Assembly: GCF_003600685.1 (NCBI RefSeq)
Contig: NZ_CP032084.1
Span: forward strand, 3,038,001 to 3,102,000
DNA from: Achromobacter sp. B7
GTDB lineage: Bacteria; Pseudomonadota; Gammaproteobacteria; Burkholderiales; Burkholderiaceae_B
DNA length: 64,000 nucleotides
Direction: 5' to 3'
Position 1 is the first letter of the stretch; each line of letters starts with the position of its first letter. A program made the position numbers and the translations under genes. Of the stretch, positions 1 to 64,000 are shown piece by piece. The notes beneath the pieces are model-generated. The model saw only the letters and a list, made by a program, of their open reading frames with translations. It had not been told where the DNA came from and did no database searches.

Positions 1-2
1 AT

Positions 3-2029
<2,027 letters not shown>

Positions 2030-2033
<4 letters not shown>

Positions 2034-3829
2034 CCGTGTTGCCCGAACCGTATACCCACGGCGCGCTGCCGCTGCCCGATGGCCGCACGCGTTTTCGCCT
2101 GTGGGCCCCCTCCGCTCCGCCCGACCTTGCGCTGGTTATTCCCGGCCGTGATCCCATCCCCCTGCATCCCGAGACCGATGGCTTTGTGCAGGTGGACGTC
2201 GATTGCACGGCGGGCACGCGTTATCAATACCGCCTGGGCGCAGGCCTGCTGGCGCCCGACCCGGCGTCGCGCCTGCAAGACGGCGACGTGCACGACGCCA
2301 GCGTGGTGGTGGGCGCGGACAGCTATCCGTGGCGGCACCCGTCATGGATGGGCCGGCCGTGGCGCGAAGCGGTCATCTACGAAGCGCACGCCGGCCTGGC
2401 GGGCGGCTTTGCGGGCCTGACGCAAAAGCTGCCCGAGCTGGCCGACATGGGCTTTACGGTGATTGAGCTGATGCCGATTGCCGACTTTCCCGGACCGCGC
2501 AACTGGGGCTATGACGGCGTGCTGCCCTATGCGCCGGACACGGCCTACGGCACGCCCGATGATCTGAAGAACCTGATCGACACCGCGCACGGGCTGGGCC
2601 TGTGCGTGATGCTGGACGTGGTCTATAACCACTTCGGCCCGGACGGCAACTACCTGTCGCAGTACGCGGCCCCGTTCTTTCGGGATGACGTGGCCACGCC
2701 GTGGGGGTCGGCCATCGATTTTCGCCAGCCCCCCGTGCGCCGCTACTTCGAAGAGAACGCGTTGTACTGGCTCACGGAATACCGCTTTGACGGCCTGCGC
2801 CTGGATGCGGTGCACGCTATCCCGGACCCGGAATGGCTGGTAGAGCTGGCGCAATTTGTGCGCGGGCAGATTCCGGCGCAGCGCCACATCCATCTGGTAC
2901 TGGAAAACGATGACAACCGCGCCAGCCTGCTGACCGATGGCTACGACGCCCAATGGAACGACGACGCGCATCACGTGCTGCACCACCTGTTGACGGGGGA
3001 ATCGCGCGGCTATTACGCCGACTACGCAGACCGCCCCGCCCAGGCCCTGGCGCGCTGCCTGGGCGAAGGCTGGGTCTACCAAGGCCAGCCGTCGCCCTAC
3101 CGCCAGGGCGCCGCCCGTGGCGAGCCCAGCGCGCACCTGTCGCCCACGTCGTTTGTGCTGTTCCTGCAAAATCATGATCAGACCGGCAACCGCGCGCGCG
3201 GCGAACGGCTGACCCTGCTGGCCGAAACCACGGAACGGCTGCGCGCTGGCGTCGTGCTGCAACTGCTGGCCCCGCAGATTCCGCTGGTGTTCATGGGCGA
3301 AGAAGCCGGCAGCCGCGCGCCGTTCCTGTACTTCACCAGCCATACCGACCCGGCCTTGGCCACGGCGGTACGCGAGGGTCGTCAGCGCGAATTCGCCGCC
3401 TTCCCCGAGTTTTCGGGCGCAAACAGCGAGGCCGTACCCGACCCCAACGCCGAAACCACCTGGGACCAGAGCAACCCCTGGACGCCCGAGGCCAGCCCCG
3501 ACGCGCAGCAGTGGCGCGACCTTTACCGCGCGCTGCTGGACATGCGCCAGCGCGTCATCGCCCCGCGGCTGGACGGCGCCAAGACCGTGTTCGCGCGTGC
3601 CGTCGGTGAACACAGCGTGCATGCCAGGTGGCGTTTGGCGGACGGCGCGCTGCTGTCCGCGTACGTCAACCTGGGCCCCGTGCCGGAGGCCCTGCCGCGT
3701 CAACAAGCGTCGGCCGCGCCCTTGTTTTCGGCGCTGCTGTTTGAGTCGCGCGCCGGTGCGTTCGACGCGTTGTGCCAGGGCAACCTGTGCTCGGAAAGCA
3801 CGGTATGGCTGCTGGAGGAGCCCGCATGA
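2030..3829 (+). CDS. treZ: Malto-oligosyltrehalose trehalohydrolase TreZ
   Basis: Releases trehalose from malto-oligosyltrehalose made by TreY. The 599-residue protein has an N-terminal isoamylase-type sandwich domain (RFRLWAPSAP near residue 22) and then a GH13 barrel. Visible motifs are WGYDGVLPYAPDTAYG, LDVVYNHFGPDGNYL, FDGLRLDAVHAI with the nucleophile Asp, LVLENDDN with the acid Glu, and LQNHDQTGN. Length and motif order match the family. The ATG overlaps the glgX stop by four bases and the gene ends in an ATGA overlap with malQ, so the operon is probably translationally coupled. Confidence 0.96.
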
Positions 3830-6192
3830 GCGCCGGCGCCCCCGCCGGGCTATCGGAGTTGGCGGCCGAGGCCGGTATCGCGGAACACTGGACGGACGCG
3901 GACAAGCGCCCGCAACGCGTATCACCCGACACGCTGCGCGCCCTGCTCGCCGCGATGGACCTGCCCGCCGGGTCCGAGGCGGATATTCGCGACAGCCGAC
4001 AAAGGCTGGCCGACATGCAATCGCAGTCGCACCTGCCCGCGATGCTGGTCGCCGTCACCGGTGAAGCCGTGTTTCTGCCACGCAACTGCGCCGGCGCTTA
4101 TCGCATCGAACCGCCGGCCGGGCCCGCCATCACCGGCCAAACGACGGACCAGAACATTGACCGGCCCGAGGACCAGCCTGCCGGCCAAGGCGGAGGACAA
4201 GGTGCAGGCCAGCACACAGGCAAGCGCACAGATCTGCGCGCAGACCAACGTACCGGCCGACCCACGCAGGCGGGCGGCACCGCGCCAATGTTGCGCGCCC
4301 CATCCACGCCGGGCTACTACACGCTGCACACGGCCAGCGGCGTGACGACGCTTGCCGTTGCGCCCGCCCGCGCGCCTTCCGTGGACGAGCTGCTGCAAGA
4401 GCGGGACGCGCGCGCCTGGGGCCTGGCCGTGCAGGTCTACAGCCTGCGCCGGCCCCACCCCGATCCCACGCAGGCCACGCATGGCTTTGGCGACTTTGGG
4501 GCGCTGCGCGACTTGGCCGAGGCAGCCGGCAATGCGGGCGCGGACGCGCTGGCGATCAGCCCCGTGCACGCCATGTTTGCCGCCGACGCGGCGCAGTGCA
4601 GCCCGTATTCGCCGTCCAGCCGGCTGTTCTTGAACACCTTGTACGCCGATCCCGCCGCCGTCCTGGGCGCCGACGCCGTGCGCGATGCCCTGGCAGGGAT
4701 GACCCACACGCGCTTGCGCTCGCTGGATGCCCAGCCGTTGATCGATTGGCCCGCGGCCGCCGGGTTCCGGCACCAGCTGCTGCGGCGTCTGCATGAACGT
4801 TTCACCCTGGCCGCCGGCGATGAACAACGCCGCGCCTACGACGCCTTCCGCAACGCGGGCGGGCAAGACCTGCGTGACCACGCGCTGTTTGAAGCGCTGC
4901 ACGCGGCGCACAGCCTGGAGGCGGGCACGCCCGTGCCGTGGACGCAATGGCCGGCCGATCTGCGCGACCCGCGCTCATCCGCCGCGCAACAGTTCGCCGC
5001 GCAGCATGCCCAAGAGGTGGACGCGCATGCGTTTGCCCAGTGGCTGGCCTCGGCCAGCCTGAAGCAGGCGCAGCATGCCGGCCGCGATGCGGGCATGCGC
5101 GTGGGCATCGTGGCGGACCTGGCGGTGGGCGCAAGCCCGCTGGGCAGCCACGCATGGAGCCGCCAGGCCGACCTGGTCAAGCGCGCCAGCGTGGGCGCGC
5201 CGCCGGATATCTACAACCCGCTGGGCCAGGGCTGGGGGCTGACCGCGCTGTCGCCCGCGGCCTTGCAGAAGTCGGGCTATTCGGCGTTTCTGGCCATGCT
5301 GCGAGCCTGCCTGGCCCACGCGGGCGGCCTGCGTATCGACCACATCCTGGGCATGGCCCGGATGTGGCTGATCCCTGATGGCGCCGGTCCCCAAGACGGC
5401 GGCTATGTGCGCTATCCGCTGCGCGAATTGCTGCGCCTGACTGCCCTGGAAGCGTGGCTGCATCGCGCGCTGATCGTGGGTGAAAACCTGGGCACGGTGC
5501 CGGAAGGCTTTGACGCGCTGCTGGAAGAACACGGCGTGCTGGGCATGGACGTACTGTGGTTCATGCGCGCCCCTGCCACGCCCGACGGTTCCGACGGTTC
5601 CGACGGTTCCGACAGTTCCGACAGTTCCGACAGTTCCGACAGTTCCGACAGTTCCGACACATCCGACACATCCGACAATTCCGACCCGTCCGACACGCCC
5701 GACGCCCCTTCCGCCCCCCCGGCCTTCCTGCCCCCTTCGGAATGGCCCAAACACGCTGTTGCCATGACCACGACTCACGATTTGCCGACTTTGGAAGGCT
5801 GGTGGCACGCCCAGGATATTCTGTGGCGCTCCCGCTTGAACCTGCTGGGCCCCGGCCAGGAAGAAGCCGCCCAACGATCCGGCCGCCTGGAAGAACGCGC
5901 CACGCTGTGGCGTTCGGTACAGGCGTCCTCGCCCACGGCCTCGACCCGGCCCTTGCCCCGCCAGACGCCCAGCGCCGAACTGCTGGGCTTTGTGGCCGCC
6001 ACGCCCTGCCCGCTGATGCTGGTCACGCTGGAAGACCTGACGGGTCAGCTGGATCAGCCCAACCTGCCCGGCACCATCGACGAACACCCCAACTGGCGCC
6101 AACGGGCGCCATTGTCGGTGGACGACTGCCTGACCGCGCCCGCCAGCCAGGCGCGCCTGCGTCCGGTGCGCGCCAGGCGGGGCCGCTCATGA
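3826..6192 (+). CDS. malQ: 4-alpha-glucanotransferase (amylomaltase) MalQ with Ser-Asp repeat insertion
   Basis: GH77 disproportionating enzyme that transfers glucan segments between malto-oligosaccharides. I chose the ATG at 3826 (ATGA overlap with treZ, GGAG just upstream) over an in-frame start at 3772 inside treZ; this gives 788 residues. Catalytic motifs are RIDH with Asp505, GENLG with Glu553 and THDLPT with Asp652. Between Glu553 and Asp652 lies a tract of about 39 residues of (Gly/Ser-Ser-Asp) triplets at residues 587-625, encoded by thirteen 9-nt units, where relatives normally have a short loop. A second Gln/Gly/Arg-rich low-complexity stretch lies near residues 105-150. Neither removes a catalytic motif, so the enzyme is probably active. 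Confidence 0.93.
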   Translation: MSAGAPAGLSELAAEAGIAEHWTDADKRPQRVSPDTLRALLAAMDLPAGSEADIRDSRQRLADMQSQSHLPAMLVAVTGEAVFLPRNCAGAYRIEPPAGPAITGQTTDQNIDRPEDQPAGQGGGQGAGQHTGKRTDLRADQRTGRPTQAGGTAPMLRAPSTPGYYTLHTASGVTTLAVAPARAPSVDELLQERDARAWGLAVQVYSLRRPHPDPTQATHGFGDFGALRDLAEAAGNAGADALAISPVHAMFAADAAQCSPYSPSSRLFLNTLYADPAAVLGADAVRDALAGMTHTRLRSLDAQPLIDWPAAAGFRHQLLRRLHERFTLAAGDEQRRAYDAFRNAGGQDLRDHALFEALHAAHSLEAGTPVPWTQWPADLRDPRSSAAQQFAAQHAQEVDAHAFAQWLASASLKQAQHAGRDAGMRVGIVADLAVGASPLGSHAWSRQADLVKRASVGAPPDIYNPLGQGWGLTALSPAALQKSGYSAFLAMLRACLAHAGGLRIDHILGMARMWLIPDGAGPQDGGYVRYPLRELLRLTALEAWLHRALIVGENLGTVPEGFDALLEEHGVLGMDVLWFMRAPATPDGSDGSDGSDSSDSSDSSDSSDSSDTSDTSDNSDPSDTPDAPSAPPAFLPPSEWPKHAVAMTTTHDLPTLEGWWHAQDILWRSRLNLLGPGQEEAAQRSGRLEERATLWRSVQASSPTASTRPLPRQTPSAELLGFVAATPCPLMLVTLEDLTGQLDQPNLPGTIDEHPNWRQRAPLSVDDCLTAPASQARLRPVRARRGRS
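5584..5700 (+). repeat. Thirteen tandem 9-nt units inside malQ
   Basis: Three perfect copies of GACGGTTCC are followed by five of GACAGTTCC, two of GACACATCC and three more diverged units, all in the malQ reading frame. They encode a Ser-Asp-rich loop. The graded divergence from the centre to the 3' edge is typical of slippage-driven expansion. Confidence 0.95.
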
Positions 6193-9077
6193 AGCCCGTC
6201 GCCCCGCCCATCGCCCCCAGCATTCCCCGCGCCACGGCGCGCCTGCAATTGCATGCCGACTTCACGCTGGACGACGCACGCCGGCAGCTTCCCTACTACG
6301 CCGCGTTGGGGGTCAGCCACTTGTACCTGTCGCCCATCACCCAGGCCAAGGCGGGCTCCACGCACGGTTATGACGTTATCGACCACCAGCGCGTCAGTGA
6401 CGATCTGGGCGGCGAAAGCGCGCTGCGCAAGCTGGCAGACGCGGCACGCGCCCACGGCATGGGCCTGATTGCCGACATCGTGCCCAATCACATGGCCGCG
6501 CATGCGTCCAACGCCTGGTGGGCCGACGTATTGCGGCTGGGCCGGCAAAGCGCGCAAGCCGGCACCTTCGACATCAACTGGGACGCGCCCGACCCCCTGC
6601 TGCGCGGCAAGGTGCTGCTGCCCGTGCTGCCCGACCCGTACAGCGAAACCCTGGCAGCGGGTGGCATCCGGCTGGTGCACGATGCGCAGTCGGGCACCAG
6701 CTATATCGAAGCCGGCGGCCAGCAGTTGCCGCTAACGCCCGGCTCGGCCACCGGGGACCCGGCCACCTTGTGCGCAGCCTGCGACCCCGGCAGCGCGGCC
6801 GGCCAGGCGCGGCTGCACGCCTTGCTGGAACGCCAACATTACCGCCTGGCCTGGTGGCGCACCGCGCCCGACCTCATCAACTGGCGCCGCTTCTTTGAAA
6901 TCAGCGAACTGGTGGGCGTGCGCGTGGAGGACGAGGCCGTGTTCAACGCCGTGCATGCGCTGGTGTTGCGCTTGTACCGCGAAGGCGTGCTGGACGGCCT
7001 GCGCATCGACCATATCGATGGCCTGGCCAGCCCCGGTGCCTATCTGCGCCGCTTGCGCCGCGCCATGCGCGAGGCGGACGACGCCCGCAGCCAGGCCGGC
7101 CTGCCCGGCGAAGGCTATCTGGTCATTGAGAAGATCCTGGCGGACGACGAAGCGCTGGAACCGCATTGGCCCACCCACGGCACCACGGGCTACGACTTCA
7201 TGGACCAGGTGGGCGCGCTGCTGCATGCCCCCCAGGCACAGGCGCCGCTGGAACAGTTCTGGGCCAGCCTGAGCCGCGACGCGCGCGATGCCCCGGCCCA
7301 ACTGCGCGACGCCCGCCACCGCATGCTGGCACGCCACTTCCCCAGCGAAAGGCTCGCGCTGGTGACGGCGCTGGCGCGCATCGCGCACATGGATGCGCGA
7401 ACCCGCGATTGGACCCAGCCCGCCATCGACCGAGTGCTGACGGCGCTGCTGGCGGCATTCCCGGTGTACCGCACCTATGCAGAGGACGGCGGCCGCAGCC
7501 CCGCCGATACGCACTGGTGCCGCATCGCGCTGGACCAGGCGCGCGCGGCGCTGGGCGACGCGTCGGCCGACCTGCGCTTGCTGGACCAGTTGGACCACTG
7601 GCTGGGCGGGGGCACGCCGCCGTCCGAGTCCGCAACGCCCGCAACGTCTGCAACGTCTGCAACGTCCGCAACGCCCTCAACGTCTGCCACGCCCGCACCG
7701 GCTGCGGCTGCGGCTGCAATCCCCGGCGCCGACTCGGCGGACGCCCCCGATTCCCAGCAGGCCGAGGCGCGCACGCTGGCCTTGCGCCGGTTCCAGCAGC
7801 TGACGCCGCCCCTGGCCGCCAAAGCCTTGGAAGATACGCTGTTCTACCGACGCGGCCCGCTGTTGTCCCGCAACGAAGTGGGCTCCAGCCCGACCCGGTT
7901 CACGCTGCCGCTTGAAGAGTTCCATGCACTGTGCGCCGCGCGTGCGGGCACGCACCCGCATGCCATGCTGGCCACCGCCACCCACGACCACAAGCGCGGC
8001 GAAGACACGCGCGCCCGGCTGGCCGTGCTGTCTGAAATCCCCGACGAGTGGCGCCGCACCGCGGACGGCTGGATTGCCCGGCTGGCGCCACCCGGGCCGC
8101 CCACCCCCGCCGACCGCTACCTGCTTTTGCAAAGCCTGGTGGGCGCGTGGCCGCTGTCGTTGTCACCCGAGCGGCTAAGCGAACAGCCCGAGGCCATTGC
8201 GGACTTTCTTGGCCGCATCGCGCAGTGGCAGGAAAAAGCCCTGCGCGAAGCCAAGCTGCACACCAGTTGGACGGACCCGAACGCCGACTACGAGGGCGCC
8301 GCCCGACGATGCATCGAGGCCTTGCAACAGCCCGGCGACGGGCAGGCCCTGCTGCGAGACATCGGCACCTGGGCGCTGAAAATCGCTTCGGCGGGCCTTG
8401 TGAACAGCCTGACCCAGACGGTGCTGCGCAACACGGTGCCCGGCGTGCCGGATCTTTACCAGGGCGCGGACCTGTGGGACTTCAGCCTGGTCGATCCCGA
8501 CAACCGCCGCCCGGTGGACTACGCGGAGCGGGCGGCGCTGCTGGCCGAATCGAATCCGCCTGGCACCTTGGAAGGCGATGCAACGGATGCCACCGCGACC
8601 TTGCAGGAAGACGCGCGCCCGGACGTGCTGGCAGGGCACGTTGACACGCCCATCGCCACCGACGCGCAGGCATGGCGCAGTGGCGCCATCAAGCAGTCAC
8701 TGATCCAGCGCGCGCTGGCGCTGCGGGCGCGTCACCCCGACGTTTTCCGCCTGGGCGACTACACGCCGCTTGCGGTGCACGGCCCGCGCGCCGCGAACGT
8801 CATTGCGTACCTGCGCCGCCATGACGGGCGCTGTGTGGTGGTCGTGGCGCCCAGGCTGTGCGCCATGGCGCTGGCCGGCTACGCCCAGGGCAAACCGGCG
8901 CAGGCAGCGGCCTACTGGGAGGGCACCCGCGTGGCGCTGCCGGCAGACGTGGACGCGGACATGGACGCCTTGCGCGACGTGCTTTCCGGCCGCCGTCCCA
9001 GCGTGAACGGGGCCGGCGAACTTGCGCTGGACCAACTGCTGCGAGACGGGCCGGTGGCGCTGTTGGCGACGGAGTAG
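6189..9077 (+). CDS. treY: Malto-oligosyltrehalose synthase TreY
   Basis: Intramolecular transglucosidase that converts the reducing-end alpha-1,4 bond of malto-oligosaccharides to the alpha,alpha-1,1 bond of trehalose; TreZ then releases trehalose. The ATG at 6189 overlaps the malQ stop (ATGA) and begins MKPVAPPIAPS, giving 962 residues; frame upstream of this is inside malQ. GH13 motifs are LYLSPITQAKAGSTHGYDV, GLIADIVPNHM, LRIDHIDGL with Asp274 as nucleophile, LVIEKILADDE, and ATATHDHKRGEDTRARL. A Ser/Ala/Thr-rich stretch (about residues 479-520) is built on 9-nt repeats and looks inserted. The stop codon sits inside a downstream 17-nt repeat. Confidence 0.95.
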   Translation: MKPVAPPIAPSIPRATARLQLHADFTLDDARRQLPYYAALGVSHLYLSPITQAKAGSTHGYDVIDHQRVSDDLGGESALRKLADAARAHGMGLIADIVPNHMAAHASNAWWADVLRLGRQSAQAGTFDINWDAPDPLLRGKVLLPVLPDPYSETLAAGGIRLVHDAQSGTSYIEAGGQQLPLTPGSATGDPATLCAACDPGSAAGQARLHALLERQHYRLAWWRTAPDLINWRRFFEISELVGVRVEDEAVFNAVHALVLRLYREGVLDGLRIDHIDGLASPGAYLRRLRRAMREADDARSQAGLPGEGYLVIEKILADDEALEPHWPTHGTTGYDFMDQVGALLHAPQAQAPLEQFWASLSRDARDAPAQLRDARHRMLARHFPSERLALVTALARIAHMDARTRDWTQPAIDRVLTALLAAFPVYRTYAEDGGRSPADTHWCRIALDQARAALGDASADLRLLDQLDHWLGGGTPPSESATPATSATSATSATPSTSATPAPAAAAAAIPGADSADAPDSQQAEARTLALRRFQQLTPPLAAKALEDTLFYRRGPLLSRNEVGSSPTRFTLPLEEFHALCAARAGTHPHAMLATATHDHKRGEDTRARLAVLSEIPDEWRRTADGWIARLAPPGPPTPADRYLLLQSLVGAWPLSLSPERLSEQPEAIADFLGRIAQWQEKALREAKLHTSWTDPNADYEGAARRCIEALQQPGDGQALLRDIGTWALKIASAGLVNSLTQTVLRNTVPGVPDLYQGADLWDFSLVDPDNRRPVDYAERAALLAESNPPGTLEGDATDATATLQEDARPDVLAGHVDTPIATDAQAWRSGAIKQSLIQRALALRARHPDVFRLGDYTPLAVHGPRAANVIAYLRRHDGRCVVVVAPRLCAMALAGYAQGKPAQAAAYWEGTRVALPADVDADMDALRDVLSGRRPSVNGAGELALDQLLRDGPVALLATE
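7632..7694 (+). repeat. Seven tandem 9-nt units inside treY
   Basis: Units of the type GCAACGTCT/GCAACGCCC repeat in frame and encode an (Ala-Thr-Ser/Pro) run, followed directly by a GCTGCG alanine run. The insert lies between conserved TreY segments and is another in-frame 9-nt expansion in the same operon as the one in malQ. Confidence 0.9.
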
Positions 9078-9118
9078 CGGGAAGGACGGAGTAGCGGGAA
9101 GGACGGAGTAGCGGGAAG
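9068..9118 (+). repeat. Three perfect 17-nt tandem repeats spanning the treY stop
   Basis: The unit GACGGAGTAGCGGGAAG occurs three times without a mismatch. The first copy contains the treY stop codon TAG at 9075-9077, so the repeat duplicates the end of the gene into the intergenic region. Confidence 0.95.
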
Positions 9119-9208
9119 GCAAGCGCGGCGGCGAGTGCGGAGGCAAGTGCGGAGGCGACGCGCCACGGAGCCGCCGCGCTGCGCCCAGCCCCGTCACGCT
9201 TGGTACGG

Positions 9209-9272
9209 CTGCCGTTTACTTCTGCTGCCGTTTACTTCTGCTGCCGTTTACTTCTGCTTCCGTTTACCACTG
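9209..9272 (+). repeat. Four 16-nt tandem repeats downstream of the trehalose operon
   Basis: Three perfect copies of CTGCCGTTTACTTCTG are followed by one diverged copy. They lie between treY and the convergent TonB receptor gene. The copies are contiguous, so this is not a CRISPR array. The rest of 9119-9295 shows nothing else recognisable. Confidence 0.93.
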
Positions 9273-9295
9273 CTCCCGCCCAGTACCGGTCGCGC

Positions 9296-11509
9296 TCAGT
9301 ACTGGTACCGCATCGTCACCATCGCGCTGCGGCCGGCGCCCCACGCGCCCTGGCTGTAGAAGCCGACCTGGCTGTAGTACTTGCGGTCGAACAGGTTGTT
9401 CACGTTCAGCTGCGCCGACAGGTTGCGGTTGAAGCGGTAGCGGGCCATCAGGTTGGTGATGGCGTAGCTGCCCTGCCCCACGCGTTCGTCGCCATTTGGG
9501 CCGCTGGCGATGGTGTAGACGCCGCTTTGCCAGTTCACGCCGCCGCCCACCGTCAACCGGTTCCAGTCGCCCGGCAACTGGTAGGTGGTGAAGACGCGCA
9601 CCAGCGTGCGCGGCTGGTCGGTCTGGATGGCCGCGCCGTCGCCATCACGCGCGGTCCAGTGCGACCAGCCCGCCGCCAGGTTCCAGCCCGGCGTCACTTC
9701 TCCGGACACTTCCAGGTCAAAGCCCCGGCTGCGCGTTCCTTGTGCGGCCCGATAAGCCTGGTTGATCGAACCCGGCACCAGGTAACCCGGGTCGGTCTGC
9801 GCCACGTTGTCCTGTTCCACCTGGAACACCGCCGCGCTGGCGTTCAAGCGGCCTTCCAGGAATTCGCCCTTGACGCCGGCCTCGTAGGATTTGCCTTCCA
9901 GCGGGTCCAGCCAGCCGCCGTTGCGGTCCTGGTAGCTTTGCGGGTTGAAGATGCCGGTGTAGCTGACGTAGGCGGTGTAGTTGTCGTTGATGTCGTACAG
10001 CAGCCCCGCGTACGGCGTGAACGCGTTCTTGTCGAACGCGGTGTGGTCGCCACCGCCAAAGCCCACGGAATCCGTTTTCCAGGTGCTGTAACGGCCGCCG
10101 ACGATCAGCTTGAGCGGGTCGGCCAGGTTCAGGCGCAGCGCGCCGTACCAGCCCGTCTGCTTGGTGGTGTAGCGGCTGGCGGTCACCGCCGTGTCGCTCC
10201 AGTCGGGTTCCGGATACGAGCCGTCCCAGTCAAAGAAGTTGCCCACCGGCGCGGCGTTCAAGCCCGCGCGGTAATCAAAGTCGGCGTACTGGCGGGTGAA
10301 GCTGGCGCCCACCACGGCTTCGTGGCGGCGGCCAAAGGCGGTGAACGGGCCGGTGGCCTTGATGTCCAGGCTGTTCTGCTTGCGGTCGCCCAGGTACCAC
10401 GAGGGCGACCCGTTCACGCCCAGGCCGGTCTGGCGGTCGGGCCAGCCGTACAGATAGAGCAGCTTGCCATCCATTTCGTGCTTGGAATGCGAGGCCACCG
10501 CCTGCACCCGCCAATCATTGTCAAAGCGATGCTCCAGGCTGGCGAAGCCGCCCGTCGTGGTGCTGGCCCAGGAGCTCCAGTCGGCCCCGGTGTTCAGCGA
10601 CCGCTTCCAGTCGGTGCGCCCGCTGTCGGCGTACCACAGCGGAAAGCCGCCCCAGCTGCTGCCCTTGGGGCTGTTGTCCTGGTAATTGAAGCCGGCGCTG
10701 AAGGTGGTGCGCGACGTAATGTCCGCGTCGACCACGCCGTAGAACACTTTCTTCTGGCTTTTGTAGTCGTCCAGATAAGAGTGGTTGTCCTGGTAGGCGG
10801 ACACGATGCGACCGCGCACGCTGCCGTCCTTGTTCAGCGGCGTGGAAAGGTCCAGCGTGCCGCGATAGGTGTCCCACGAGCCCGCGCTGACGCTGATGTC
10901 GGCCTTGAATTCGCGGCTGATGGCATGCTTGCGCACCAGGTTGATGGACGCCGACGGATTGCCGGCGCCGGTCAGCAGGCCGGTGGCGCCGCGCACGACT
11001 TCCACGCGGTCATAGATGATGGTGTCCATTGACGACTCGCCCGCCGCATAGCCGCTATCAAAGCCCGTGGGCACGCCGTCGTACAGGTAATTGCTGATGG
11101 CGAACCCGCGCGAGCTGAACGAATAGCGCTCGCTGTCGTAGTTCTGCACCGCGATACCGGGTGTATTGGCCATGACGTCGGCCAGCGACCGCATGTCTTC
11201 GTCTTCCATGCGCTGACGTGTCACCACCGTGACCGACTGCGGTGTCTCGCGCAGCGTCAAGGCCATGCCCGTGCCGGCCGCCGTGGCGCGGGGCGTGTAG
11301 GACCCCGTCCCTTCCGTGGTGGTGGGGTCACCGTCGCCCACCACCTGCACGCTGGGCAAGGTGGCCACGGCGCCGTCCTGCGCCTGGGCCGCCGCGCCGC
11401 TGGACGCCAGCGCCATCAACACCAGCGCCGACGCGCGGCGCAGCCGCCACGCAGGACGGTCGGAAGAATGAATACGGGGGCTGCCGCCCAGCGGCCTTTG
11501 ATCTTGCAT
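9296..11509 (-). CDS. TonB-dependent siderophore receptor
   Basis: Outer-membrane ferric-siderophore receptor of the FhuE/FpvA-like class. I chose the ATG at 11509 (MQDQRPLGG) because AAGGAAAG precedes it at good spacing; a GTG at 11527 lies in the same frame. The 737-residue protein has a signal peptide ending near AAAQAQDG, a plug domain (TLRETPQSVTVVTRQRM onwards; SRGFAISNYLYDGVP) and a beta-barrel ending in the aromatic C-terminus MVTMRYQY. It has no extra N-terminal signalling domain between signal peptide and plug, so it is not expected to act through an anti-sigma factor. A Fur-like palindrome and a hairpin covering the ribosome site lie upstream. The siderophore cannot be told from sequence. 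Confidence 0.93.
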   Translation of the reverse strand: MQDQRPLGGSPRIHSSDRPAWRLRRASALVLMALASSGAAAQAQDGAVATLPSVQVVGDGDPTTTEGTGSYTPRATAAGTGMALTLRETPQSVTVVTRQRMEDEDMRSLADVMANTPGIAVQNYDSERYSFSSRGFAISNYLYDGVPTGFDSGYAAGESSMDTIIYDRVEVVRGATGLLTGAGNPSASINLVRKHAISREFKADISVSAGSWDTYRGTLDLSTPLNKDGSVRGRIVSAYQDNHSYLDDYKSQKKVFYGVVDADITSRTTFSAGFNYQDNSPKGSSWGGFPLWYADSGRTDWKRSLNTGADWSSWASTTTGGFASLEHRFDNDWRVQAVASHSKHEMDGKLLYLYGWPDRQTGLGVNGSPSWYLGDRKQNSLDIKATGPFTAFGRRHEAVVGASFTRQYADFDYRAGLNAAPVGNFFDWDGSYPEPDWSDTAVTASRYTTKQTGWYGALRLNLADPLKLIVGGRYSTWKTDSVGFGGGDHTAFDKNAFTPYAGLLYDINDNYTAYVSYTGIFNPQSYQDRNGGWLDPLEGKSYEAGVKGEFLEGRLNASAAVFQVEQDNVAQTDPGYLVPGSINQAYRAAQGTRSRGFDLEVSGEVTPGWNLAAGWSHWTARDGDGAAIQTDQPRTLVRVFTTYQLPGDWNRLTVGGGVNWQSGVYTIASGPNGDERVGQGSYAITNLMARYRFNRNLSAQLNVNNLFDRKYYSQVGFYSQGAWGAGRSAMVTMRYQY

Positions 11510-11517
11510 GCTGCTTT

Positions 11518-11550
11518 CCTTTCCCACTTCGGGTTGCGTTGTGGGAAAGG
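11518..11550 (-). promoter_or_regulatory. Hairpin covering the ribosome-binding site of the TonB receptor mRNA
   Basis: A perfect 10-bp inverted repeat (CCTTTCCCAC / GTGGGAAAGG) with a 13-nt loop. On the mRNA the 3' arm ends in GGGAAAGG immediately before AAAGCAGC-ATG, so the stem includes the upstream half of the Shine-Dalgarno stretch. It could restrain translation initiation; that role is inferred. Confidence 0.6.
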
Positions 11551-11554
11551 AGTG

Positions 11555-11575
11555 TAATGCGACTGATTCGCATAT
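11555..11575 (-). promoter_or_regulatory. Fur-box-like palindrome upstream of the receptor gene
   Basis: ATGCGA-CTGAT-TCGCAT (11557-11573) is a perfect 6-5-6 palindrome resembling the alternating NATNAT/GAATCGCAT form of Fur boxes. It lies about 50 nt upstream of the receptor start, which is where a ferric-uptake operator is expected. Confidence 0.55.
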
Positions 11576-11697
11576 ACGTTTGCTGTTGTGAATTTACGAC
11601 GGGGGACGGCCACGGGGGATGCCACATAAATCCACGACGCAAATTTGTCCCTACGCGCCGTGGGCATACCCAACACGGCACCCGGCGCATCGGCATA

Positions 11698-12891
11698 ATG
11701 TCGCTGGCTTCGGCCCTTATTCCAGTCGTTTTCCGTAGGAATCCCTTCGTGTTCCATGTCTTTACCGGACTGATCAGTCTTTACGTCATCTGGCGTTTCG
11801 TCCTGCCCCTGTCGCTATCCCGCCCTGCCAAGGGGGCGTTGTCCCTGTTGTTGCTGGGTGTGGCCGAGCACCATCTGGTGACGCGCAATTTCTTTGGCTC
11901 GATGGCCTCGCCCGAGGTGCCCGCCACCTTGCTGATGGCGCTGGGCTGGGCCTTTGGCGCCCTGCTGCTGCTGGCCATGCTGCTGTTGCTGCGCGACGTG
12001 GTGGGCGTGGTGGTCTACGTGTTCTCGCGCAAGCGGGGTCGCGGGCTGCTGGCTGCGCGCGGTTGGGCGCAGGGTGCGGCGGTGGCGGCTGCGCTGCTGT
12101 CGGCCATTGGCGTGTGGCAGGCCGTGCGCGTGCCCGATGTCAAAACGCTGGAAATCGCCCTGCCCAAACTGCCGCCCAAACTGGACGGCTTTCGGCTGGT
12201 GCAACTGACCGACCTGCACGCCAGCCGCCTTCTGGAAGCGCCGTGGATGGACGCGGTGGTCAAGAAAACCAATGCGCTGAACCCGGACCTTATCGTCATC
12301 ACGGGGGATCTGGTCGACGGCACGACCGATGCGCGCGCGGCCGATGTGCTGCCGCTGCAAGCCCTGCGCGCGCCACAAGGCGTGTACGCCATCCCCGGCA
12401 ACCACGAGTACTACGCCGAGTACCAGCGCTGGCTGCCCGCCTTCGAAAAGCTGGGCCTGCGCCTGCTGCTCAATGACCACGTCACGCTGACGCCCAATGG
12501 ACAGCGCCTGGTGCTGGCGGGCGTTACCGACAAGATGGCGGCCGCCTACGACCAGCCCGTGCCGGACGTGGCGCGGGCATTGCAGGGCGTGCCCAAGACC
12601 GACCCGGTCATTTTGCTGAGCCATCGCCCCCCAGGCGCGGCGCTGAACGCCCAGGCCGGGGCCGGACTGCAACTGTCCGGCCATACGCATGGTGGCCAGA
12701 TCCTGGGACCGCACCTGCTGACGCAACTGGCCAACGAGGGCTATGTGTCCGGCCTATATCAGGTGAACGGCATGCAGTTATATGTGAGTAATGGCACCGG
12801 GCTGTGGCCGGGCTTTCCGGTCCGCCTGGGCCGCCCTTCCGAAATCACGCAGATCGTGCTGCGCGCACCGGCCCGAGTGGCCGCGCCGTAG
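11698..12891 (+). CDS. Membrane-anchored metallophosphoesterase (YkuE-like)
   Basis: Calcineurin-like phosphoesterase with an N-terminal membrane portion: four hydrophobic segments lie in roughly residues 1-150. The catalytic domain carries all family metal-site motifs in order: LTDLHASR (Asp-x-His), ITGDLVDG, IPGNHEYY, LSHRP and LSGHTHGGQ. The start at 11698 (MSLASALIP) is chosen because upstream frame reads into the divergent receptor gene; GTG codons a little downstream are alternatives. Relatives such as YkuE act on the outer face of the inner membrane, possibly on lipid substrates, but the substrate here is unknown. It shares the intergenic region with the Fur-site receptor promoter. Confidence 0.88.
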   Translation: MSLASALIPVVFRRNPFVFHVFTGLISLYVIWRFVLPLSLSRPAKGALSLLLLGVAEHHLVTRNFFGSMASPEVPATLLMALGWAFGALLLLAMLLLLRDVVGVVVYVFSRKRGRGLLAARGWAQGAAVAAALLSAIGVWQAVRVPDVKTLEIALPKLPPKLDGFRLVQLTDLHASRLLEAPWMDAVVKKTNALNPDLIVITGDLVDGTTDARAADVLPLQALRAPQGVYAIPGNHEYYAEYQRWLPAFEKLGLRLLLNDHVTLTPNGQRLVLAGVTDKMAAAYDQPVPDVARALQGVPKTDPVILLSHRPPGAALNAQAGAGLQLSGHTHGGQILGPHLLTQLANEGYVSGLYQVNGMQLYVSNGTGLWPGFPVRLGRPSEITQIVLRAPARVAAP

Positions 12892-12916
12892 GCGGCCTAC
12901 GCCCACCCACGTTCCC

Positions 12917-14395
12917 ATGACCTACCTGCTGTGGTCCCTGCCCGCGCTGACCGTGATCGTTGCCATCGCCAGCGGGCGAGTCAACACAACGATGGCGGCG
13001 GTGCTGGGACTGTTCGCCGCCATTGCGGTAGCGCTGAGTACCGCGCCCGGCGCTTTCACCGGCGCGCAGCTGGCGGTGACCCTGGAACGCGGCGGGTGGA
13101 TCGGGTGGATCATCACGCCCTACATCCTGGGCGGCTTGTTGTTCTGGCAGATGGCCTCGCCCACGCAGCCGGCCCCGGCCGGCGGTGATCGCTTTGCCGT
13201 TCATCCTCCAGAACTGAACGACCCGCTGGCGCGTCGGCGGCGCTTGTTCTTTGCCTGTTTCCTGATCGGCCCTTTTGCCGAATCCGCTACGGGTTTTGGC
13301 GTGGGCATGCTGGGCACCGTGCTGCTTATCCGCCCGCTGGGGCTCAAGCCCCGCGACATCATGATCTTCGCGCTGTTGAGCCAGACGCTGATCCCTTGGG
13401 GCGCGATGGGCAGCGGCACCTTGCTGGCGTCCGCCTACGCACGCGTTCCAGCCCCGCAGCTGGCGTTGTACAGCATGGTGGCGGTGGCCTTGTTGATGGC
13501 CGTGTGGATGACGCTGTTCTGGCGCACGGCGCGCATTGCGGGCATTAAAGTCGGCACCGCCGAGCACGTCAGGGAAGCCGGCTGGATCGTCACCAGCCTG
13601 GCATCGCTTTGCGCCGCCACAGCCCTGTTGGGCCCCGAGACGGCGCTGCTGGCCGCCTACGGCCCCTTGATCGTGCTGCGCTTCGTGCTGGATCGCAGGC
13701 CCGATCGCACCCAGGCGCTTGCGGCCGCCCGCCGCGCGTTGCCCTACATCCTGGTGATTGCGTGCCTGGTGGCCACGCGGCTCATTCCTACGCTGAATCG
13801 CGCGTTGGGCGCCTGGGCCGATATCCGGCCGTTTGCCGACCTGCCCGCCTGGATGCCGTTTCTGCATGCCGGCAGTTGGCTCGTTGCCGGCGCGCTGGCC
13901 ATGGCGGTGTGGCGGCGCCAGCCGGGCGCGCTGGCCGCGCAGGCGCGCGCGGCCTGGCGCACCGGCCGGCATGCCGTCATGTCCGTCTTTCTGTTTGCCA
14001 TGATGGCCGAGGTGCTGGCCGGCGCCGGCATCTCGCAAGCCTATGCCGACGGCCTGTTCGCCGCCTTGCGGGACTGGACCATCCTGATCACGCCGCTGCT
14101 TGCCGGCGCCTTCGGCATTCTGGCCAACAGCGGCAACGCGCCGAACAGCCTGTTCATGCCGTCCCAGCTATCATTAGCCCTGCACGCGGGTCTGAATGTG
14201 CCGGCAGCGGCAGCGCTGTTACACGTTTCAGGCACGTCGATGGGGTTTTTTTCACCCGTCAGGATGTCAATTGCGGCGGGTTTGGCCCACGGACAAGGGC
14301 AAGAACGCAGCGTGTATGTTCTACTACTGCCGTTTGCCCTGGCCGCGTTCGGCATTCTTTTATCCCTGGCACTGCTTGTCGTGCTGTCGGGATAG
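12917..14395 (+). CDS. L-lactate permease family transporter
   Basis: Polytopic inner-membrane protein of 492 residues with about a dozen hydrophobic segments, matching the LctP/GlcA lactate-glycolate permease family in length. Typical stretches include FLIGPFAESATGFGVGMLGT and ALLSQTLIPWGAMGSGT, plus a C-terminal GILANSGNAPNSLFMPSQ. The ATG at 12917 (MTYLLWSLP) follows the phosphoesterase stop by 25 nt. No dedicated lactate enzymes lie next to it, so the true substrate may be another 2-hydroxy acid. Confidence 0.86.
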   Translation: MTYLLWSLPALTVIVAIASGRVNTTMAAVLGLFAAIAVALSTAPGAFTGAQLAVTLERGGWIGWIITPYILGGLLFWQMASPTQPAPAGGDRFAVHPPELNDPLARRRRLFFACFLIGPFAESATGFGVGMLGTVLLIRPLGLKPRDIMIFALLSQTLIPWGAMGSGTLLASAYARVPAPQLALYSMVAVALLMAVWMTLFWRTARIAGIKVGTAEHVREAGWIVTSLASLCAATALLGPETALLAAYGPLIVLRFVLDRRPDRTQALAAARRALPYILVIACLVATRLIPTLNRALGAWADIRPFADLPAWMPFLHAGSWLVAGALAMAVWRRQPGALAAQARAAWRTGRHAVMSVFLFAMMAEVLAGAGISQAYADGLFAALRDWTILITPLLAGAFGILANSGNAPNSLFMPSQLSLALHAGLNVPAAAALLHVSGTSMGFFSPVRMSIAAGLAHGQGQERSVYVLLLPFALAAFGILLSLALLVVLSG

Positions 14396-14444
14396 CCGCC
14401 CGAGCGCTGATGCTCACGGCCTCAACCTTTTTTTTGTGTAGCAC

Positions 14445-15365
14445 ATGGGACTAGAACAGTTAGCCGCGATCCGGGCCTTGATCACCAAGCAGGCGCCTGA
14501 AGAGCCGACCCCCAAGAAAGAATCGCGTCCGCAAGGCGCAGGCAAAGGCCCCCGCCCACCCGGCGGCGGCAAAGGCCCGCGTCCGCAAGGCGATAAGGGC
14601 CCGCGCCCGCAAGGCGGTGACAAGAACGCCCGTTCCCAGGGCGGCGACAAGGGCCAGCGGCCGCAACGCGCCGACCGGCGCGAATCGCCCGTGGACCCGG
14701 TCGTGGTCGCAATTTCGCGCTTGCAACGCCAGTTTCCCAAGGCCTTCCCCAAGAACCCCTCGCCGAAGCTTCCGCTGAAGCTGGGCGTGCTGGCAGACTT
14801 GGTGCAACATGCCCAGACGCTGCAACTGGACGAAGCGCAGATCAAGGAAGCGGTCAAGACCTGGTGCGATGGCCGCCGCTATTGGGCCAGCATGGTCGAG
14901 GACGCGCCGCGTGTGGACCTGAACGGCGAACCCTCGGGCGTCGTGACGGCCAACGAAGCCAAGCATGCCAAGCGCATGGCCTCGCGCAGCGCATCCAAGA
15001 ACGCCGCCGCGCGCAACAAGGCCAAGAAAGCCGAAGCCGCGGCAGCCGCCGGTACCGGTGACGCCGCTACCGGTGACGCCGCCGTGCCTGCGCCCGTGAC
15101 GGCGCCCGTGACGGCGGATGTTGCCGCACCGGTGCAATCGGCCCCGCAAGCGCCGGCCGAGACGGCTGCAACTCCGGCTGCAACTCCTCCTGCAACTCCG
15201 ACTGAAAGCGCGGCCTCCGCAACGCCCGCCGCCACGCCGGATGCATCCAGCGATGCGTCGACCCCGGCGGCTGATGCACCGTCCGCCGAGCCGACTTCGC
15301 CGGCCACGGATTCGTCCACGGATTCGTCCACGGATTCGTCCGCCGACAAGCCCGCGCAGTCCTGA
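14445..15365 (+). CDS. proQ: ProQ/FinO-domain RNA chaperone
   Basis: RNA-binding protein of the ProQ/FinO family. The 306 residues divide into a basic N-terminus of repeated PQGGDKG/KGPRP segments (about 25-78), a FinO/ProQ core (about 81-175; PVDPVVVAISRLQ, FPKAFPKNPSPKLPLK, WCDGRRYWASM), and a low-complexity Ala/Thr/Ser/Pro C-terminus ending in a DSSTDSSTDSSADK run. The core is what supports the assignment. Both tails are made of short DNA repeats in frame, in line with other repeat-rich genes here. The gene ends just before a double hairpin facing a convergent gene. Confidence 0.88.
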   Translation: MGLEQLAAIRALITKQAPEEPTPKKESRPQGAGKGPRPPGGGKGPRPQGDKGPRPQGGDKNARSQGGDKGQRPQRADRRESPVDPVVVAISRLQRQFPKAFPKNPSPKLPLKLGVLADLVQHAQTLQLDEAQIKEAVKTWCDGRRYWASMVEDAPRVDLNGEPSGVVTANEAKHAKRMASRSASKNAAARNKAKKAEAAAAAGTGDAATGDAAVPAPVTAPVTADVAAPVQSAPQAPAETAATPAATPPATPTESAASATPAATPDASSDASTPAADAPSAEPTSPATDSSTDSSTDSSADKPAQS

Positions 15366-15371
15366 GTCACA

Positions 15372-15401
15372 CCGTCATCGGGCCACATCGCCCGATGACG
15401 G
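15372..15401. terminator. First hairpin after proQ
   Basis: A perfect 11-bp inverted repeat (CCGTCATCGGG / CCCGATGACGG, 8-nt loop) seven bases after the proQ stop, followed by CAAAAAG. On the minus strand it is preceded by the second hairpin. Confidence 0.6.
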
Positions 15402-15403
15402 CA

Positions 15404-15444
15404 AAAAGCCCGGCCCGCAACGATCCGTCGCGGGCCGGGCTTTT
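15404..15444. terminator. Bidirectional intrinsic terminator
   Basis: A perfect 15-bp inverted repeat (AAAAGCCCGGCCCGC / GCGGGCCGGGCTTTT) with an 11-nt loop, with T runs on both strands. It separates proQ (+) from the convergent DUF4202 gene (-) and should stop transcription from both sides. Confidence 0.88.
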
Positions 15445-15459
15445 GCATGCGTCCTTGCC

Positions 15460-16041
15460 TCAGGCCGCCAGCGCCTGCTCCAGATACCGCATCCCTGTCG
15501 GGCTGTACGGCAGCGTCAGCGCCCACTGGTGACCCGCCGCGTCCATTTTCTGCAACGACTTCCTCAAGATCTCCACGATCTTCTCCCCATGCGCGGGATG
15601 GAACGCTTCGTACTGGTATTGCAAAAACACCAGGCACAAGGCGTTTTCCATGGTCTGCACGTCGGCGTCCTGCTTGATGCCCTGCTTCATCACGATGGTT
15701 CTCACGCGGTCGATCACGTCGTCGGCGTAGCCCGCGTCGCGCAGTATGCCTTCCGCGATGGCGGCATGATGCCGCGCCAGCGCCTTGCGCCACGTCAGGT
15801 AACCCACGCGCCCGTCGGGATAGCTCTTGCGCGTGATTTCCCAGCGCCCGATGTGCTGGCAGCGCGAGGCCAGCACCAGCGGTTCCGACGCATCCGGCGC
15901 CAGCTTCATCACCCATTCATGCAGCTTTTGCGCCAGGAATAGCTCCTGCGGACAGGTCTCGCCCTGCCAGGCGAACAGATTGGGGTCGGTGCCGTTGTAC
16001 TGGTCAAACCGAAGCAGCGTCTGGTGTAGACGATCATTCAT
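15460..16041 (-). CDS. DUF4202 family protein
   Basis: A 193-residue protein matching the DUF4202 family, whose biochemical role is not established. Characteristic stretches are RFDQYNGTDPN, CPQELFLAQKLHEWV, ASRCQHIGRWEITRKSYP and YEAFHPAHGEKIVEILRKS; several conserved His/Glu residues suggest a metal- or phosphate-handling helical fold, which is inference. The ATG at 16041 begins MNDRLHQTL. It is transcribed away from hyuA, with about 215 nt between them; that gap shows no clear structure beyond AT-richer stretches near 16155-16180. Confidence 0.8.
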   Translation of the reverse strand: MNDRLHQTLLRFDQYNGTDPNLFAWQGETCPQELFLAQKLHEWVMKLAPDASEPLVLASRCQHIGRWEITRKSYPDGRVGYLTWRKALARHHAAIAEGILRDAGYADDVIDRVRTIVMKQGIKQDADVQTMENALCLVFLQYQYEAFHPAHGEKIVEILRKSLQKMDAAGHQWALTLPYSPTGMRYLEQALAA

Positions 16042-16256
16042 GCGGTGAGTTTCCTGCGTGCGTTGCATTTCCGGGAAGGCGCCGGAGCCGGCCAAAGACG
16101 CAACGATCATAGCGCCAAGCCGGCCGCCAGACGCATCCGCGCCGCGCAAACCGCATATCGAAACTCGAAAATCATCGTTCATGTGCGCGCGGTGACTGCT
16201 TAGGATCTGGGGTTCTTCCAACGCCGATGGCGCACCGTGCGCCCTGCTGTCACCCC

Positions 16257-18413
16257 ATGCCAGATATTTCCCTTCGGGAGCCCCAGGCCCCACCCGTGCG
16301 CGTCGCCGTCGACGTGGGCGGCACGTTTACCGACATCGTTCTGGAACGCGACGACCGCCGCTGGTCCGCCAAGCTGCTGACCACGCCCGCCACCCCGGAG
16401 ACGGCCGTGCTGCAAGGCATTGAAGAACTGCTGGGCGTAGCGGGCCTGCGCTGGCCCGACGTCAGCTTGCTGATCCTGGGCACCACGCTGGCCACCAATG
16501 CGCTGATTGAACGCAAGGGCGCGCGCACCGCCCTGCTGACCACGGCGGGCTTTCGGGATCTGGTCGAGATCGGCCTGGAAGACCGCTTCGCGCAATACGA
16601 CATTTTCCTGGACAAGCCCCAGCCGCTGGTGCCCCGCCCCTGGCGCCATGGCGTCACCGAACGGGTCGACGCGCGCGGGCAGGTGCTGACGCCGCTGGAC
16701 GAGTCGCAGGTCATCGCGCTGGCGCATGAACTGATCGCCGCGCGTATTGAAAGCGTGGCGGTCTGCCTGCTGCACAGCTACGCCTACCCCGCCCACGAAC
16801 GCCGCATCCGCGAGCTGTTGCAGGCCCACGCGCCGGGCCTGTGGGTGTCGCTGTCATCGGACATCTGCGCCGAGATCCGCGAATATCCGCGCCTGTCCAC
16901 CGTCAGCGCCAACGCCTATGTGCAGCCGCAGGTGTCGGGCTATCTGCGTCGGCTGAACGACGCGGCCCGCGAACGCGGCTTGCGCGACGAACCGTTTCTG
17001 ATGACCTCGGGCGGGGCCATCGCCACGCTGCAAACCGGGGTGGAAGAACCGGTGCGCCTGGTCGAATCGGGGCCGGCGGGTGGCGCCATCCTGGCGCAGC
17101 ACATCGCCGAGCAGACCGGCTCCGCGCGCGCGCTATCGTTCGACATGGGCGGCACCACCGCGAAGATCTGCTACATCGACGACTTCGAACCCCAGGTCAG
17201 CCGCAGCTTTGAATTCGGCCGCGTGCACCGGCACCTGAAAGGCTCCGGCCTGCCTATCCGCATACCTGTCATCGAGATGGTGGAAATCGGCGCCGGTGGC
17301 GGCTCCATCGCTCGCGTCAACCACCTGGGCGTGGTGCAGGTGGGCCCCGACAGCGCGGGTTCCGCGCCCGGCCCCGCCGCCTACTGCAACGGCGGTGAAC
17401 TGCCCACGGTGACCGATGCGCACGCCGTGATCGGCAACGTAACGCCCGACCGTTTCGCGGTGGGCAAGGTCAAACTGCAACCCGAGTTGGCGCAGCGTGC
17501 CGTTCAGGCGCACCTGGCCACGCCCGCCGAGCTGGATGCGCCGCAGGCCGCGCAGGCCATCATCGATGTCGTCACCGAGAACATGGCCAACGCCGCGCGC
17601 GTCCATGCCTCGGAGCTGGGCAAGACGGCCGAAGAACACACCCTTATCGCCTTTGGCGGCGCGGCGCCGCTGCATGCGGCGGCGCTGGCGCGCAAGCTGG
17701 GCATCGAGCGCGTCATCATTCCGGAATCCGCCGGCGTGGGATCGGCGGTGGGTTTCCTGTGGGCGCCCATCGCCTATCAGGCCGTTCGCAGCTTTCACCA
17801 GCGCGTCGATGGCATCGACCACGCCGCCGTGCAGCGCCTGCTTGACGAACTGACCGCCGGCGTCGACGCCGTGGTGCGCCGGGCCGCCCCGGACACCGCC
17901 TTGACGCACAAACGGGTGGTATTCATGCGCTACAGCGGCCAGGGGCACGAAATTGCGGTCGACCTGCCGGACGGACCGTTCGACGAGTCGGCCAGCGCCC
18001 GGCTAGCCGCGGCCTTCGCCCAGCGCTACGCCGAACTGTATGGACGCAGCCTGCCGCACGTGGCGCCCGAAGCCGTGAGCTGGTCCGTAGCCGCGCAAGC
18101 CGGCCAGCGCCGCGCACGGCCGCACGACCCCATTGCCGCCGGCCAGGGCACGGCGGCGCGCGTCGCAGGCACGCGCCCGGTGTACGACGCCGCCCAGGGC
18201 CGCCGCATCGACATCCCCGTCTACGAACGCCAATCGCTGGACCCCGAACAGACGCTGACCGGCCCCGCGCTGGTCGTGGAAGACGAAACCACCACCTTCG
18301 TGCCGCCCGGCTTCGTCGCGCGCCGCAGCCGCCTGGGCTCGCTGGTGCTGGACGATACCCGTGCGGCCCAGCGTCGCCAGGCCGACGCCGCCGACAAGGA
18401 CTACACATCATGA
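16257..18413 (+). CDS. hyuA: Hydantoinase/oxoprolinase subunit A (HyuA family)
   Basis: ATP-dependent subunit of an N-methylhydantoinase, 5-oxoprolinase or acetone-carboxylase-type amidase. The 718-residue protein starts MPDISLREP and shows the ASKHA nucleotide-binding signatures DVGGTFTDIVLERD near residue 19 and FDMGGTTAKICYIDD near 295, with GAGGGSIA and AFGGAAPLHA further on. The stop overlaps hyuB by four bases. The pair is followed by a dipeptide-type ABC transporter, so a cyclic amide or modified amino acid taken up from outside is a reasonable substrate class; the exact one is not determinable. Confidence 0.9.
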   Translation: MPDISLREPQAPPVRVAVDVGGTFTDIVLERDDRRWSAKLLTTPATPETAVLQGIEELLGVAGLRWPDVSLLILGTTLATNALIERKGARTALLTTAGFRDLVEIGLEDRFAQYDIFLDKPQPLVPRPWRHGVTERVDARGQVLTPLDESQVIALAHELIAARIESVAVCLLHSYAYPAHERRIRELLQAHAPGLWVSLSSDICAEIREYPRLSTVSANAYVQPQVSGYLRRLNDAARERGLRDEPFLMTSGGAIATLQTGVEEPVRLVESGPAGGAILAQHIAEQTGSARALSFDMGGTTAKICYIDDFEPQVSRSFEFGRVHRHLKGSGLPIRIPVIEMVEIGAGGGSIARVNHLGVVQVGPDSAGSAPGPAAYCNGGELPTVTDAHAVIGNVTPDRFAVGKVKLQPELAQRAVQAHLATPAELDAPQAAQAIIDVVTENMANAARVHASELGKTAEEHTLIAFGGAAPLHAAALARKLGIERVIIPESAGVGSAVGFLWAPIAYQAVRSFHQRVDGIDHAAVQRLLDELTAGVDAVVRRAAPDTALTHKRVVFMRYSGQGHEIAVDLPDGPFDESASARLAAAFAQRYAELYGRSLPHVAPEAVSWSVAAQAGQRRARPHDPIAAGQGTAARVAGTRPVYDAAQGRRIDIPVYERQSLDPEQTLTGPALVVEDETTTFVPPGFVARRSRLGSLVLDDTRAAQRRQADAADKDYTS

Positions 18414-20137
18414 GCACCCAAGCCGACCGCTTGCACCCGGCCACCGCCGCCGCGCCCGTGGCACAAGAGCGCATCCGTTTCCAACTGGCATGGAACCGCC
18501 TGCTGTCCGTCGTGGAAGAGCAGGCGCAGGTATTGATCCGATCCGCCTTCGGCACCGCCACGCGGGAAGCCGGCGACCTGTCCGCCGGCGTGTTCCTGCC
18601 CGATGGCCGCATGATCGCGCAAGCCGTCACCGGCACGCCCGGGCACGTCAACGCCATGGCCGAATCCGTCAAACACTTTCTGCGCGTCTTCCCGCCCGAA
18701 TCGCTAAAGGATGGCGACGTGCTGCTGACCAACGACCCCTGGAAAGGCACCGGCCACCTGTTCGACATGACCATGGTGACGCCGGTGTTTCACGATGGCG
18801 CGCTGGTGGCGCTGTTTGCCTCCACCTTGCACGTGATCGATATCGGCGGCATCGGCAGCAGTGCCGACGGTTTGGAGATCTATCACGAAGGCCTGTTCCT
18901 GCCCATCCTGCGCTTCTTCCATCAACACGAAGTGGACCCGGGCGTGCTGGCCATTATTCGCGCCAACGTGCGCGAGCCCGAACAGGTGGAAGGCGACCTG
19001 TACGCGTTGGTGGCCTGCAACGCGATCGGCGGGCGCCGCCTGAAATCGTTGTTGACGGAGTTTGAGCTGGGCGGACTGGACGCCCTGGGCGGCTACATCA
19101 TCGAGCAGTCCGAAAACGCCATGCGCCAGGCCATCGCCCAATGGCCGCAAGGCACCTGGCATAACACGCTTGTTATCGACGGCTACGACGCGCCGATCAC
19201 CTTGCAAGCCAGCGTGAGCATCGCGCGCGACAAGATCCGAATCGACTTCGCCGGCACCTCGCCCAGCGTGGCGCGCGGCATCAACGTGGTGAAGGCCTAC
19301 ACCGACGCCTATACCTCGTTTGGCGTGCGCTGCCTGATCGGCGCCGACGTGCCCAACAACGCGGGGTCCCTGTCGTGCGTCGAAGTCGCGGCGCCCGACG
19401 GCTCGATTCTGAATGCGCGTTTTCCCGCCGCCGTCACGGCGCGCCACATCATTGGGCAGATGTTGCCCGACGTGGTCTTTGGCGCGCTGCGCCAGGCCCG
19501 GGCGGATCAGGTTCCGGCCGAGGGCGCGTCGTCGCTGTGGAACCTGCATCTGGTCGGCGGCGAGCCCCTGGCGGGCGCCACGCCCGAACAGCAGGAAGCG
19601 CTGCTGGCCGGCCCGCGCTTTAACGCCGTCAGTTTTTCGACCGGCGGCACCGGTGCGCGGCCCGGCAAGGACGGGTTGTCCGTCACGTCCTACCCCAGCG
19701 GCGTGCGCAATGTATCGCTTGAGATCCTGGAAAGCGCCAACCCGCTGGTCTTCGAACAAAAGGAATACCGGCCGGACTCGGGCGGCCCCGGCACGCAGCG
19801 CGGGGGGCTGGGCCAAACCATCGTGGTGCGCCACGCCGACCCACAAGCCGCCATGATCATTGCCGCCGCGTTCGACCGCGTCGTGCATCCGGCGCGCGGC
19901 GCGCTGGGCGGCCACGCCGGCGCGGGCGGCCAACTGGGCCTGGCCGGCGGCGCCACACTGCGCGCCAAGGGGCGACAGCTGGTTCCCCCCGGCGAAAGGT
20001 TGGTCGTGCAAACACCCGGCGGCGGCGGACTGGGCGACCCCGCCGGCCGCGACGCCGAGCGCATTGATCGCGATGTGCGCGACGGCCTGGTCAGCGCCGA
20101 CCAGGCGCGCATGGCCTACCGGGAGCCACAAGCGTGA
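18410..20137 (+). CDS. hyuB: Hydantoinase/oxoprolinase subunit B (HyuB family)
   Basis: Partner subunit of HyuA, 575 residues, starting MSTQADRLHP at an ATGA overlap. Family stretches include QLAWNRLLSVVEEQA, HVNAMAESVKHFL, LLTNDPWKGTGHLFDM, ADVPNNAGSLSCVEV and PGGGGLGDP near the C-terminus. The two subunits together hydrolyse the cyclic amide bond using ATP in characterised relatives. The stop overlaps the GTG start of the next gene (GTGA), tying it to the transporter. Confidence 0.9.
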   Translation: MSTQADRLHPATAAAPVAQERIRFQLAWNRLLSVVEEQAQVLIRSAFGTATREAGDLSAGVFLPDGRMIAQAVTGTPGHVNAMAESVKHFLRVFPPESLKDGDVLLTNDPWKGTGHLFDMTMVTPVFHDGALVALFASTLHVIDIGGIGSSADGLEIYHEGLFLPILRFFHQHEVDPGVLAIIRANVREPEQVEGDLYALVACNAIGGRRLKSLLTEFELGGLDALGGYIIEQSENAMRQAIAQWPQGTWHNTLVIDGYDAPITLQASVSIARDKIRIDFAGTSPSVARGINVVKAYTDAYTSFGVRCLIGADVPNNAGSLSCVEVAAPDGSILNARFPAAVTARHIIGQMLPDVVFGALRQARADQVPAEGASSLWNLHLVGGEPLAGATPEQQEALLAGPRFNAVSFSTGGTGARPGKDGLSVTSYPSGVRNVSLEILESANPLVFEQKEYRPDSGGPGTQRGGLGQTIVVRHADPQAAMIIAAAFDRVVHPARGALGGHAGAGGQLGLAGGATLRAKGRQLVPPGERLVVQTPGGGGLGDPAGRDAERIDRDVRDGLVSADQARMAYREPQA

Positions 20138-21897
20138 CACCGACGCCGCAACCGATCCGGAAACCGATCCCGATCCCGAAACCGAAACAGAACCCGATCC
20201 CGACCCAGCACCTGACCTTGAACCAGACCCCGAGCCCGATCTTGACCCCAACGTTGACCCAAAGCTCCCCCCGGATCGCGACCCGGATCGCGACCCGCAT
20301 CACCCGCCGCATCGCCACCACGACTCGACGCGCCCGTCTCGGCCTGCTGCTGGCCGGCGCCTTGCTTGCCTTTGCGCCCGCCCTGCACGCCGAGCCCACC
20401 CGGGGCGGTACGCTGACCCTGCTATTGCCTTCCGAACCGACCGCGCTGGTGACGGTGGGCAACGTCGCCACGCCCATCCTCAGCGTCAGCGCCAAGGTCA
20501 CCGAAGGCCTGCTCAAGTACGACTACGACTTGAATCCCCAGCCGCAACTAGCCACCGCCTGGCAGGTCAGCCCCGACGGCACTGTCTACACCTTCACGCT
20601 ACGCCAAGGCGTGAAATGGCATGACGGCAAGCCGTTCACCGCCGCCGACGTCGCGTTTTCTATCGGGCTGCTCAAGAAGATCCACCCGCGCGGGCGCAAC
20701 ACGTTCGCCAACGTCACCGCCATCGAAACGCCGGACGACCACACCGTGGTGCTGCGCCTGGCCAAGCCGGCGCCCTACCTCATCCGCGCCTTCGTCGCCA
20801 CCGAGACGCCCATCATCCCCAAGCACATCTTTGATGGCCCCGACCCGTTGACCAACCCGGCGATCTCCGCACCCATCGGCACCGGCCCGTACAAGTTCAA
20901 GGAATGGGTGCGCGGCAGCCACATCGTGTATGAACGCAACCCGGACTACTGGGACAAGCCCAAGCCCTATATCGACCGCCTGATCGTGCGCGTGGTGGCC
21001 GACCCCGCCGCCGCCGCCATCGCGTTTGAAACCGGCACCGTGGACCTGGGCTACCGCACGCCCGTGCCACTGGCCGACCTGGCGCGCCTGAAAGCCGTGC
21101 CGTCACTGCGGTTCGAAACGCGCGGCAACAGCTATTCGTACAACGTGACGCGGCTGGAATTCAACCTGGACGAGCCGCATTTCAAGAACGAGAAAGTGCG
21201 GCAGGCGGTGGCCCACGCCATCGACCGCAACGTCATCCTGAAAGTTGTGAACTACGGCGTGGGCCAGGTGGCGTATTCGCCGATTGCGCCCGGCCTGAAA
21301 GCCTATAACGACCCCACGCCGTCGCCTTACGCCTTTGACCTGAAGCGCGCCAACGCGCTGCTGGACGAAGCCGGTTACCCCAAGGGGCCGGACGGCGTGC
21401 GCTTTCGGGTGCCGCTGGACTACAACCCGATCGGCTCTGACGGCGCACGGCTGGCCGATTATCTGCGCACGACGCTGGCGCGCACCGGCATCGCCGTGAC
21501 GGTGCGCTCGCAAGACGCCTCGGCCTTCATCAAGCGCGTCTATACCGATCGCGACTTCGCCTTCACCACCAATGGCGCCAGCAATCTGTTCGACCCCACG
21601 GTCGGCGTGCAGCGGCTGTACTGGTCCAGGAACTTCATCCGGGGCGTGCCTTTTTCCAACGGCACGCATTATCAGAACCCGCAGGTCGATGCCTTGCTGG
21701 AAGCCGCCGCCGTTGAAAACGACCCCGCGCGGCGCGTCCAGCTGTTCAAGGACTTTCAGCAGATCGTCGCGCGCGAGGTGCCCGACCTGAACCTGTATCA
21801 GCCCGAATTCATCACCATCGCCAACCAGCGTGTGCACGACCATTCGCTGACGGCCGACGGCGTGGAATCCAACTTGGCGGACGTCTACCTGCAATGA
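20134..21897 (+). CDS. ABC transporter substrate-binding protein (peptide family) with repeat-built N-terminal extension
   Basis: Periplasmic binding protein of the SBP_bac_5 (DppA/OppA) family. The mature part begins near EPTRGGTLTLLLPSEPT and has the family stretches VKWHDGKPFTAADVAFS, IGTGPYKFKEW and VRQAVAHAIDRN. A signal-peptide-like segment (RRARLGLLLAGALLAFAPALHA) lies unusually far in, at about residues 65-86, because the GTG start is followed by a Pro/Ile/Thr-rich repeat tail of some 60 residues. The GTG overlaps the hyuB stop and has GGGAG upstream, so it is the best start visible; a later non-ATG start that would shorten the tail cannot be ruled out. The protein probably delivers the HyuAB substrate. 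Confidence 0.88.
   Translation: MTPTPQPIRKPIPIPKPKQNPIPTQHLTLNQTPSPILTPTLTQSSPRIATRIATRITRRIATTTRRARLGLLLAGALLAFAPALHAEPTRGGTLTLLLPSEPTALVTVGNVATPILSVSAKVTEGLLKYDYDLNPQPQLATAWQVSPDGTVYTFTLRQGVKWHDGKPFTAADVAFSIGLLKKIHPRGRNTFANVTAIETPDDHTVVLRLAKPAPYLIRAFVATETPIIPKHIFDGPDPLTNPAISAPIGTGPYKFKEWVRGSHIVYERNPDYWDKPKPYIDRLIVRVVADPAAAAIAFETGTVDLGYRTPVPLADLARLKAVPSLRFETRGNSYSYNVTRLEFNLDEPHFKNEKVRQAVAHAIDRNVILKVVNYGVGQVAYSPIAPGLKAYNDPTPSPYAFDLKRANALLDEAGYPKGPDGVRFRVPLDYNPIGSDGARLADYLRTTLARTGIAVTVRSQDASAFIKRVYTDRDFAFTTNGASNLFDPTVGVQRLYWSRNFIRGVPFSNGTHYQNPQVDALLEAAAVENDPARRVQLFKDFQQIVAREVPDLNLYQPEFITIANQRVHDHSLTADGVESNLADVYLQ
20144..20262 (+). repeat. Degenerate hexanucleotide repeat at the start of the binding-protein gene
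   Basis: About twenty imperfect copies of a CCGATC/CCCGAT/CCGAAA-type hexamer. In the gene frame it reads as a Pro-Ile/Pro-Lys/Pro-Thr run; in another frame it would read Asp-Pro. It is located exactly at the junction of hyuB and the binding-protein gene. Confidence 0.85.
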
Positions 21898-22877
21898 ACC
21901 CGCGACGCGCCGCCCGCACGCTGGGCTTGTCCCTGGTCCAGGCGATCCCGACCGTCATCGGGGTCATCCTGCTGAGTTTTTTCCTGCTGCAAGCCGTGCC
22001 GGGCGATGCTGCCGACGTGATCGCGGCCGAGTCCGGGTCGGCCACCGAAGCCGGCATGGCGGCCATGCGCAGCCAGTTCGGGCTGGACCGCCCGGTGTTG
22101 CAGCAACTTGGCGCCTACCTGGGCAATCTGGCCAGCCTGAACCTGGGGATATCGCCGCGCTACAACCTGCCGGTGTCCGACCTGATCTTCAGCCGCTTGG
22201 GCAACACGGTGCTGCTGATGTTCAGCGCGTTGGGATGCGCGCTGGCCGCCGGTATCACGCTGGGCGCGGTCATGGCCACCTTTGTGGGCCGCTGGCCGGA
22301 CCGCGTGCTGTCGCTGGCGGCGTTGCTGCTGTATTCCACTCCGGGCTTCTGGCTGGGGCTGATGGCCATCATCCTGCTTTCCGTGCAGCTGGGTTGGCTG
22401 CCGCCGGGCGGGGTGTCGACGATCGGCGCGCCCGCCACCGGCCTGGCGCACCTGCTGGACGTGGCGCGCCACCTGGTACTGCCGACCTTGGCCTTGGCGG
22501 GCTTCTACGTGGCCATCTTCGCGCGGCTGACGCGCGCGGCCATGCTGGAGGTCAGCCGGCAGGACTTCGTGCGCACCGCGCACGCCAAGGGCGTCGCGCC
22601 CACGGCCGTGGCGTTGCGGCACGTGCTGCGCAATGCGCTGATTCCGGTTACCACCGTTGCCGGCTTGAACTTCGGCACGCTGCTGGGCGGCGCGGTGGTA
22701 GTCGAGACGGTCTTTAGCTGGCCCGGGCTGGGCCGCCTGGCCTACGAGTCGGTCATGGCGCGCGACTATGTCGTGTTGCTGGGCATCCTGGTGCTGTCTT
22801 CGCTGCTGGTGATCGTGGCCAACATTCTGGTCGATCTGTTGCAGACGCTGCTGGATCCGCGCATTCGCGTCGGCTGA
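21894..22877 (+). CDS. ABC transporter permease (DppB type)
   Basis: Inner-membrane permease of 327 residues with six hydrophobic segments. The N-terminus MNPRRAARTLGLSLVQAIPT leads into the first membrane helix, and the coupling-loop region RTAHAKGVAPTAVALRHVLRNALIP is typical of DppB/OppB. The ATG overlaps the binding-protein stop (ATGA). The stop TGA at 22875-22877 overlaps a following ATG (TGATG) that opens a small frame running exactly to the next permease. Confidence 0.92.
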   Translation: MNPRRAARTLGLSLVQAIPTVIGVILLSFFLLQAVPGDAADVIAAESGSATEAGMAAMRSQFGLDRPVLQQLGAYLGNLASLNLGISPRYNLPVSDLIFSRLGNTVLLMFSALGCALAAGITLGAVMATFVGRWPDRVLSLAALLLYSTPGFWLGLMAIILLSVQLGWLPPGGVSTIGAPATGLAHLLDVARHLVLPTLALAGFYVAIFARLTRAAMLEVSRQDFVRTAHAKGVAPTAVALRHVLRNALIPVTTVAGLNFGTLLGGAVVVETVFSWPGLGRLAYESVMARDYVVLLGILVLSSLLVIVANILVDLLQTLLDPRIRVG

Positions 22878-23107
22878 TGACGTTCTGGCGTTCTGGCGTT
22901 CTGGCGTTTGGCCGCTTGGCCGCCTGGCCGCTATGCATTGCTTGGCCTTGGGTCCTTGGCCGTGGGTCTTTGGCCTTGGGTCCTTCGTATTTGGTCCTGG
23001 GGCCTTCGCCCACGTTCCTTGTTCCCTCTTTCCTTCACTTCATTTCATGCCGCCTGATTTCTCGTCCCCGTCTTTGCCGCCGCCCGCGCCCCTGGCCCTG
23101 GCCATGA
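22877..23107 (+). CDS. Small Trp/Leu/Pro-rich bridging ORF between two permease genes (function unknown)
   Basis: A 76-codon frame starting MTFWRSGVLAFGRL. Its ATG overlaps the upstream permease stop (TGATG) and its TGA (23105-23107) overlaps the downstream permease ATG at 23104 (ATGA). The DNA from 22880 to about 23000 is made of short imperfect repeats (GTTCTGGC, TTGGCC, CTTGGGTCC). It matches no family I recognise and may not make a functional protein. Its placement would let ribosomes pass from one permease gene to the next across an otherwise uncoupled 226-nt gap. Confidence 0.4.
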   Translation: MTFWRSGVLAFGRLAAWPLCIAWPWVLGRGSLALGPSYLVLGPSPTFLVPSFLHFISCRLISRPRLCRRPRPWPWP

Positions 23108-23949
23108 GCCCCCCACGCCGTGCGCGCACGCTGCGCCGGCTACTGGCCAACCCTGGCGCGGTGGTCGGCGGCGTGCTGTTGCTGTTGATCCTGTGCGCCG
23201 CCATTACCGCGCCCTGGGTGTTTCCGCACGACCCGCTCGACATGGTCGGTCCGCCGATCCAGTGGCCCGGTCAAGACCCGGAGTTCTGGCTGGGCACCGA
23301 CACGATGGGCCGCGACATCGCGGCCGGCCTGGCGCACGGCGCCCGCGTGTCGTTGACGGTCGGCGTGACGGCCGCGCTGCTCAGTTTGGCGATCGGCATT
23401 GCCGTAGGCGCGTCGGCCGGCTACTTCGGCGGCTGGGTGGACGTGGTGCTGATGCGCGTCACCGAACTGCTGCAAACAATTCCTTCGTTCTTGCTGGTGG
23501 TGGTGATCGTGGCCATCGGGCGCCCGTCGGTCGGCGTCATCGCGCTATCGATCGGCGCGGCCTCGTGGCCCGTGGTGGCGCGGCTGGTTCGCGCTGAATT
23601 TCGGACCCTGCGCGAAACCGAATTCGTGCTGGCCGCGCGCAGCAACGGCTTTGGCCACGCACGCATCGCCCTGCTGGAAATTTTGCCCAACGCGCTGCCG
23701 CCCGTCATCGTGACGACCTCGGTGCTGGTGGCCAACGCCATCCTCATGGAATCCGCCCTGTCGTTCATGCACATGGGCGATCCGAACGCCGTGTCCTGGG
23801 GCAGCATGATCGGCGACGCGCGCGAGATGCTGCGCACCGCGTGGTACCTGGCCGCCCTGCCCGGCCTGTCCATCGTGCTGACCGTGTTGTCGCTGAACCT
23901 GCTGGGCGACGCCTTGAACGATGCCTTTAACCCGAGGCTGTCCGCATGA
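23104..23949 (+). CDS. ABC transporter permease (DppC type)
   Basis: Inner-membrane permease of 281 residues from the ATG at 23104 (MSPPRRARTLRRLLANPG), chosen because it overlaps the stop of the preceding small frame and starts just before the usual cytoplasmic Arg-rich segment. In-frame ATGs at 23047 and further upstream would add a Pro-rich tail; none has a clear ribosome site. Family stretches are LGTDTMGRDIAAGLAHGARV and the coupling loop RSNGFGHARIALLEILPNALP. It pairs with the permease at 21894, and its stop overlaps the fused ATPase gene (ATGA). Confidence 0.9.
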   Translation: MSPPRRARTLRRLLANPGAVVGGVLLLLILCAAITAPWVFPHDPLDMVGPPIQWPGQDPEFWLGTDTMGRDIAAGLAHGARVSLTVGVTAALLSLAIGIAVGASAGYFGGWVDVVLMRVTELLQTIPSFLLVVVIVAIGRPSVGVIALSIGAASWPVVARLVRAEFRTLRETEFVLAARSNGFGHARIALLEILPNALPPVIVTTSVLVANAILMESALSFMHMGDPNAVSWGSMIGDAREMLRTAWYLAALPGLSIVLTVLSLNLLGDALNDAFNPRLSA

Positions 23950-25775
23950 CACGCACGTCCCACCCCCCCGACACCCGTGCGCTCTTAAGCGTGCAAGACC
24001 TGACCGTGTCGTTTCGCGCCGACGACGGGCAGCGCCGCGCCGTCGACGGTTTGAGCTTTGACGTAGCGGCGGGCGAAACGCTGGCGCTGGTCGGTGAATC
24101 CGGCTGCGGCAAGTCGACTACGGCACTGGCCGTGCTGCGCCTGCTTGCGCCCGGCAGCCGGGTGCAGGGCCGCATCCTGTTCAACGACGTGGACCTGGCC
24201 GCCCTGCCGGACCGGCAGCTGCGCCAGGTGCGCGGCCGCGACATCGCCATGATCTTCCAGGAGCCCATGACCTCACTGAACCCGGTGCTGACCATCGGCC
24301 GGCAAATCGCCGAAGCCATCCGTTGCCACGAGGACATCGGGCGTACCGCGTTGCGCCACCGCACGCTGGAGCTGCTGGCGCGCGTTCGCATCCCCGACCC
24401 CGAACGCCGCATCGACGACTACCCGATGCAGTTGTCGGGCGGCCAACGCCAGCGTGTAATGATCGCCATGGCTATCGCCTGCCGGCCGAAACTGCTGATT
24501 GCCGACGAGCCCACCACCGCGCTCGACGTCACCATCCAGGCGCAGATCCTGCAATTGCTGGACGAGCTGCGGCGCGACCTGGGCATGAGCGTGCTGCTGA
24601 TCACGCACGATCTCGGTGTGGTGCGGCAATGGGCCGATCGTGTCCTCGTCATGCACGGTGGCAAAAAACTGGAAGAAGCGCCGGCCGTCCAACTGTTCGC
24701 CGCGCCGTCGCACCCCTATACGCAGGGGCTGCTGGGCGCATCGCTACACGCGCGCGGCGGGCTGCACTACCGTCAGGCACGGCTGCCGGAGATCGTGGTC
24801 AGTCATGGACATGGCGATGGCGAACCGCATTTCACATTGCGCACGTCCACGGGCGCTGGCCAAGCGCACGGTGCGACCGGGCAGCACAGCGCCGCGCCGC
24901 TGCTCAGCGTGCGGGGCCTGACCACGCGCTATGCGGGACGCCGAGGCGTCGACGTGCTGGCGGTCGATGACGTGTCCTTCGATATCGCTCACGGCGAAAC
25001 GCTGGGTTTGGTGGGCGAATCAGGTAGCGGCAAATCCAGCCTGTCGCGCACGCTGCTGCGCCTGACACCCGCGCATACCGGCCAGGCGCTGCTGCGTGGC
25101 ACCGATCTGCTGGCCCTGTCCCAACGCGCGCTAAAAGCATCGCGGCGGCATATACAGATGGTGTTCCAGGACCCCTACGCCTCATTGAACCCGCGCCATA
25201 CCGTGCACGACATCCTGGCCGCCGTGTTGAAGGTGCACGGCGTGCGCGACCGCGCCGAACGAGGCCGGCACGTGGCTCGGATGCTTGACAACGTCGGCTT
25301 GCCCGCCGACGCGGCCAGACGCTATCCCAACGAGTTCTCGGGCGGGCAGCGCCAACGCATCGGCATCGCCCGCGCGCTGATCACGCGCCCGTCCCTGGTA
25401 GTGCTGGACGAACCCGTGTCGGCGCTGGACGTGTCGGTGCAGGCGCAGATACTGAATCTGTTGGTCGACTTGAAGAACGAGCTGGGCCTGTCCTACCTGT
25501 TCATCTCCCACGATCTGGCCGTGGTGCGTTATCTGTGCGACCGGGTCATGGTCATGAACCAGGGCCGCATCGTGGAACACGGAACGCCCGAGACCATCTG
25601 GCGCCAGCCGGCGCACCCCTACACGCGCACGCTATTGGCCGCCGTGCCCGCCGCGCCTGCCCTGCCCGCCGCGACGGCCGCCCATGTCGCGCCGCCGGCC
25701 CCAGCTTCGGCCCCCGTTGGCCGCCAAACCGCGTCATACTCGCGGGTTCCGGGCATTGGTATCCTTCACGGGTAA
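23946..25775 (+). CDS. ABC transporter fused double ATPase (DppD-DppF type)
   Basis: A 609-residue protein with two complete ABC cassettes. Cassette 1 has Walker [10 protein letters not shown], signature LSGGQRQRV and Walker [13 protein letters not shown]. Cassette 2 has [18 protein letters not shown] and [12 protein letters not shown]. Both ATPases energise the peptide-type permease pair just upstream. Fusion of the two normally separate subunits is known in some transporters and contrasts with the two other peptide-type systems in this window, where the ATPases are separate genes. The linker (about residues 280-320) is His/Gly/Ala-rich. Confidence 0.93.
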
Positions 25776-25807
25776 GCGACACCGCCCCACCCCCGACTGG
25801 TAACTGC

Positions 25808-26773
25808 ATGAGCTCATCCCCCATCCCCACCCTGGCGCCCGACGTGCTGGCGGCGCAAGCCCTGGCCAAGCAACACGGCGTCGGCACGCCGAACGTGCTG
25901 ACAACGCCCATCGCCGAATGCCGCAAAAAAAGCCGCGCCTATCAACACTGGTTAAGCCAGCCCGCGCCACCGGTCGGCCGCGTGGTGGAACATCGGCTGG
26001 ATCATCTGCCGGTGCCGGCCACGCTGCGCCTGTACTACCCCGAAGGCGCCAGCGACAAGCCCCTGCCCTTGTACCTGCACCTGCACGGTGGCGGCTTCGC
26101 GCAAGGCGACCTGGACACGCTGGACCGCTGGAAGCGCGAAATCGCGGCCGACGCGGGCATCGTCACGGCCGGCCTGTCCTACGCCTTGTCCCCCGAAGCG
26201 CGCTACCCCGTTGCACTGGAACAGGTGCTGGGCGCCTTGCGCTGGTTGCGCGACGAAGCGCCGGCACTGGGCCTGGACGCGCAGCGCCTGGCCGTGGGCG
26301 GTGAATCGGCGGGCGGCAACCTGACGCTGGCCGCGCTGCAACGCCTGCGCGATGAGGGCGATGCGTTCATCAAGACCGGCGTGGTCATCTACGGCATGCT
26401 GTCGGCCCGCCGCGATACGCCGTCGCAGGAATCGTTTGGCGACGGACGCTTTGGGCTGTCCACGGAAAAGCTGGATTGGTTCTGGGACCAATACGTTGCC
26501 GACGCCGCCCAATTGACGGACCCCGGCGTGGCCCCGCTGCATGCCGACGTTGCCGGACTGCCGCCGTTGATCCTGCAAGCCGCCGCGCTGGACCCCCTGC
26601 TGGACGACACGCTGGACCTGGCCAACAAGCTGTTCGCCAGTGGCGCCGCGCCCATGCTGGTGGTCTATTCCGGCGTGCCCCACAGCTTTATCGGCATGAC
26701 GCGCCTGCTTGCCCAGGCGCAAGAAGCGCGCGCGGACCTGGTCCACGCGCTCAAACGCAACTTGGCCGCCTAG
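25808..26773 (+). CDS. Alpha/beta hydrolase, hormone-sensitive-lipase-type esterase
   Basis: Cytoplasmic esterase of 321 residues starting MSSSPIPTLAPDVL. The oxyanion motif HGGGFAQGD and nucleophile motif GGESAGGN (GxSxG) mark the HSL/family IV group; the acid is probably in AAALDPLLDD and the histidine in GVPHSF. It lies 32 nt after the ABC ATPase gene and may belong to the same transcript, possibly de-esterifying the imported compound. The gap to vgrG (26774-26875) shows only the vgrG ribosome site. Confidence 0.88.
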   Translation: MSSSPIPTLAPDVLAAQALAKQHGVGTPNVLTTPIAECRKKSRAYQHWLSQPAPPVGRVVEHRLDHLPVPATLRLYYPEGASDKPLPLYLHLHGGGFAQGDLDTLDRWKREIAADAGIVTAGLSYALSPEARYPVALEQVLGALRWLRDEAPALGLDAQRLAVGGESAGGNLTLAALQRLRDEGDAFIKTGVVIYGMLSARRDTPSQESFGDGRFGLSTEKLDWFWDQYVADAAQLTDPGVAPLHADVAGLPPLILQAAALDPLLDDTLDLANKLFASGAAPMLVVYSGVPHSFIGMTRLLAQAQEARADLVHALKRNLAA

Positions 26774-26875
26774 CAGAGCGTTAGCTTAAGTTTCGTAGTC
26801 GTCTCATGGACAGCGCCTTTCGTGGCTGGGCAAGATGCTGGATTCGATCTTGCCTGACAGAAAAGGAGCACCGCC

Positions 26876-29461
26876 GTGCCACGGCTGTCCGACCCGCGCC
26901 CCACGCTCACATCCACGTTCAGATTCACGTTCACGACCGCCAGCGGCGCGGCGTTCGACGTTATTGAATTCACGCTGGACGAGGCCCTGTCCGAGCCCTA
27001 TCGGCTATGCGTGGACTTGTCCAGTTTTGACCCTGCCGTCGATTTCGGCGCCTTGCTGGATCAGCCCGCGCTGTTCACGATATGGCGCGGTGCGCTGCCG
27101 GTGCGCTATGTGCACGGCATCATCACTGAATTGGTCCAGGGCGACACGGGCTTTCGGCGCACGCGCTATCGCGTGGTGCTCGAACCGTCACTGGCGCGCG
27201 CCGCGCTGTGTTCCGACTGGCGCATCTACCAGCACCTGTCCGTGCCCGAGATCCTGGCCGACGTCATCAAACGGCAGGGGATTACCGATTACGAACAGGT
27301 GACGACGCAGGAATACCTGTCGCGCGAATACTGCGTGCAGGCCGGCGACACCGACTTGGCGTTTATCGACAGGCTTGCGGCCGAGGAAGGCTATTTCTAT
27401 CGCTATGCGCATTCGGAGCATGGGCACCGTTTGATTCATGGCGACCGGATTTATATCCACGGCGAGATCGCGGGCGGGCCGGTGGTTTACAACCCGATGC
27501 CGGGCGGTGATCAGGCAGAACCCGCGTTGCATCGGTTTTCTTATGCCGAGCGCGTGCGCACCGCCGTCCAGACGCAGCGCGACTACACGTACACGCATCC
27601 GCGCTACAGCCAGGAACATTCGCCGGTTGCATCGGATCTTTCTCATCAGGATGCCCGCTACGAACGTTACGACTACCCCGGCCGCTACAAACGCGACGAG
27701 GCGGGCCAGCCGTTTACCCAGACGCGCTTACTGGGCCGCCGCCGCGATGCGCGCGTGGCACTGGTCGAAGGGGATGACGCGCGCTTGATTCCTGGCGTGG
27801 CGTTCGATCTCGCGGGCCATCCTCGTGAAGACTGGAACCATGGTTGGCGACCCGTGCGGATGCAACATCGGGGCGTGCAGCCTGCCAGCCAGGAAGAAGA
27901 CGGGTTCGGAGCCGAATACGGTCAGCAAGGCGGGCTGGATCATGGCCCGATGCACCGCTCGGAATATCGCCCGGAGCACGGCACACAATACCGCTACACC
28001 GCTGAACTGGTGCCCGACAAGGTCGATTGGAAATCCGAGCCCTTACCCAAACCCCGCATCGACGGCCACCAGATGGCGACGGTGGTCGGACCGCCCAATG
28101 AAGAAATCTATTGCGACGAGTGGGGCCGCGTCAAAGTCCAATTCCCGTGGGATCGCGTAGGCGAGCACAACGAACATAGCTCATGCTGGATTCGCGTATC
28201 GCAGAACTGGGCCGGTGCGCAGTGGGGTCACATGGCGATACCTCGCATCGGACAAGAGGTCATCGTGCAATTCGCAAACGGCGACCCGGACCAGCCGCTG
28301 ATAATCGGCAGAACTTTCCGGGCGACCAATTTGCCGCCCTATGAACTGCCGCGCCACAACGTCCTGAACACCATCAAGAGCAAGGAATTCCGGGGCAATC
28401 GCGCCAACGAATTGCGCTTGGATGACACGTCCGCACAGATCAGCGCGGCGTTGATGAGCGAACACGGCGACACGCAGCTGCATCTGGGGTATCTGACCCA
28501 TCCGCGTCCAAGCGGTGGGCAAGCTCGCGGTGAAGGGTTCGAACTGCGCACGGATGAACATGGAGCGCTGCGGGCGGCGAAGGGGTTGTTGCTGACGGCC
28601 GAGACGCAACTGCACGCCAAAGGCGGGCAGTTGGATAGATCCGATATCGTCGCGGCATTGCAAGCCGCGCTGGATCTAGCCCGCCACCTGGGCGACTACG
28701 CAGCGCAACACGAAGGCGTTGCCCACGACGCCCAGCCGCAGCAATCCCTATCGAACGCTGTGCGCGACCTGGGCCACGGCGCCAACAACCAGTCGGACGG
28801 CCCGGGCCAAGGCGACGCAGGGGCCATCGGCCTAAGCGCCCCAGCCGGCATCGCCGCCGCCACGCCGGCCGGCATCGTGATGTCGGCCGGTGGCAATGTG
28901 GACAGCGTCGCGCAGCAGCATCAGCAGGTCAGCGCGGGCGACAAGATCGTGCTGAACGCGGGCGGCGACCTGGGCTTGTTCTCGCAAGGCGGCGCCATGC
29001 GCCTCATCGCCCACCAAGGCCCGATGCTGCTACAGGCGCAGCACAACGCCATCCGCATCCAGGCCGATCAAAGCGCGGAAATCACGTCCAGCCAACAACA
29101 CGTGCTGGTCGCCGCCGACAAGCACATCACGTTGCTGTGTGGCGGCGCGGCCATCAAGATCGCCGACGGGAATATCGAGTTCTCGATGCCCGGCAAGCTG
29201 ACGGTAAAGGCTGCGGGGCACAACTTCACCGGGCCGAGCAGCGCCTCGATGACGTTCAACACCTGGGACGCAACCCCCTTTAACGACCGCTTTCAAGCCA
29301 CGCTGCAAGACGGTTCCCGCGCTTGCAACCTTGCCTACACCCTGATCCGCAACGACGGCTCGCGCATCACCGGCCGCACGGACAGCGAAGGCTACCTGAC
29401 GCTGCAACGCGACATGCGCCGCGACGGCGTCCGTATCGAATGGACAAAGGCCGAAGAATGA
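26876..29461 (+). CDS. vgrG: Type VI secretion spike protein VgrG with TTR-like tail
   Basis: Trimeric tip of the type VI secretion tube, 861 residues from a GTG start with AAAAGGAGC upstream. The gp27-like N-terminal part runs to about residue 390, followed by the gp5/OB segment near residue 395 (HQMATVVGPPNEEIYCDEWG) and a DUF2345 beta-helix around 675-790. The last 55 residues (SRACNLAYTLIRNDGS, GRTDSEGYLTL) resemble the transthyretin-like tail that in other VgrGs binds lipase effectors. The stop overlaps the first effector gene, and no adaptor gene lies between. No other structural T6SS genes are in the window, so this is an orphan vgrG island. Confidence 0.95.
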   Translation: MPRLSDPRPTLTSTFRFTFTTASGAAFDVIEFTLDEALSEPYRLCVDLSSFDPAVDFGALLDQPALFTIWRGALPVRYVHGIITELVQGDTGFRRTRYRVVLEPSLARAALCSDWRIYQHLSVPEILADVIKRQGITDYEQVTTQEYLSREYCVQAGDTDLAFIDRLAAEEGYFYRYAHSEHGHRLIHGDRIYIHGEIAGGPVVYNPMPGGDQAEPALHRFSYAERVRTAVQTQRDYTYTHPRYSQEHSPVASDLSHQDARYERYDYPGRYKRDEAGQPFTQTRLLGRRRDARVALVEGDDARLIPGVAFDLAGHPREDWNHGWRPVRMQHRGVQPASQEEDGFGAEYGQQGGLDHGPMHRSEYRPEHGTQYRYTAELVPDKVDWKSEPLPKPRIDGHQMATVVGPPNEEIYCDEWGRVKVQFPWDRVGEHNEHSSCWIRVSQNWAGAQWGHMAIPRIGQEVIVQFANGDPDQPLIIGRTFRATNLPPYELPRHNVLNTIKSKEFRGNRANELRLDDTSAQISAALMSEHGDTQLHLGYLTHPRPSGGQARGEGFELRTDEHGALRAAKGLLLTAETQLHAKGGQLDRSDIVAALQAALDLARHLGDYAAQHEGVAHDAQPQQSLSNAVRDLGHGANNQSDGPGQGDAGAIGLSAPAGIAAATPAGIVMSAGGNVDSVAQQHQQVSAGDKIVLNAGGDLGLFSQGGAMRLIAHQGPMLLQAQHNAIRIQADQSAEITSSQQHVLVAADKHITLLCGGAAIKIADGNIEFSMPGKLTVKAAGHNFTGPSSASMTFNTWDATPFNDRFQATLQDGSRACNLAYTLIRNDGSRITGRTDSEGYLTLQRDMRRDGVRIEWTKAEE

Positions 29462-31269
29462 CCGAGACCAGACCCGCCACCGACCCGCCAGAGGAACGCG
29501 TGGCGCCGTTTCATTACAACGCCAGGGGGCAGCAGTGCTTCACCTGGACTTTGACCGACTGCGACATTACCGACCCCGTGCAACTGCGTATCGGCCCGGA
29601 TCTGATCCTGCCGGTGATTTTTATTCCGGGGGTGATGGGCAGTAATTTGAAGTCGGTGCCCGAACCGGACAGCGACAAAACCAGATCTGTATGGCGGCTA
29701 GATTATGGTTTTGCGGGCGTTCCCACTCCGTTGCTGGGCCAATGGGCCAGCCAGAAGGCAGGGATACGGCAGAGCCTTTTGCATCCCGACCGAGTGCAAG
29801 TGGATGACGAGGGCGGCGTACCCAACGTGCCGTGGGGGATGGTGCAGGATGACCAACAGCTGCTACCCGCTCAGCGCAAGGCCGCCCTGATGAGGCGATA
29901 TCGCGAGCGGGGCTGGGGCGAAGTCGGACAGACCAGCTACGAACGCTTTCTGATTTGGTTGGAACATGTGCTGAATTCCCCGACGGTTCCCCGCCACCTG
30001 AACTATGCGCTTGAACTCGAGGACAAGCACTGGGAAGACCCCACAGCCGCATATCGACGGCTTAAAGCCGGTATGGATTTGTTTATGCCGCGATTGAACG
30101 GGGCGGATCGCAACGGCGACGAAGACGACGGCACCAAGCCCTTGACAACGGACGATCTGCTGGCCGGGGTTCGATTCAATATGCCGGTGCATGCGTTTGG
30201 ATATAACTGGTTGGCGTCGAACACCGATTCGGCCAAGAAACTCAAGCAGCGCATTGAAACCTTGCTGGAACAGTATGGATCCCGCTGCAAGCAGGTCTTG
30301 CTGGTGACGCATTCAATGGGCGGTTTGATTGCCAGAATGTGCGCAACTCTGCCCGGCATGGAGTCCGCGATTTGCGGCATCGTCCACGGCGTCATGCCGA
30401 CAAACGGAGCCCCGGTGGCGTACCGCCGATGCAAGGTCGGTATGCGGGACGAGAGCTTCGGTACCTCGCTGGTTATTGGCAGCAACGGTCAGGAAGTAAC
30501 AGCGGTTTTTGCCCAGTCGCCCGGAGCGTTGCAGTTACTGCCGACCACGCGATACGCACCGGGATGGTTGAAACTGCTGCGCGAGAACCAATCTCGCACC
30601 CTGTCCGCGATGCCCGCGCTCGATCAATGCCCGTATGACGCGATTTATCTTGAGAGGTATCGGTGGTGGGGCTTGGTAAAGGAAGAATGGCTGGCGCCCA
30701 AAGGTGGGACGGCGATTGAGTGGACCCTCTACGAGCGAGCTATTAAATTCGCCCGCGAATTTCACGCAGAGCTGGATACCTACTTCCATCCCAACACCTA
30801 CGTCTTCTATGGTTCAGATGCGAAGTATCCAAGCTTCGAAACCATCCGGTGGAACATACGCCCGGGTTTGCGGGCGGCCGGTACCGCACAGGCAGCCGCC
30901 CCGATCGAATCCATTTTCAACGCGCGGCACACGGATGTTCAGCACGACGGTCGCACCATCATCCACGTGCGCAGTCGTAGCGCCCTCAATAACGCCTCGC
31001 CAAGCTACGTTGACGGCACGTCAACGCCCGGAAAGCCGACATATAGCAACTGGGAAATTCACTGTGCAATGCAGGACGGAGTGGGAGACGGGACGGTACC
31101 GACAAGTTCGGGCCGTGCGCCGATTGACCAGGCGGAACGCGGCGAAGTTCGGGAGCAGCTAAAAATGCAAGGCTTTGATCATGAAGGTCCGTTCCGGATG
31201 GAACAGGTTCAACTCGTCACGCTTCAATGGATCTTGAAAATCGCGGCCCAGGCCAAGAAGCCGTCATGA
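29458..31269 (+). CDS. Type VI lipase effector, Tle4-like (copy A)
   Basis: Probable antibacterial phospholipase loaded on the adjacent VgrG. The 603-residue alpha/beta hydrolase has FIPGVMGSNL near residue 55 (oxyanion region) and LVTHSMGGLIAR with candidate nucleophile Ser286. GVGDGTVP carries candidate acid Asp544, and GFDHEG carries His575. The nucleophile elbow reads T-H-S-M-G, with Thr in place of the first Gly of the classical GxSxG. Family placement rests mainly on the Tli4-type partner and the LCAT/PGAP1-like layout, as in Pseudomonas TplE. The gene begins at an ATGA overlap with vgrG and ends at one with the immunity gene. A/T use is visibly higher than in neighbours. Confidence 0.85.
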   Translation: MTETRPATDPPEERVAPFHYNARGQQCFTWTLTDCDITDPVQLRIGPDLILPVIFIPGVMGSNLKSVPEPDSDKTRSVWRLDYGFAGVPTPLLGQWASQKAGIRQSLLHPDRVQVDDEGGVPNVPWGMVQDDQQLLPAQRKAALMRRYRERGWGEVGQTSYERFLIWLEHVLNSPTVPRHLNYALELEDKHWEDPTAAYRRLKAGMDLFMPRLNGADRNGDEDDGTKPLTTDDLLAGVRFNMPVHAFGYNWLASNTDSAKKLKQRIETLLEQYGSRCKQVLLVTHSMGGLIARMCATLPGMESAICGIVHGVMPTNGAPVAYRRCKVGMRDESFGTSLVIGSNGQEVTAVFAQSPGALQLLPTTRYAPGWLKLLRENQSRTLSAMPALDQCPYDAIYLERYRWWGLVKEEWLAPKGGTAIEWTLYERAIKFAREFHAELDTYFHPNTYVFYGSDAKYPSFETIRWNIRPGLRAAGTAQAAAPIESIFNARHTDVQHDGRTIIHVRSRSALNNASPSYVDGTSTPGKPTYSNWEIHCAMQDGVGDGTVPTSSGRAPIDQAERGEVREQLKMQGFDHEGPFRMEQVQLVTLQWILKIAAQAKKPS

Positions 31270-32513
31270 ACCCGCGCTTCTTGGCTGCCGGGCTTTTGAT
31301 CATTGGGCTGATCGCAGGCAGCAACCTTTCGTTGTTTGGTAAGGACACACCATTGGCTCCACATCCCGCAGATACTCGAACCTGGGCGTTCGGCAGGCAT
31401 TTGATTGACCTTCCTTCGGACTGGATATACAGCACGGGTAGTTACGTCACGCTGTATTACGGATTGCATACCGATTTCAAAACCGTTGAAGTCAGGGTGT
31501 TGGGCACCGAAGTTTCCGCTGAACGCTTCAAGAATGCAGTAGAGGACAGATCAACGCAGATCGGAAACGTAGACCATGATGCGGGCGGATCAATGATGCT
31601 CGCTCAAATCAAGTTGAGTGAAACGCAAACATTGCTACGTTTCTTTCACAGTCCCGAACTGAAGAATTACCACACCCATGAGCTTCACCTTCTGGTCGGC
31701 GACGTCTATGTCCTGATCAAGGCCGACTCCTTTAAAAACGTCATGGCCCCCGTAGAGGCCCGCATCCAGGCGCTAGCAAAAACAATCACCAAAATCTCCG
31801 ACCCACAAACCGCCGGCCCCGGCTTCGGGCTGGGGCCCGTCATCATCCGCGACCACCACGATCAGGAAATCGGGATGTTGAAGTTTCGCGCGCCCGGGAC
31901 AAACCTCGAACTGGACGCCGCGACAAGCGCGATCCAGGAGCAAGAAAGAATCAACATGAAGGAACAGGAAAAGCAAACGCTTGCTGGCATCCGCTACAAC
32001 TCCTTGCGTTCCGGCGCGCCGACCTTTGCCGGCATGGAGTCCGAGCAAAGCGGCTTCAGCTACCGGAACGGGGATCACCATGCCTTTCTGTTCGTCGTGC
32101 AAAGCTATCGTGACAACCCCGGGTTTGCCTGGCCGTCCATCAACATGCGATTGCGGGGAGGCGGCACCATCATGAAGGTCCAAAGCCCTGACTATCAACC
32201 CGACCTCGTCCGTTGGTCCCTACCCCGCTTCGTACCGGACAAGCACGAGATTCCCCTTTGGAAGCGGCCGCCTTCCCCGCCCCGCGTGGATGCCACCTTA
32301 AGCGACAAAGAAGCCGGCAAGTTGTGGGACGCGATCGTGGCGTCGGTGCGGCTGCGTTACCTGGCCGTCGCGCCCAAGCCGCCTTCCGCTTTTGACCAGG
32401 GCAACCCGGAAAAAGCCGCTGCCGATCAAAAGGCGCTGGATGAATTTCTTAGCACCGACGAAGACGGCCGGCCCTGGACGCCGCCTACCGACGACGACGT
32501 GCCCGCGCGGTAA
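31266..32513 (+). CDS. Tli4-like immunity protein (copy A)
   Basis: Likely periplasmic protector against the lipase encoded just upstream. The 415-residue protein starts MNPRFLAAGLLIIGLIAGSN, a signal peptide or N-terminal anchor without a lipobox Cys. The mature part opens with WAFGRHLIDLPSDW, the kind of motif seen at the start of Tli4 immunity proteins. The C-terminal hundred residues (KHEIPLWKRPP onward, ending in an acidic Asp/Pro tail) are nearly identical to copy B, whereas residues of about 205-310 differ strongly. The ATG overlaps the effector stop (ATGA). Confidence 0.8.
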   Translation: MNPRFLAAGLLIIGLIAGSNLSLFGKDTPLAPHPADTRTWAFGRHLIDLPSDWIYSTGSYVTLYYGLHTDFKTVEVRVLGTEVSAERFKNAVEDRSTQIGNVDHDAGGSMMLAQIKLSETQTLLRFFHSPELKNYHTHELHLLVGDVYVLIKADSFKNVMAPVEARIQALAKTITKISDPQTAGPGFGLGPVIIRDHHDQEIGMLKFRAPGTNLELDAATSAIQEQERINMKEQEKQTLAGIRYNSLRSGAPTFAGMESEQSGFSYRNGDHHAFLFVVQSYRDNPGFAWPSINMRLRGGGTIMKVQSPDYQPDLVRWSLPRFVPDKHEIPLWKRPPSPPRVDATLSDKEAGKLWDAIVASVRLRYLAVAPKPPSAFDQGNPEKAAADQKALDEFLSTDEDGRPWTPPTDDDVPAR

Positions 32514-32592
32514 TCCTCTCGCGTGGTCAGCGTCTTGAAGCGACCGGGTAAAGGCCCGCGGTCAAAGAAAGGCCAATCAAATGGAGGAAAAA

Positions 32593-34413
32593 GTGACCGA
32601 CAACCAACCCGCCACCGGCCCACCAGAGGAACGCGTGGCGCCGTTTCATTACAACGCCAGGGGACAGCAGTGCTTCACCTGGACTTTGACCGACTGCGAC
32701 ATTACCGACCCCGTGCAACTGCGTATCGGCCCGGATCTGATCCTGCCGGTGATTTTTATTCCCGGGGTGATGGGCAGTAATTTGAAGTCGGTGCCCGAAC
32801 GCATCGGACAGGATTCCCGACAGGTCTGGACCCTTGATTATGGATTCGCGGGGTTACGGACTCCCTTGGCCTCCCAATGGGTGGCCAAAGACGCCGGCTT
32901 CCGACAGACCACCTTGCACCCCGACCGCGTAGAGGTCGATGACCAGGGCGGCGTTCCCAATGTGCCGTGGGGGATGGTGCAAGAGAACCAGCAAATGCTG
33001 CCCGCCGAACGCAAGGCCGCCCTGATGAAGCGATATCGCGAGCGGGGCTGGGGCGAGGTCGGACAGGCCAGCTACGAACGCTTCTTGATCTGGCTGGAAC
33101 ATGTGCTGAACTCCCCCACTGTTCCTCGCCATCAAAACTATGCGCTGGAGCTGAACGACCAGCACTGGGAAGACCCGCAAGCCGCATATCGACGATTGAA
33201 ACCTGGCGTGGATGTTTTTATGCCGGGCTTGAACGGAATGGATCGTATCGATGACGAAACTGAAGGCGTCAAGCCGTTGACGACAGACGATCTGCTGGCC
33301 GGGGTTCGATTCAATATGCCGGTGCACGCGTTTGGGTATAACTGGTTGGCGTCAAACGCCGATTCCGCCAGACGACTCAAGCAGCGCATTGAGACGCTGC
33401 TGGAGCAGTATGGAAAACGCTGCAAACAGGTTTTGCTGGTGACGCATTCGATGGGTGGCCTGATTGCCAGGATGTGCGCCACGCTGCCCGGCATGGAGAC
33501 CGCCATTTGCGGCATCGTCCACGGCGTCATGCCGACTAACGGTGCGCCCGTGGCCTACAGACGGTGCAAGGTCGGTATGCGAGACGAGAGCTTCGGCGCT
33601 TCGTTGGTTATTGGCGGCAACGGTCAGGAAGTAACAGCGGTTTTTGCCCAGTCGCCCGGAGCGTTGCAGTTACTGCCGACCACGCGATACGCACCGGGAT
33701 GGCTGAAGCTGCTGCGCGAAAACCAGTCTCGCGCCCTGTCCGCGATGCCAGCGCTTGATCAATGCCCGTATGACTCGATTTACCTTGAAAGGCATCGGTG
33801 GTGGGGCTTGGTAAAAGAGGAATGGCTGGCGCCGGCAGGTGGCACGGCTATTGAATGGACCCTCTACGAACGTGCTATCGAATTTGCCCGCGAATTCCAC
33901 GCCGAGTTGAATACGTATTTCCATCCCAACACTTATGTTCTCTATGGGTCCGATGCTAAGTTTCCAAGCTTCGAAACCATCCGATGGAACATACGGCCAG
34001 GGTTGCGGTCGCCCGGTACCGTAAGAGCACCAGCTCCGATCGAATCGCTCATTACGGCACGGCACACCGATGTTCAGCACCGCGGTCGCACAATAGTCCG
34101 CGTGGGCCCGCATAGTGCCCTTGGGCGCGCCTCAGTAAAGTTCGTCGGAGATACGTCCACGCCACATGACCAGGGACCGCGGATATATAGCGATTGGGAA
34201 CTTCACTGCGGCATGCAGGATGGCGTCGGCGACGGGACAGTACCCACGAGTTCGGGCCGTGCTCCGATCGATCAGGTCGAACGTGGCGAAGTTCGAGAAC
34301 AACTGAAAATGCAAGGCTTTGACCATGAAGGCCCATTCCACGACGAGCGGGTTCAGCTTGTCACGCTTCAGTGGGTCCTGAAAATTGCTGCCCAGGCGAA
34401 GAAGCCGTCATGA
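32593..34413 (+). CDS. Type VI lipase effector, Tle4-like (copy B)
   Basis: Second lipase effector, 606 residues. I place the start at GTG 32593 rather than at the ATG 12 nt upstream: that ATG is followed at once by GGAGGAAAAA, an ideal ribosome site for the GTG. With this start the N-terminus lines up with copy A and the nucleophile of THSMGG is again Ser286. The motifs FIPGVMGSNL and GVGDGTVP are kept. The first 60 residues and a central block are nearly identical to copy A at DNA level, while residues of about 65-110 and parts of the C-terminal third diverge. No second vgrG precedes it. Confidence 0.83.
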   Translation: MTDNQPATGPPEERVAPFHYNARGQQCFTWTLTDCDITDPVQLRIGPDLILPVIFIPGVMGSNLKSVPERIGQDSRQVWTLDYGFAGLRTPLASQWVAKDAGFRQTTLHPDRVEVDDQGGVPNVPWGMVQENQQMLPAERKAALMKRYRERGWGEVGQASYERFLIWLEHVLNSPTVPRHQNYALELNDQHWEDPQAAYRRLKPGVDVFMPGLNGMDRIDDETEGVKPLTTDDLLAGVRFNMPVHAFGYNWLASNADSARRLKQRIETLLEQYGKRCKQVLLVTHSMGGLIARMCATLPGMETAICGIVHGVMPTNGAPVAYRRCKVGMRDESFGASLVIGGNGQEVTAVFAQSPGALQLLPTTRYAPGWLKLLRENQSRALSAMPALDQCPYDSIYLERHRWWGLVKEEWLAPAGGTAIEWTLYERAIEFAREFHAELNTYFHPNTYVLYGSDAKFPSFETIRWNIRPGLRSPGTVRAPAPIESLITARHTDVQHRGRTIVRVGPHSALGRASVKFVGDTSTPHDQGPRIYSDWELHCGMQDGVGDGTVPTSSGRAPIDQVERGEVREQLKMQGFDHEGPFHDERVQLVTLQWVLKIAAQAKKPS

Positions 34414-35669
34414 AATCGCGCTTCTTTTTTGCCGGACTCCTGATCGTCGGGATCATAGGAAGCAGCAATGATTTATTTCTTCGCAAGGACACAACAGTGA
34501 CTCCAGATACCGCAGACATTCAAACCTGGGTGTTCGGCAGGCATTTGATTGATTTTCCTTCGAACTGGCTTTACAGCACCAGCAGCTACGTGACGCTGTA
34601 TTACGGATTGGATACCGATTTCAAAACCGCCCAAGTCCGGGTTCTGGGCACCGAAGTGTCCGCTGGCCGATTTGCGGATGCAGTCAACGACAGGGCATCG
34701 CAGATCGCGCTCGTCGATCATGATTCGGGCGGCTCGATGATGCTTGCCAAGATGCAGTTGAGCGAAACGCAAATATTGCTACGCTTCTTTCACAGTCCCG
34801 AACTGAAGAATTACCACACCCATGAGCTTCACCTTCTGGTTGGTGACGTCTATGTCTTGATCAGGGCTGACTCCTTCAAAAACGTCATGGCCCCCGTAGA
34901 GGCCCGCATCCAGGCGCTGGCCAAAACTATCACCAAAATCTCCGACCCACTCAGCGCCGGTCCTGGCTTTGGCCTTGGGCCCATCATCATCCGCGACCAC
35001 CACGATCAAGAGGTCGGAGTGATCGAATTTTTCATCGACGGTTCCAATGTCAGCTTGGAAACGCGCATTACGGCCTTGCAGCCCAGTCCATCGACCGGCC
35101 TTCAGGCACGCGCAAAACAACAGATGGCTGGTATGGCCTACAACACCTTGCGGGCGGGAAAGCTGACTCTTGCCTCTATGCAAGCAGAACAATTTGCCTT
35201 CGGCTTCACCGAAACCAATCACCACGCGTTTCTATTCCTGGCCGAAACCTATCGCGACAAGCGCGCATTCACTCAACCGTCTATTCACATGCGGATGAGC
35301 GGCGGCGGCGCCCTTACCCCGCCGGCCCGTCCGGATGACCAACCCGACCTTGTCCGTTGGTCCCTGCCCCGCTTCGTACCGAACAAGCACGAGATTCCCC
35401 TTTGGAAGCGGCCGCCTCCCCCGCCCCGCGTGGATGCAACCTTAAGCGACAAAGAAGCCGGCAAGTTGTGGGACGCGATCGTGGCGTCGGTGCGGCTGCG
35501 CTACCTGGCCGTCGCGCCCAGGCCGCCTTCCGCTTTTGACCAGGGCAACCCGGAAAAAGCCGCTGCCGATCAAAAGGCGCTGGATGAATTTCTTAGCACT
35601 GACGAAGACGGCCGGCCCTGGACGCCGCCGGACGACGATCCGCCGCCCGACGATCCGCCGTCGCGGTAA
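34410..35669 (+). CDS. Tli4-like immunity protein (copy B)
   Basis: A 419-residue paralogue of the protein at 31266, starting MKSRFFFAGLLIVGIIGSSN (signal peptide or anchor) at an ATGA overlap with effector B. WVFGRHLIDFPSNW and FHSPELKNYHTHELHLLVGD are shared with copy A, and the C-terminus is almost the same except for an extended Asp/Pro tail. The middle (about residues 205-310) is strongly diverged, as expected if that part sets specificity for its own lipase. Whether copies A and B cross-protect cannot be seen from sequence. Confidence 0.8.
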   Translation: MKSRFFFAGLLIVGIIGSSNDLFLRKDTTVTPDTADIQTWVFGRHLIDFPSNWLYSTSSYVTLYYGLDTDFKTAQVRVLGTEVSAGRFADAVNDRASQIALVDHDSGGSMMLAKMQLSETQILLRFFHSPELKNYHTHELHLLVGDVYVLIRADSFKNVMAPVEARIQALAKTITKISDPLSAGPGFGLGPIIIRDHHDQEVGVIEFFIDGSNVSLETRITALQPSPSTGLQARAKQQMAGMAYNTLRAGKLTLASMQAEQFAFGFTETNHHAFLFLAETYRDKRAFTQPSIHMRMSGGGALTPPARPDDQPDLVRWSLPRFVPNKHEIPLWKRPPPPPRVDATLSDKEAGKLWDAIVASVRLRYLAVAPRPPSAFDQGNPEKAAADQKALDEFLSTDEDGRPWTPPDDDPPPDDPPSR

Positions 35670-35675
35670 AACACC

Positions 35676-35706
35676 GGATGCGCAGGCGCAGGCCCGCGCC
35701 GCATCC
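35676..35706. terminator. Possible hairpin between convergent genes
   Basis: GGATGCG / CGCATCC pair across an inner GGCGC / GCGCC stem, right after the immunity gene stop. On the minus strand it is followed by GTGTTTTACC. It is a weak but well-placed candidate for ending both convergent transcripts. Confidence 0.35.
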
Positions 35707-35711
35707 TTGCC

Positions 35712-36179
35712 TCAGCTGCGTGCCGGCTTGTTGCCGTGCGAGACGCTGGGGGTGTCGCGGAACAAGGACATATGCGTGTGGGTGGCAACCCACGGGTCGC
35801 CGATGGCTACGCGCGCAAACGACACGGTTGCGCGGCCGACGCGGTCGAAGGGTTTGCCGTCGGGGTGGTAACCGGTGGAATCCCATACGGCCATGCCGAC
35901 GGCGAACAGGCGGTCGGGCGACACGAGCGTTTGCACGTCGTCCAGGCGCCAGATGAAGTCGTCGATTGTGAACCAGACGTTGCGCCACTGCGTCTTTTCG
36001 GCGTGGTCGCGGCCGGTGACGAAGTTGGTGTAGGTGCCGAAGGCGACGAAGTCTTCGGCGAACAGGTGGCGGGCGGCAGCGTAGTCCACCGCTTGCACGT
36101 GGTCGGACAGTTCCTTGAACCAGGCGCGCACGGCGGCGGCATCGGCGGCGTCAACGGGGGCCAGGGCTTGCACGGACAT
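35712..36179 (-). CDS. SnoaL/NTF2-like protein
   Basis: A 155-residue single-domain protein with an NTF2-like/ketosteroid-isomerase-like pattern: AAAVRAWFKELSDHVQAVDYAAARHLFAEDF followed by strands such as WRNVWFTIDDFIW and a closing WVATHTHMSLFR. The ATG at 36179 has TTGGAG upstream; a longer frame to 36242 lacks support. Members bind or isomerise small molecules, or serve as stress-related scaffolds. It lies 26 nt from the stop of an ABC ATPase gene on the same strand and may be co-transcribed with it. The substrate is unknown. Confidence 0.72.
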   Translation of the reverse strand: MSVQALAPVDAADAAAVRAWFKELSDHVQAVDYAAARHLFAEDFVAFGTYTNFVTGRDHAEKTQWRNVWFTIDDFIWRLDDVQTLVSPDRLFAVGMAVWDSTGYHPDGKPFDRVGRATVSFARVAIGDPWVATHTHMSLFRDTPSVSHGNKPARS

Positions 36180-36205
36180 GAATATCGCTCCAATAAAGTA
36201 ATGAA

Positions 36206-37300
36206 TCAGGGTGTAGCAGGAATCTGGTCGGCGAACCAGCACGCCACGGCATGGGCGGGCGCGACGGATGAATGGGGCGCGACGGATGACCGGGGCGTGG
36301 CCGGCGCGGTCGGGGTGACCGGGATGGCCGGCTCTGCAGGCGGGCCGGACGCCCCCGTCAACAACGGCGGGGCCTCCTGCCGGCAGCGTTCCGTGGCCAG
36401 CGGGCAGCGCGGGTGATAGCGGCAGCCCGAAGGTGGCGACATCGGGCTGGGCGGCTCGCCTGGGGCGACCCGATAGGGCTCGCGCTGCGCGTCCGCCCCA
36501 CGTCGCGGCTCCGGCACGGCGGCCAGCAGCGCGCGGGTATACGGATGCCTGGGGCGTTGATAGATGTCATCACGCGGGCCCGTCTCGACAATCTGCCCCG
36601 CATACATGATGGCGATGCGATGCGACACGTGCCGCACCACCGCCAGGTCGTGCGCGATCAGCAGGAACGACAGGCCCAGTTCCTGTTGCAGGTCCTGGAA
36701 CAGGTTGATGATCTGGGCGCGCACCGATACGTCCAGCGCGGACACGGGTTCGTCCGCCACGATCAAGTCGGGCTGCACGGCCAGGGCACGCGCGATACCC
36801 ACGCGCTGTCGCTGGCCGCCCGAGAACGCGTGCGGATACCGCTGCGCGGCATCGGCGGGCAGGCCGACCTGGCCGATCAGCTGGGCGACGCGCCGCCGCA
36901 AGGCGTCCCGGCCCGCGCTCCAACCGTGCACGATCAGCGGTTCGGCAATGGCGTCGAATACGGTGTGGCGCGGGTTCAGGCTGGTGGACGGGTCCTGGAA
37001 CACCAGCTGCATGTGCCGCCGCAACTGGCGCAGCTGCGTGTTGCCGGCGCGCGTGATGTCTTCGCCCCGGAAATGCAATGAGCCCGAGGCCAGCGGCGCG
37101 CGCCGCAGCACGGCCCGCCCCAGGGTGGTCTTGCCGGAACCGGACTCGCCGACCAGACCCAGCGTTTCACCGCGCGCCAGGTCCAGCGACACGCCATCGA
37201 CCGCCCGCGCCAGCACGGGCTTGCCGAACCAGCCGGCCGATCGCACCGGAAAATGCACGCGCAGGTCGCGCGCCTGTAGCAATACGTTGGCGTCGGTCAT
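36206..37300 (-). CDS. ABC transporter ATPase (DppF/OppF type)
   Basis: ATP-binding subunit of a peptide-type importer, 364 residues, starting MTDANVLLQARDLRVHFP. Walker A is GESGSGKTT, signature FSGGQRQRV, Walker [13 protein letters not shown]. The C-terminal oligopeptide-type extension contains CRYHPRCPLATERC, then a Pro/Ala/Ser-rich tail (TPTAPATPRSSVAPHSSVAPAHA) built on short repeats. No Shine-Dalgarno sequence is visible before its ATG (AATTCCGCTCG-ATG). The preceding 112 nt is a chain of start-stop units that could hand ribosomes over from the upstream ATPase gene. Confidence 0.92.
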   Translation of the reverse strand: MTDANVLLQARDLRVHFPVRSAGWFGKPVLARAVDGVSLDLARGETLGLVGESGSGKTTLGRAVLRRAPLASGSLHFRGEDITRAGNTQLRQLRRHMQLVFQDPSTSLNPRHTVFDAIAEPLIVHGWSAGRDALRRRVAQLIGQVGLPADAAQRYPHAFSGGQRQRVGIARALAVQPDLIVADEPVSALDVSVRAQIINLFQDLQQELGLSFLLIAHDLAVVRHVSHRIAIMYAGQIVETGPRDDIYQRPRHPYTRALLAAVPEPRRGADAQREPYRVAPGEPPSPMSPPSGCRYHPRCPLATERCRQEAPPLLTGASGPPAEPAIPVTPTAPATPRSSVAPHSSVAPAHAVACWFADQIPATP

Positions 37301-37310
37301 CGAGCGGAAT

Positions 37311-37412
37311 TCACTGGGGGGTATTCATCGGGCGGTGCTCATCAGGCGGTGCTCATCAGGCGGTACTCATCAGGTGATACTCATCAGGCGTTATTCATCA
37401 GGCGGTATTCAT
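37311..37412 (-). repeat. Seven overlapping start-stop micro-ORFs at exact 14-nt spacing
   Basis: On the minus strand ATGs occur at 37412, 37398, 37384, 37370, 37356, 37342 and 37328. The first five frames are 5 codons including stop (Met-Asn-Thr-Ala, Met-Asn-Asn-Ala, Met-Ser-Ile-Thr, and Met-Ser-Thr-Ala twice). The last two are 6 codons (Met-Ser-Thr-Ala-Arg and Met-Asn-Thr-Pro-Gln). Each stop overlaps the next start as TGATG, or as ATGA for the last pair. The first ATG overlaps the stop of the upstream ATPase gene, and the last stop lies 10 nt before the ATG of the downstream one. Unit interiors vary but every ATG and every TGA is kept. Confidence 0.9.
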
Positions 37413-38398
37413 CACACGTTTGTCCAAGCTGGCGTATACGGACGCACGCAAGCGGCCAAGCGCCCCTGGCCGACGTCTTGCAGCGGCGGGCGGCGCGCGC
37501 ACGCGGCATCCGCCGCCGGGCAACGTGGCGCAAAGTCGCAGTGCTGGGCACGCTGGCGCAGATCCGGCGGCACGCCTTCGATGGCGATCATGCGGTGGCG
37601 CGTGTCGTCCAGACGCGGCGTGGCGCGCAACAGCCCCGCGGTGTAGGGGTGCGCAGGCGCCGCGTACAGCGCGTCGGCGTCCGCCAGTTCCACCAGGCGG
37701 CCGGCGTACATGACGGCGACGCGGTCGGCCACCTTGGCCACCACGCCCAGGTCATGCGTGACCAGCAACAAGGCCAGCCCCAGCCGCTGCTTGAGCGTGG
37801 CAAGCAGTTCCAGGATCTGCGCCTGGATGGTGACGTCCAGCGCCGTCGTGGGCTCGTCCGCGATCAAAATCCGGGGCTCGCAGGCCAGCGCCATGGCAAT
37901 CAGGATGCGCTGGCGCTGGCCGCCTGAGAACTCGTGCGGCAGCCGCCCCAGGCGCTCGGACTGCTTGGGTATGCCCACCTGCGCCAGCAGCTCGACGATG
38001 CGCGCGCGGCGGCGGCTGGCATCCAGCTTGGTGTGACGCCGCAGCACTTCGTCGATCTGCGTACCGATGGTCAACAGCGGGTTCAACGCGCTCATGGGGT
38101 CCTGAAACACCATGGCGATGCGATTGCCGCGCAGGTCTTGCAGCACCCGGGGCGGCGCAGCCAGCAGGTCGATGTCGTCGAACCACACCTGCCCGCCGGC
38201 CACGCGGCCCGGCAAGGTGGTCAAGCCCATCAAGGCCAGCGCACAGGCGCTTTTACCGGAACCGCTTTCTCCGACCAGCGCCAAGGTTTCCCCGGCATGC
38301 AGGTCGAACGACACGCCGTCCACGGCGTTCACGGTGCCATGCCGGGTCAGGAATTGCACGTGCAGGTCGCGCACGCGTAGCAAGGGCCGCGCGCTCAT
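37412..38398 (-). CDS. ABC transporter ATPase (DppD/OppD type)
   Basis: ATP-binding subunit of 328 residues starting [14 protein letters not shown]; this ATG overlaps the stop of the permease gene (ATGA), so a longer upstream frame is rejected. Walker [10 protein letters not shown], signature FSGGQRQRI, Walker [13 protein letters not shown], plus the C-terminal Cys motif [14 protein letters not shown] typical of oligopeptide ATPases. It works with the ATPase at 36206 and the permeases upstream. Its stop overlaps the first of seven start-stop micro-ORFs. Confidence 0.92.
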
Positions 38399-39339
38399 CG
38401 ACGCACCTTCGCAATCAGACGGCGGGCAAAGTCTTTTTCTCGTTCGCGGGGGTCCAGCGCCAGACGCAAGCGGCTCGCGGCCAGGTTGACGATCAACACC
38501 GTCAGCGCGATCGACAAGCCCGGAAATGTAGCTAGCCACCACGCGCTGGTCAGGTAATTGCGGCCGTTGGCCACGTCCAGGCCCCAGGACACCGCGGGCG
38601 GCTGCACCCCGACGCCCAGGAACGACAGCGCTGCTTCCGCCAGCACCACGCGCGCAAACTCCAGCACCATCAAGGTGATCAGCGGCGCTGCCAGGTTGGG
38701 CAGGATGTGGCGCAGCAGGATGCGGCCCGCGCGCGCGCCGATCATCTCGGCGCTTTCGATATAGGGCAGCTGGCGCACGGACAGCACCACGCTGCGGATC
38801 TGGCGCGCGTAGACCATCCAGCCGTTCAAGGCTAGTGCCAGTATCACTGTGCCCGGCCCGGGGCCGAGGATCACCAGGATCACCAGCGACAACAGCAGGC
38901 CCGGAAACGCCACGTGCACATCAACCCAGCGCATCAAGGCGGCGTCCACACGCCCCCCGGCAAACCCGGCAATCAGGCCGACCAGCACGCCAAAGCTTGC
39001 CGATACGGCTACCACGGCCGCGCCGATCAGGATTGACAGCCGCGCGCCGTGCAGGATCCGGCTGAGGACGTCGCGGCCCAGGTTGTCGGTGCCCAACAGA
39101 TTGGCGACCGTGCCGCGCGCTTCCCAGACCGGGGGCCGCAGGCGCGCCGACAGCTTGATGGCCGCCGGGTCATATGGCGCCAGCCAGGGCAGCACGATGG
39201 CCACCACCGCCAGCAGTAGCAGCAGCGCCGCCGCCAGCACCCAGCCGCGCTGCCGATCGGACAGCGCCTGCCAGCCGCGTGTGCGCGGCGCGTCGGGCGC
39301 GGGCGCCACATTCCCCATCCAGGCCGGAACGCTGCTCAT
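38395..39339 (-). CDS. ABC transporter permease (DppC type)
   Basis: Inner-membrane permease, 314 residues from MSSVPAWMGNVAP at an ATGA overlap with the preceding permease gene. Six hydrophobic segments follow a cytoplasmic N-terminus. Family stretches are LGTDNLGRDVLSRILHGARLS and the coupling loop GARAGRILLRHILPNLAAPL. It belongs to the operon running from 41784 down to 36206. Confidence 0.92.
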   Translation of the reverse strand: MSSVPAWMGNVAPAPDAPRTRGWQALSDRQRGWVLAAALLLLLAVVAIVLPWLAPYDPAAIKLSARLRPPVWEARGTVANLLGTDNLGRDVLSRILHGARLSILIGAAVVAVSASFGVLVGLIAGFAGGRVDAALMRWVDVHVAFPGLLLSLVILVILGPGPGTVILALALNGWMVYARQIRSVVLSVRQLPYIESAEMIGARAGRILLRHILPNLAAPLITLMVLEFARVVLAEAALSFLGVGVQPPAVSWGLDVANGRNYLTSAWWLATFPGLSIALTVLIVNLAASRLRLALDPREREKDFARRLIAKVRR

Positions 39340-40283
39340 ACCGCGATCCTGGGGTCTAGCAGCCGGTACGCAATGTCCAGGCAGAAGTTGATAAGCACGA
39401 TCAGGAACGCAATGAAGAAGACCACCGCCTGCAACAGGACCAGGTCCTGGCGCTCGATGGCCTGGATGGCGGTCTGGCCCAGGCCGGGCCACGCAAAAAC
39501 GGTTTCAACGACGACGGTGTGGCCCGCCAGCATGCCGGCAAATTCCCATCCCAGCAGCGCCACGGTGGGCACGGCGGCATTGCGAAGCGCGTGCACCAGT
39601 ACGATGCGGCCGGACCGCAACCCCTTGGCGCGGGCGGTACGCACGTACAGGGAATTCAATTCGTCGATCAGGGCGGAACGCAGCATCATGGCGATGCGGC
39701 CCAGCGCGGGCAAGGCCAGCGTCAGCATGGGCAGGATGGCGCTGCCCGGCGCCTCGGCGCCCGATGACGGCAACCAGTTCAAGGTCACTGCAAACAGCAG
39801 GATCAGCAACAGGCCCAGCCAGAACTGCGGCAATGACAGGCCGCCCAGACTCAACACCACGGAAATGCGGTCGGCCCACTGCCCGGGGCGCAGCGCGGCC
39901 ACGATGCCCAGCGGCACGCCGACCACAATGGCCAGGCTCAGCGCGCCCAGGCACAGCGTCAGCGTGTTGGGCAGGCGTTCCAGCACGATGTCCATGGCGG
40001 GCCGCTGCTGCCAGATGGAATTGCCGAAGTCGAACGAGGCGATGTCGCGCAGGTAGTGCAGATACTGCGCCCAGATGGGCCCGTCCATGCCCAGCGCGCG
40101 CGCCAGCACGGCACGGTCGGCGGCGGACGCGTCCACCGGCAACATGGCCTGGACGGGGTCGCCCACCAACCGCGTCACGATGAACACGATCGTGGTTACG
40201 CCAAACACCACCAGCAAGCCTTGCGTGAAGCGGCCCAACAAGAAGCGCGGCAAGCCGCGCCCGCTGTGATTACTGGGTGACAC
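39336..40283 (-). CDS. ABC transporter permease (DppB type)
   Basis: Inner-membrane permease of 315 residues. The start is a GTG at 40283 with AAGGAC six bases upstream; it overlaps the end of the binding-protein gene by 14 nt. The first helix (GLLVVFGVTTIVFIVTRLVG) and the coupling loop RTARAKGLRSGRIVLVHALR are typical for DppB. It ends in an ATGA overlap with the DppC-type gene. Confidence 0.92.
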   Translation of the reverse strand: MSPSNHSGRGLPRFLLGRFTQGLLVVFGVTTIVFIVTRLVGDPVQAMLPVDASAADRAVLARALGMDGPIWAQYLHYLRDIASFDFGNSIWQQRPAMDIVLERLPNTLTLCLGALSLAIVVGVPLGIVAALRPGQWADRISVVLSLGGLSLPQFWLGLLLILLFAVTLNWLPSSGAEAPGSAILPMLTLALPALGRIAMMLRSALIDELNSLYVRTARAKGLRSGRIVLVHALRNAAVPTVALLGWEFAGMLAGHTVVVETVFAWPGLGQTAIQAIERQDLVLLQAVVFFIAFLIVLINFCLDIAYRLLDPRIAV

Positions 40284-41784
40284 GGATGTCCTTCAGCGGA
40301 ATCAGGCCATCAACGCGCGGCGCAAAATCAATGCGCTTGGACAAGCCGAAGATCTCGCCCCCTTCCAAAAGAAATACCAGATAGGCTTCGTCGCGGCCAA
40401 TCTTCAGCGCGCGCGTATACAGCGCCTGGCGCTTGACCGGGTCAGCCTCCTGGCGGGCGGCGTCGATCAGGCCCTTGAGCTCGGCGTTGTCGTTGGCGGC
40501 GGCCACGCCGCCGTCGGCGTAATAGGCGCTAAGGGTGCGGTCGGCGTCCAGCAACTGGTTCGAATGGCTGCTGCTGATCTGCGCTTCGGTGGGCACGCGG
40601 TTCTTGTTGATGGCTTCCAGGTATTCGGCCCAGGCCAGCACGCGGAAATTCACCTTCAGGCCGGCCGCCTCCCAGTAGGCGGCGATGGTCTCGGCCAGTT
40701 CCTTGTCTTTCAGCCAGCGGCCGGACGGCGCGTACAGGTCAATGGACTTGCCATAGGCGCCCGCCGCCTTGAGCAGCTCGGTGGCGCGCGCGGGGTCATA
40801 GGGATACGGCTGGATGCTGGCGTCGTAGCCGAACCAGCCGGGTGCCAGCAGCTGCCCGCGCGAGACGGCCGCATAGCCGCCGTACAGGTCCTTGGCCAGC
40901 GCCTCTTTGTCCACCGCGTAGTTCAAGGCCTGGCGTACGCGCACATCGCGGGTCAGCCCCTTCAAGGCGTTCAGCGACACGAACGGCAGGTCGGTGCCTT
41001 GCAGGGTGACGGCGCGGGCGACGCGCTTGGTGTCCTCGGGCAACACGTTGGTGATGAAGTCGAAGTCGCCGGCGCGCAGGCCGGACAGGCGCGTGCCCGG
41101 CTCGGCCACGAACCGATAGGTGGCGCGGTCGACGTTGCCTACCGCTTGCGGATTCCAGTAGTTCGGGTTGCGGGACAGCACGATGCGGTTGCCCTTGGCC
41201 CATTCCGTCAACACGTACGGGCCGCTGCCCACCGGCTTCTGGCCCAGGCTGCCGTCGGCGGCGGCCGCGGGCGACACGATGGTCAGCCACGACAGGCGCG
41301 CGGGCAAGGCGGGATCGGCGCCGTTGGTGAACACGCGCACCGTGACGGCATCGACCGCCTCGGCGCGTTTGATGCCCAGAAAGAACGGCCGCTGACGCGA
41401 CGCGGTCTTGGGGTCGACGATGCGGTTGATGCTGGCGGCCACGGCGGCCGCGTCCAGCGGCTGGCCGTCGCTGAATGTGAGCTTGGGGCGCAGGGTCACT
41501 TCCCAGGTGTCCGCGCCGGTCTGGCGCGGCAGCTCGGTGGCCAGTTGCGGCACCAATTCGCCCTTGGCGGTGCGAGTGATCAGGGTTTCGAAGATGTTGC
41601 GCGACACGGCGCGCTCGGAACCGTCCTGCGCGGTCTGCGGGTCCAGCGTTGACGGTTCGGTGCCCAGCGCCAACGTGATGTCGGCCGCCTGGGCCGCCGA
41701 CATCACGGCCGTCGACAGCACGGACGCTGACAACACGGACGCTGACAGGGCCAGGGCCAAGCCCTGGTAGCGGTGACGGCTCAT
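40270..41784 (-). CDS. ABC transporter substrate-binding protein (peptide family)
   Basis: Periplasmic binding protein of 504 residues. The signal peptide contains a duplicated segment (ALSASVLSASVLSTAV), encoded by an 18-nt-type repeat near 41714-41752, and ends near SAAQAADITL. The mature part has ALGTEPSTLDPQTAQDGS, LTFSDGQPLDAAAVAAS, VGSGPYVLTEW and VRQALNYAVDKEAL, as in SBP_bac_5. GGAGTG precedes the ATG and can pair with a distant upstream element. First gene of a five-gene transporter operon; its cargo is unknown. Confidence 0.9.
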   Translation of the reverse strand: MSRHRYQGLALALSASVLSASVLSTAVMSAAQAADITLALGTEPSTLDPQTAQDGSERAVSRNIFETLITRTAKGELVPQLATELPRQTGADTWEVTLRPKLTFSDGQPLDAAAVAASINRIVDPKTASRQRPFFLGIKRAEAVDAVTVRVFTNGADPALPARLSWLTIVSPAAAADGSLGQKPVGSGPYVLTEWAKGNRIVLSRNPNYWNPQAVGNVDRATYRFVAEPGTRLSGLRAGDFDFITNVLPEDTKRVARAVTLQGTDLPFVSLNALKGLTRDVRVRQALNYAVDKEALAKDLYGGYAAVSRGQLLAPGWFGYDASIQPYPYDPARATELLKAAGAYGKSIDLYAPSGRWLKDKELAETIAAYWEAAGLKVNFRVLAWAEYLEAINKNRVPTEAQISSSHSNQLLDADRTLSAYYADGGVAAANDNAELKGLIDAARQEADPVKRQALYTRALKIGRDEAYLVFLLEGGEIFGLSKRIDFAPRVDGLIPLKDIRVTQ

Positions 41785-41789
41785 TGTGC

Positions 41790-41858
41790 ACTCCGGATCA
41801 GAAAGACATGCGAGTGCGGGGCACGATGTCGCAGGTCGGTAAATTAGGAATCCGGAGT
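41790..41858 (-). promoter_or_regulatory. Long-range inverted repeat covering a ribosome site
   Basis: ACTCCGGAT and ATCCGGAGT are perfect 9-base complements separated by 51 nt in the untranslated leader of the binding-protein gene at 40270. The proximal arm contains the GGAGT ribosome site, 4-5 nt before the ATG. Pairing would block initiation; this is inference. No promoter elements could be called with confidence in the rest of 41785-41996. Confidence 0.4.
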
Positions 41859-41996
41859 TTGCCGCTAGAAATCAGAACGTGCCGTTGTAATGATATGCCT
41901 GGGAAATCCTTGACGCGGTGGTGACTGCCGCTTCAAGTCATAAGGGTCAAGACGTCATCAAGGTCGCAAAATCATCGGGTTCGTCAGCGCACGCTT

Positions 41997-44327
41997 CTAT
42001 GCTGCCGCCGGCGAAATGCGGGGCAATTCCCACGCGCGATGCGGCGCGGCCACGTCAAGGGTTGGGTTCGGGTTCGGGTCCAGGTTCTGGTCCAGGTTCG
42101 GAGCAGCCTCAACCTGCACCAGCGCCGTCTGCGCGCTGGACCCCTGCGTCAGTCGCGACGTGCCGATGTCGGCAGTCAGCGTATTCGGATTGCCGTGCCG
42201 GTCCAGATCGCCGTCCGGGTCGGACCACGCGCCGGTGGACATCTGCACCACGCCCGGCAGCATGCCGGCATCCAGCCGCACGCCGGCCAGGCAGGCGCCC
42301 CGCGCATTGAAGACACGCACGCGGTCGCCGTCGGCGATGCCCCGCGCGGCGGCGTCCTCCGGGTGCATCGAGATGGGCTCGCAGCCCTGGATCTTGCTTG
42401 ACCGCGACAACGCGGCCGGGTCGAGCTGGCTGTGCAGGCGATGGCGCGGCTGGTTCGTCAGCAGATGCAGCGGCCACCTGTCGGCACCGGGCGCGCCCAG
42501 CCATTCCGATGGCGCCAGCCACACCGGATGCCCCGGGCAATCGGCGTAGCCAAAGCCCGCCACCACCTCGGAGGCCAGTTCGATCTTGCCGCTGGGCGTG
42601 CGCAGCGGATGCGCTTGCGCGTCGCGGCGAAAGTCCTCGAACAGTACGTACGGCGAGTCGGGCGCGGGCACCTCGGCGTAGCCGCGCGCCCAGAATTCAT
42701 CGAAGGGCGGCAACGTCACGCCGCGCTCGGCGCAGCCCCCGCGCATGCCGTCGTACACGTGGCGGCACCAGCCCATTTCGTCGCGCCCGGCCGTGTAGGC
42801 CTCGTGAAAGCCCGCGCGCCGCGCCAGGTCCGCGAAGATGCCGAAGTCGTTACGCGCCTGCCCTTGCGGCGCCACCGCGCGGTGCATGGCGAACACGTAG
42901 GGATCGCGCGACGAGCCGCCCACGTCGCAGCGTTCCAGTGATGTCGTGGCGGGCAGCACGATGTCGGCGCGGCGCGCCAAGGGTGTCCACCACGATTCAT
43001 GCACGATCACGGTATCGGGCTTGGTCCACGCCTGCCGCAAGCGGTTCTGGTCCTGATGGTGATGGAACGGGTTGCCGCCCGCCCAATAGATCAGCTTGAT
43101 GTCCGGATACGTGTGGCGCGCGCCGTTGAAGTCATATGGCTGGCCGGGCGACAGCAGCATGTCGGCGATGCGCGCGGCGGGGATGGCCAACTGTGCCGGG
43201 TTCTTCGGCACCGGGACTTCGGGGCCGGGCACCCGCCGGCGCGGCTCGCCTATGCCGTTCAAGGACGCGTGGCCGAACGCAAAGCCCCCGCCCGGCAAAC
43301 CGATCTGACCGGCCAACGCGGCCAGCCCGATCAAGGCCCAGTACGGCTGTTCGCCATGTTGCGCGCGTTGCAACGACCACGCCGCCGTCAACAGGCTGCG
43401 TTGCGCCACGATGGCGCGCGCCAGTGCGGTGATGGTGGGCGCCGGCACACCGCAGATGCCGGCCGCCCATTGCGCGTCCTTGGGCTGGCCGTCGGCCGCG
43501 CCCGTCAGGTAGTCGGCCCAGGTATCGGCGCCCACACAGTGGCTGGCCAGAAACGACGCGTCGTGCCGCCCTTCGGCCAGCAAGGCGTGCGCCATGGCCA
43601 GCATCAGCGCGGTGTCGGTGTTGGGCCGAATCGGGATCCACTCGGCGGCGATGCCGTCCGGCACATCGGCGCGCGTGGGGCTGAGCACCACCAGGCGGAT
43701 GCCGGCCGCCTGCGCGCGGGCCAACCACGCCGGCAAGTTGTGCAGCCCCGCGCCGCCCGATGTCACCTGGCTGTTCTTGGTGGGGATGCCGCCAAAGGCC
43801 ACGATGACGCGCGTGTTGGCCAGCACGCTGTCCCAGTCGGTAACGTCGCCGCTGACCGGGCTGAAGGTGCCGATGACGTGCGGCAACAGGAATTGCGCCG
43901 CGCCCCAGCTGTAGTTGCCGACCTGATCGACGCAACCGCCGCCTAGAAACAGGAACCGGCGGATCAAGCTGCGCGCGTGGTGGACGCGACCGGCCGACGA
44001 CCAGCCATACGAGCCGCCAAAGATACCGCCGGGTCCGTGCTCCGCGCGGACGCGAGCCAGCTCCCCCGCCACCAGGTCCAGCGCGTGGTCCCATTCCACT
44101 TTCACATAATCGTCGCCTTCGCGCTCGCGGTTGCCCGCCAGCCAGCCCCGGCGCACCGCGGGCCGCTGCACGCGCAACGGCGAATGCTGCATTTCGGCGA
44201 TGGAGTCCAGCATGGGCGACGGCGCGGCATCGGCATGAAAGGGCTCGCAGCCGACGACTCGCCCGTCTTTCACTACGGCGGTGAACGCGCCCCAGTGCGC
44301 AAGCGAGGGATAGCGGGAGTCAGTCAT
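41997..44327 (-). CDS. Molybdopterin oxidoreductase, biotin sulfoxide/TMAO reductase type (BisC-like)
   Basis: Single-subunit enzyme of the DMSO-reductase family, about 776 residues from MTDSRYPSLAHWGAF; an in-frame ATG at 44372 would add 15 residues and neither start has a clear ribosome site. It has no Tat signal and no N-terminal four-Cys iron-sulfur motif, so it is probably cytoplasmic like BisC. The segment GNYSWGAAQFLLPHVIGT holds the expected Ser ligand of molybdenum. Cofactor-binding stretches include KLIYWAGGNPFHHHQD and WTPLARRADIVLPATTSLER. The extreme C-terminus is an Asn/Asp/Pro repeat (DQNLDPNPNPTLD) built on a hexamer. It reduces S- or N-oxides in relatives. Confidence 0.88.
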   Translation of the reverse strand: MTDSRYPSLAHWGAFTAVVKDGRVVGCEPFHADAAPSPMLDSIAEMQHSPLRVQRPAVRRGWLAGNREREGDDYVKVEWDHALDLVAGELARVRAEHGPGGIFGGSYGWSSAGRVHHARSLIRRFLFLGGGCVDQVGNYSWGAAQFLLPHVIGTFSPVSGDVTDWDSVLANTRVIVAFGGIPTKNSQVTSGGAGLHNLPAWLARAQAAGIRLVVLSPTRADVPDGIAAEWIPIRPNTDTALMLAMAHALLAEGRHDASFLASHCVGADTWADYLTGAADGQPKDAQWAAGICGVPAPTITALARAIVAQRSLLTAAWSLQRAQHGEQPYWALIGLAALAGQIGLPGGGFAFGHASLNGIGEPRRRVPGPEVPVPKNPAQLAIPAARIADMLLSPGQPYDFNGARHTYPDIKLIYWAGGNPFHHHQDQNRLRQAWTKPDTVIVHESWWTPLARRADIVLPATTSLERCDVGGSSRDPYVFAMHRAVAPQGQARNDFGIFADLARRAGFHEAYTAGRDEMGWCRHVYDGMRGGCAERGVTLPPFDEFWARGYAEVPAPDSPYVLFEDFRRDAQAHPLRTPSGKIELASEVVAGFGYADCPGHPVWLAPSEWLGAPGADRWPLHLLTNQPRHRLHSQLDPAALSRSSKIQGCEPISMHPEDAAARGIADGDRVRVFNARGACLAGVRLDAGMLPGVVQMSTGAWSDPDGDLDRHGNPNTLTADIGTSRLTQGSSAQTALVQVEAAPNLDQNLDPNPNPTLDVAAPHRAWELPRISPAAA

Positions 44328-44658
44328 GGAAGGGGTAAGGGTCTGCGGTTCAAGGAGATTTTCGCGAAGCATAAACGATGAGCCCGCTAGTGGTTTTCCC
44401 TGAAAACGGGCAAATAGGCGGTCACCCGCATTCCCAAGCGCGTCTGGCTCCGGTACATTTCGTCCAGTGGCCTGACCACCGGACCATCAGGCAGCCGAAC
44501 AGAGGCCGGCGCGTCCCACGCGGCCCCTGAAGCTGAAACGGAAGCCGAAGCCGAAGCCGAAGCCAAACCCGAAGCCGAAGCCCGTCAAATCGTTATCCAA
44601 GACACATCCGCCCCAGACCTATTACGCTCTACCCCCCGGAACCCACTTTCACGCCACG
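44328..44658. other. Intergenic region between oxidoreductase and GntR regulator
   Basis: This divergent region should hold the promoters of both genes. It contains a hexanucleotide tract of GAAGCC-type repeats at 44529-44582 and a small palindrome GCCTGA-N11-TCAGGC at 44470-44492. The palindrome could be a regulator site, but nothing beyond symmetry supports it. No convincing gene is visible here. Confidence 0.5.
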
Positions 44659-45417
44659 ATGAATTCCCTTCAGGCCGTTGCCCCCACCCGCCTTTACCGC
44701 ATGATTGCCGACCAGATCGCCGCGCGCATCAAGGCGGGCCACTTTCCCGTTGGCGGCCGCCTGCCGGCCGAGCGGGAATTGGCCGAGCAGCTGCAAGTGA
44801 GCCGGGCGTCGGTGCGCGAGGCGCTGATCGCCCTGGAAATCGAGGGCTATGTGGATGTGCGCGTGGGCACGGGCGTGTTCGTCTGCGCCCCGCGCGAAGA
44901 CGGCCAATATCACGACGCGCGTGACGCGGCCACGCCACCGGCAACGGCCGCCGATAGTGCGGCGGGCAGCGCTGAAGCCACCGACATCGGTCCCTTCGAC
45001 CTGTTGGAAACCCGCCTGCTGATCGAGCCGGAATGCGCGGCACTGGCCGCACAGAAAGCGTCGCCCGCACAGATTGCCGCCATCCGCGCCGCGCACGACG
45101 GCATGTCGCTGACCGAATCGCCCAGCGTGCACGACCGCGCCTTCCATAGCGCCATCGGCGCGGCGTGCGGCAACGCCGCGCTGGCCGCCGCCATTTCGCA
45201 CATCTGGCACCTGAGCACTCTGAGCCCGGTGTTCCACCGTCTGGAAGAGCACTTCGTGACCACCAAGGTGTGGATCGAAGCGCAGAAAGAACACGAACGC
45301 ATCCTCGCGGCCATCGTCGACCGCGATCCCATCCGCGCGCGCCACGCCATGCATGACCACCTGGTCGGCATCCTGGCGCGTCTGCGGGAAGATTTCGGCA
45401 ACGTTGGGATTCGATGA
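44659..45417 (+). CDS. GntR-family transcriptional regulator with FCD domain
   Basis: DNA-binding regulator of 252 residues. The winged-helix domain is at about residues 11-78 (GGRLPAERELAEQLQVSRAS is the recognition region). The C-terminal FCD-type helical ligand-binding domain spans about 112-245, with metal-site-like His/Glu residues (HDRAFHSAIGAACGN, RARHAMHDHL). FadR-subfamily regulators of this kind usually control adjacent catabolic genes in response to organic acids, so it probably controls the transport and degradation genes that follow. Its stop is overlapped by two tiny start-stop frames (45414-45433). Confidence 0.9.
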   Translation: MNSLQAVAPTRLYRMIADQIAARIKAGHFPVGGRLPAERELAEQLQVSRASVREALIALEIEGYVDVRVGTGVFVCAPREDGQYHDARDAATPPATAADSAAGSAEATDIGPFDLLETRLLIEPECAALAAQKASPAQIAAIRAAHDGMSLTESPSVHDRAFHSAIGAACGNAALAAAISHIWHLSTLSPVFHRLEEHFVTTKVWIEAQKEHERILAAIVDRDPIRARHAMHDHLVGILARLREDFGNVGIR

Positions 45418-45610
45418 GCCCATGACCTCATAACGCGCTAACCCGCCATGGCCTGACGCCCGGGCCTCTCCCCTTACCGACCGTGCAAGCACCGCCGGCG
45501 CAGATAGCGCCGCCCGCGGCAAGGGGATCGGCTTGTCCGTTGAAACGTGAATTCGCAGTCCCCGCAGCACCCGTCGTCCACACACATAAAAACAGTTCAA
45601 GGTGAAAAAC

Positions 45611-47116
45611 ATGCAGCTGACCCGTACCGTGAAGGTAATAAGCGCGGCGCTATTGGCGCTAGGCGCTCATGCCGCCCAGGCCAACAAGGCCGACAATTCC
45701 CTCAACATCGCGTTCGACGCGGCGCCCGCCACGCTGGACGCCTACAAGGAATCAGACCGCCCCGGCCTGGCGCTGGCGCGCATGGTGTTTTCGGGCCTGC
45801 TGCAAAAAAACCAGGACACGGGTGAATTCGGCCCCTCCATCGCCACCGGCTACAAGTTCGTGGACGACACCACGATCGACCTGCCGATTCGCCGCGACGT
45901 GAAATTTCACGACGGTTCGCTGTTGACCATCGACGACGTGCTGTACACGCTGAACCTGGTGTCGTCCGACACCTACAAGGCGCGCTTTCAGAACCAGGTG
46001 GCCTGGATTGCCCGCGCCGAAAAAGTCGGCGACGACACCGTGCGCATCAAGATGAAGACGCCCTACCCGCTGGCGCTGGAAATGCTGTCGGAAAACCTGC
46101 CGATCTATCCGCGCAAGTACTACGAGGCCAACCAGTCCGACATGGGCGCCAAGCCCATCGGCACCGGCCCCTACCGCCTGACCGACAGCCAGCCCGGCAG
46201 CCGCTACGTGTACGAACGCTTTGACGATTACTTCGGCGCCAAGCCCGCCGTGCAGAAACTGGTGGTGCGCGTGCTGCCGGACGCCAACACGCAGTACGCC
46301 GAGCTGCTGTCCGGCGGCCTGGACTGGATCTGGCGCGTGCCGCCCGACGTGGCCAAGCGCATGGAGAAAACGCCGTCGGTTGCCGTGAAAAGCAGCAGCA
46401 TCATGCGCATCAGCTATATCTCGCTGAACCCGCGCTTTGACGACGGCAAATCGCCGCTGGCCAAGCAGGAAGTGCGCCAGGCCATCAACCACGCCATCGA
46501 CCGCGAAGCCATCCGCAAGGCGCTGGTCGGCGGCGCGTCCAAGGTCATCAACGCCGCCTGCAACCCGGCGCAGTTCGGTTGCTCGGCCGATGTGCAGACC
46601 TACAAGTTCGACCCCGCCCGTGCCAAGCAATTGCTGGCCCAGGCCGGCTACCCCAACGGCATCACGCTGGACCTGGTGATCTCGGCCCCGCCGCGCAGCA
46701 TCCTGGATGCGGCCGCCGCGCAAATGGCGCAGGCCGGCATCAAGGTGAACCTGGTGGAACAGCAATACGGCGCCGCCATGACCAACTGGCGCGACGGCAA
46801 GATCGCCATGCTGGCGTCCAACTGGGGCTCGTACGGCATTGCCGACGCGGCGCTGTCCACCAGCAACTTTTTCCGTGGCGGCCCGGACGACCAGGCGCGC
46901 AACCCGGACGTCATCAAGTACCTGGAAGCCGCCGACACGTCGGTCGACCGGGACCTGCGCGCGAAGAACTACGCCGCCGCGCAAAAGATCGTGGCCGACC
47001 AGGCGTACTGGGTGCCGCTGTGGAACCACTCGCTGAACGCCGTGCAGGCCAAGGACCTGAACTTCTCGGTGGATGGCGACGAGTTTCCGCGTTTCTACAA
47101 GGCCACCTGGAACTGA
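45611..47116 (+). CDS. ABC transporter substrate-binding protein (peptide family)
   Basis: Periplasmic binding protein of 501 residues. ATG 45611 is preferred over the GTG at 45602 because AAGG lies 8 nt upstream of it. The signal peptide is MQLTRTVKVISAALLALGAH, cut near AAQA-NKADN. SBP_bac_5 stretches are AFDAAPATLDAYKESDRPG, VKFHDGSLLTIDDVLY, IGTGPYRLTDS and VRQAINHAIDREAI. It begins the third peptide-type ABC system of the window, next to the GntR regulator. Confidence 0.91.
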   Translation: MQLTRTVKVISAALLALGAHAAQANKADNSLNIAFDAAPATLDAYKESDRPGLALARMVFSGLLQKNQDTGEFGPSIATGYKFVDDTTIDLPIRRDVKFHDGSLLTIDDVLYTLNLVSSDTYKARFQNQVAWIARAEKVGDDTVRIKMKTPYPLALEMLSENLPIYPRKYYEANQSDMGAKPIGTGPYRLTDSQPGSRYVYERFDDYFGAKPAVQKLVVRVLPDANTQYAELLSGGLDWIWRVPPDVAKRMEKTPSVAVKSSSIMRISYISLNPRFDDGKSPLAKQEVRQAINHAIDREAIRKALVGGASKVINAACNPAQFGCSADVQTYKFDPARAKQLLAQAGYPNGITLDLVISAPPRSILDAAAAQMAQAGIKVNLVEQQYGAAMTNWRDGKIAMLASNWGSYGIADAALSTSNFFRGGPDDQARNPDVIKYLEAADTSVDRDLRAKNYAAAQKIVADQAYWVPLWNHSLNAVQAKDLNFSVDGDEFPRFYKATWN

Positions 47117-47167
47117 TCCGGCGGCCATCGCGCCCAGGCGTTGTTCCAACCGTTGTGCCCGTCCGAT

Positions 47168-47188
47168 CCAGGCGCTTGATGCGCCTGG
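47168..47188 (+). promoter_or_regulatory. Hairpin between binding-protein and permease genes
   Basis: CCAGGCGC-TTGAT-GCGCCTGG is a perfect 8-bp stem in the 161-nt gap after the binding-protein gene. No T run follows. Such hairpins often protect the upstream message so that the binding protein is made in excess over the permeases; that role is inferred. Confidence 0.5.
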
Positions 47189-47277
47189 GCGGAACGGCGC
47201 GCGCCGACGCAAGCCGCGGCATGTCGATGCTTGCCGATGCGCCGCCGCCAGCCGACGCTAGCTCTATAGGTTGACCC

Positions 47278-48192
47278 ATGATTGCATTCCTGTTTCGCCG
47301 CTTGCTGGTCGCCGCCCTGCTGGTGGCGTTCGTATCGCTGATCAGCTTTTCGCTGGTGTTTGCGTCCGGCAACCCGGCCGCGCGCCTTGCCGGTGAAGGC
47401 AGCGCGGCCGACGCCGCCCGCCTGTCGCAACAGCACGGCTTTGGCGATCCCATCCTGGTGCAATACGGCCGCTGGCTGGCGGGCGTGGTGCGCGGTGATT
47501 TTGGCGACAGCCTGTACTTCAGCCGCCCCGTGGCCGAATTGCTGGGCCAGCATTTCCCCGCCACCGCCAAACTGGGCCTGGCCGCGATGGCCTTTGCCTT
47601 GCTGCTGGCGATACCGCTGGGCGTGCTGGCCGGCTTGCGCAAAGGCTCGCTGGTGGACCGCGCCACCATGCTGCTATCCGCCTGCGCACAGGCCATGCCG
47701 CCGTTCTGCCTGGCGTTTTTACTCATCATCGTGTTCAGCGTGCGCAACCAATGGCTGCCCGCCTCGGGCTTTGACACGTGGAAGCACTACGTGATGCCGG
47801 TGGTGGCGCTGGGCCTGTTCGCCATGCCCGCGATGCTGCGGCTGATGAAATCCGAAATGGAAACCGTGCTGGCCACCGACTACATCCGCACCGCGCGTGC
47901 GATGGGCCTGGGCGGCGCCAGCGTGGTGTTGAAGTACGCGCTGCGCAACGCGCTGCGGCCGCTGGTGTCCCTGGCGGCGGCGCAGATGGGCACTTTGCTG
48001 GCCGGCTCCGTCGTCATCGAAACCGTGTTCGCCATCAATGGCGCCGGGCTGCTGGCCTGGACGTCCATCCTGCGTGGCGACTTCCCCACGATGCAGGCAC
48101 TGATCCTGATCTTTGCGCTGATCTACATCGTGCTGACCCTGCTTGCCGACCTGGTCAACGGTTGGCTGGACCCCCGCGTGCGAGCCGCCTGA
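47278..48192 (+). CDS. ABC transporter permease (DppB type)
   Basis: Inner-membrane permease of 304 residues starting MIAFLFRRLLVAALLVAFVS, with six hydrophobic segments. The coupling loop reads RTARAMGLGGASVVLKYALRN. The stop TGA overlaps the ATG of the next permease (TGATG). It lies in the catabolic cluster after the binding-protein gene. Confidence 0.92.
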   Translation: MIAFLFRRLLVAALLVAFVSLISFSLVFASGNPAARLAGEGSAADAARLSQQHGFGDPILVQYGRWLAGVVRGDFGDSLYFSRPVAELLGQHFPATAKLGLAAMAFALLLAIPLGVLAGLRKGSLVDRATMLLSACAQAMPPFCLAFLLIIVFSVRNQWLPASGFDTWKHYVMPVVALGLFAMPAMLRLMKSEMETVLATDYIRTARAMGLGGASVVLKYALRNALRPLVSLAAAQMGTLLAGSVVIETVFAINGAGLLAWTSILRGDFPTMQALILIFALIYIVLTLLADLVNGWLDPRVRAA

Positions 48193-49070
48193 TGAATACC
48201 GCTATGACCGCTACCGCGACTTCCCTGCCCGCCGCCACGCGCGGCGACCGTCTGGCGCGCGCCGGCCGACTGCTTGGCCTGGCCGTGCTGGCCCTGCTGG
48301 TGCTGGCCGGCCTGATCGGCCCGTACCTGATCCCGCACGACCCCTATTCGCAAGACCTGCTGGCGCGTCTGCAAGAGCCCGTGTGGGCTGAGGGCGGTGA
48401 CTGGAACCACATCCTGGGCACCGACCAGCTGGGCCGCGACGTGTTGGCGCGCGCGCTGTACGGCGTGCGGGTGTCGGCGCTGATCGGCTTGTCGGTCGCG
48501 CTGATGGGCGGGCTGATCGGCACCACCCTGGGGGTGGTCGCCGGCTACTTCGGCGGCGCCGTGGACCGCGCCGTGTCGTTTCTGATTACCGCCCGCCTGG
48601 CGCTGCCCATCATCCTGGTGGCGCTGGCGGTGGTGTCGGTGGTGGGCGCATCGCTGACCGTGGTGGTGCTGGTGCTGGGCCTGCTGCTGTGGGAACGCTA
48701 CGCCCTGGTGGCGCGCACCATGGCCGCCGGCCTGCGCAACGCCGAATTCGTCACCGCGTCGCGGCTGCAAGGTTGCACGCCTCTACAAATCATCTGGCGC
48801 GACATTCTGCCGAACCTGGTGGGCAACCTGCTCATCATCGGCACGGTGGATGCGGCCATGGCCATCACGCTGGAAGCGTCGTTGTCATTCCTGGGGCTGG
48901 GCGTGCCCGCGCCGATGCCGTCGCTGGGCCTGATGATTGCCGAGGGCAAGGAAAACATGTTGTTCCAGCCGTCGCTGGTGGTCATCCCCAGCATCGTGCT
49001 GTTCGTGCTGGTGCTGTGCGTGAACCGCGCGGGCGAAACGCTGCGCGCCATCCAGATGAAAAAGGGCTGA
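48192..49070 (+). CDS. ABC transporter permease (DppC type)
   Basis: Inner-membrane permease of 292 residues from MNTAMTATATSLPAAT, at a TGATG overlap with the upstream permease. Family stretches are LGTDQLGRDVLARALYGVRVS and the coupling loop SRLQGCTPLQIIWRDILPNL. It forms the channel together with the permease at 47278; the ATPase gene begins 4 nt after its stop. Confidence 0.92.
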   Translation: MNTAMTATATSLPAATRGDRLARAGRLLGLAVLALLVLAGLIGPYLIPHDPYSQDLLARLQEPVWAEGGDWNHILGTDQLGRDVLARALYGVRVSALIGLSVALMGGLIGTTLGVVAGYFGGAVDRAVSFLITARLALPIILVALAVVSVVGASLTVVVLVLGLLLWERYALVARTMAAGLRNAEFVTASRLQGCTPLQIIWRDILPNLVGNLLIIGTVDAAMAITLEASLSFLGLGVPAPMPSLGLMIAEGKENMLFQPSLVVIPSIVLFVLVLCVNRAGETLRAIQMKKG

Positions 49071-49074
49071 GGCC

Positions 49075-50069
<995 letters not shown>

Positions 50070-50073
<4 letters not shown>

Positions 50074-50945
50074 ATACTTCCATGAACAAGGCCACCGCCA
50101 TGCCGTCGGCCACCCCGCCCACCAGCGCGCCCACCGCCCCGCCAAGCACCGCGCCCGGCAGCATCCGCCTGGACGCGCTGTCGTTCCAATACGGCCGCGC
50201 CAGCCTGTTCTCGCGCCGCCCCGCGCCGCGCATCCTGCATGACATCGACCTGCATGTACCCGCCGGCCAGACCATCGGCCTGGTCGGTGAATCCGGTAGC
50301 GGCAAGTCCACCATCGCCAAACTGATGCTGGGCCTGTTGGCGCCCACCCAAGGGCAGGCGTTGCTGGACGGAAAGCCGCTGACCGCCATGCCCGCCCGCG
50401 CCCGCGCACGCCGCATCCAGATGGTGTTCCAGGACCCCTATTCGTCGCTGAACCCGCGCCGCACCATCAACGAAATCCTGACCGCGCCGTTGCGCGTGCA
50501 TGGCATCGGCAACGCCGCGTCGCAGGCGGCGGCCGTGCGCCGCATGATGGACGCCGTGGGGCTGGTGCCCGCGTTTGCCGGCCGCTACCCGCGTGAACTG
50601 TCGGGCGGCCAGCGCCAGCGCGTGGCGATTGCCCGCGCGCTGATGCTGGAACCCCAGCTGCTGATTTGCGATGAGCCCACTTCCGCGCTGGACGTTTCCG
50701 TGCAGGCGCAGATCCTGAACCTGCTGATGGAACTGCAACGCGAACGCGGCCTGGGCTATCTGTTCATCAGCCACAACCTGGCGGTGGTGCAGCACATTGC
50801 GGATGAGATCGTCGTGCTGCAAGGCGGCCGCGTGGTCGAGCGCGGCGCGGCGGACCAGGTTTACTTTGCACCCAAGCACCCGTACACCCGGCAACTGATC
50901 GGCGCGACGCTGGCCGTGCCCGAAGCGCGGGAGCTGGCGGCATGA
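50070..50945 (+). CDS. ABC transporter ATPase (DppF type), short C-terminus
   Basis: ATP-binding subunit of 291 residues with a Thr/Pro/Ala-rich N-terminus (about residues 8-32). Walker [10 protein letters not shown], signature LSGGQRQRV, Walker [13 protein letters not shown]. It ends soon after [11 protein letters not shown], so the usual Cys-containing oligopeptide extension is missing, unlike the partner ATPase. Both ends overlap neighbours by four bases. Confidence 0.9.
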
Positions 50946-52195
50946 ACGCACACGCGACCACAGTGACGACCAGCCAGGTGATGACCAGCCCTGTCGTGAC
51001 CAGCCCCGCGACAACGCCCCTGGCCGCCACACCCGGCAGCGCGCCGATGCCAGCCGCGCAACCGCCTGCCCCCGCCCCGCATTACCTGCTGGTCGGCAAC
51101 GACGAGAAAGTCACCTGGGACGACGGCCGGATCCGCTTCCTGGCGCCCGGCCGCGACTCGCTCAGCATCTTCGACGCCGCCGCCAACCCCGCCGCGCCCG
51201 CCTTGGTGGCCACCCTGCCGCTACCCAATTCGCTGTTCGGTCCGCCCGTCAATCTGGCCGTCACGCCAGACCAGCGCCTGGCCTTGATCGCCGATTCCAT
51301 GGCGTGGCCCGAACGCGCCGACAGCAAGGGCTGGCAGCCCACCCCGGGCCGTGACCTGTATGTGGTGGACCTGACCGCCACGCCGCCGGCCATCGTGCAG
51401 ACGCTGCAAGTGGGCTTGCAACCGTCCGGCCTGTCGATCAACCGCGCGGGCACGATGGCCCTCGTCGCCAACAAGGCCGGCTGCTCGGTATCCGTGCTGA
51501 CCATCCGCGATGGCCGCGTGGCCGTCTGCGGGGAAATCGACCTGGGCACGCCCGTGGTCGCCGTGTCGTTCTCGGCCGATGGCCGCCGCGCCTACGTCGT
51601 CAAAACCGATACGCACCGGCTGGCCGTGCTGCACGTCGACGACACCGGCCCCACGCCCCGCGTCACGCACGATCCGTCCGAAGACCTGACCACCGGGCTG
51701 GTGCCGTTCAACCTGGTCGTGTCGCCCGATGGCGCGCTGGCCTTGGTGGTGGACATGGGCAGCCCCACGGCGTCCGACGGCCATGCCGATTCCATCAGCG
51801 TGGTGGATTTGCAAAGCGATCCGCCACGCGTCGTCGACCGCATCATGGTGGAAGACGGCCCCGAAGGCATCGCCATCAGCCCCGATGGCCGCCACGCCGC
51901 CGTGGCCATTGTGCAGGGCTCCAACAACCCGTCGTCCGACTGGTTCCACCATCCACACGGCCAGATCGTGCTGTTGCACATCGACGGCCTGCGCGTCACC
52001 CGCGCGGGCGCCATCGATGTGGGCGCCTTGCCCGAAGGCATCGCCTTCAGCCCCGACAGCCGCTACCTGTATGTCGGCAATTTTCTGGACGCAACCTTGC
52101 AGGTGCTGGCCGTGGGAGACAACGGCCTGACCGATACCGGTACGTGTATCCCCCTGCCCGGCCACCCCGCATCCATGCGGGCGCAATCCTACTGA
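50942..52195 (+). CDS. YVTN/lactonase-type beta-propeller protein
   Basis: A 417-residue protein made of repeated propeller blades (INRAGTMALVANK, VSFSADGRRAYVV, AISPDGRHAAVAI, AFSPDSRYLYVGN). Such proteins include sugar lactonases and periplasmic YncE-like binding proteins. The N-terminal 45 residues are a Thr/Val/Ser/Pro-rich low-complexity stretch (TSPVVTSPATTPLAATP) without a clear signal peptide, so its location is uncertain. It overlaps the ATPase gene (ATGA) and precedes the TRAP genes, which points to a role in the same pathway, possibly opening a lactone or sensing the substrate. The assignment is to a fold, not a function. Confidence 0.75.
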   Translation: MNAHATTVTTSQVMTSPVVTSPATTPLAATPGSAPMPAAQPPAPAPHYLLVGNDEKVTWDDGRIRFLAPGRDSLSIFDAAANPAAPALVATLPLPNSLFGPPVNLAVTPDQRLALIADSMAWPERADSKGWQPTPGRDLYVVDLTATPPAIVQTLQVGLQPSGLSINRAGTMALVANKAGCSVSVLTIRDGRVAVCGEIDLGTPVVAVSFSADGRRAYVVKTDTHRLAVLHVDDTGPTPRVTHDPSEDLTTGLVPFNLVVSPDGALALVVDMGSPTASDGHADSISVVDLQSDPPRVVDRIMVEDGPEGIAISPDGRHAAVAIVQGSNNPSSDWFHHPHGQIVLLHIDGLRVTRAGAIDVGALPEGIAFSPDSRYLYVGNFLDATLQVLAVGDNGLTDTGTCIPLPGHPASMRAQSY

Positions 52196-52263
52196 GCGGG
52201 GCCGCACCCCGCCGCCTGTTGAACCCACCACCCCTACTTCTCTCTTGCATCTGGAGTTACTTC

Positions 52264-53259
52264 ATGACCCACGCTCCCCAAACGTTTCGCGCCCTGATCG
52301 GCGGCGCTCTGCTTGCCGTGGCCGGTTTTGCGCCGCTGTCCGCCCATGCCCTGGACATCAAGCTGGGCCACGTGCTGGCTCCCAGCCACAGCTGGAACAA
52401 GGCGGCCGAGGGTTTTGCCGCCGAGGTCAAGGAAAAGACCGCCGGCCGCGTCAACTTCGTGCTGTTCCCCAGCGGCCAGCTGGGCAACGAAAAGACCATG
52501 CTGGAAGGCTTGCAGATCGGTAGCCAGGGCGCCGCCATCATCGGCTCGGGTTCGTTGCAGCCGATTGAACCGAAGTTCGGCGTGGTGGAACTGCCGTACA
52601 CGTGGTCGTCGTCGCAGCAAGCCTACAAGGCCTATGACGGCGAGCTGGGCGAGGCGTTGGCCAAGCTGGCCGACAAGAAGAACCTGACGATCATTTCGTG
52701 GTGGGAAAACGGCTTTCGCCACGTGACCAACAATCGCGGCCCCGTGAACAAGCCCGCCGACCTGACCGGCCTGAAAACCCGCGTCACGCCCGACAAGATG
52801 CGCCTGGACACCTTTACCGCGCTGGGCGCCAACCCGGCCCCGCTGGCCTTTGGCGAGCTGTACTCGGCGTTGCAGCAAAAGGTGTTCGACGCGCAAGAGA
52901 ACCCCTTGTCCATCATCTACACGTCGTCGTTTTTTGAAGTGCAGAAGTACCTGTCGCTGACGGGTCACGTGTGGGGCCCGGCCAACCTGATCATTTCCAA
53001 GCCGGTCTGGAACCGCATTTCCGCCGATGACAAGAAGGTGGTGCAGGCCGCCGCCGACAAGTGGCGCGACGCCCAGCGCAAGATGATCACCGACGGCGAC
53101 CAGCAGTTCGTGGCCCAGCTCAAAGAAAAAGGCATGCAGGTCAACGAGGTCGACAAGGCCGCCTTTGCCGCCGCCGTGCAGCCCGTGTGGAAGACCTACT
53201 CGGTCACCTACGGCCCCGAGCTGATGGCGATTGTGCAGAAGTACCGCGAGGCCCAGTAA
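52264..53259 (+). CDS. TRAP transporter substrate-binding protein (DctP family)
   Basis: Periplasmic binding protein of 331 residues, signal peptide to about residue 31 (ALIGGALLAVAGFAPLSAHA). The mature part begins LDIKLGHVLAPSHSWNKAAE and contains GLKTRVTPDKMRLDTFTALG, where the Arg of LKTR is the usual carboxylate-binding residue, and LYSALQQKVFDAQENP. It therefore probably binds an organic acid. Its stop overlaps the small membrane subunit gene (TAATG). Confidence 0.92.
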   Translation: MTHAPQTFRALIGGALLAVAGFAPLSAHALDIKLGHVLAPSHSWNKAAEGFAAEVKEKTAGRVNFVLFPSGQLGNEKTMLEGLQIGSQGAAIIGSGSLQPIEPKFGVVELPYTWSSSQQAYKAYDGELGEALAKLADKKNLTIISWWENGFRHVTNNRGPVNKPADLTGLKTRVTPDKMRLDTFTALGANPAPLAFGELYSALQQKVFDAQENPLSIIYTSSFFEVQKYLSLTGHVWGPANLIISKPVWNRISADDKKVVQAAADKWRDAQRKMITDGDQQFVAQLKEKGMQVNEVDKAAFAAAVQPVWKTYSVTYGPELMAIVQKYREAQ

Positions 53260-53738
53260 TGCTCAACCGACTGTCCGCCATCCTGTCGGGCATCAGCAAG
53301 GCCTTTGCCGCCCTGGCGGTGGCCTTGCTGGCGATCCTGATCTCTTACGTGGTGTTCTCGCGCTTTGTCACGCACACCACGCCGCACTGGGCCGAGGAAT
53401 TGCCGCGCCTGGTGCTGGTGTGGTCGGCCTTCATCGGCGGCGTGGCGTGCAGCTACGAACGCTCTCACCTGATGGCCGGCCTGCTGCCTTTCGTGGTGCG
53501 CAGCCCGCGCGTGCTCAATGCCTTCGAGCGGCTGAACCAGCTGCTGGTCATCGTGGGCCTGGCGGCGCTGGGCTACGCGGGCTGGCAACTGGCCGAACTC
53601 ACGGGCGACCAGACGCTGCCCGCGCTGGACGTGTCCGCCGGCACGGTCTACCTGGCGTTGCCGTTTGCGTGCGCGGTCACCATCGTCGTCCATCTGGCGC
53701 AGCTGTTCGCGCCCACCCCCGCCACGGCAAAGGAATAA
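53259..53738 (+). CDS. TRAP transporter small membrane subunit (DctQ family)
   Basis: A 159-residue protein with four hydrophobic segments and the family pattern THTTPHWAEELPRLVLVWSA followed by GGVACSYERSHL. It pairs with the large subunit at 53743 to form the sodium-driven TRAP permease. The ATG overlaps the DctP-type stop. Confidence 0.9.
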   Translation: MLNRLSAILSGISKAFAALAVALLAILISYVVFSRFVTHTTPHWAEELPRLVLVWSAFIGGVACSYERSHLMAGLLPFVVRSPRVLNAFERLNQLLVIVGLAALGYAGWQLAELTGDQTLPALDVSAGTVYLALPFACAVTIVVHLAQLFAPTPATAKE

Positions 53739-53742
53739 CAAG

Positions 53743-55026
53743 ATGTCTTCGGGTGCTCTCTTCCTGATGGGCGTGTTTACGATCACCGTGTTGATCGACA
53801 TGCCCATCGCGTTCGGCCTGGTGCTGTCGTGCCTGGCCTATCTGGCCGTGTATGACTCGGCGCCCATGATGGTGGCGGCGCAGCAGTACGTGGTGGGGCT
53901 GGACAGCTTCACCCTGCTGGCGATTCCGCTGTTCATCCTGGCCGCGCAGCTGATGAACGGCGCCGGCCTGACGCAGCGCATCGTGCGCCTGTGCGCCGCC
54001 ATCGTCGGCGACATCAAGGGCGGCCTGGCGGTCGTGGCCGTGCTGGCCTGCCTGATGTTCGGCGCGCTGTCCGGCTCGGGCGTGGCCGACGTGGTCGCCA
54101 TCGGCAGCCTGTTGTTGCCCGCCATGGCGCGCAGCGGTTACGACAAGGGCTTTTCCTGCGCGCTGGTGGGCAGCGCGGGCGCCACGTCCACCATCATCCC
54201 GCCCAGCATCGTGCTGATCGTCTACGGCACCATCACCGATACGTCGGTGGGCAAGCTCTTCGTGGCCGGCATCATCCCCGGCATCCTGCTGGGCCTGTCC
54301 TTGATCGGCGTGGCCATCTGGCAGTCGCGCAAGCACAACTGGGCGGGCGGCCAGCCGTTTTCCTGGGGCGAACTGCGCGCCGCGGCCATCGATGCGCTGC
54401 CCGCGCTGATGGTGCCGGTGCTGATCATCGGCGGCATCCGCTTCGGCATCTTCACCGCCACCGAAGCCGCCTCCAGCGCGATTGTCTACGCCCTGTTGAT
54501 CGGCTTTTTCTGGTACCGCACGCTAAGCGTGAAATCGTTGTGGGACAACCTGAAATCCACCGGCGAAAGCAGCGCGTCCATCCTGCTTATCATCGGCGCG
54601 TCCGGCCTGTTTGCCTGGGTGCTGGTGGCCGAACAGGTGCCGCAAGCCTTATCCACCCTGCTGGTGGAATGGACCGACAGCAAGACGGCCGTGCTGCTGG
54701 TGCTGACGGTGGTATTGCTGCTGCTGGGCACCTTCATGGAGGCCATCCCCGTCATCATCATCGTGGCCCCCGTGGTGATGCCGGTGCTGGCACACTACAA
54801 CATCGACCCGGTGCATTTCGGCATTCTGCTGTCCATCAACATGGCCATCGGCGCCAACACGCCCCCGGTCGGGGTAGACCTGATGGCCGCCTGCAAGATC
54901 GGCGGCATCAACATGATGCAAACGCTGCGCCCGCTGTCCTGGATGATGCTGGCCATGACCAGCGTGATGTTGCTGCTGACGTTTGTTCCTGAACTGGTGC
55001 TGTTCCTGCCGAGGCACGTGCAATGA
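53743..55026 (+). CDS. TRAP transporter large membrane subunit (DctM family)
   Basis: Inner-membrane transport subunit of 427 residues with about twelve hydrophobic segments. Typical stretches are DSFTLLAIPLFILAAQLMN, GALSGSGVADVVAIGSLLLP, GSAGATSTIIPPSIVLIVYG and IGANTPPVGVDLMAACKIG. AGGAATAACAAG provides a ribosome site. The stop overlaps the lyase gene, linking transport to catabolism. Confidence 0.94.
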   Translation: MSSGALFLMGVFTITVLIDMPIAFGLVLSCLAYLAVYDSAPMMVAAQQYVVGLDSFTLLAIPLFILAAQLMNGAGLTQRIVRLCAAIVGDIKGGLAVVAVLACLMFGALSGSGVADVVAIGSLLLPAMARSGYDKGFSCALVGSAGATSTIIPPSIVLIVYGTITDTSVGKLFVAGIIPGILLGLSLIGVAIWQSRKHNWAGGQPFSWGELRAAAIDALPALMVPVLIIGGIRFGIFTATEAASSAIVYALLIGFFWYRTLSVKSLWDNLKSTGESSASILLIIGASGLFAWVLVAEQVPQALSTLLVEWTDSKTAVLLVLTVVLLLLGTFMEAIPVIIIVAPVVMPVLAHYNIDPVHFGILLSINMAIGANTPPVGVDLMAACKIGGINMMQTLRPLSWMMLAMTSVMLLLTFVPELVLFLPRHVQ

Positions 55027-55952
55027 CCACCCACACCTATCTACGCCGCCCCGCCGCGCTGCGCCGCAGCTGGATGTTCGTACCCGGCATGGACGCCGCC
55101 GCGCAGGCCTCGGGCCTGGCCAGCGGCACGGACGCGCTGGTGGCCGACCTGGAAGAATTCACCGCGGCGGTGGAACGGCCCGCCGCCCGGCCACGCATTG
55201 CGGCCTTGTTTGCCACGTGCCGCGCGCAGGGCGTCGTGGCGGCCGTGCGCATCAACAAGCTGGAAGACGACGGGCTGGCCGACCTGCGCGGCGTGATGCC
55301 GGGCGCGCCGGATGCGGTGTTCCTGCCGCACGCCGAAAGCGCCGCGCAGATCGTTGCGCTGGATCAGGCCATCACGGCGCTGGAAGCCGAACTGGGCTTG
55401 CCCGCCGGCAGTACCGAGATCGTGCCCACGCTGGAATCGGCGCTGGGGCTGGTGCGCGCCTACGACATCCTGACCGCCAGCCCGCGCGTGTCCGCCTGCC
55501 TGCTGGCCGCCGAAGACCTGACGGCCAGCCTGGGCGCCGAGCGCGGCAAGGACGGCATTGAACTGCACGCCGTGCGCGCCCGCTTTCTGGTGGACTGCAC
55601 CGCCGCCGGCTGCGTGCCGATCGACTGCCCGTTCAATTACCGCGACCTGCCCGCCCTGGAAGCGGACCTGCGCTGGGCGCGCCGCCTGGGCCTGAAATCC
55701 AAATGCGCCACGGTGGCCGAACAGGTGCCCCTGATCCACCAGGTGTTCACTCCGGCCCCGCCAGACGTGGACGCCGCGCGCGACTGCGTGGCGCGCTTCG
55801 AGGCGCAACGCGCCGGCCGCCACGACGCCGAACGCATCGACCCGCCCACCTACAACACCGCGCGCCGCCTGTTGGCGCGCCACGACCAATTCGAACGATG
55901 GGCCGCCGAGCGCCGCGCGCAGGCCGTGCCACAACAAGGAGACCTTGCATGA
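55023..55952 (+). CDS. HpcH/HpaI-CitE family aldolase/lyase
   Basis: Lyase of 309 residues with the TIM-barrel CitE-like layout: LRRSWMFVPGMD at the start, VADLEEFTAAVE, AAVRINKL with the substrate Arg, EIVPTLESALGL with the metal-site Glu, and LLAAEDLTASLG with the metal-site Asp. Relatives cleave malyl-CoA, citramalyl-CoA or 4-hydroxy-2-oxo acids in a Mg-dependent retro-aldol or Claisen reaction. DLEEF replaces the more common LEDAV/LEDSV, so the exact substrate may differ. It lies between the TRAP genes and a ThDP enzyme. Confidence 0.86.
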   Translation: MTTHTYLRRPAALRRSWMFVPGMDAAAQASGLASGTDALVADLEEFTAAVERPAARPRIAALFATCRAQGVVAAVRINKLEDDGLADLRGVMPGAPDAVFLPHAESAAQIVALDQAITALEAELGLPAGSTEIVPTLESALGLVRAYDILTASPRVSACLLAAEDLTASLGAERGKDGIELHAVRARFLVDCTAAGCVPIDCPFNYRDLPALEADLRWARRLGLKSKCATVAEQVPLIHQVFTPAPPDVDAARDCVARFEAQRAGRHDAERIDPPTYNTARRLLARHDQFERWAAERRAQAVPQQGDLA

Positions 55953-57688
55953 CGTCATCCGCACTTCCCGAACGCAACGGCGGCCAAATCCTGATGCAGC
56001 AGTTGCGCATCCATGGCGCGCGCCGCGTGTTCATGATTCCCGGCGAAAGCTACCTGCCGTGCATCGACGCGCTGAACGAACACACCGACGCCATCGAACC
56101 CGTGGTCTGCCGCCAGGAAAGCGGCGCGGCCTACATGGCCGAGGCCTATGGCAAGCTGACGGGCGAACCCGGCATCTGCTTCGTCACGCGCGGCCCGGGC
56201 GCCACCAACGCCAGCATCGGCGTGCACACCGCCTACCAGGACTCCACGCCGATGATCCTGTTCGTGGGCCAGGTCGGCAACGACTTCATGGAACGCGAAG
56301 CCTTCCAGGAGATCGATTACCGCCGCATGTTCGGGCAAATGGCCAAGTGGGTGGCGCAGATCGATCGCACCGACCGCATCCCCGAATTCATTTCGCGCGC
56401 CTTCGCCGTCGCCACCAGCGGCCGGCCCGGCCCCGTGGTGCTGGCGCTGCCAGAAGACACGTTGTGGGGCACGGCCCGCGTGGCGGACCTGCCGCGCTAC
56501 CCGCGCGTGCACAGCCACCCGGGCGCCGCCGATCTGACGCGCATGACCGAATTGCTGAACGCCGCCGAACGCCCCTTCCTGCTGCTGGGCGGCAATGGCT
56601 GGCACCAGACCGCCATCGACCAGGTTGCCGGTTTTGCCGAACGCTTCGAGCTGCCCGTGGGCACCGCGTGGCGCCGCCTGGAGTGTTTTGACCAGCGCCA
56701 TCCCAACGCCGCCGGCCACGTCGGCTGGGCGATGACGCCGGAACTGCGCCAGCGCGTCAAGGACGCCGACCTGGTGCTGGCCGTGGGCACGCGCCTGGGC
56801 GAAGCCACGACCGAAGGCTATACCGTCATCGAAAGCCCGCTGCCGCGCCAGAAGTTGATCCAAGTCTACCCGGACGCCGCCGAGCTGGGTCGCGTGTTTT
56901 CGCCCACGCAGGCCATCGTGGCCGACGTGGCCAGCTTTGCCGCCAGCGTGGCGGACCTGGCGCCCGGTCATGCCAAGCCGCGCGGCGAGGCCGTGCGCAT
57001 CGCGCATCAGCAACTGGTGGACAGCCTGACCCCGCTGCCCGCGCCCGGCCCGATGAGCCTGGACGCGGCGGCCGCCTACGTGGACGCGCACGTGCCGCCC
57101 AACGCCTGCATCACCGTGGGCGCGGGCAACTACGCGCTGTATCCGCACCGCTATCGCCGCTACACCGGCCCGGGCACCAGCCTGACGCCCACCGTCGGGT
57201 CGATGGGCTACGGCCTGCCCGCCGCCATTTCGGCCAAGCTGCAAGACCGTGCCCGCACCGTGGTGTGCTACGCGGGTGACGGCTGCTTTCAGATGAACAT
57301 GCAGGAACTGGGCGTGGCCTTGCAGTACAAGCTGGGCGTGGTCGTGCTGGTGTTCAACAACAGTATCTGGGGCACCATCCGCGCCCACCAGGAACGCGAG
57401 TTCCCCGCCCGCACGATTGCGCTGGGCTTTGAAAACCCCGACTTTACACAGATCATCCGGGGCTACGGCGGTTATGGTGAAGCCGTGGAAACCACGGAAG
57501 ATTTCGGACCCGCTTTTGAACGCGCGCTGGCCTTTGCCGATAAGGAAAGCCTGCCCGCGCTGCTGGAAATCCGCTACGACGCCAACGGCATCGCCCCGGG
57601 CGAAACGCTGATGGGCATCCGCCAAGCCGCGCAAGCCCGCATCGCGCGCGGCAACGGCAACCCGAACTCCGCCAACAATGGCCATTGA
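55949..57688 (+). CDS. Thiamine-diphosphate-dependent enzyme (acetolactate-synthase-like)
   Basis: Member of the ALS/benzoylformate decarboxylase superfamily, 579 residues from MTSSALPERNGGQ at an ATGA overlap. The catalytic Glu lies in VVCRQESGAAYMAEAYGK. The middle domain includes MEREAFQEIDYRRMFGQM, and the ThDP motif runs from AGDGCFQMNMQELGVA to VFNNSIWG. It carries no regulatory small-subunit partner and sits in a catabolic operon, so decarboxylation or carboligation of a pathway 2-oxo acid is likelier than branched-chain amino acid synthesis. The substrate cannot be read from sequence. Confidence 0.88.
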   Translation: MTSSALPERNGGQILMQQLRIHGARRVFMIPGESYLPCIDALNEHTDAIEPVVCRQESGAAYMAEAYGKLTGEPGICFVTRGPGATNASIGVHTAYQDSTPMILFVGQVGNDFMEREAFQEIDYRRMFGQMAKWVAQIDRTDRIPEFISRAFAVATSGRPGPVVLALPEDTLWGTARVADLPRYPRVHSHPGAADLTRMTELLNAAERPFLLLGGNGWHQTAIDQVAGFAERFELPVGTAWRRLECFDQRHPNAAGHVGWAMTPELRQRVKDADLVLAVGTRLGEATTEGYTVIESPLPRQKLIQVYPDAAELGRVFSPTQAIVADVASFAASVADLAPGHAKPRGEAVRIAHQQLVDSLTPLPAPGPMSLDAAAAYVDAHVPPNACITVGAGNYALYPHRYRRYTGPGTSLTPTVGSMGYGLPAAISAKLQDRARTVVCYAGDGCFQMNMQELGVALQYKLGVVVLVFNNSIWGTIRAHQEREFPARTIALGFENPDFTQIIRGYGGYGEAVETTEDFGPAFERALAFADKESLPALLEIRYDANGIAPGETLMGIRQAAQARIARGNGNPNSANNGH

Positions 57689-57702
57689 CAGGACGTGAAC
57701 CC

Positions 57703-58998
57703 ATGACAAGCACGATTTCGATCAACGGACAGCGGCTGTGGCAGTCGCTGATGGACCTGGCGCGGATCGGCGCCACCCCCAAGGGCGGCAACTGCCGGCT
57801 GGCGCTGACCGCGCTGGACGGCCAGGGCCGCGACCTGGTCACCGGCTGGATGCGCGAGGCCGGCATGACGCTGCGCGTGGACCAGGTGGGCAACATCTTT
57901 GCCCGCCGCGCCGGCCGCAACAACGACCTGCCGCCCGTCATGACCGGCAGCCACATCGACACGCAGCCCACCGGTGGCAAGTTCGACGGCTGCTACGGCG
58001 TGCTGGCCGGGCTGGAAGTCATGCGCAGCCTGAACGACCACGGCGTCGTCACCGAGGCGCCGCTGGAAGTGGCCATCTGGACCAACGAAGAAGGCTCGCG
58101 CTTTTTGCCCGTGATGATGGGCTCCGGCGTATTCGCCGGTAAATTCCCGCTGGAAGTGGCGCTGAACGCGCGCGACCACGACGGCAAGTCGGTGGCCGAC
58201 GAACTGGCCGCCATCGGCTACGCGGGCGCGGACCCCGTGGGCGGGCGGCCGGTGGGCGCGTACTTCGAGGCGCACATCGAACAAGGCCCCATCCTGGAAC
58301 ATGAAGACAAAGTGGTCGGCGTGGTGACCGGGTCGCTGGGCGTGCGCTGGTACGACGTGGTGATCACCGGCATGGAAATGCATGCCGGCCCGACCCCCAT
58401 GCCCATCCGCCGCGACGCGCTGTACGCCGCCACGTTCCTGTTGCAGGCGGTGATCGGCATCGCCAACGACAACCAACCGCATGGGCGCGGCACGGTGGGC
58501 GAAATCCACGCGCATCCGGGCTCGCGCAATGTCATCCCCGGTCAGGTCCGCTTCACCGTGGACCTGCGCCATGAAGACGAAGCCACGCTGACGCAGATGG
58601 ACGCGCGCTGGCTGGCCGCGTGCACCGACGTAGCCGAACGCCACGGCGTCACCGTTGACGTCAAGCAGGTGCAGTACTTCCCGCCCACCCCGTTCGACCC
58701 GGACCTGGTGGCAAAGGTGCGCGACGGCGCCACGCGCCGTGGCCTGGCCGCCATGGACATCGTGACGGGCGCCGGCCACGACGCCGTCTACATGGCCAGC
58801 GTCACGCCCACCGCCATGATCTTCGTGCCCTGCAAGGATGGCGTGAGCCACAACGAGATCGAAGACGCCAAGCCCGCCGACCTGGAAGCGGGCTGCAACG
58901 TGCTGCTGGACGCGATGGTTGCGCGCGCCAACGCGCACAGCGATACGCCCGCCGCCTCCGCCCCCCCATCCCGCCTTCATTCCGGAGAACCCGCATGA
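57703..58998 (+). CDS. M20-type amidohydrolase (N-carbamoyl amino acid/ureido acid hydrolase-like)
   Basis: Zinc-dependent amidase of 431 residues related to HyuC/AmaB and allantoate or ureidoglycine hydrolases. Metal and catalytic motifs appear in order: GSHIDTQPTGGKFDGCYG, WTNEEGSRF, AYFEAHIEQGP, EMHAGPTPMPIRRDA and GAGHDAVYMA, then DGVSHNEIED. The ATG at 57703 has AGGACG upstream. It implies that the pathway substrate or an intermediate carries an N-carbamoyl, formyl or similar amide group. The stop overlaps the aldehyde dehydrogenase gene. Confidence 0.9.
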   Translation: MTSTISINGQRLWQSLMDLARIGATPKGGNCRLALTALDGQGRDLVTGWMREAGMTLRVDQVGNIFARRAGRNNDLPPVMTGSHIDTQPTGGKFDGCYGVLAGLEVMRSLNDHGVVTEAPLEVAIWTNEEGSRFLPVMMGSGVFAGKFPLEVALNARDHDGKSVADELAAIGYAGADPVGGRPVGAYFEAHIEQGPILEHEDKVVGVVTGSLGVRWYDVVITGMEMHAGPTPMPIRRDALYAATFLLQAVIGIANDNQPHGRGTVGEIHAHPGSRNVIPGQVRFTVDLRHEDEATLTQMDARWLAACTDVAERHGVTVDVKQVQYFPPTPFDPDLVAKVRDGATRRGLAAMDIVTGAGHDAVYMASVTPTAMIFVPCKDGVSHNEIEDAKPADLEAGCNVLLDAMVARANAHSDTPAASAPPSRLHSGEPA

Positions 58999-60494
58999 GC
59001 CAACACGACCGCGCCTATTGGCATGACCGCGCCGCCACGCTGCGCATCGACGGCCGCGCCTACATCGACGGCGCCTACTGCGACGCCGCCGACGGCGCTA
59101 CGTTCGCCGCCTCCAGCCCCATCGACGGCCGCCGGCTGGCCGACGTGGCCGCTTGCGGCCAGGCGGATGTAGACCGCGCCGTGGCCGCCGCGCGCCGCGC
59201 GTTCGAAGCCGGCGTCTGGAGCCAGCTGGCCCCGCGCCAACGCAAGGAACGCCTGCTGCGCCTGGCCCGCCTGATCGACGAACACACCGAAGAACTGGCG
59301 CTGCTGGAAACGCTGGACATGGGCAAGCCCATCCGCGACGCGCTGGCTTTCGATGTGCCGGAGACCGCGCGCTGCTACGCCTGGTACGCCGAAGCCATCG
59401 ACAAGATCTACGACGAAATCGCCCCGACCGGCCCGGACGCGCTGGCCACCATCACGCGCGAAGCGCTGGGCGTGGTCGCCGCCGTGGTGCCGTGGAACTA
59501 CCCGCTGATGATGGCCGCCTGGAAAGTGGCGCCCGCGCTGGCGGCGGGCAACAGCGTCATCCTGAAACCGGCCGAACAGGCCTCGCTATCGGCCATCCGG
59601 TTGGCGGCGCTGGCGGAACAAGCCGGCATTCCGGCCGGCGTCTTCAACGTGGTGCCGGGCCTGGGCGCCGTGGCCGGGCAGGCGCTGGGCCGCCACCCCG
59701 ACGTGGACTGCGTGGCGTTCACCGGGTCCACCGCCACGGGCAAGCGCTTCATGAGCTATGCGGGCGAATCGAACTTGAAGCGGGTGTGGCTCGAATGTGG
59801 CGGCAAGTCGCCGCACATCGTGTTTGACGACTGCCCAGACCTGGACCGCGCCGCGCAAGCCGCCGCGCTGGCCATCTTCTCGAACCAGGGCGAAGTGTGC
59901 ATCGCCGGGTCGCGCCTGTACGTGCAGGACGGCATTTACGACGCCTTCATGGAAAAAGTCGCGGCGGTGGCGGCCACGTTGCAGCCGGGCGACCCGCTGG
60001 ACCCGGCCACCGCCATGGGCGCGATGGTGGACGAACGCCAGATGCAGGGCGTGCTGGACCGCATTGCCGCCGGCCAGTCCGAAGGCGCAACGTTGCGCAT
60101 CGGCGGCAAGCAGGCGCGCAGCGACACGGGCGGCTACTACATCGAACCCACCATTTTCGATTGCGCGCACCAGGATTCCGCCTTGGTCCGCGAAGAAATT
60201 TTCGGCCCGGTGCTGGCCGCGCAACGTTTCGGCTCCGAAGACGAAGCCATTGCGCTGGCCAACGACTCGGTCTACGGACTGGGCGCGGGCCTGTGGACGG
60301 CCAACCTGTCGCGCGCGCATCGCCTGTCGCGCCGCCTGCGCGCGGGTCTGGTCTGGGTCAACTGCTACGCCGATGGCGACATCACGGTGCCGTTCGGCGG
60401 CGTCAAGCAATCGGGGTCGGGCCGGGATAAGTCCCTGCACGCGCTCGACAAATATTCGGACTTGAAGACGACCTGGATCAGCCTGACGGTGTGA
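58995..60494 (+). CDS. NAD(P)-dependent aldehyde dehydrogenase (PuuC-like)
   Basis: ALDH-superfamily enzyme of 499 residues. Catalytic Cys302 lies in NQGEVCIAGSR and general base Glu267 in WLECGGKSPH; the cofactor region shows VVPWNYPLMMAAWKVAPALA and FTGSTATGKRF. It is closest in look to gamma-glutamyl-aminobutyraldehyde or betaine aldehyde dehydrogenases, but in this operon it probably oxidises the aldehyde released by the ThDP enzyme or lyase. It is the last gene of the cluster from 44659. Confidence 0.92.
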   Translation: MSQHDRAYWHDRAATLRIDGRAYIDGAYCDAADGATFAASSPIDGRRLADVAACGQADVDRAVAAARRAFEAGVWSQLAPRQRKERLLRLARLIDEHTEELALLETLDMGKPIRDALAFDVPETARCYAWYAEAIDKIYDEIAPTGPDALATITREALGVVAAVVPWNYPLMMAAWKVAPALAAGNSVILKPAEQASLSAIRLAALAEQAGIPAGVFNVVPGLGAVAGQALGRHPDVDCVAFTGSTATGKRFMSYAGESNLKRVWLECGGKSPHIVFDDCPDLDRAAQAAALAIFSNQGEVCIAGSRLYVQDGIYDAFMEKVAAVAATLQPGDPLDPATAMGAMVDERQMQGVLDRIAAGQSEGATLRIGGKQARSDTGGYYIEPTIFDCAHQDSALVREEIFGPVLAAQRFGSEDEAIALANDSVYGLGAGLWTANLSRAHRLSRRLRAGLVWVNCYADGDITVPFGGVKQSGSGRDKSLHALDKYSDLKTTWISLTV

Positions 60495-60504
60495 CTGGCG
60501 TGGC

Positions 60505-60553
60505 GGGGCCGGCCGAATGGAGCCGCGGGCGCTCAGACGCCCCCGCCGGCCCC
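60505..60553. terminator. Nested hairpins between convergent genes
   Basis: An outer 9-bp repeat GGGGCCGGC / GCCGGCCCC encloses an inner GGGCG-CTCAGA-CGCCC stem between the aldehyde dehydrogenase stop and the phosphopantetheinyl transferase stop. No T run is present, so it is a weak terminator candidate. Confidence 0.35.
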
Positions 60554-61381
60554 ACCCGCCGCCGTCCCACCCGCCGCCACGCAGCAGGCCGTCAGCACCC
60601 CTTCGGCCGCCCACGCGTAGCGCACGCTTAACGCCTGCCCGGCCCGCCAAGCGACGTCATCCCAATCGCGGGTCAGGGTCAGCGTCACTTCGGCCCTGCT
60701 TGCGCTTATTGCCGTCAATTCGGCGGCATCGAAATCCTGGAATCTGCGCAGGCGCGGATACAGCGCCTTGTACAGCGCTTCCTTGGCGGAAAACAATAAG
60801 GTCAGCGCATGGCGGCGATCCCACGCCGGCGCCATGCGGGCAAGCTCGCGCTCGGTCGCCACCAGCGGCTGCACGTCGGCCACGGTTTGCGGGGCGATCA
60901 GATCCTGCAAGTCCAGCCCCAGCGCCTGGCACCGCGCTTCCGAAGCCACCGCCGCAACCGCCCACGCCCCGCTATGGCTGATGCTGCCCAACCACCCCGC
61001 CGGCCACACCGGCAACCGCTCGTGCACGGGCAACACCGGCCCGCGAACCGTCGCCGCTGTGTCCTTCGCCCCTGTGTCCTTCGCCCCTGTGTCCTTCGCC
61101 CCTGTGTCCTTCGCCGCTGTGTCCTTCGCCCCCGCGTCCTTGTCCCCCGCCTCCTTCGCTCTCGCCTCCTTCGCCCTCGCCTCTAGTAACGCCCGCCACG
61201 CACACACCCGACCCGCCACGAACTCGGCGCGCCGCCCGGGGCTCATCGCCCCGGTTGCCTGGCGCCACGCCAAGGCCTCATCGCCCACGGCGGCAAGCAG
61301 GTGCGCCGCGGCCTGGGCAACGGGCATGGACGCCATGCATACCCAGTCGGGCAGGCGTAGCGCTTGGTGCAGTCCGGTCAC
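60533..61381 (-). CDS. 4'-phosphopantetheinyl transferase (EntD/Sfp superfamily) with repeat insertion
   Basis: Transfers the phosphopantetheine arm from CoA to carrier proteins. The 282-residue protein has GSISHSGAWAVAAV, LGLDLQDL and FSAKEALYKALYPRLRRFQDF. The Mg-site pattern is usually Asp-x-Glu; here the second position is Gln (GLDLQ), a change known to be tolerated in some relatives. Residues of about 70-112 are an inserted Lys/Asp/Thr/Gly/Ala tract with a KDTGA period, encoded by 15-nt repeats. The GTG start at 61381 overlaps the stop of a small upstream ORF. No carrier-protein cluster is nearby, so its target is unknown. Confidence 0.83.
   Translation of the reverse strand: MTGLHQALRLPDWVCMASMPVAQAAAHLLAAVGDEALAWRQATGAMSPGRRAEFVAGRVCAWRALLEARAKEARAKEAGDKDAGAKDTAAKDTGAKDTGAKDTGAKDTAATVRGPVLPVHERLPVWPAGWLGSISHSGAWAVAAVASEARCQALGLDLQDLIAPQTVADVQPLVATERELARMAPAWDRRHALTLLFSAKEALYKALYPRLRRFQDFDAAELTAISASRAEVTLTLTRDWDDVAWRAGQALSVRYAWAAEGVLTACCVAAGGTAAGGAGGGV
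61056..61175 (-). repeat. Eight 15-nt tandem units inside the phosphopantetheinyl transferase gene
   Basis: Units of the form (G/C)CTGTGTCCTTCGCC (plus strand) repeat with the period kept at 15 nt; the five at 61056-61130 are almost perfect and the rest diverge. They encode a KDTGA/KEARA-type run in frame. Confidence 0.93.
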
Positions 61382-61497
61382 GGAGCGTCATCCACCCCGC
61401 CATACAGGGCGGGCAGCAAGATCGGCAAGGCGGCTCCTTTCCGCAACCGGCCATGCGAGGTTTCCACCTGCACGACCGCGCTGATCTTGGCTTTCAT
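61378..61497 (-). CDS. Small ORF of unknown function upstream of the transferase gene
   Basis: A 39-codon frame starting MKAKISAVVQVETSHG and ending in GGVDDAP. Its ATG overlaps the stop of another tiny ORF (ATGA) and its TGA overlaps the GTG start of the phosphopantetheinyl transferase gene. An in-frame ATG at 61524 would give 48 residues. Third codon positions are GC-rich like real genes here. I do not recognise the sequence; it may be a real small protein, a remnant, or only a coupling frame. Confidence 0.4.
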   Translation of the reverse strand: MKAKISAVVQVETSHGRLRKGAALPILLPALYGGVDDAP

Positions 61498-61589
61498 GGA
61501 GTCCAGAGCCAGCAGGCGGGCCATGTTTTTTGCCGGTTGAGTTGCCGCTTCATTTGTCGCTTCATTTGCTGGCTGATTTGCCGCCTCAT
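61494..61589 (-). CDS. Tiny tetrapeptide-repeat ORF (function unknown)
   Basis: A 31-codon frame whose first 20 codons are five 12-nt units reading MRRQ-ISQQ-MKRQ-MKRQ-LNRQ, then KTWPACWLWTP. AAGAGG lies just before its ATG and its TGA overlaps the next small ORF. It starts 32 nt after the metallopeptidase stop. It may serve to carry ribosomes towards the transferase gene rather than to make a useful peptide. Confidence 0.35.
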   Translation of the reverse strand: MRRQISQQMKRQMKRQLNRQKTWPACWLWTP

Positions 61590-61621
61590 TTGCCTCTTAT
61601 TTTCCGCGCCCACCGCCTCTC

Positions 61622-62764
61622 TCACCCCGCCGAAGCGCCCTTCACTACCCGGTGCACGAACTGAAGCTTGCCGATCACGTCTGCGGGCAGGACGAAGGGG
61701 TAGAAGTCGCGTTGGCCCATGCTGCGGGCCAGCTCGTTCAGGACGCCGGTCAGGGCGACCCAGGCGTTGACCAGATCCAGGAACGCTTGGCCGTCGGGGT
61801 CTTCCGGGTCGTACAGCGCTTCTTTGGTGAAGGGCTCGTAGGATTGTTCGACGGCGGTGCGCGTAACGCCGAAGCTGATGGCGGTATCCAGCGTGTCCAT
61901 CATGTGCAGGTAATGCGCCCAGGTTTCGGCCCAGTCTTCCCATGGGTGGCACGACGCGTAGGTGCTGATGTAGTGCAGTTCCCAATCGGCGGGCGGGCCT
62001 TGTTCGTAGTTGCGTTGCAGGGCCTCGCCGTAGTCGGCGCGTTCGTCGCCGAAAACTTGTCGAAACGGTTCCAGCCAGGGGCCGGGTGCAATCAGCTGGT
62101 CCCAGTAGTAATGGCCGATCTCGTGGCGAAAATGGCCCAGCAGCGTGCGGTACGGCTCGTGCATGTCTTCACGCACCTTCACCCGGTAGGCGTCGTCGGC
62201 CTCGCGGATGTTGATGGTGATGAGCCCCTGCGCGTGGCCGGTCAGCAAGGGGGTGCCGTCATCGACGGGCGCCAGCAGGTCGAACGCCAGGCCGCCGTCG
62301 TCAGGCGCCACCGAGCGCCGGATGGGCAAACCCAGCGTCATCACCTGGGCGATCATCTGGCGCTTGGCGGCTTCCACCTTGAACCACAGCGGGCCGTTCT
62401 CCGGTACGGAAAGATCGGGGATGGTGCGGTTCAGGTTACAGGCCAGGCACAGCGTGTCGGGCGACTGCGCGGGCACCAGCCAGTTGCACAGCGCCGGCAG
62501 GCTGAAATTGCCGCAGCGCTTGTACGTCTTGCCGCGCACCTTGCCCGATTCGCGCAGGATGCCGCCGGGGGCATCGTCCAGCGCGATCACGTGGCCGCGC
62601 TTCGGGTCAAAACCCAATTGCCGGTGGCAGTTCAGGCATTCGGTATTGCTGAAGAAAACGGGCTGTCCGCACACGCACTGAAAAGCCTTCGCGCGCGCAT
62701 GCCGCACGCGCTGGCGTTTCGGGGCGCGCAGTTGGCGGTTGATCGCGTCGAAGAAATAGCTCAT
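61622..62764 (-). CDS. Putative zinc-binding metallopeptidase with N-terminal zinc ribbon
   Basis: A 380-residue protein with a zinc-ribbon-like N-terminus (FQCVCGQPVFFSNTECLNC, then RCGNF, LCNW and LCLACN) and a gluzincin motif HEIGHYYWD at residues 214-222 with a downstream ERADYGEAL/EDWAETWAHYL helix supplying further metal ligands. It matches an uncharacterised bacterial family annotated as zinc-binding peptidase. Its start overlaps the transglutaminase-like gene (ATGA). That pairing suggests a shared role in handling peptides or proteins, but no substrate is known. Confidence 0.82.
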   Translation of the reverse strand: MSYFFDAINRQLRAPKRQRVRHARAKAFQCVCGQPVFFSNTECLNCHRQLGFDPKRGHVIALDDAPGGILRESGKVRGKTYKRCGNFSLPALCNWLVPAQSPDTLCLACNLNRTIPDLSVPENGPLWFKVEAAKRQMIAQVMTLGLPIRRSVAPDDGGLAFDLLAPVDDGTPLLTGHAQGLITINIREADDAYRVKVREDMHEPYRTLLGHFRHEIGHYYWDQLIAPGPWLEPFRQVFGDERADYGEALQRNYEQGPPADWELHYISTYASCHPWEDWAETWAHYLHMMDTLDTAISFGVTRTAVEQSYEPFTKEALYDPEDPDGQAFLDLVNAWVALTGVLNELARSMGQRDFYPFVLPADVIGKLQFVHRVVKGASAG

Positions 62765-63681
62765 GCATCAGTCCCTGTCGGAAACTCGTCTATGGGCGCG
62801 ACGGTTACGCGCACATTCAATTCATGGCCGCCGCCCCGGATCACGCCGCGCAACGGCGTAACGTCGCCATAGTCGCGGCCATACGCCAGCGCCACATGCG
62901 CCGTGCCCGGCACCACGTCGTTGGTGGGATCCAGATCGATCCAACCCCCATTGATGTCCACCCCCGCGCAGTGCACCGACACCCAGGCGTGCGAGGCGTC
63001 GGCGCCGATCAGGCGCGGTTTGCCTGGCGGCGGTTGCGACATCAGGTAGCCACTGACGTAGCGCGCCGGCAAGCCCAGGGCGCGCAGGCAGCCGATCATC
63101 ACGTGCGCAAAATCCTGGCAGACGCCGATACGTTCCTGGAACGCGTCAAGTACCGGCGTGGACACCTGGGTGTGCGCGGGCCGGTAGGTGAAATCCGCGT
63201 GGATACGGTGCATTAGCTCCATCGCCGCCTCGGCCACGGGGCGACCCGGGGTGAACGACAGCAAGCCGTATGCCCGAAGCTCGGCATGCAGCGGAACATA
63301 GGGAGAAGCGAAGGTGAATTCGACTTCGGGCGCGTAGGGCGAGGCCGGGTCGTAGCGCAGGCGCTGCGCCGCGGCTTCCCACGGCAAACCCTGTGTTTCG
63401 TCCAGCGCATCAAAGCGCGGATGGACGGTGACGCGGCTGGTGGCGCGCACCGTCAGTGCCTCGTGCGGCGCGTACAGCGCAAAGGTGCAGCGCGTGTTGC
63501 CAAAGCCGTCCACGGCCTCGGTGATGCCGGGCGGCACGGGAGTCACCTCCAGCGCGTAGGCCTCAAGCACCTGCCACGCGTCGTGTAACGGGCGCAGATA
63601 ACCCAGATGGTGGGCCAGTTCCACCGGCGAATCGTAGCGATACGCGGTTTCGTGATCGACGATCAGCGTCACCCCATTCAT
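62761..63681 (-). CDS. Transglutaminase-like cysteine protease-fold protein
   Basis: A 306-residue cytoplasmic protein with the bacterial transglutaminase N-terminal region (DHETAYRYDSPVELAHHLGY) and a catalytic core. Cys188 lies in ERIGVCQDFAHVMIGCLRAL, with His in DASHAWVSVHC and Asp in WIDLDPTND. Genes of this type commonly sit beside alpha-E (DUF403) and circularly permuted ATP-grasp genes, as here, and are thought to form a peptide-ligating or amidating system. The ATG at 63681 begins MNGVTLIVD. The gene ends in an overlap with the metallopeptidase gene. Confidence 0.86.
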   Translation of the reverse strand: MNGVTLIVDHETAYRYDSPVELAHHLGYLRPLHDAWQVLEAYALEVTPVPPGITEAVDGFGNTRCTFALYAPHEALTVRATSRVTVHPRFDALDETQGLPWEAAAQRLRYDPASPYAPEVEFTFASPYVPLHAELRAYGLLSFTPGRPVAEAAMELMHRIHADFTYRPAHTQVSTPVLDAFQERIGVCQDFAHVMIGCLRALGLPARYVSGYLMSQPPPGKPRLIGADASHAWVSVHCAGVDINGGWIDLDPTNDVVPGTAHVALAYGRDYGDVTPLRGVIRGGGHELNVRVTVAPIDEFPTGTDA

Positions 63682-63699
63682 GTCGGCATGCCTCGGAAA

Positions 63700-64000
63700 T
63701 TACGCGGTAAGCGTTTGGTCATGGCCGGCCGCATGGCTGAAATATCGCAGGCTGATCTCGTTGGACAAGCTGCTGGCGGCCAGTTCCAGCTGCGTGCACA
63801 ACGTCAGCACGCCCGCGTACAGGCCCTGGGTCTGTAGGCAAAGGTCCGCCAACGATACGCCCACCCCTTCCGACGGCAGCAGGTTCACCAGGTCCTTGCC
63901 CGGCCCCGCGACGGTATCGGGCAGCCGCGCCAGTTCTTTGCGCAGCACGCTCAGCACACAGGCCAGTGAACGCGGGTTGGCGGGCTCTTGCACCAACAGA
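63700..64000 (-). CDS. Alpha-E (DUF403) domain protein, C-terminal part only
   Basis: The frame is open to the window edge and ends at 63700, giving about 100 C-terminal residues. The stretch LVQEPANPRSLACVLSVLRKELARLP is typical of the alpha-E domain found beside transglutaminase-like and ATP-grasp genes. The N-terminal part and the expected ATP-grasp gene lie outside the window. The 18-nt gap to the transglutaminase gene suggests one operon. Confidence 0.78.
   Translation of the reverse strand, partial: LLVQEPANPRSLACVLSVLRKELARLPDTVAGPGKDLVNLLPSEGVGVSLADLCLQTQGLYAGVLTLCTQLELAASSLSNEISLRYFSHAAGHDQTLTA

Follow-up and report, generated by a model that had tools for sequence, protein, structure and literature searches.

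The junction between the two ATPase genes of a predicted peptide transporter operon of Achromobacter sp. B7 is filled by eight tandem units of 14 nt, in which stop and start codons overlap one after another from the end of one gene to the beginning of the next. We think that this array probably (a probability of about 0.6) represents a minisatellite that expanded at an ancestral short stop/start overlap of the ATPase genes, leaving a termination-reinitiation ladder that would still be passable. Its origin by tandem duplication, in a genome where small arrays abound past the 3' ends of genes, is well supported. A purpose-built relay is not supported, and the array looks like one of the many small repeats of B7. 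In what follows, the window is the whole stretch of 64,000 nt that was analysed.

The operon appears to be of the peptide ABC type judging from its domain matches, with genes for a substrate-binding protein, two permeases, an OppD/DppD-like ATPase and then an OppF/DppF-like ATPase. The genes and the array, in the order of transcription, are the following:

40270..41784, minus strand: substrate-binding protein (NCBIfam rows for peptide/nickel/glutathione binding proteins, all below their curated cut-offs)
39336..40253, minus strand: OppB/DppB-like permease (Pfam BPD_transp_1 and BPD_transp_1_N; gene call)
38395..39318, minus strand: OppC/DppC-like permease (Pfam BPD_transp_1 and OppC_N; gene call)
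37412..38374, minus strand: upstream gene, OppD/DppD-like ABC transporter ATPase, 320 aa (gene caller; Pfam ABC_tran and oligo_HPY)
37301..37414, minus strand: stop-start array of eight 14-nt units, including bases 37414-37413 of the upstream stop, which complete the first TGATG
37301..37314, minus strand: eighth, degenerate unit that closes the chain (GTG start at 37314; its TGA overlaps the downstream ATG)
36206..37300, minus strand: downstream gene, OppF/DppF-like ABC transporter ATPase, 364 aa (Pfam and NCBIfam; N-terminus as in relatives)

For both ATPases, and also for the binding protein, the NCBIfam rows shown all stayed below their curated cut-offs. The start of the upstream ATPase (GTG 38374) is the choice of the gene caller and is uncertain, the open frame extending to 38542; the downstream ATPase has no alternative ATG, GTG or TTG between ATG 37300 and the in-frame stop upstream. 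Compared with six orthologs, the dN/dS values of the downstream (0.10-0.13) and upstream (0.11-0.17) ATPases point to purifying selection on the downstream gene, as on the upstream one, so that its product is presumably still made. The values are nevertheless raised in the B7 genome with respect to those among other close congeners (0.10-0.12 versus 0.04-0.07 for the downstream ATPase and 0.11-0.17 versus 0.05-0.09 for the upstream one), and some relaxation of the whole operon is thus possible. The downstream ATPase is 364 aa long versus 327-333 aa in the six orthologs, and its extra C-terminal stretch (region 36206-36330, minus strand) adjoins an 18-nt tandem repeat at 36257-36297. With this repeat at the C-terminal end and the array at the N-terminal one, the gene has repeat expansions at both ends. 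One terminator-like match was found within it (37273-37259, minus strand) versus 0.2 in shuffles. A plus-strand ORF that spans the array (36564-37646) was taken as a shadow of both ATPase genes.

The starts of units 1-7 are ATGs at positions 37412, 37398, 37384, 37370, 37356, 37342 and 37328 of the minus strand, and the micro-ORFs that they open contain four sense codons in units 1-5 and five in units 6-7, as does the one opened by the GTG of unit 8. In units 1-5 the TGA overlaps the following ATG by 1 nt (TGATG), while in units 6-8 this first stop has been lost and the next in-frame TGA substitutes for it, overlapping the following start by 4 nt (ATGA or GTGA). At one end the stop of the upstream gene (TGA, 37414-37412) shares 1 nt with the start of unit 1, as had been described in an earlier note on this DNA; at the other, unit 8 overlaps by 4 nt the downstream ATG 37300, so placed that it continues the 14-nt register exactly as a ninth start (37412 minus 8 x 14). 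From 37414 to 37300 all nine junctions have a stop/start overlap of 1 or 4 nt, and a computed chain test found the chain intact. The same note had described seven ATGs at 14-nt spacing, with four or five sense codons each and stops overlapping the next ATG; this geometry holds, and the count has to be corrected, the eighth, GTG-initiated unit having been missed. It had also placed the last stop 10 nt from the downstream ATG, but there is no such gap, since the eighth unit occupies that space and its TGA overlaps ATG 37300. As a tandem repeat the array is more than chance: TRF detects it independently (37320-37414, period 14, 6.8 copies, 87% matches, score 127), and eight short head-to-tail units above background similarity were delimited by hand. 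The chain follows automatically from a unit of period 2 mod 3 that carries TGATG. A known structured RNA was discarded, with no Rfam match at the gathering threshold in 35000-43000.

A way to look into the history of the array is to compare the same junction in related genomes, a check that the earlier note had proposed. We have searched 43 Achromobacter genomes including B7, one per species, requiring strong matches on both sides. The junction was found in B7 and six other genomes, the remaining matches being weaker and taken as paralogs, and a search of 250 family genomes (E <= 1e-50) matched B7 and four of the six orthologs. None of the six orthologous junctions contains the array, and their genes have a direct overlap instead (4 nt in four cases, 8 nt in two). 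Given this direct overlap in the relatives, the array is best read as a lineage-specific insertion of 112 nt into a pre-existing stop/start overlap. A conserved regulatory device was rejected on the same comparison.

To place the array among the repeats of its genome, we have sampled 81 stretches of B7 (1.664 Mb, that is 80 stretches plus the 64-kb window) and run on them TRF and a simple gene caller based on codon usage. The density count omits two stretches placed over known arrays. In the remaining 1.624 Mb there are 150 noncoding arrays, a density of 9.2 per 100 kb, and when the window is left out as well there are 140 in 1.560 Mb (9.0 per 100 kb). Eight congeners sampled at 100 kb each had 23 noncoding arrays in 800 kb (2.9 per 100 kb; range 1-4), a density about three times lower than that of B7. 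The periods cluster at 11-15 nt, namely 12 (23 arrays), 14 (22), 13 (14), 11 (13) and 15 (12), and by residue 64 periods are 0, 51 are 2 and 35 are 1 mod 3. Thirty-five arrays (the junction array of the window included) cover a stop codon versus 31 expected by random placement, four cover a start codon versus 33 expected (never fewer than 19 in 200 random runs), and a single one (L241) covers both; array density is 1.83 per kb in convergent versus 0.27 in divergent junctions. Stop-spanning arrays are therefore as frequent as chance and start-spanning ones strongly depleted, which together with the junction densities indicates that the genome puts up with arrays beyond the ends of its genes and avoids them ahead of the starts. 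Both the period of 14 and the gene-end position are ordinary in B7; including a start codon is not. Elsewhere in the window, two arrays at 9068-9119 (17 nt x 3.1) and 9208-9278 (16 nt x 4.4) lie in the same convergent junction and one of the two extends over the stop codon of a gene. A 12-nt array at 61529-61607 fills a co-directional junction, at 14 nt from the gene that precedes it and 4 nt from the one that follows.

None of the nine starts has a good Shine-Dalgarno match ahead of it (-3.0 to +0.4 kcal/mol, positions -22 to -4), which agrees with the earlier remark that the downstream gene lacks one, and no sigma-70-like promoter match was found in 37200-37700; a separate promoter or ribosome site for the downstream gene, named in the same note as evidence that would speak against a relay, was thus not found in these searches. 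Four of the six orthologs do not have a good match either (-3.0 to -3.1 kcal/mol), and two carry AAGGAG (-6.3). The array RNA is less structured than 200/200 shuffles (z = +2.18), and we have discarded a hairpin element accordingly. According to the consulted excerpts of two studies, short stop/start overlaps couple genes by termination-reinitiation in E. coli and Haloferax (PMC6728339, PMC10666635). In the excerpt of the second, a 38-nt spacer removes 80-90% or all of the coupling of native E. coli pairs and 14 nt removes 40-80%, the spacers over which coupling disappears measuring 20-38 nt (PMC10666635). With such losses, an unbroken spacer of 112 nt would be expected to uncouple the ATPases, whereas a ladder of overlaps every 14 nt need not do so.

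In the sequence of events that we favour, a 14-nt unit would have been duplicated in tandem at the ancestral stop/start overlap in the Achromobacter lineage of B7. Since such a unit contains the stop/start overlap and measures 2 mod 3, every new copy would bring in a whole micro-ORF, and at no time would the way from the upstream stop to the downstream ATG have been interrupted. Ribosomes leaving the first ATPase would go through as many as nine rounds of termination and reinitiation, where a single one had been enough before, and would still reach the second ATPase, perhaps skipping a rung now and then since the rungs are 14 nt apart. A ribosome relay across the chain is plausible, the lack of Shine-Dalgarno sequences, the unstructured RNA and the 14-nt rungs all fitting it; the same facts also fit independent initiation in open RNA, and any transit of ribosomes through the array is something that we infer from the sequence. 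Several points go against this account, among them the possible relaxation of the operon and a persistence of the chain that is only weakly better than chance (see below). The last 15 nt of an upstream gene fused to a long ORF suffice for coupling in the excerpted study, but in that experiment the 15 nt closed a long translated ORF, whereas the rungs are 4-5 codons long (PMC10666635). In addition, with an assumed loss of no more than 10% at each of the eight added handovers, the downstream product would fall to ~43%, a price that seems high for two ATPases that work as partners. We would sooner take the chain for what made the insertion tolerable than for a device under selection to tune the ratio of the subunits.

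The alternative that fares best, although we regard it as rather unlikely, is that the array is inert filler, with translation of the downstream gene beginning afresh, either at its own ATG or within the open array, without regard to the upstream gene, and the chain no more than a by-product of the repeat. The openness of the RNA agrees with it, nine close starts could each capture a new ribosome, and the start and stop columns are not specially conserved (see below). Moreover, the same geometry appears in the genus where no relay target exists. Three TGATG at 14-nt spacing were found in 11 of the 43 genomes, as 17 arrays (four in B7 and 13 in congeners), seven of which start exactly at the stop of a called gene; only one, the ATPase junction array, ends on the start of a called gene. 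For the other six stop-anchored arrays the next gene is convergent in three, co-directional at 62 and 150 nt in two and uncalled in one. Such chains without a gene target suggest that a string of stop-start micro-ORFs is just the normal look of a 2 mod 3 TGATG minisatellite. The three other period-14 TGATG arrays of B7 have interiors that differ from those of the junction array. Among the congeners, similar 14-nt TGATG arrays with their flanks are found in the pairs L161 (G015)/L167 (G037) and L166 (G036)/L168 (G038), with differing unit numbers, so some arrays outlive speciation. Against inert filler stand the absence of a Shine-Dalgarno sequence ahead of the downstream ATG and of a promoter-like match, and also the congeners, in which the direct overlap is retained, mostly without a good Shine-Dalgarno sequence (four of six), suggesting dependence on coupling.

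We find it improbable that the array is a selected relay, in which the number of units sets the ATPase ratio by step-wise loss at each handover and the chain is maintained for that purpose. The chain of eight units is complete, with GTG replacing a degenerate ATG and back-up stops where the TGA was lost, and the junction array persists in a genome where start-codon arrays are rare. The earlier note had stressed that unit interiors vary while starts and stops persist. The chain is indeed intact, but preferential conservation is not seen: of the 17 cells that deviate from the unit consensus, five fall among the 40 of start/stop columns and 12 among the 72 of other columns (Fisher p = 0.78), so that the start/stop columns are no better conserved than the rest of the unit. 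When random substitutions were placed on the consensus array (20000 simulations per setting), the chain remained intact in 23% with 8 changes, in 9% with 13, the minimum number of events, and in 4% with 17. Chain persistence is only weakly better than chance, suggestive at most. The absence of the array in the six orthologs and these conservation values leave the tuning of the subunit ratio by copy number, as suggested in that note, without support, and 16/17 genus arrays of the same geometry fail to reach a gene start.

Chains comparable to the one in B7, which would favour a selected relay, were sought more widely. A pattern scan of genome contigs gave at least 119 loci, with 129 arrays among the matches listed, five of which join two ORFs of >=80 aa, a criterion of ORF length. 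Among these five, two appear firm: in a Polyangiaceae contig (L111) an aldehyde dehydrogenase gene is followed by five units and then by an FAD monooxygenase gene, and in Microbacterium lacus (L085) three units lie between the genes of an amidohydrolase and an acyl-CoA dehydrogenase, all four genes being Pfam-supported. We have set aside L033 (the upstream ORF looks spurious), L115 (the downstream ORF is short and unsupported) and L048 (the downstream ORF has no Pfam match), and L139, five units before a 201-aa ORF, was not counted, with no upstream gene ending at the array. In viral contigs joins were called by ORF length alone and fractions rather than totals were compared, the array counts being at least those given except for periods 13 and 17; loci common to several scans may in part have escaped notice. 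Among the arrays listed, two ORFs are joined by 7/349 with periods 11, 14 and 17, by 5/346 with periods 10, 13 and 16 and by 0/237 with periods 12 and 15, so that the bias to 2 mod 3 among the joining arrays listed is not significant (2 mod 3 versus the rest, p = 0.14), a further point against selection of the relay. One result did favour a period effect, the upstream stop lying in unit 1 in 30/349 of the 2 mod 3 viral arrays listed versus 24/583 of the others (p = 0.006), but it is confounded, since 0 mod 3 arrays are often inside coding repeats. Of 399 genomes of the order, arrays of period 11 were present in 15, 13 in 14, 10 in 12 and 14 in 29, the last figure (29/399) being inflated by heptamer repeats. 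At newly fetched loci of the order, joins by ORF length only numbered 1/27 for period 14, 0/14 for 13, 2/16 for 11 and 1/13 for 10. Two candidate chains from the same order, also by ORF length only, are L1260 (G638; period 11, between ORFs of 500 and 408 codons) and L1195 (G378; period 14, between ORFs of 142 and 352 codons). Altogether there is no convincing bias towards chain-forming periods, and selection on the period was rejected, given the joining arrays and the heptamer inflation of period 14.

More speculative still, and in our view a long shot, is the idea that stop-start minisatellites are a recurrent, unrecognised element of operon junctions, providing mutable, step-wise ratio control in bacteria and phages. 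Just as conjectural is its mechanistic side, by which 2 mod 3 periods would let the repeat number change without breaking the coupling and reinitiation would proceed serially over micro-ORFs of 3-5 codons. Finally, that the repeat number is an artefact of assembly or sequencing is hardly credible, even if the copy number of short tandem repeats can be mis-assembled, for the B7 genome is one contig rated 100% complete, the units differ mutually (the 17 cells off consensus) and so are not a stuttered copy, and a 99%-identical downstream protein of equal length and start represents 18 member sequences (at the protein level only).

Returning to the expanded minisatellite that we prefer, the array shares with known termination-reinitiation pairs the stop/start overlaps of 1 or 4 nt, the partner subunits and the low Shine-Dalgarno content, and an ordinary overlap of 4 or 8 nt would be its ancestral state, as seen in the six orthologs. 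Unlike those pairs, it has nine overlaps in series via micro-ORFs of 4-5 sense codons, and in the termination-reinitiation literature examined we found no description of serial reinitiation over ORFs of 4-5 codons. Serial reinitiation and the distance that ribosomes travel are disputed in the excerpts consulted, loss of coupling within about 20-40 nt being set against longer scanning (PMC10666635, PMC12548453). The nearest precedent is the mycobacterial interspersed repetitive unit (MIRU), in the part of the source consulted a junction repeat in which a 4-nt overlap couples an internal ORF to the gene next to it, probably limiting the harm of insertion, and the array resembles it in having a small ORF coupled by a short overlap to the neighbouring gene, through which the insertion would be tolerated (PMC12548453). 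MIRUs are dispersed and described as apparently mobile, whereas the array is a 14-nt tandem repeat at a single locus, a 251-nt query holding it having one match in the B7 genome (E <= 0.001) and no dispersed copies. MIRU length is 53-77 bp, and a unit of about 50-100 bp in a mycobacterium contrasts with one of 14 nt in Achromobacter. The array is MIRU-like in its coupling, but it is not a MIRU. With bacterial minisatellites and VNTRs it has in common that it is short, tandem and imperfect and that its period is an ordinary one, like those of the other noncoding arrays sampled (150 in all). Between species, one has the array and six do not. It differs in taking in both a stop and a start codon, so that a path of reading frames runs on from one gene to the other. 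Small upstream ORFs that deliver ribosomes, as the excerpt describes them, also have a tiny ORF whose stop overlaps the next start (PMC12548453), but here there are eight in a row, produced by repetition and located between genes rather than in a 5' leader. Among the open-licence literature matches listed, the MIRU passage, seen as an excerpt (PMC12548453), was the only one to come near tandem stop-start micro-ORFs at a gene junction. We have filed the array as a minisatellite variant of a termination-reinitiation junction.

From the array one can see how a repeat may insert itself into a coupled junction and leave the path of coupling uncut. As a natural ladder of nine overlaps that is absent in six sister species, it is a ready test object for serial reinitiation.
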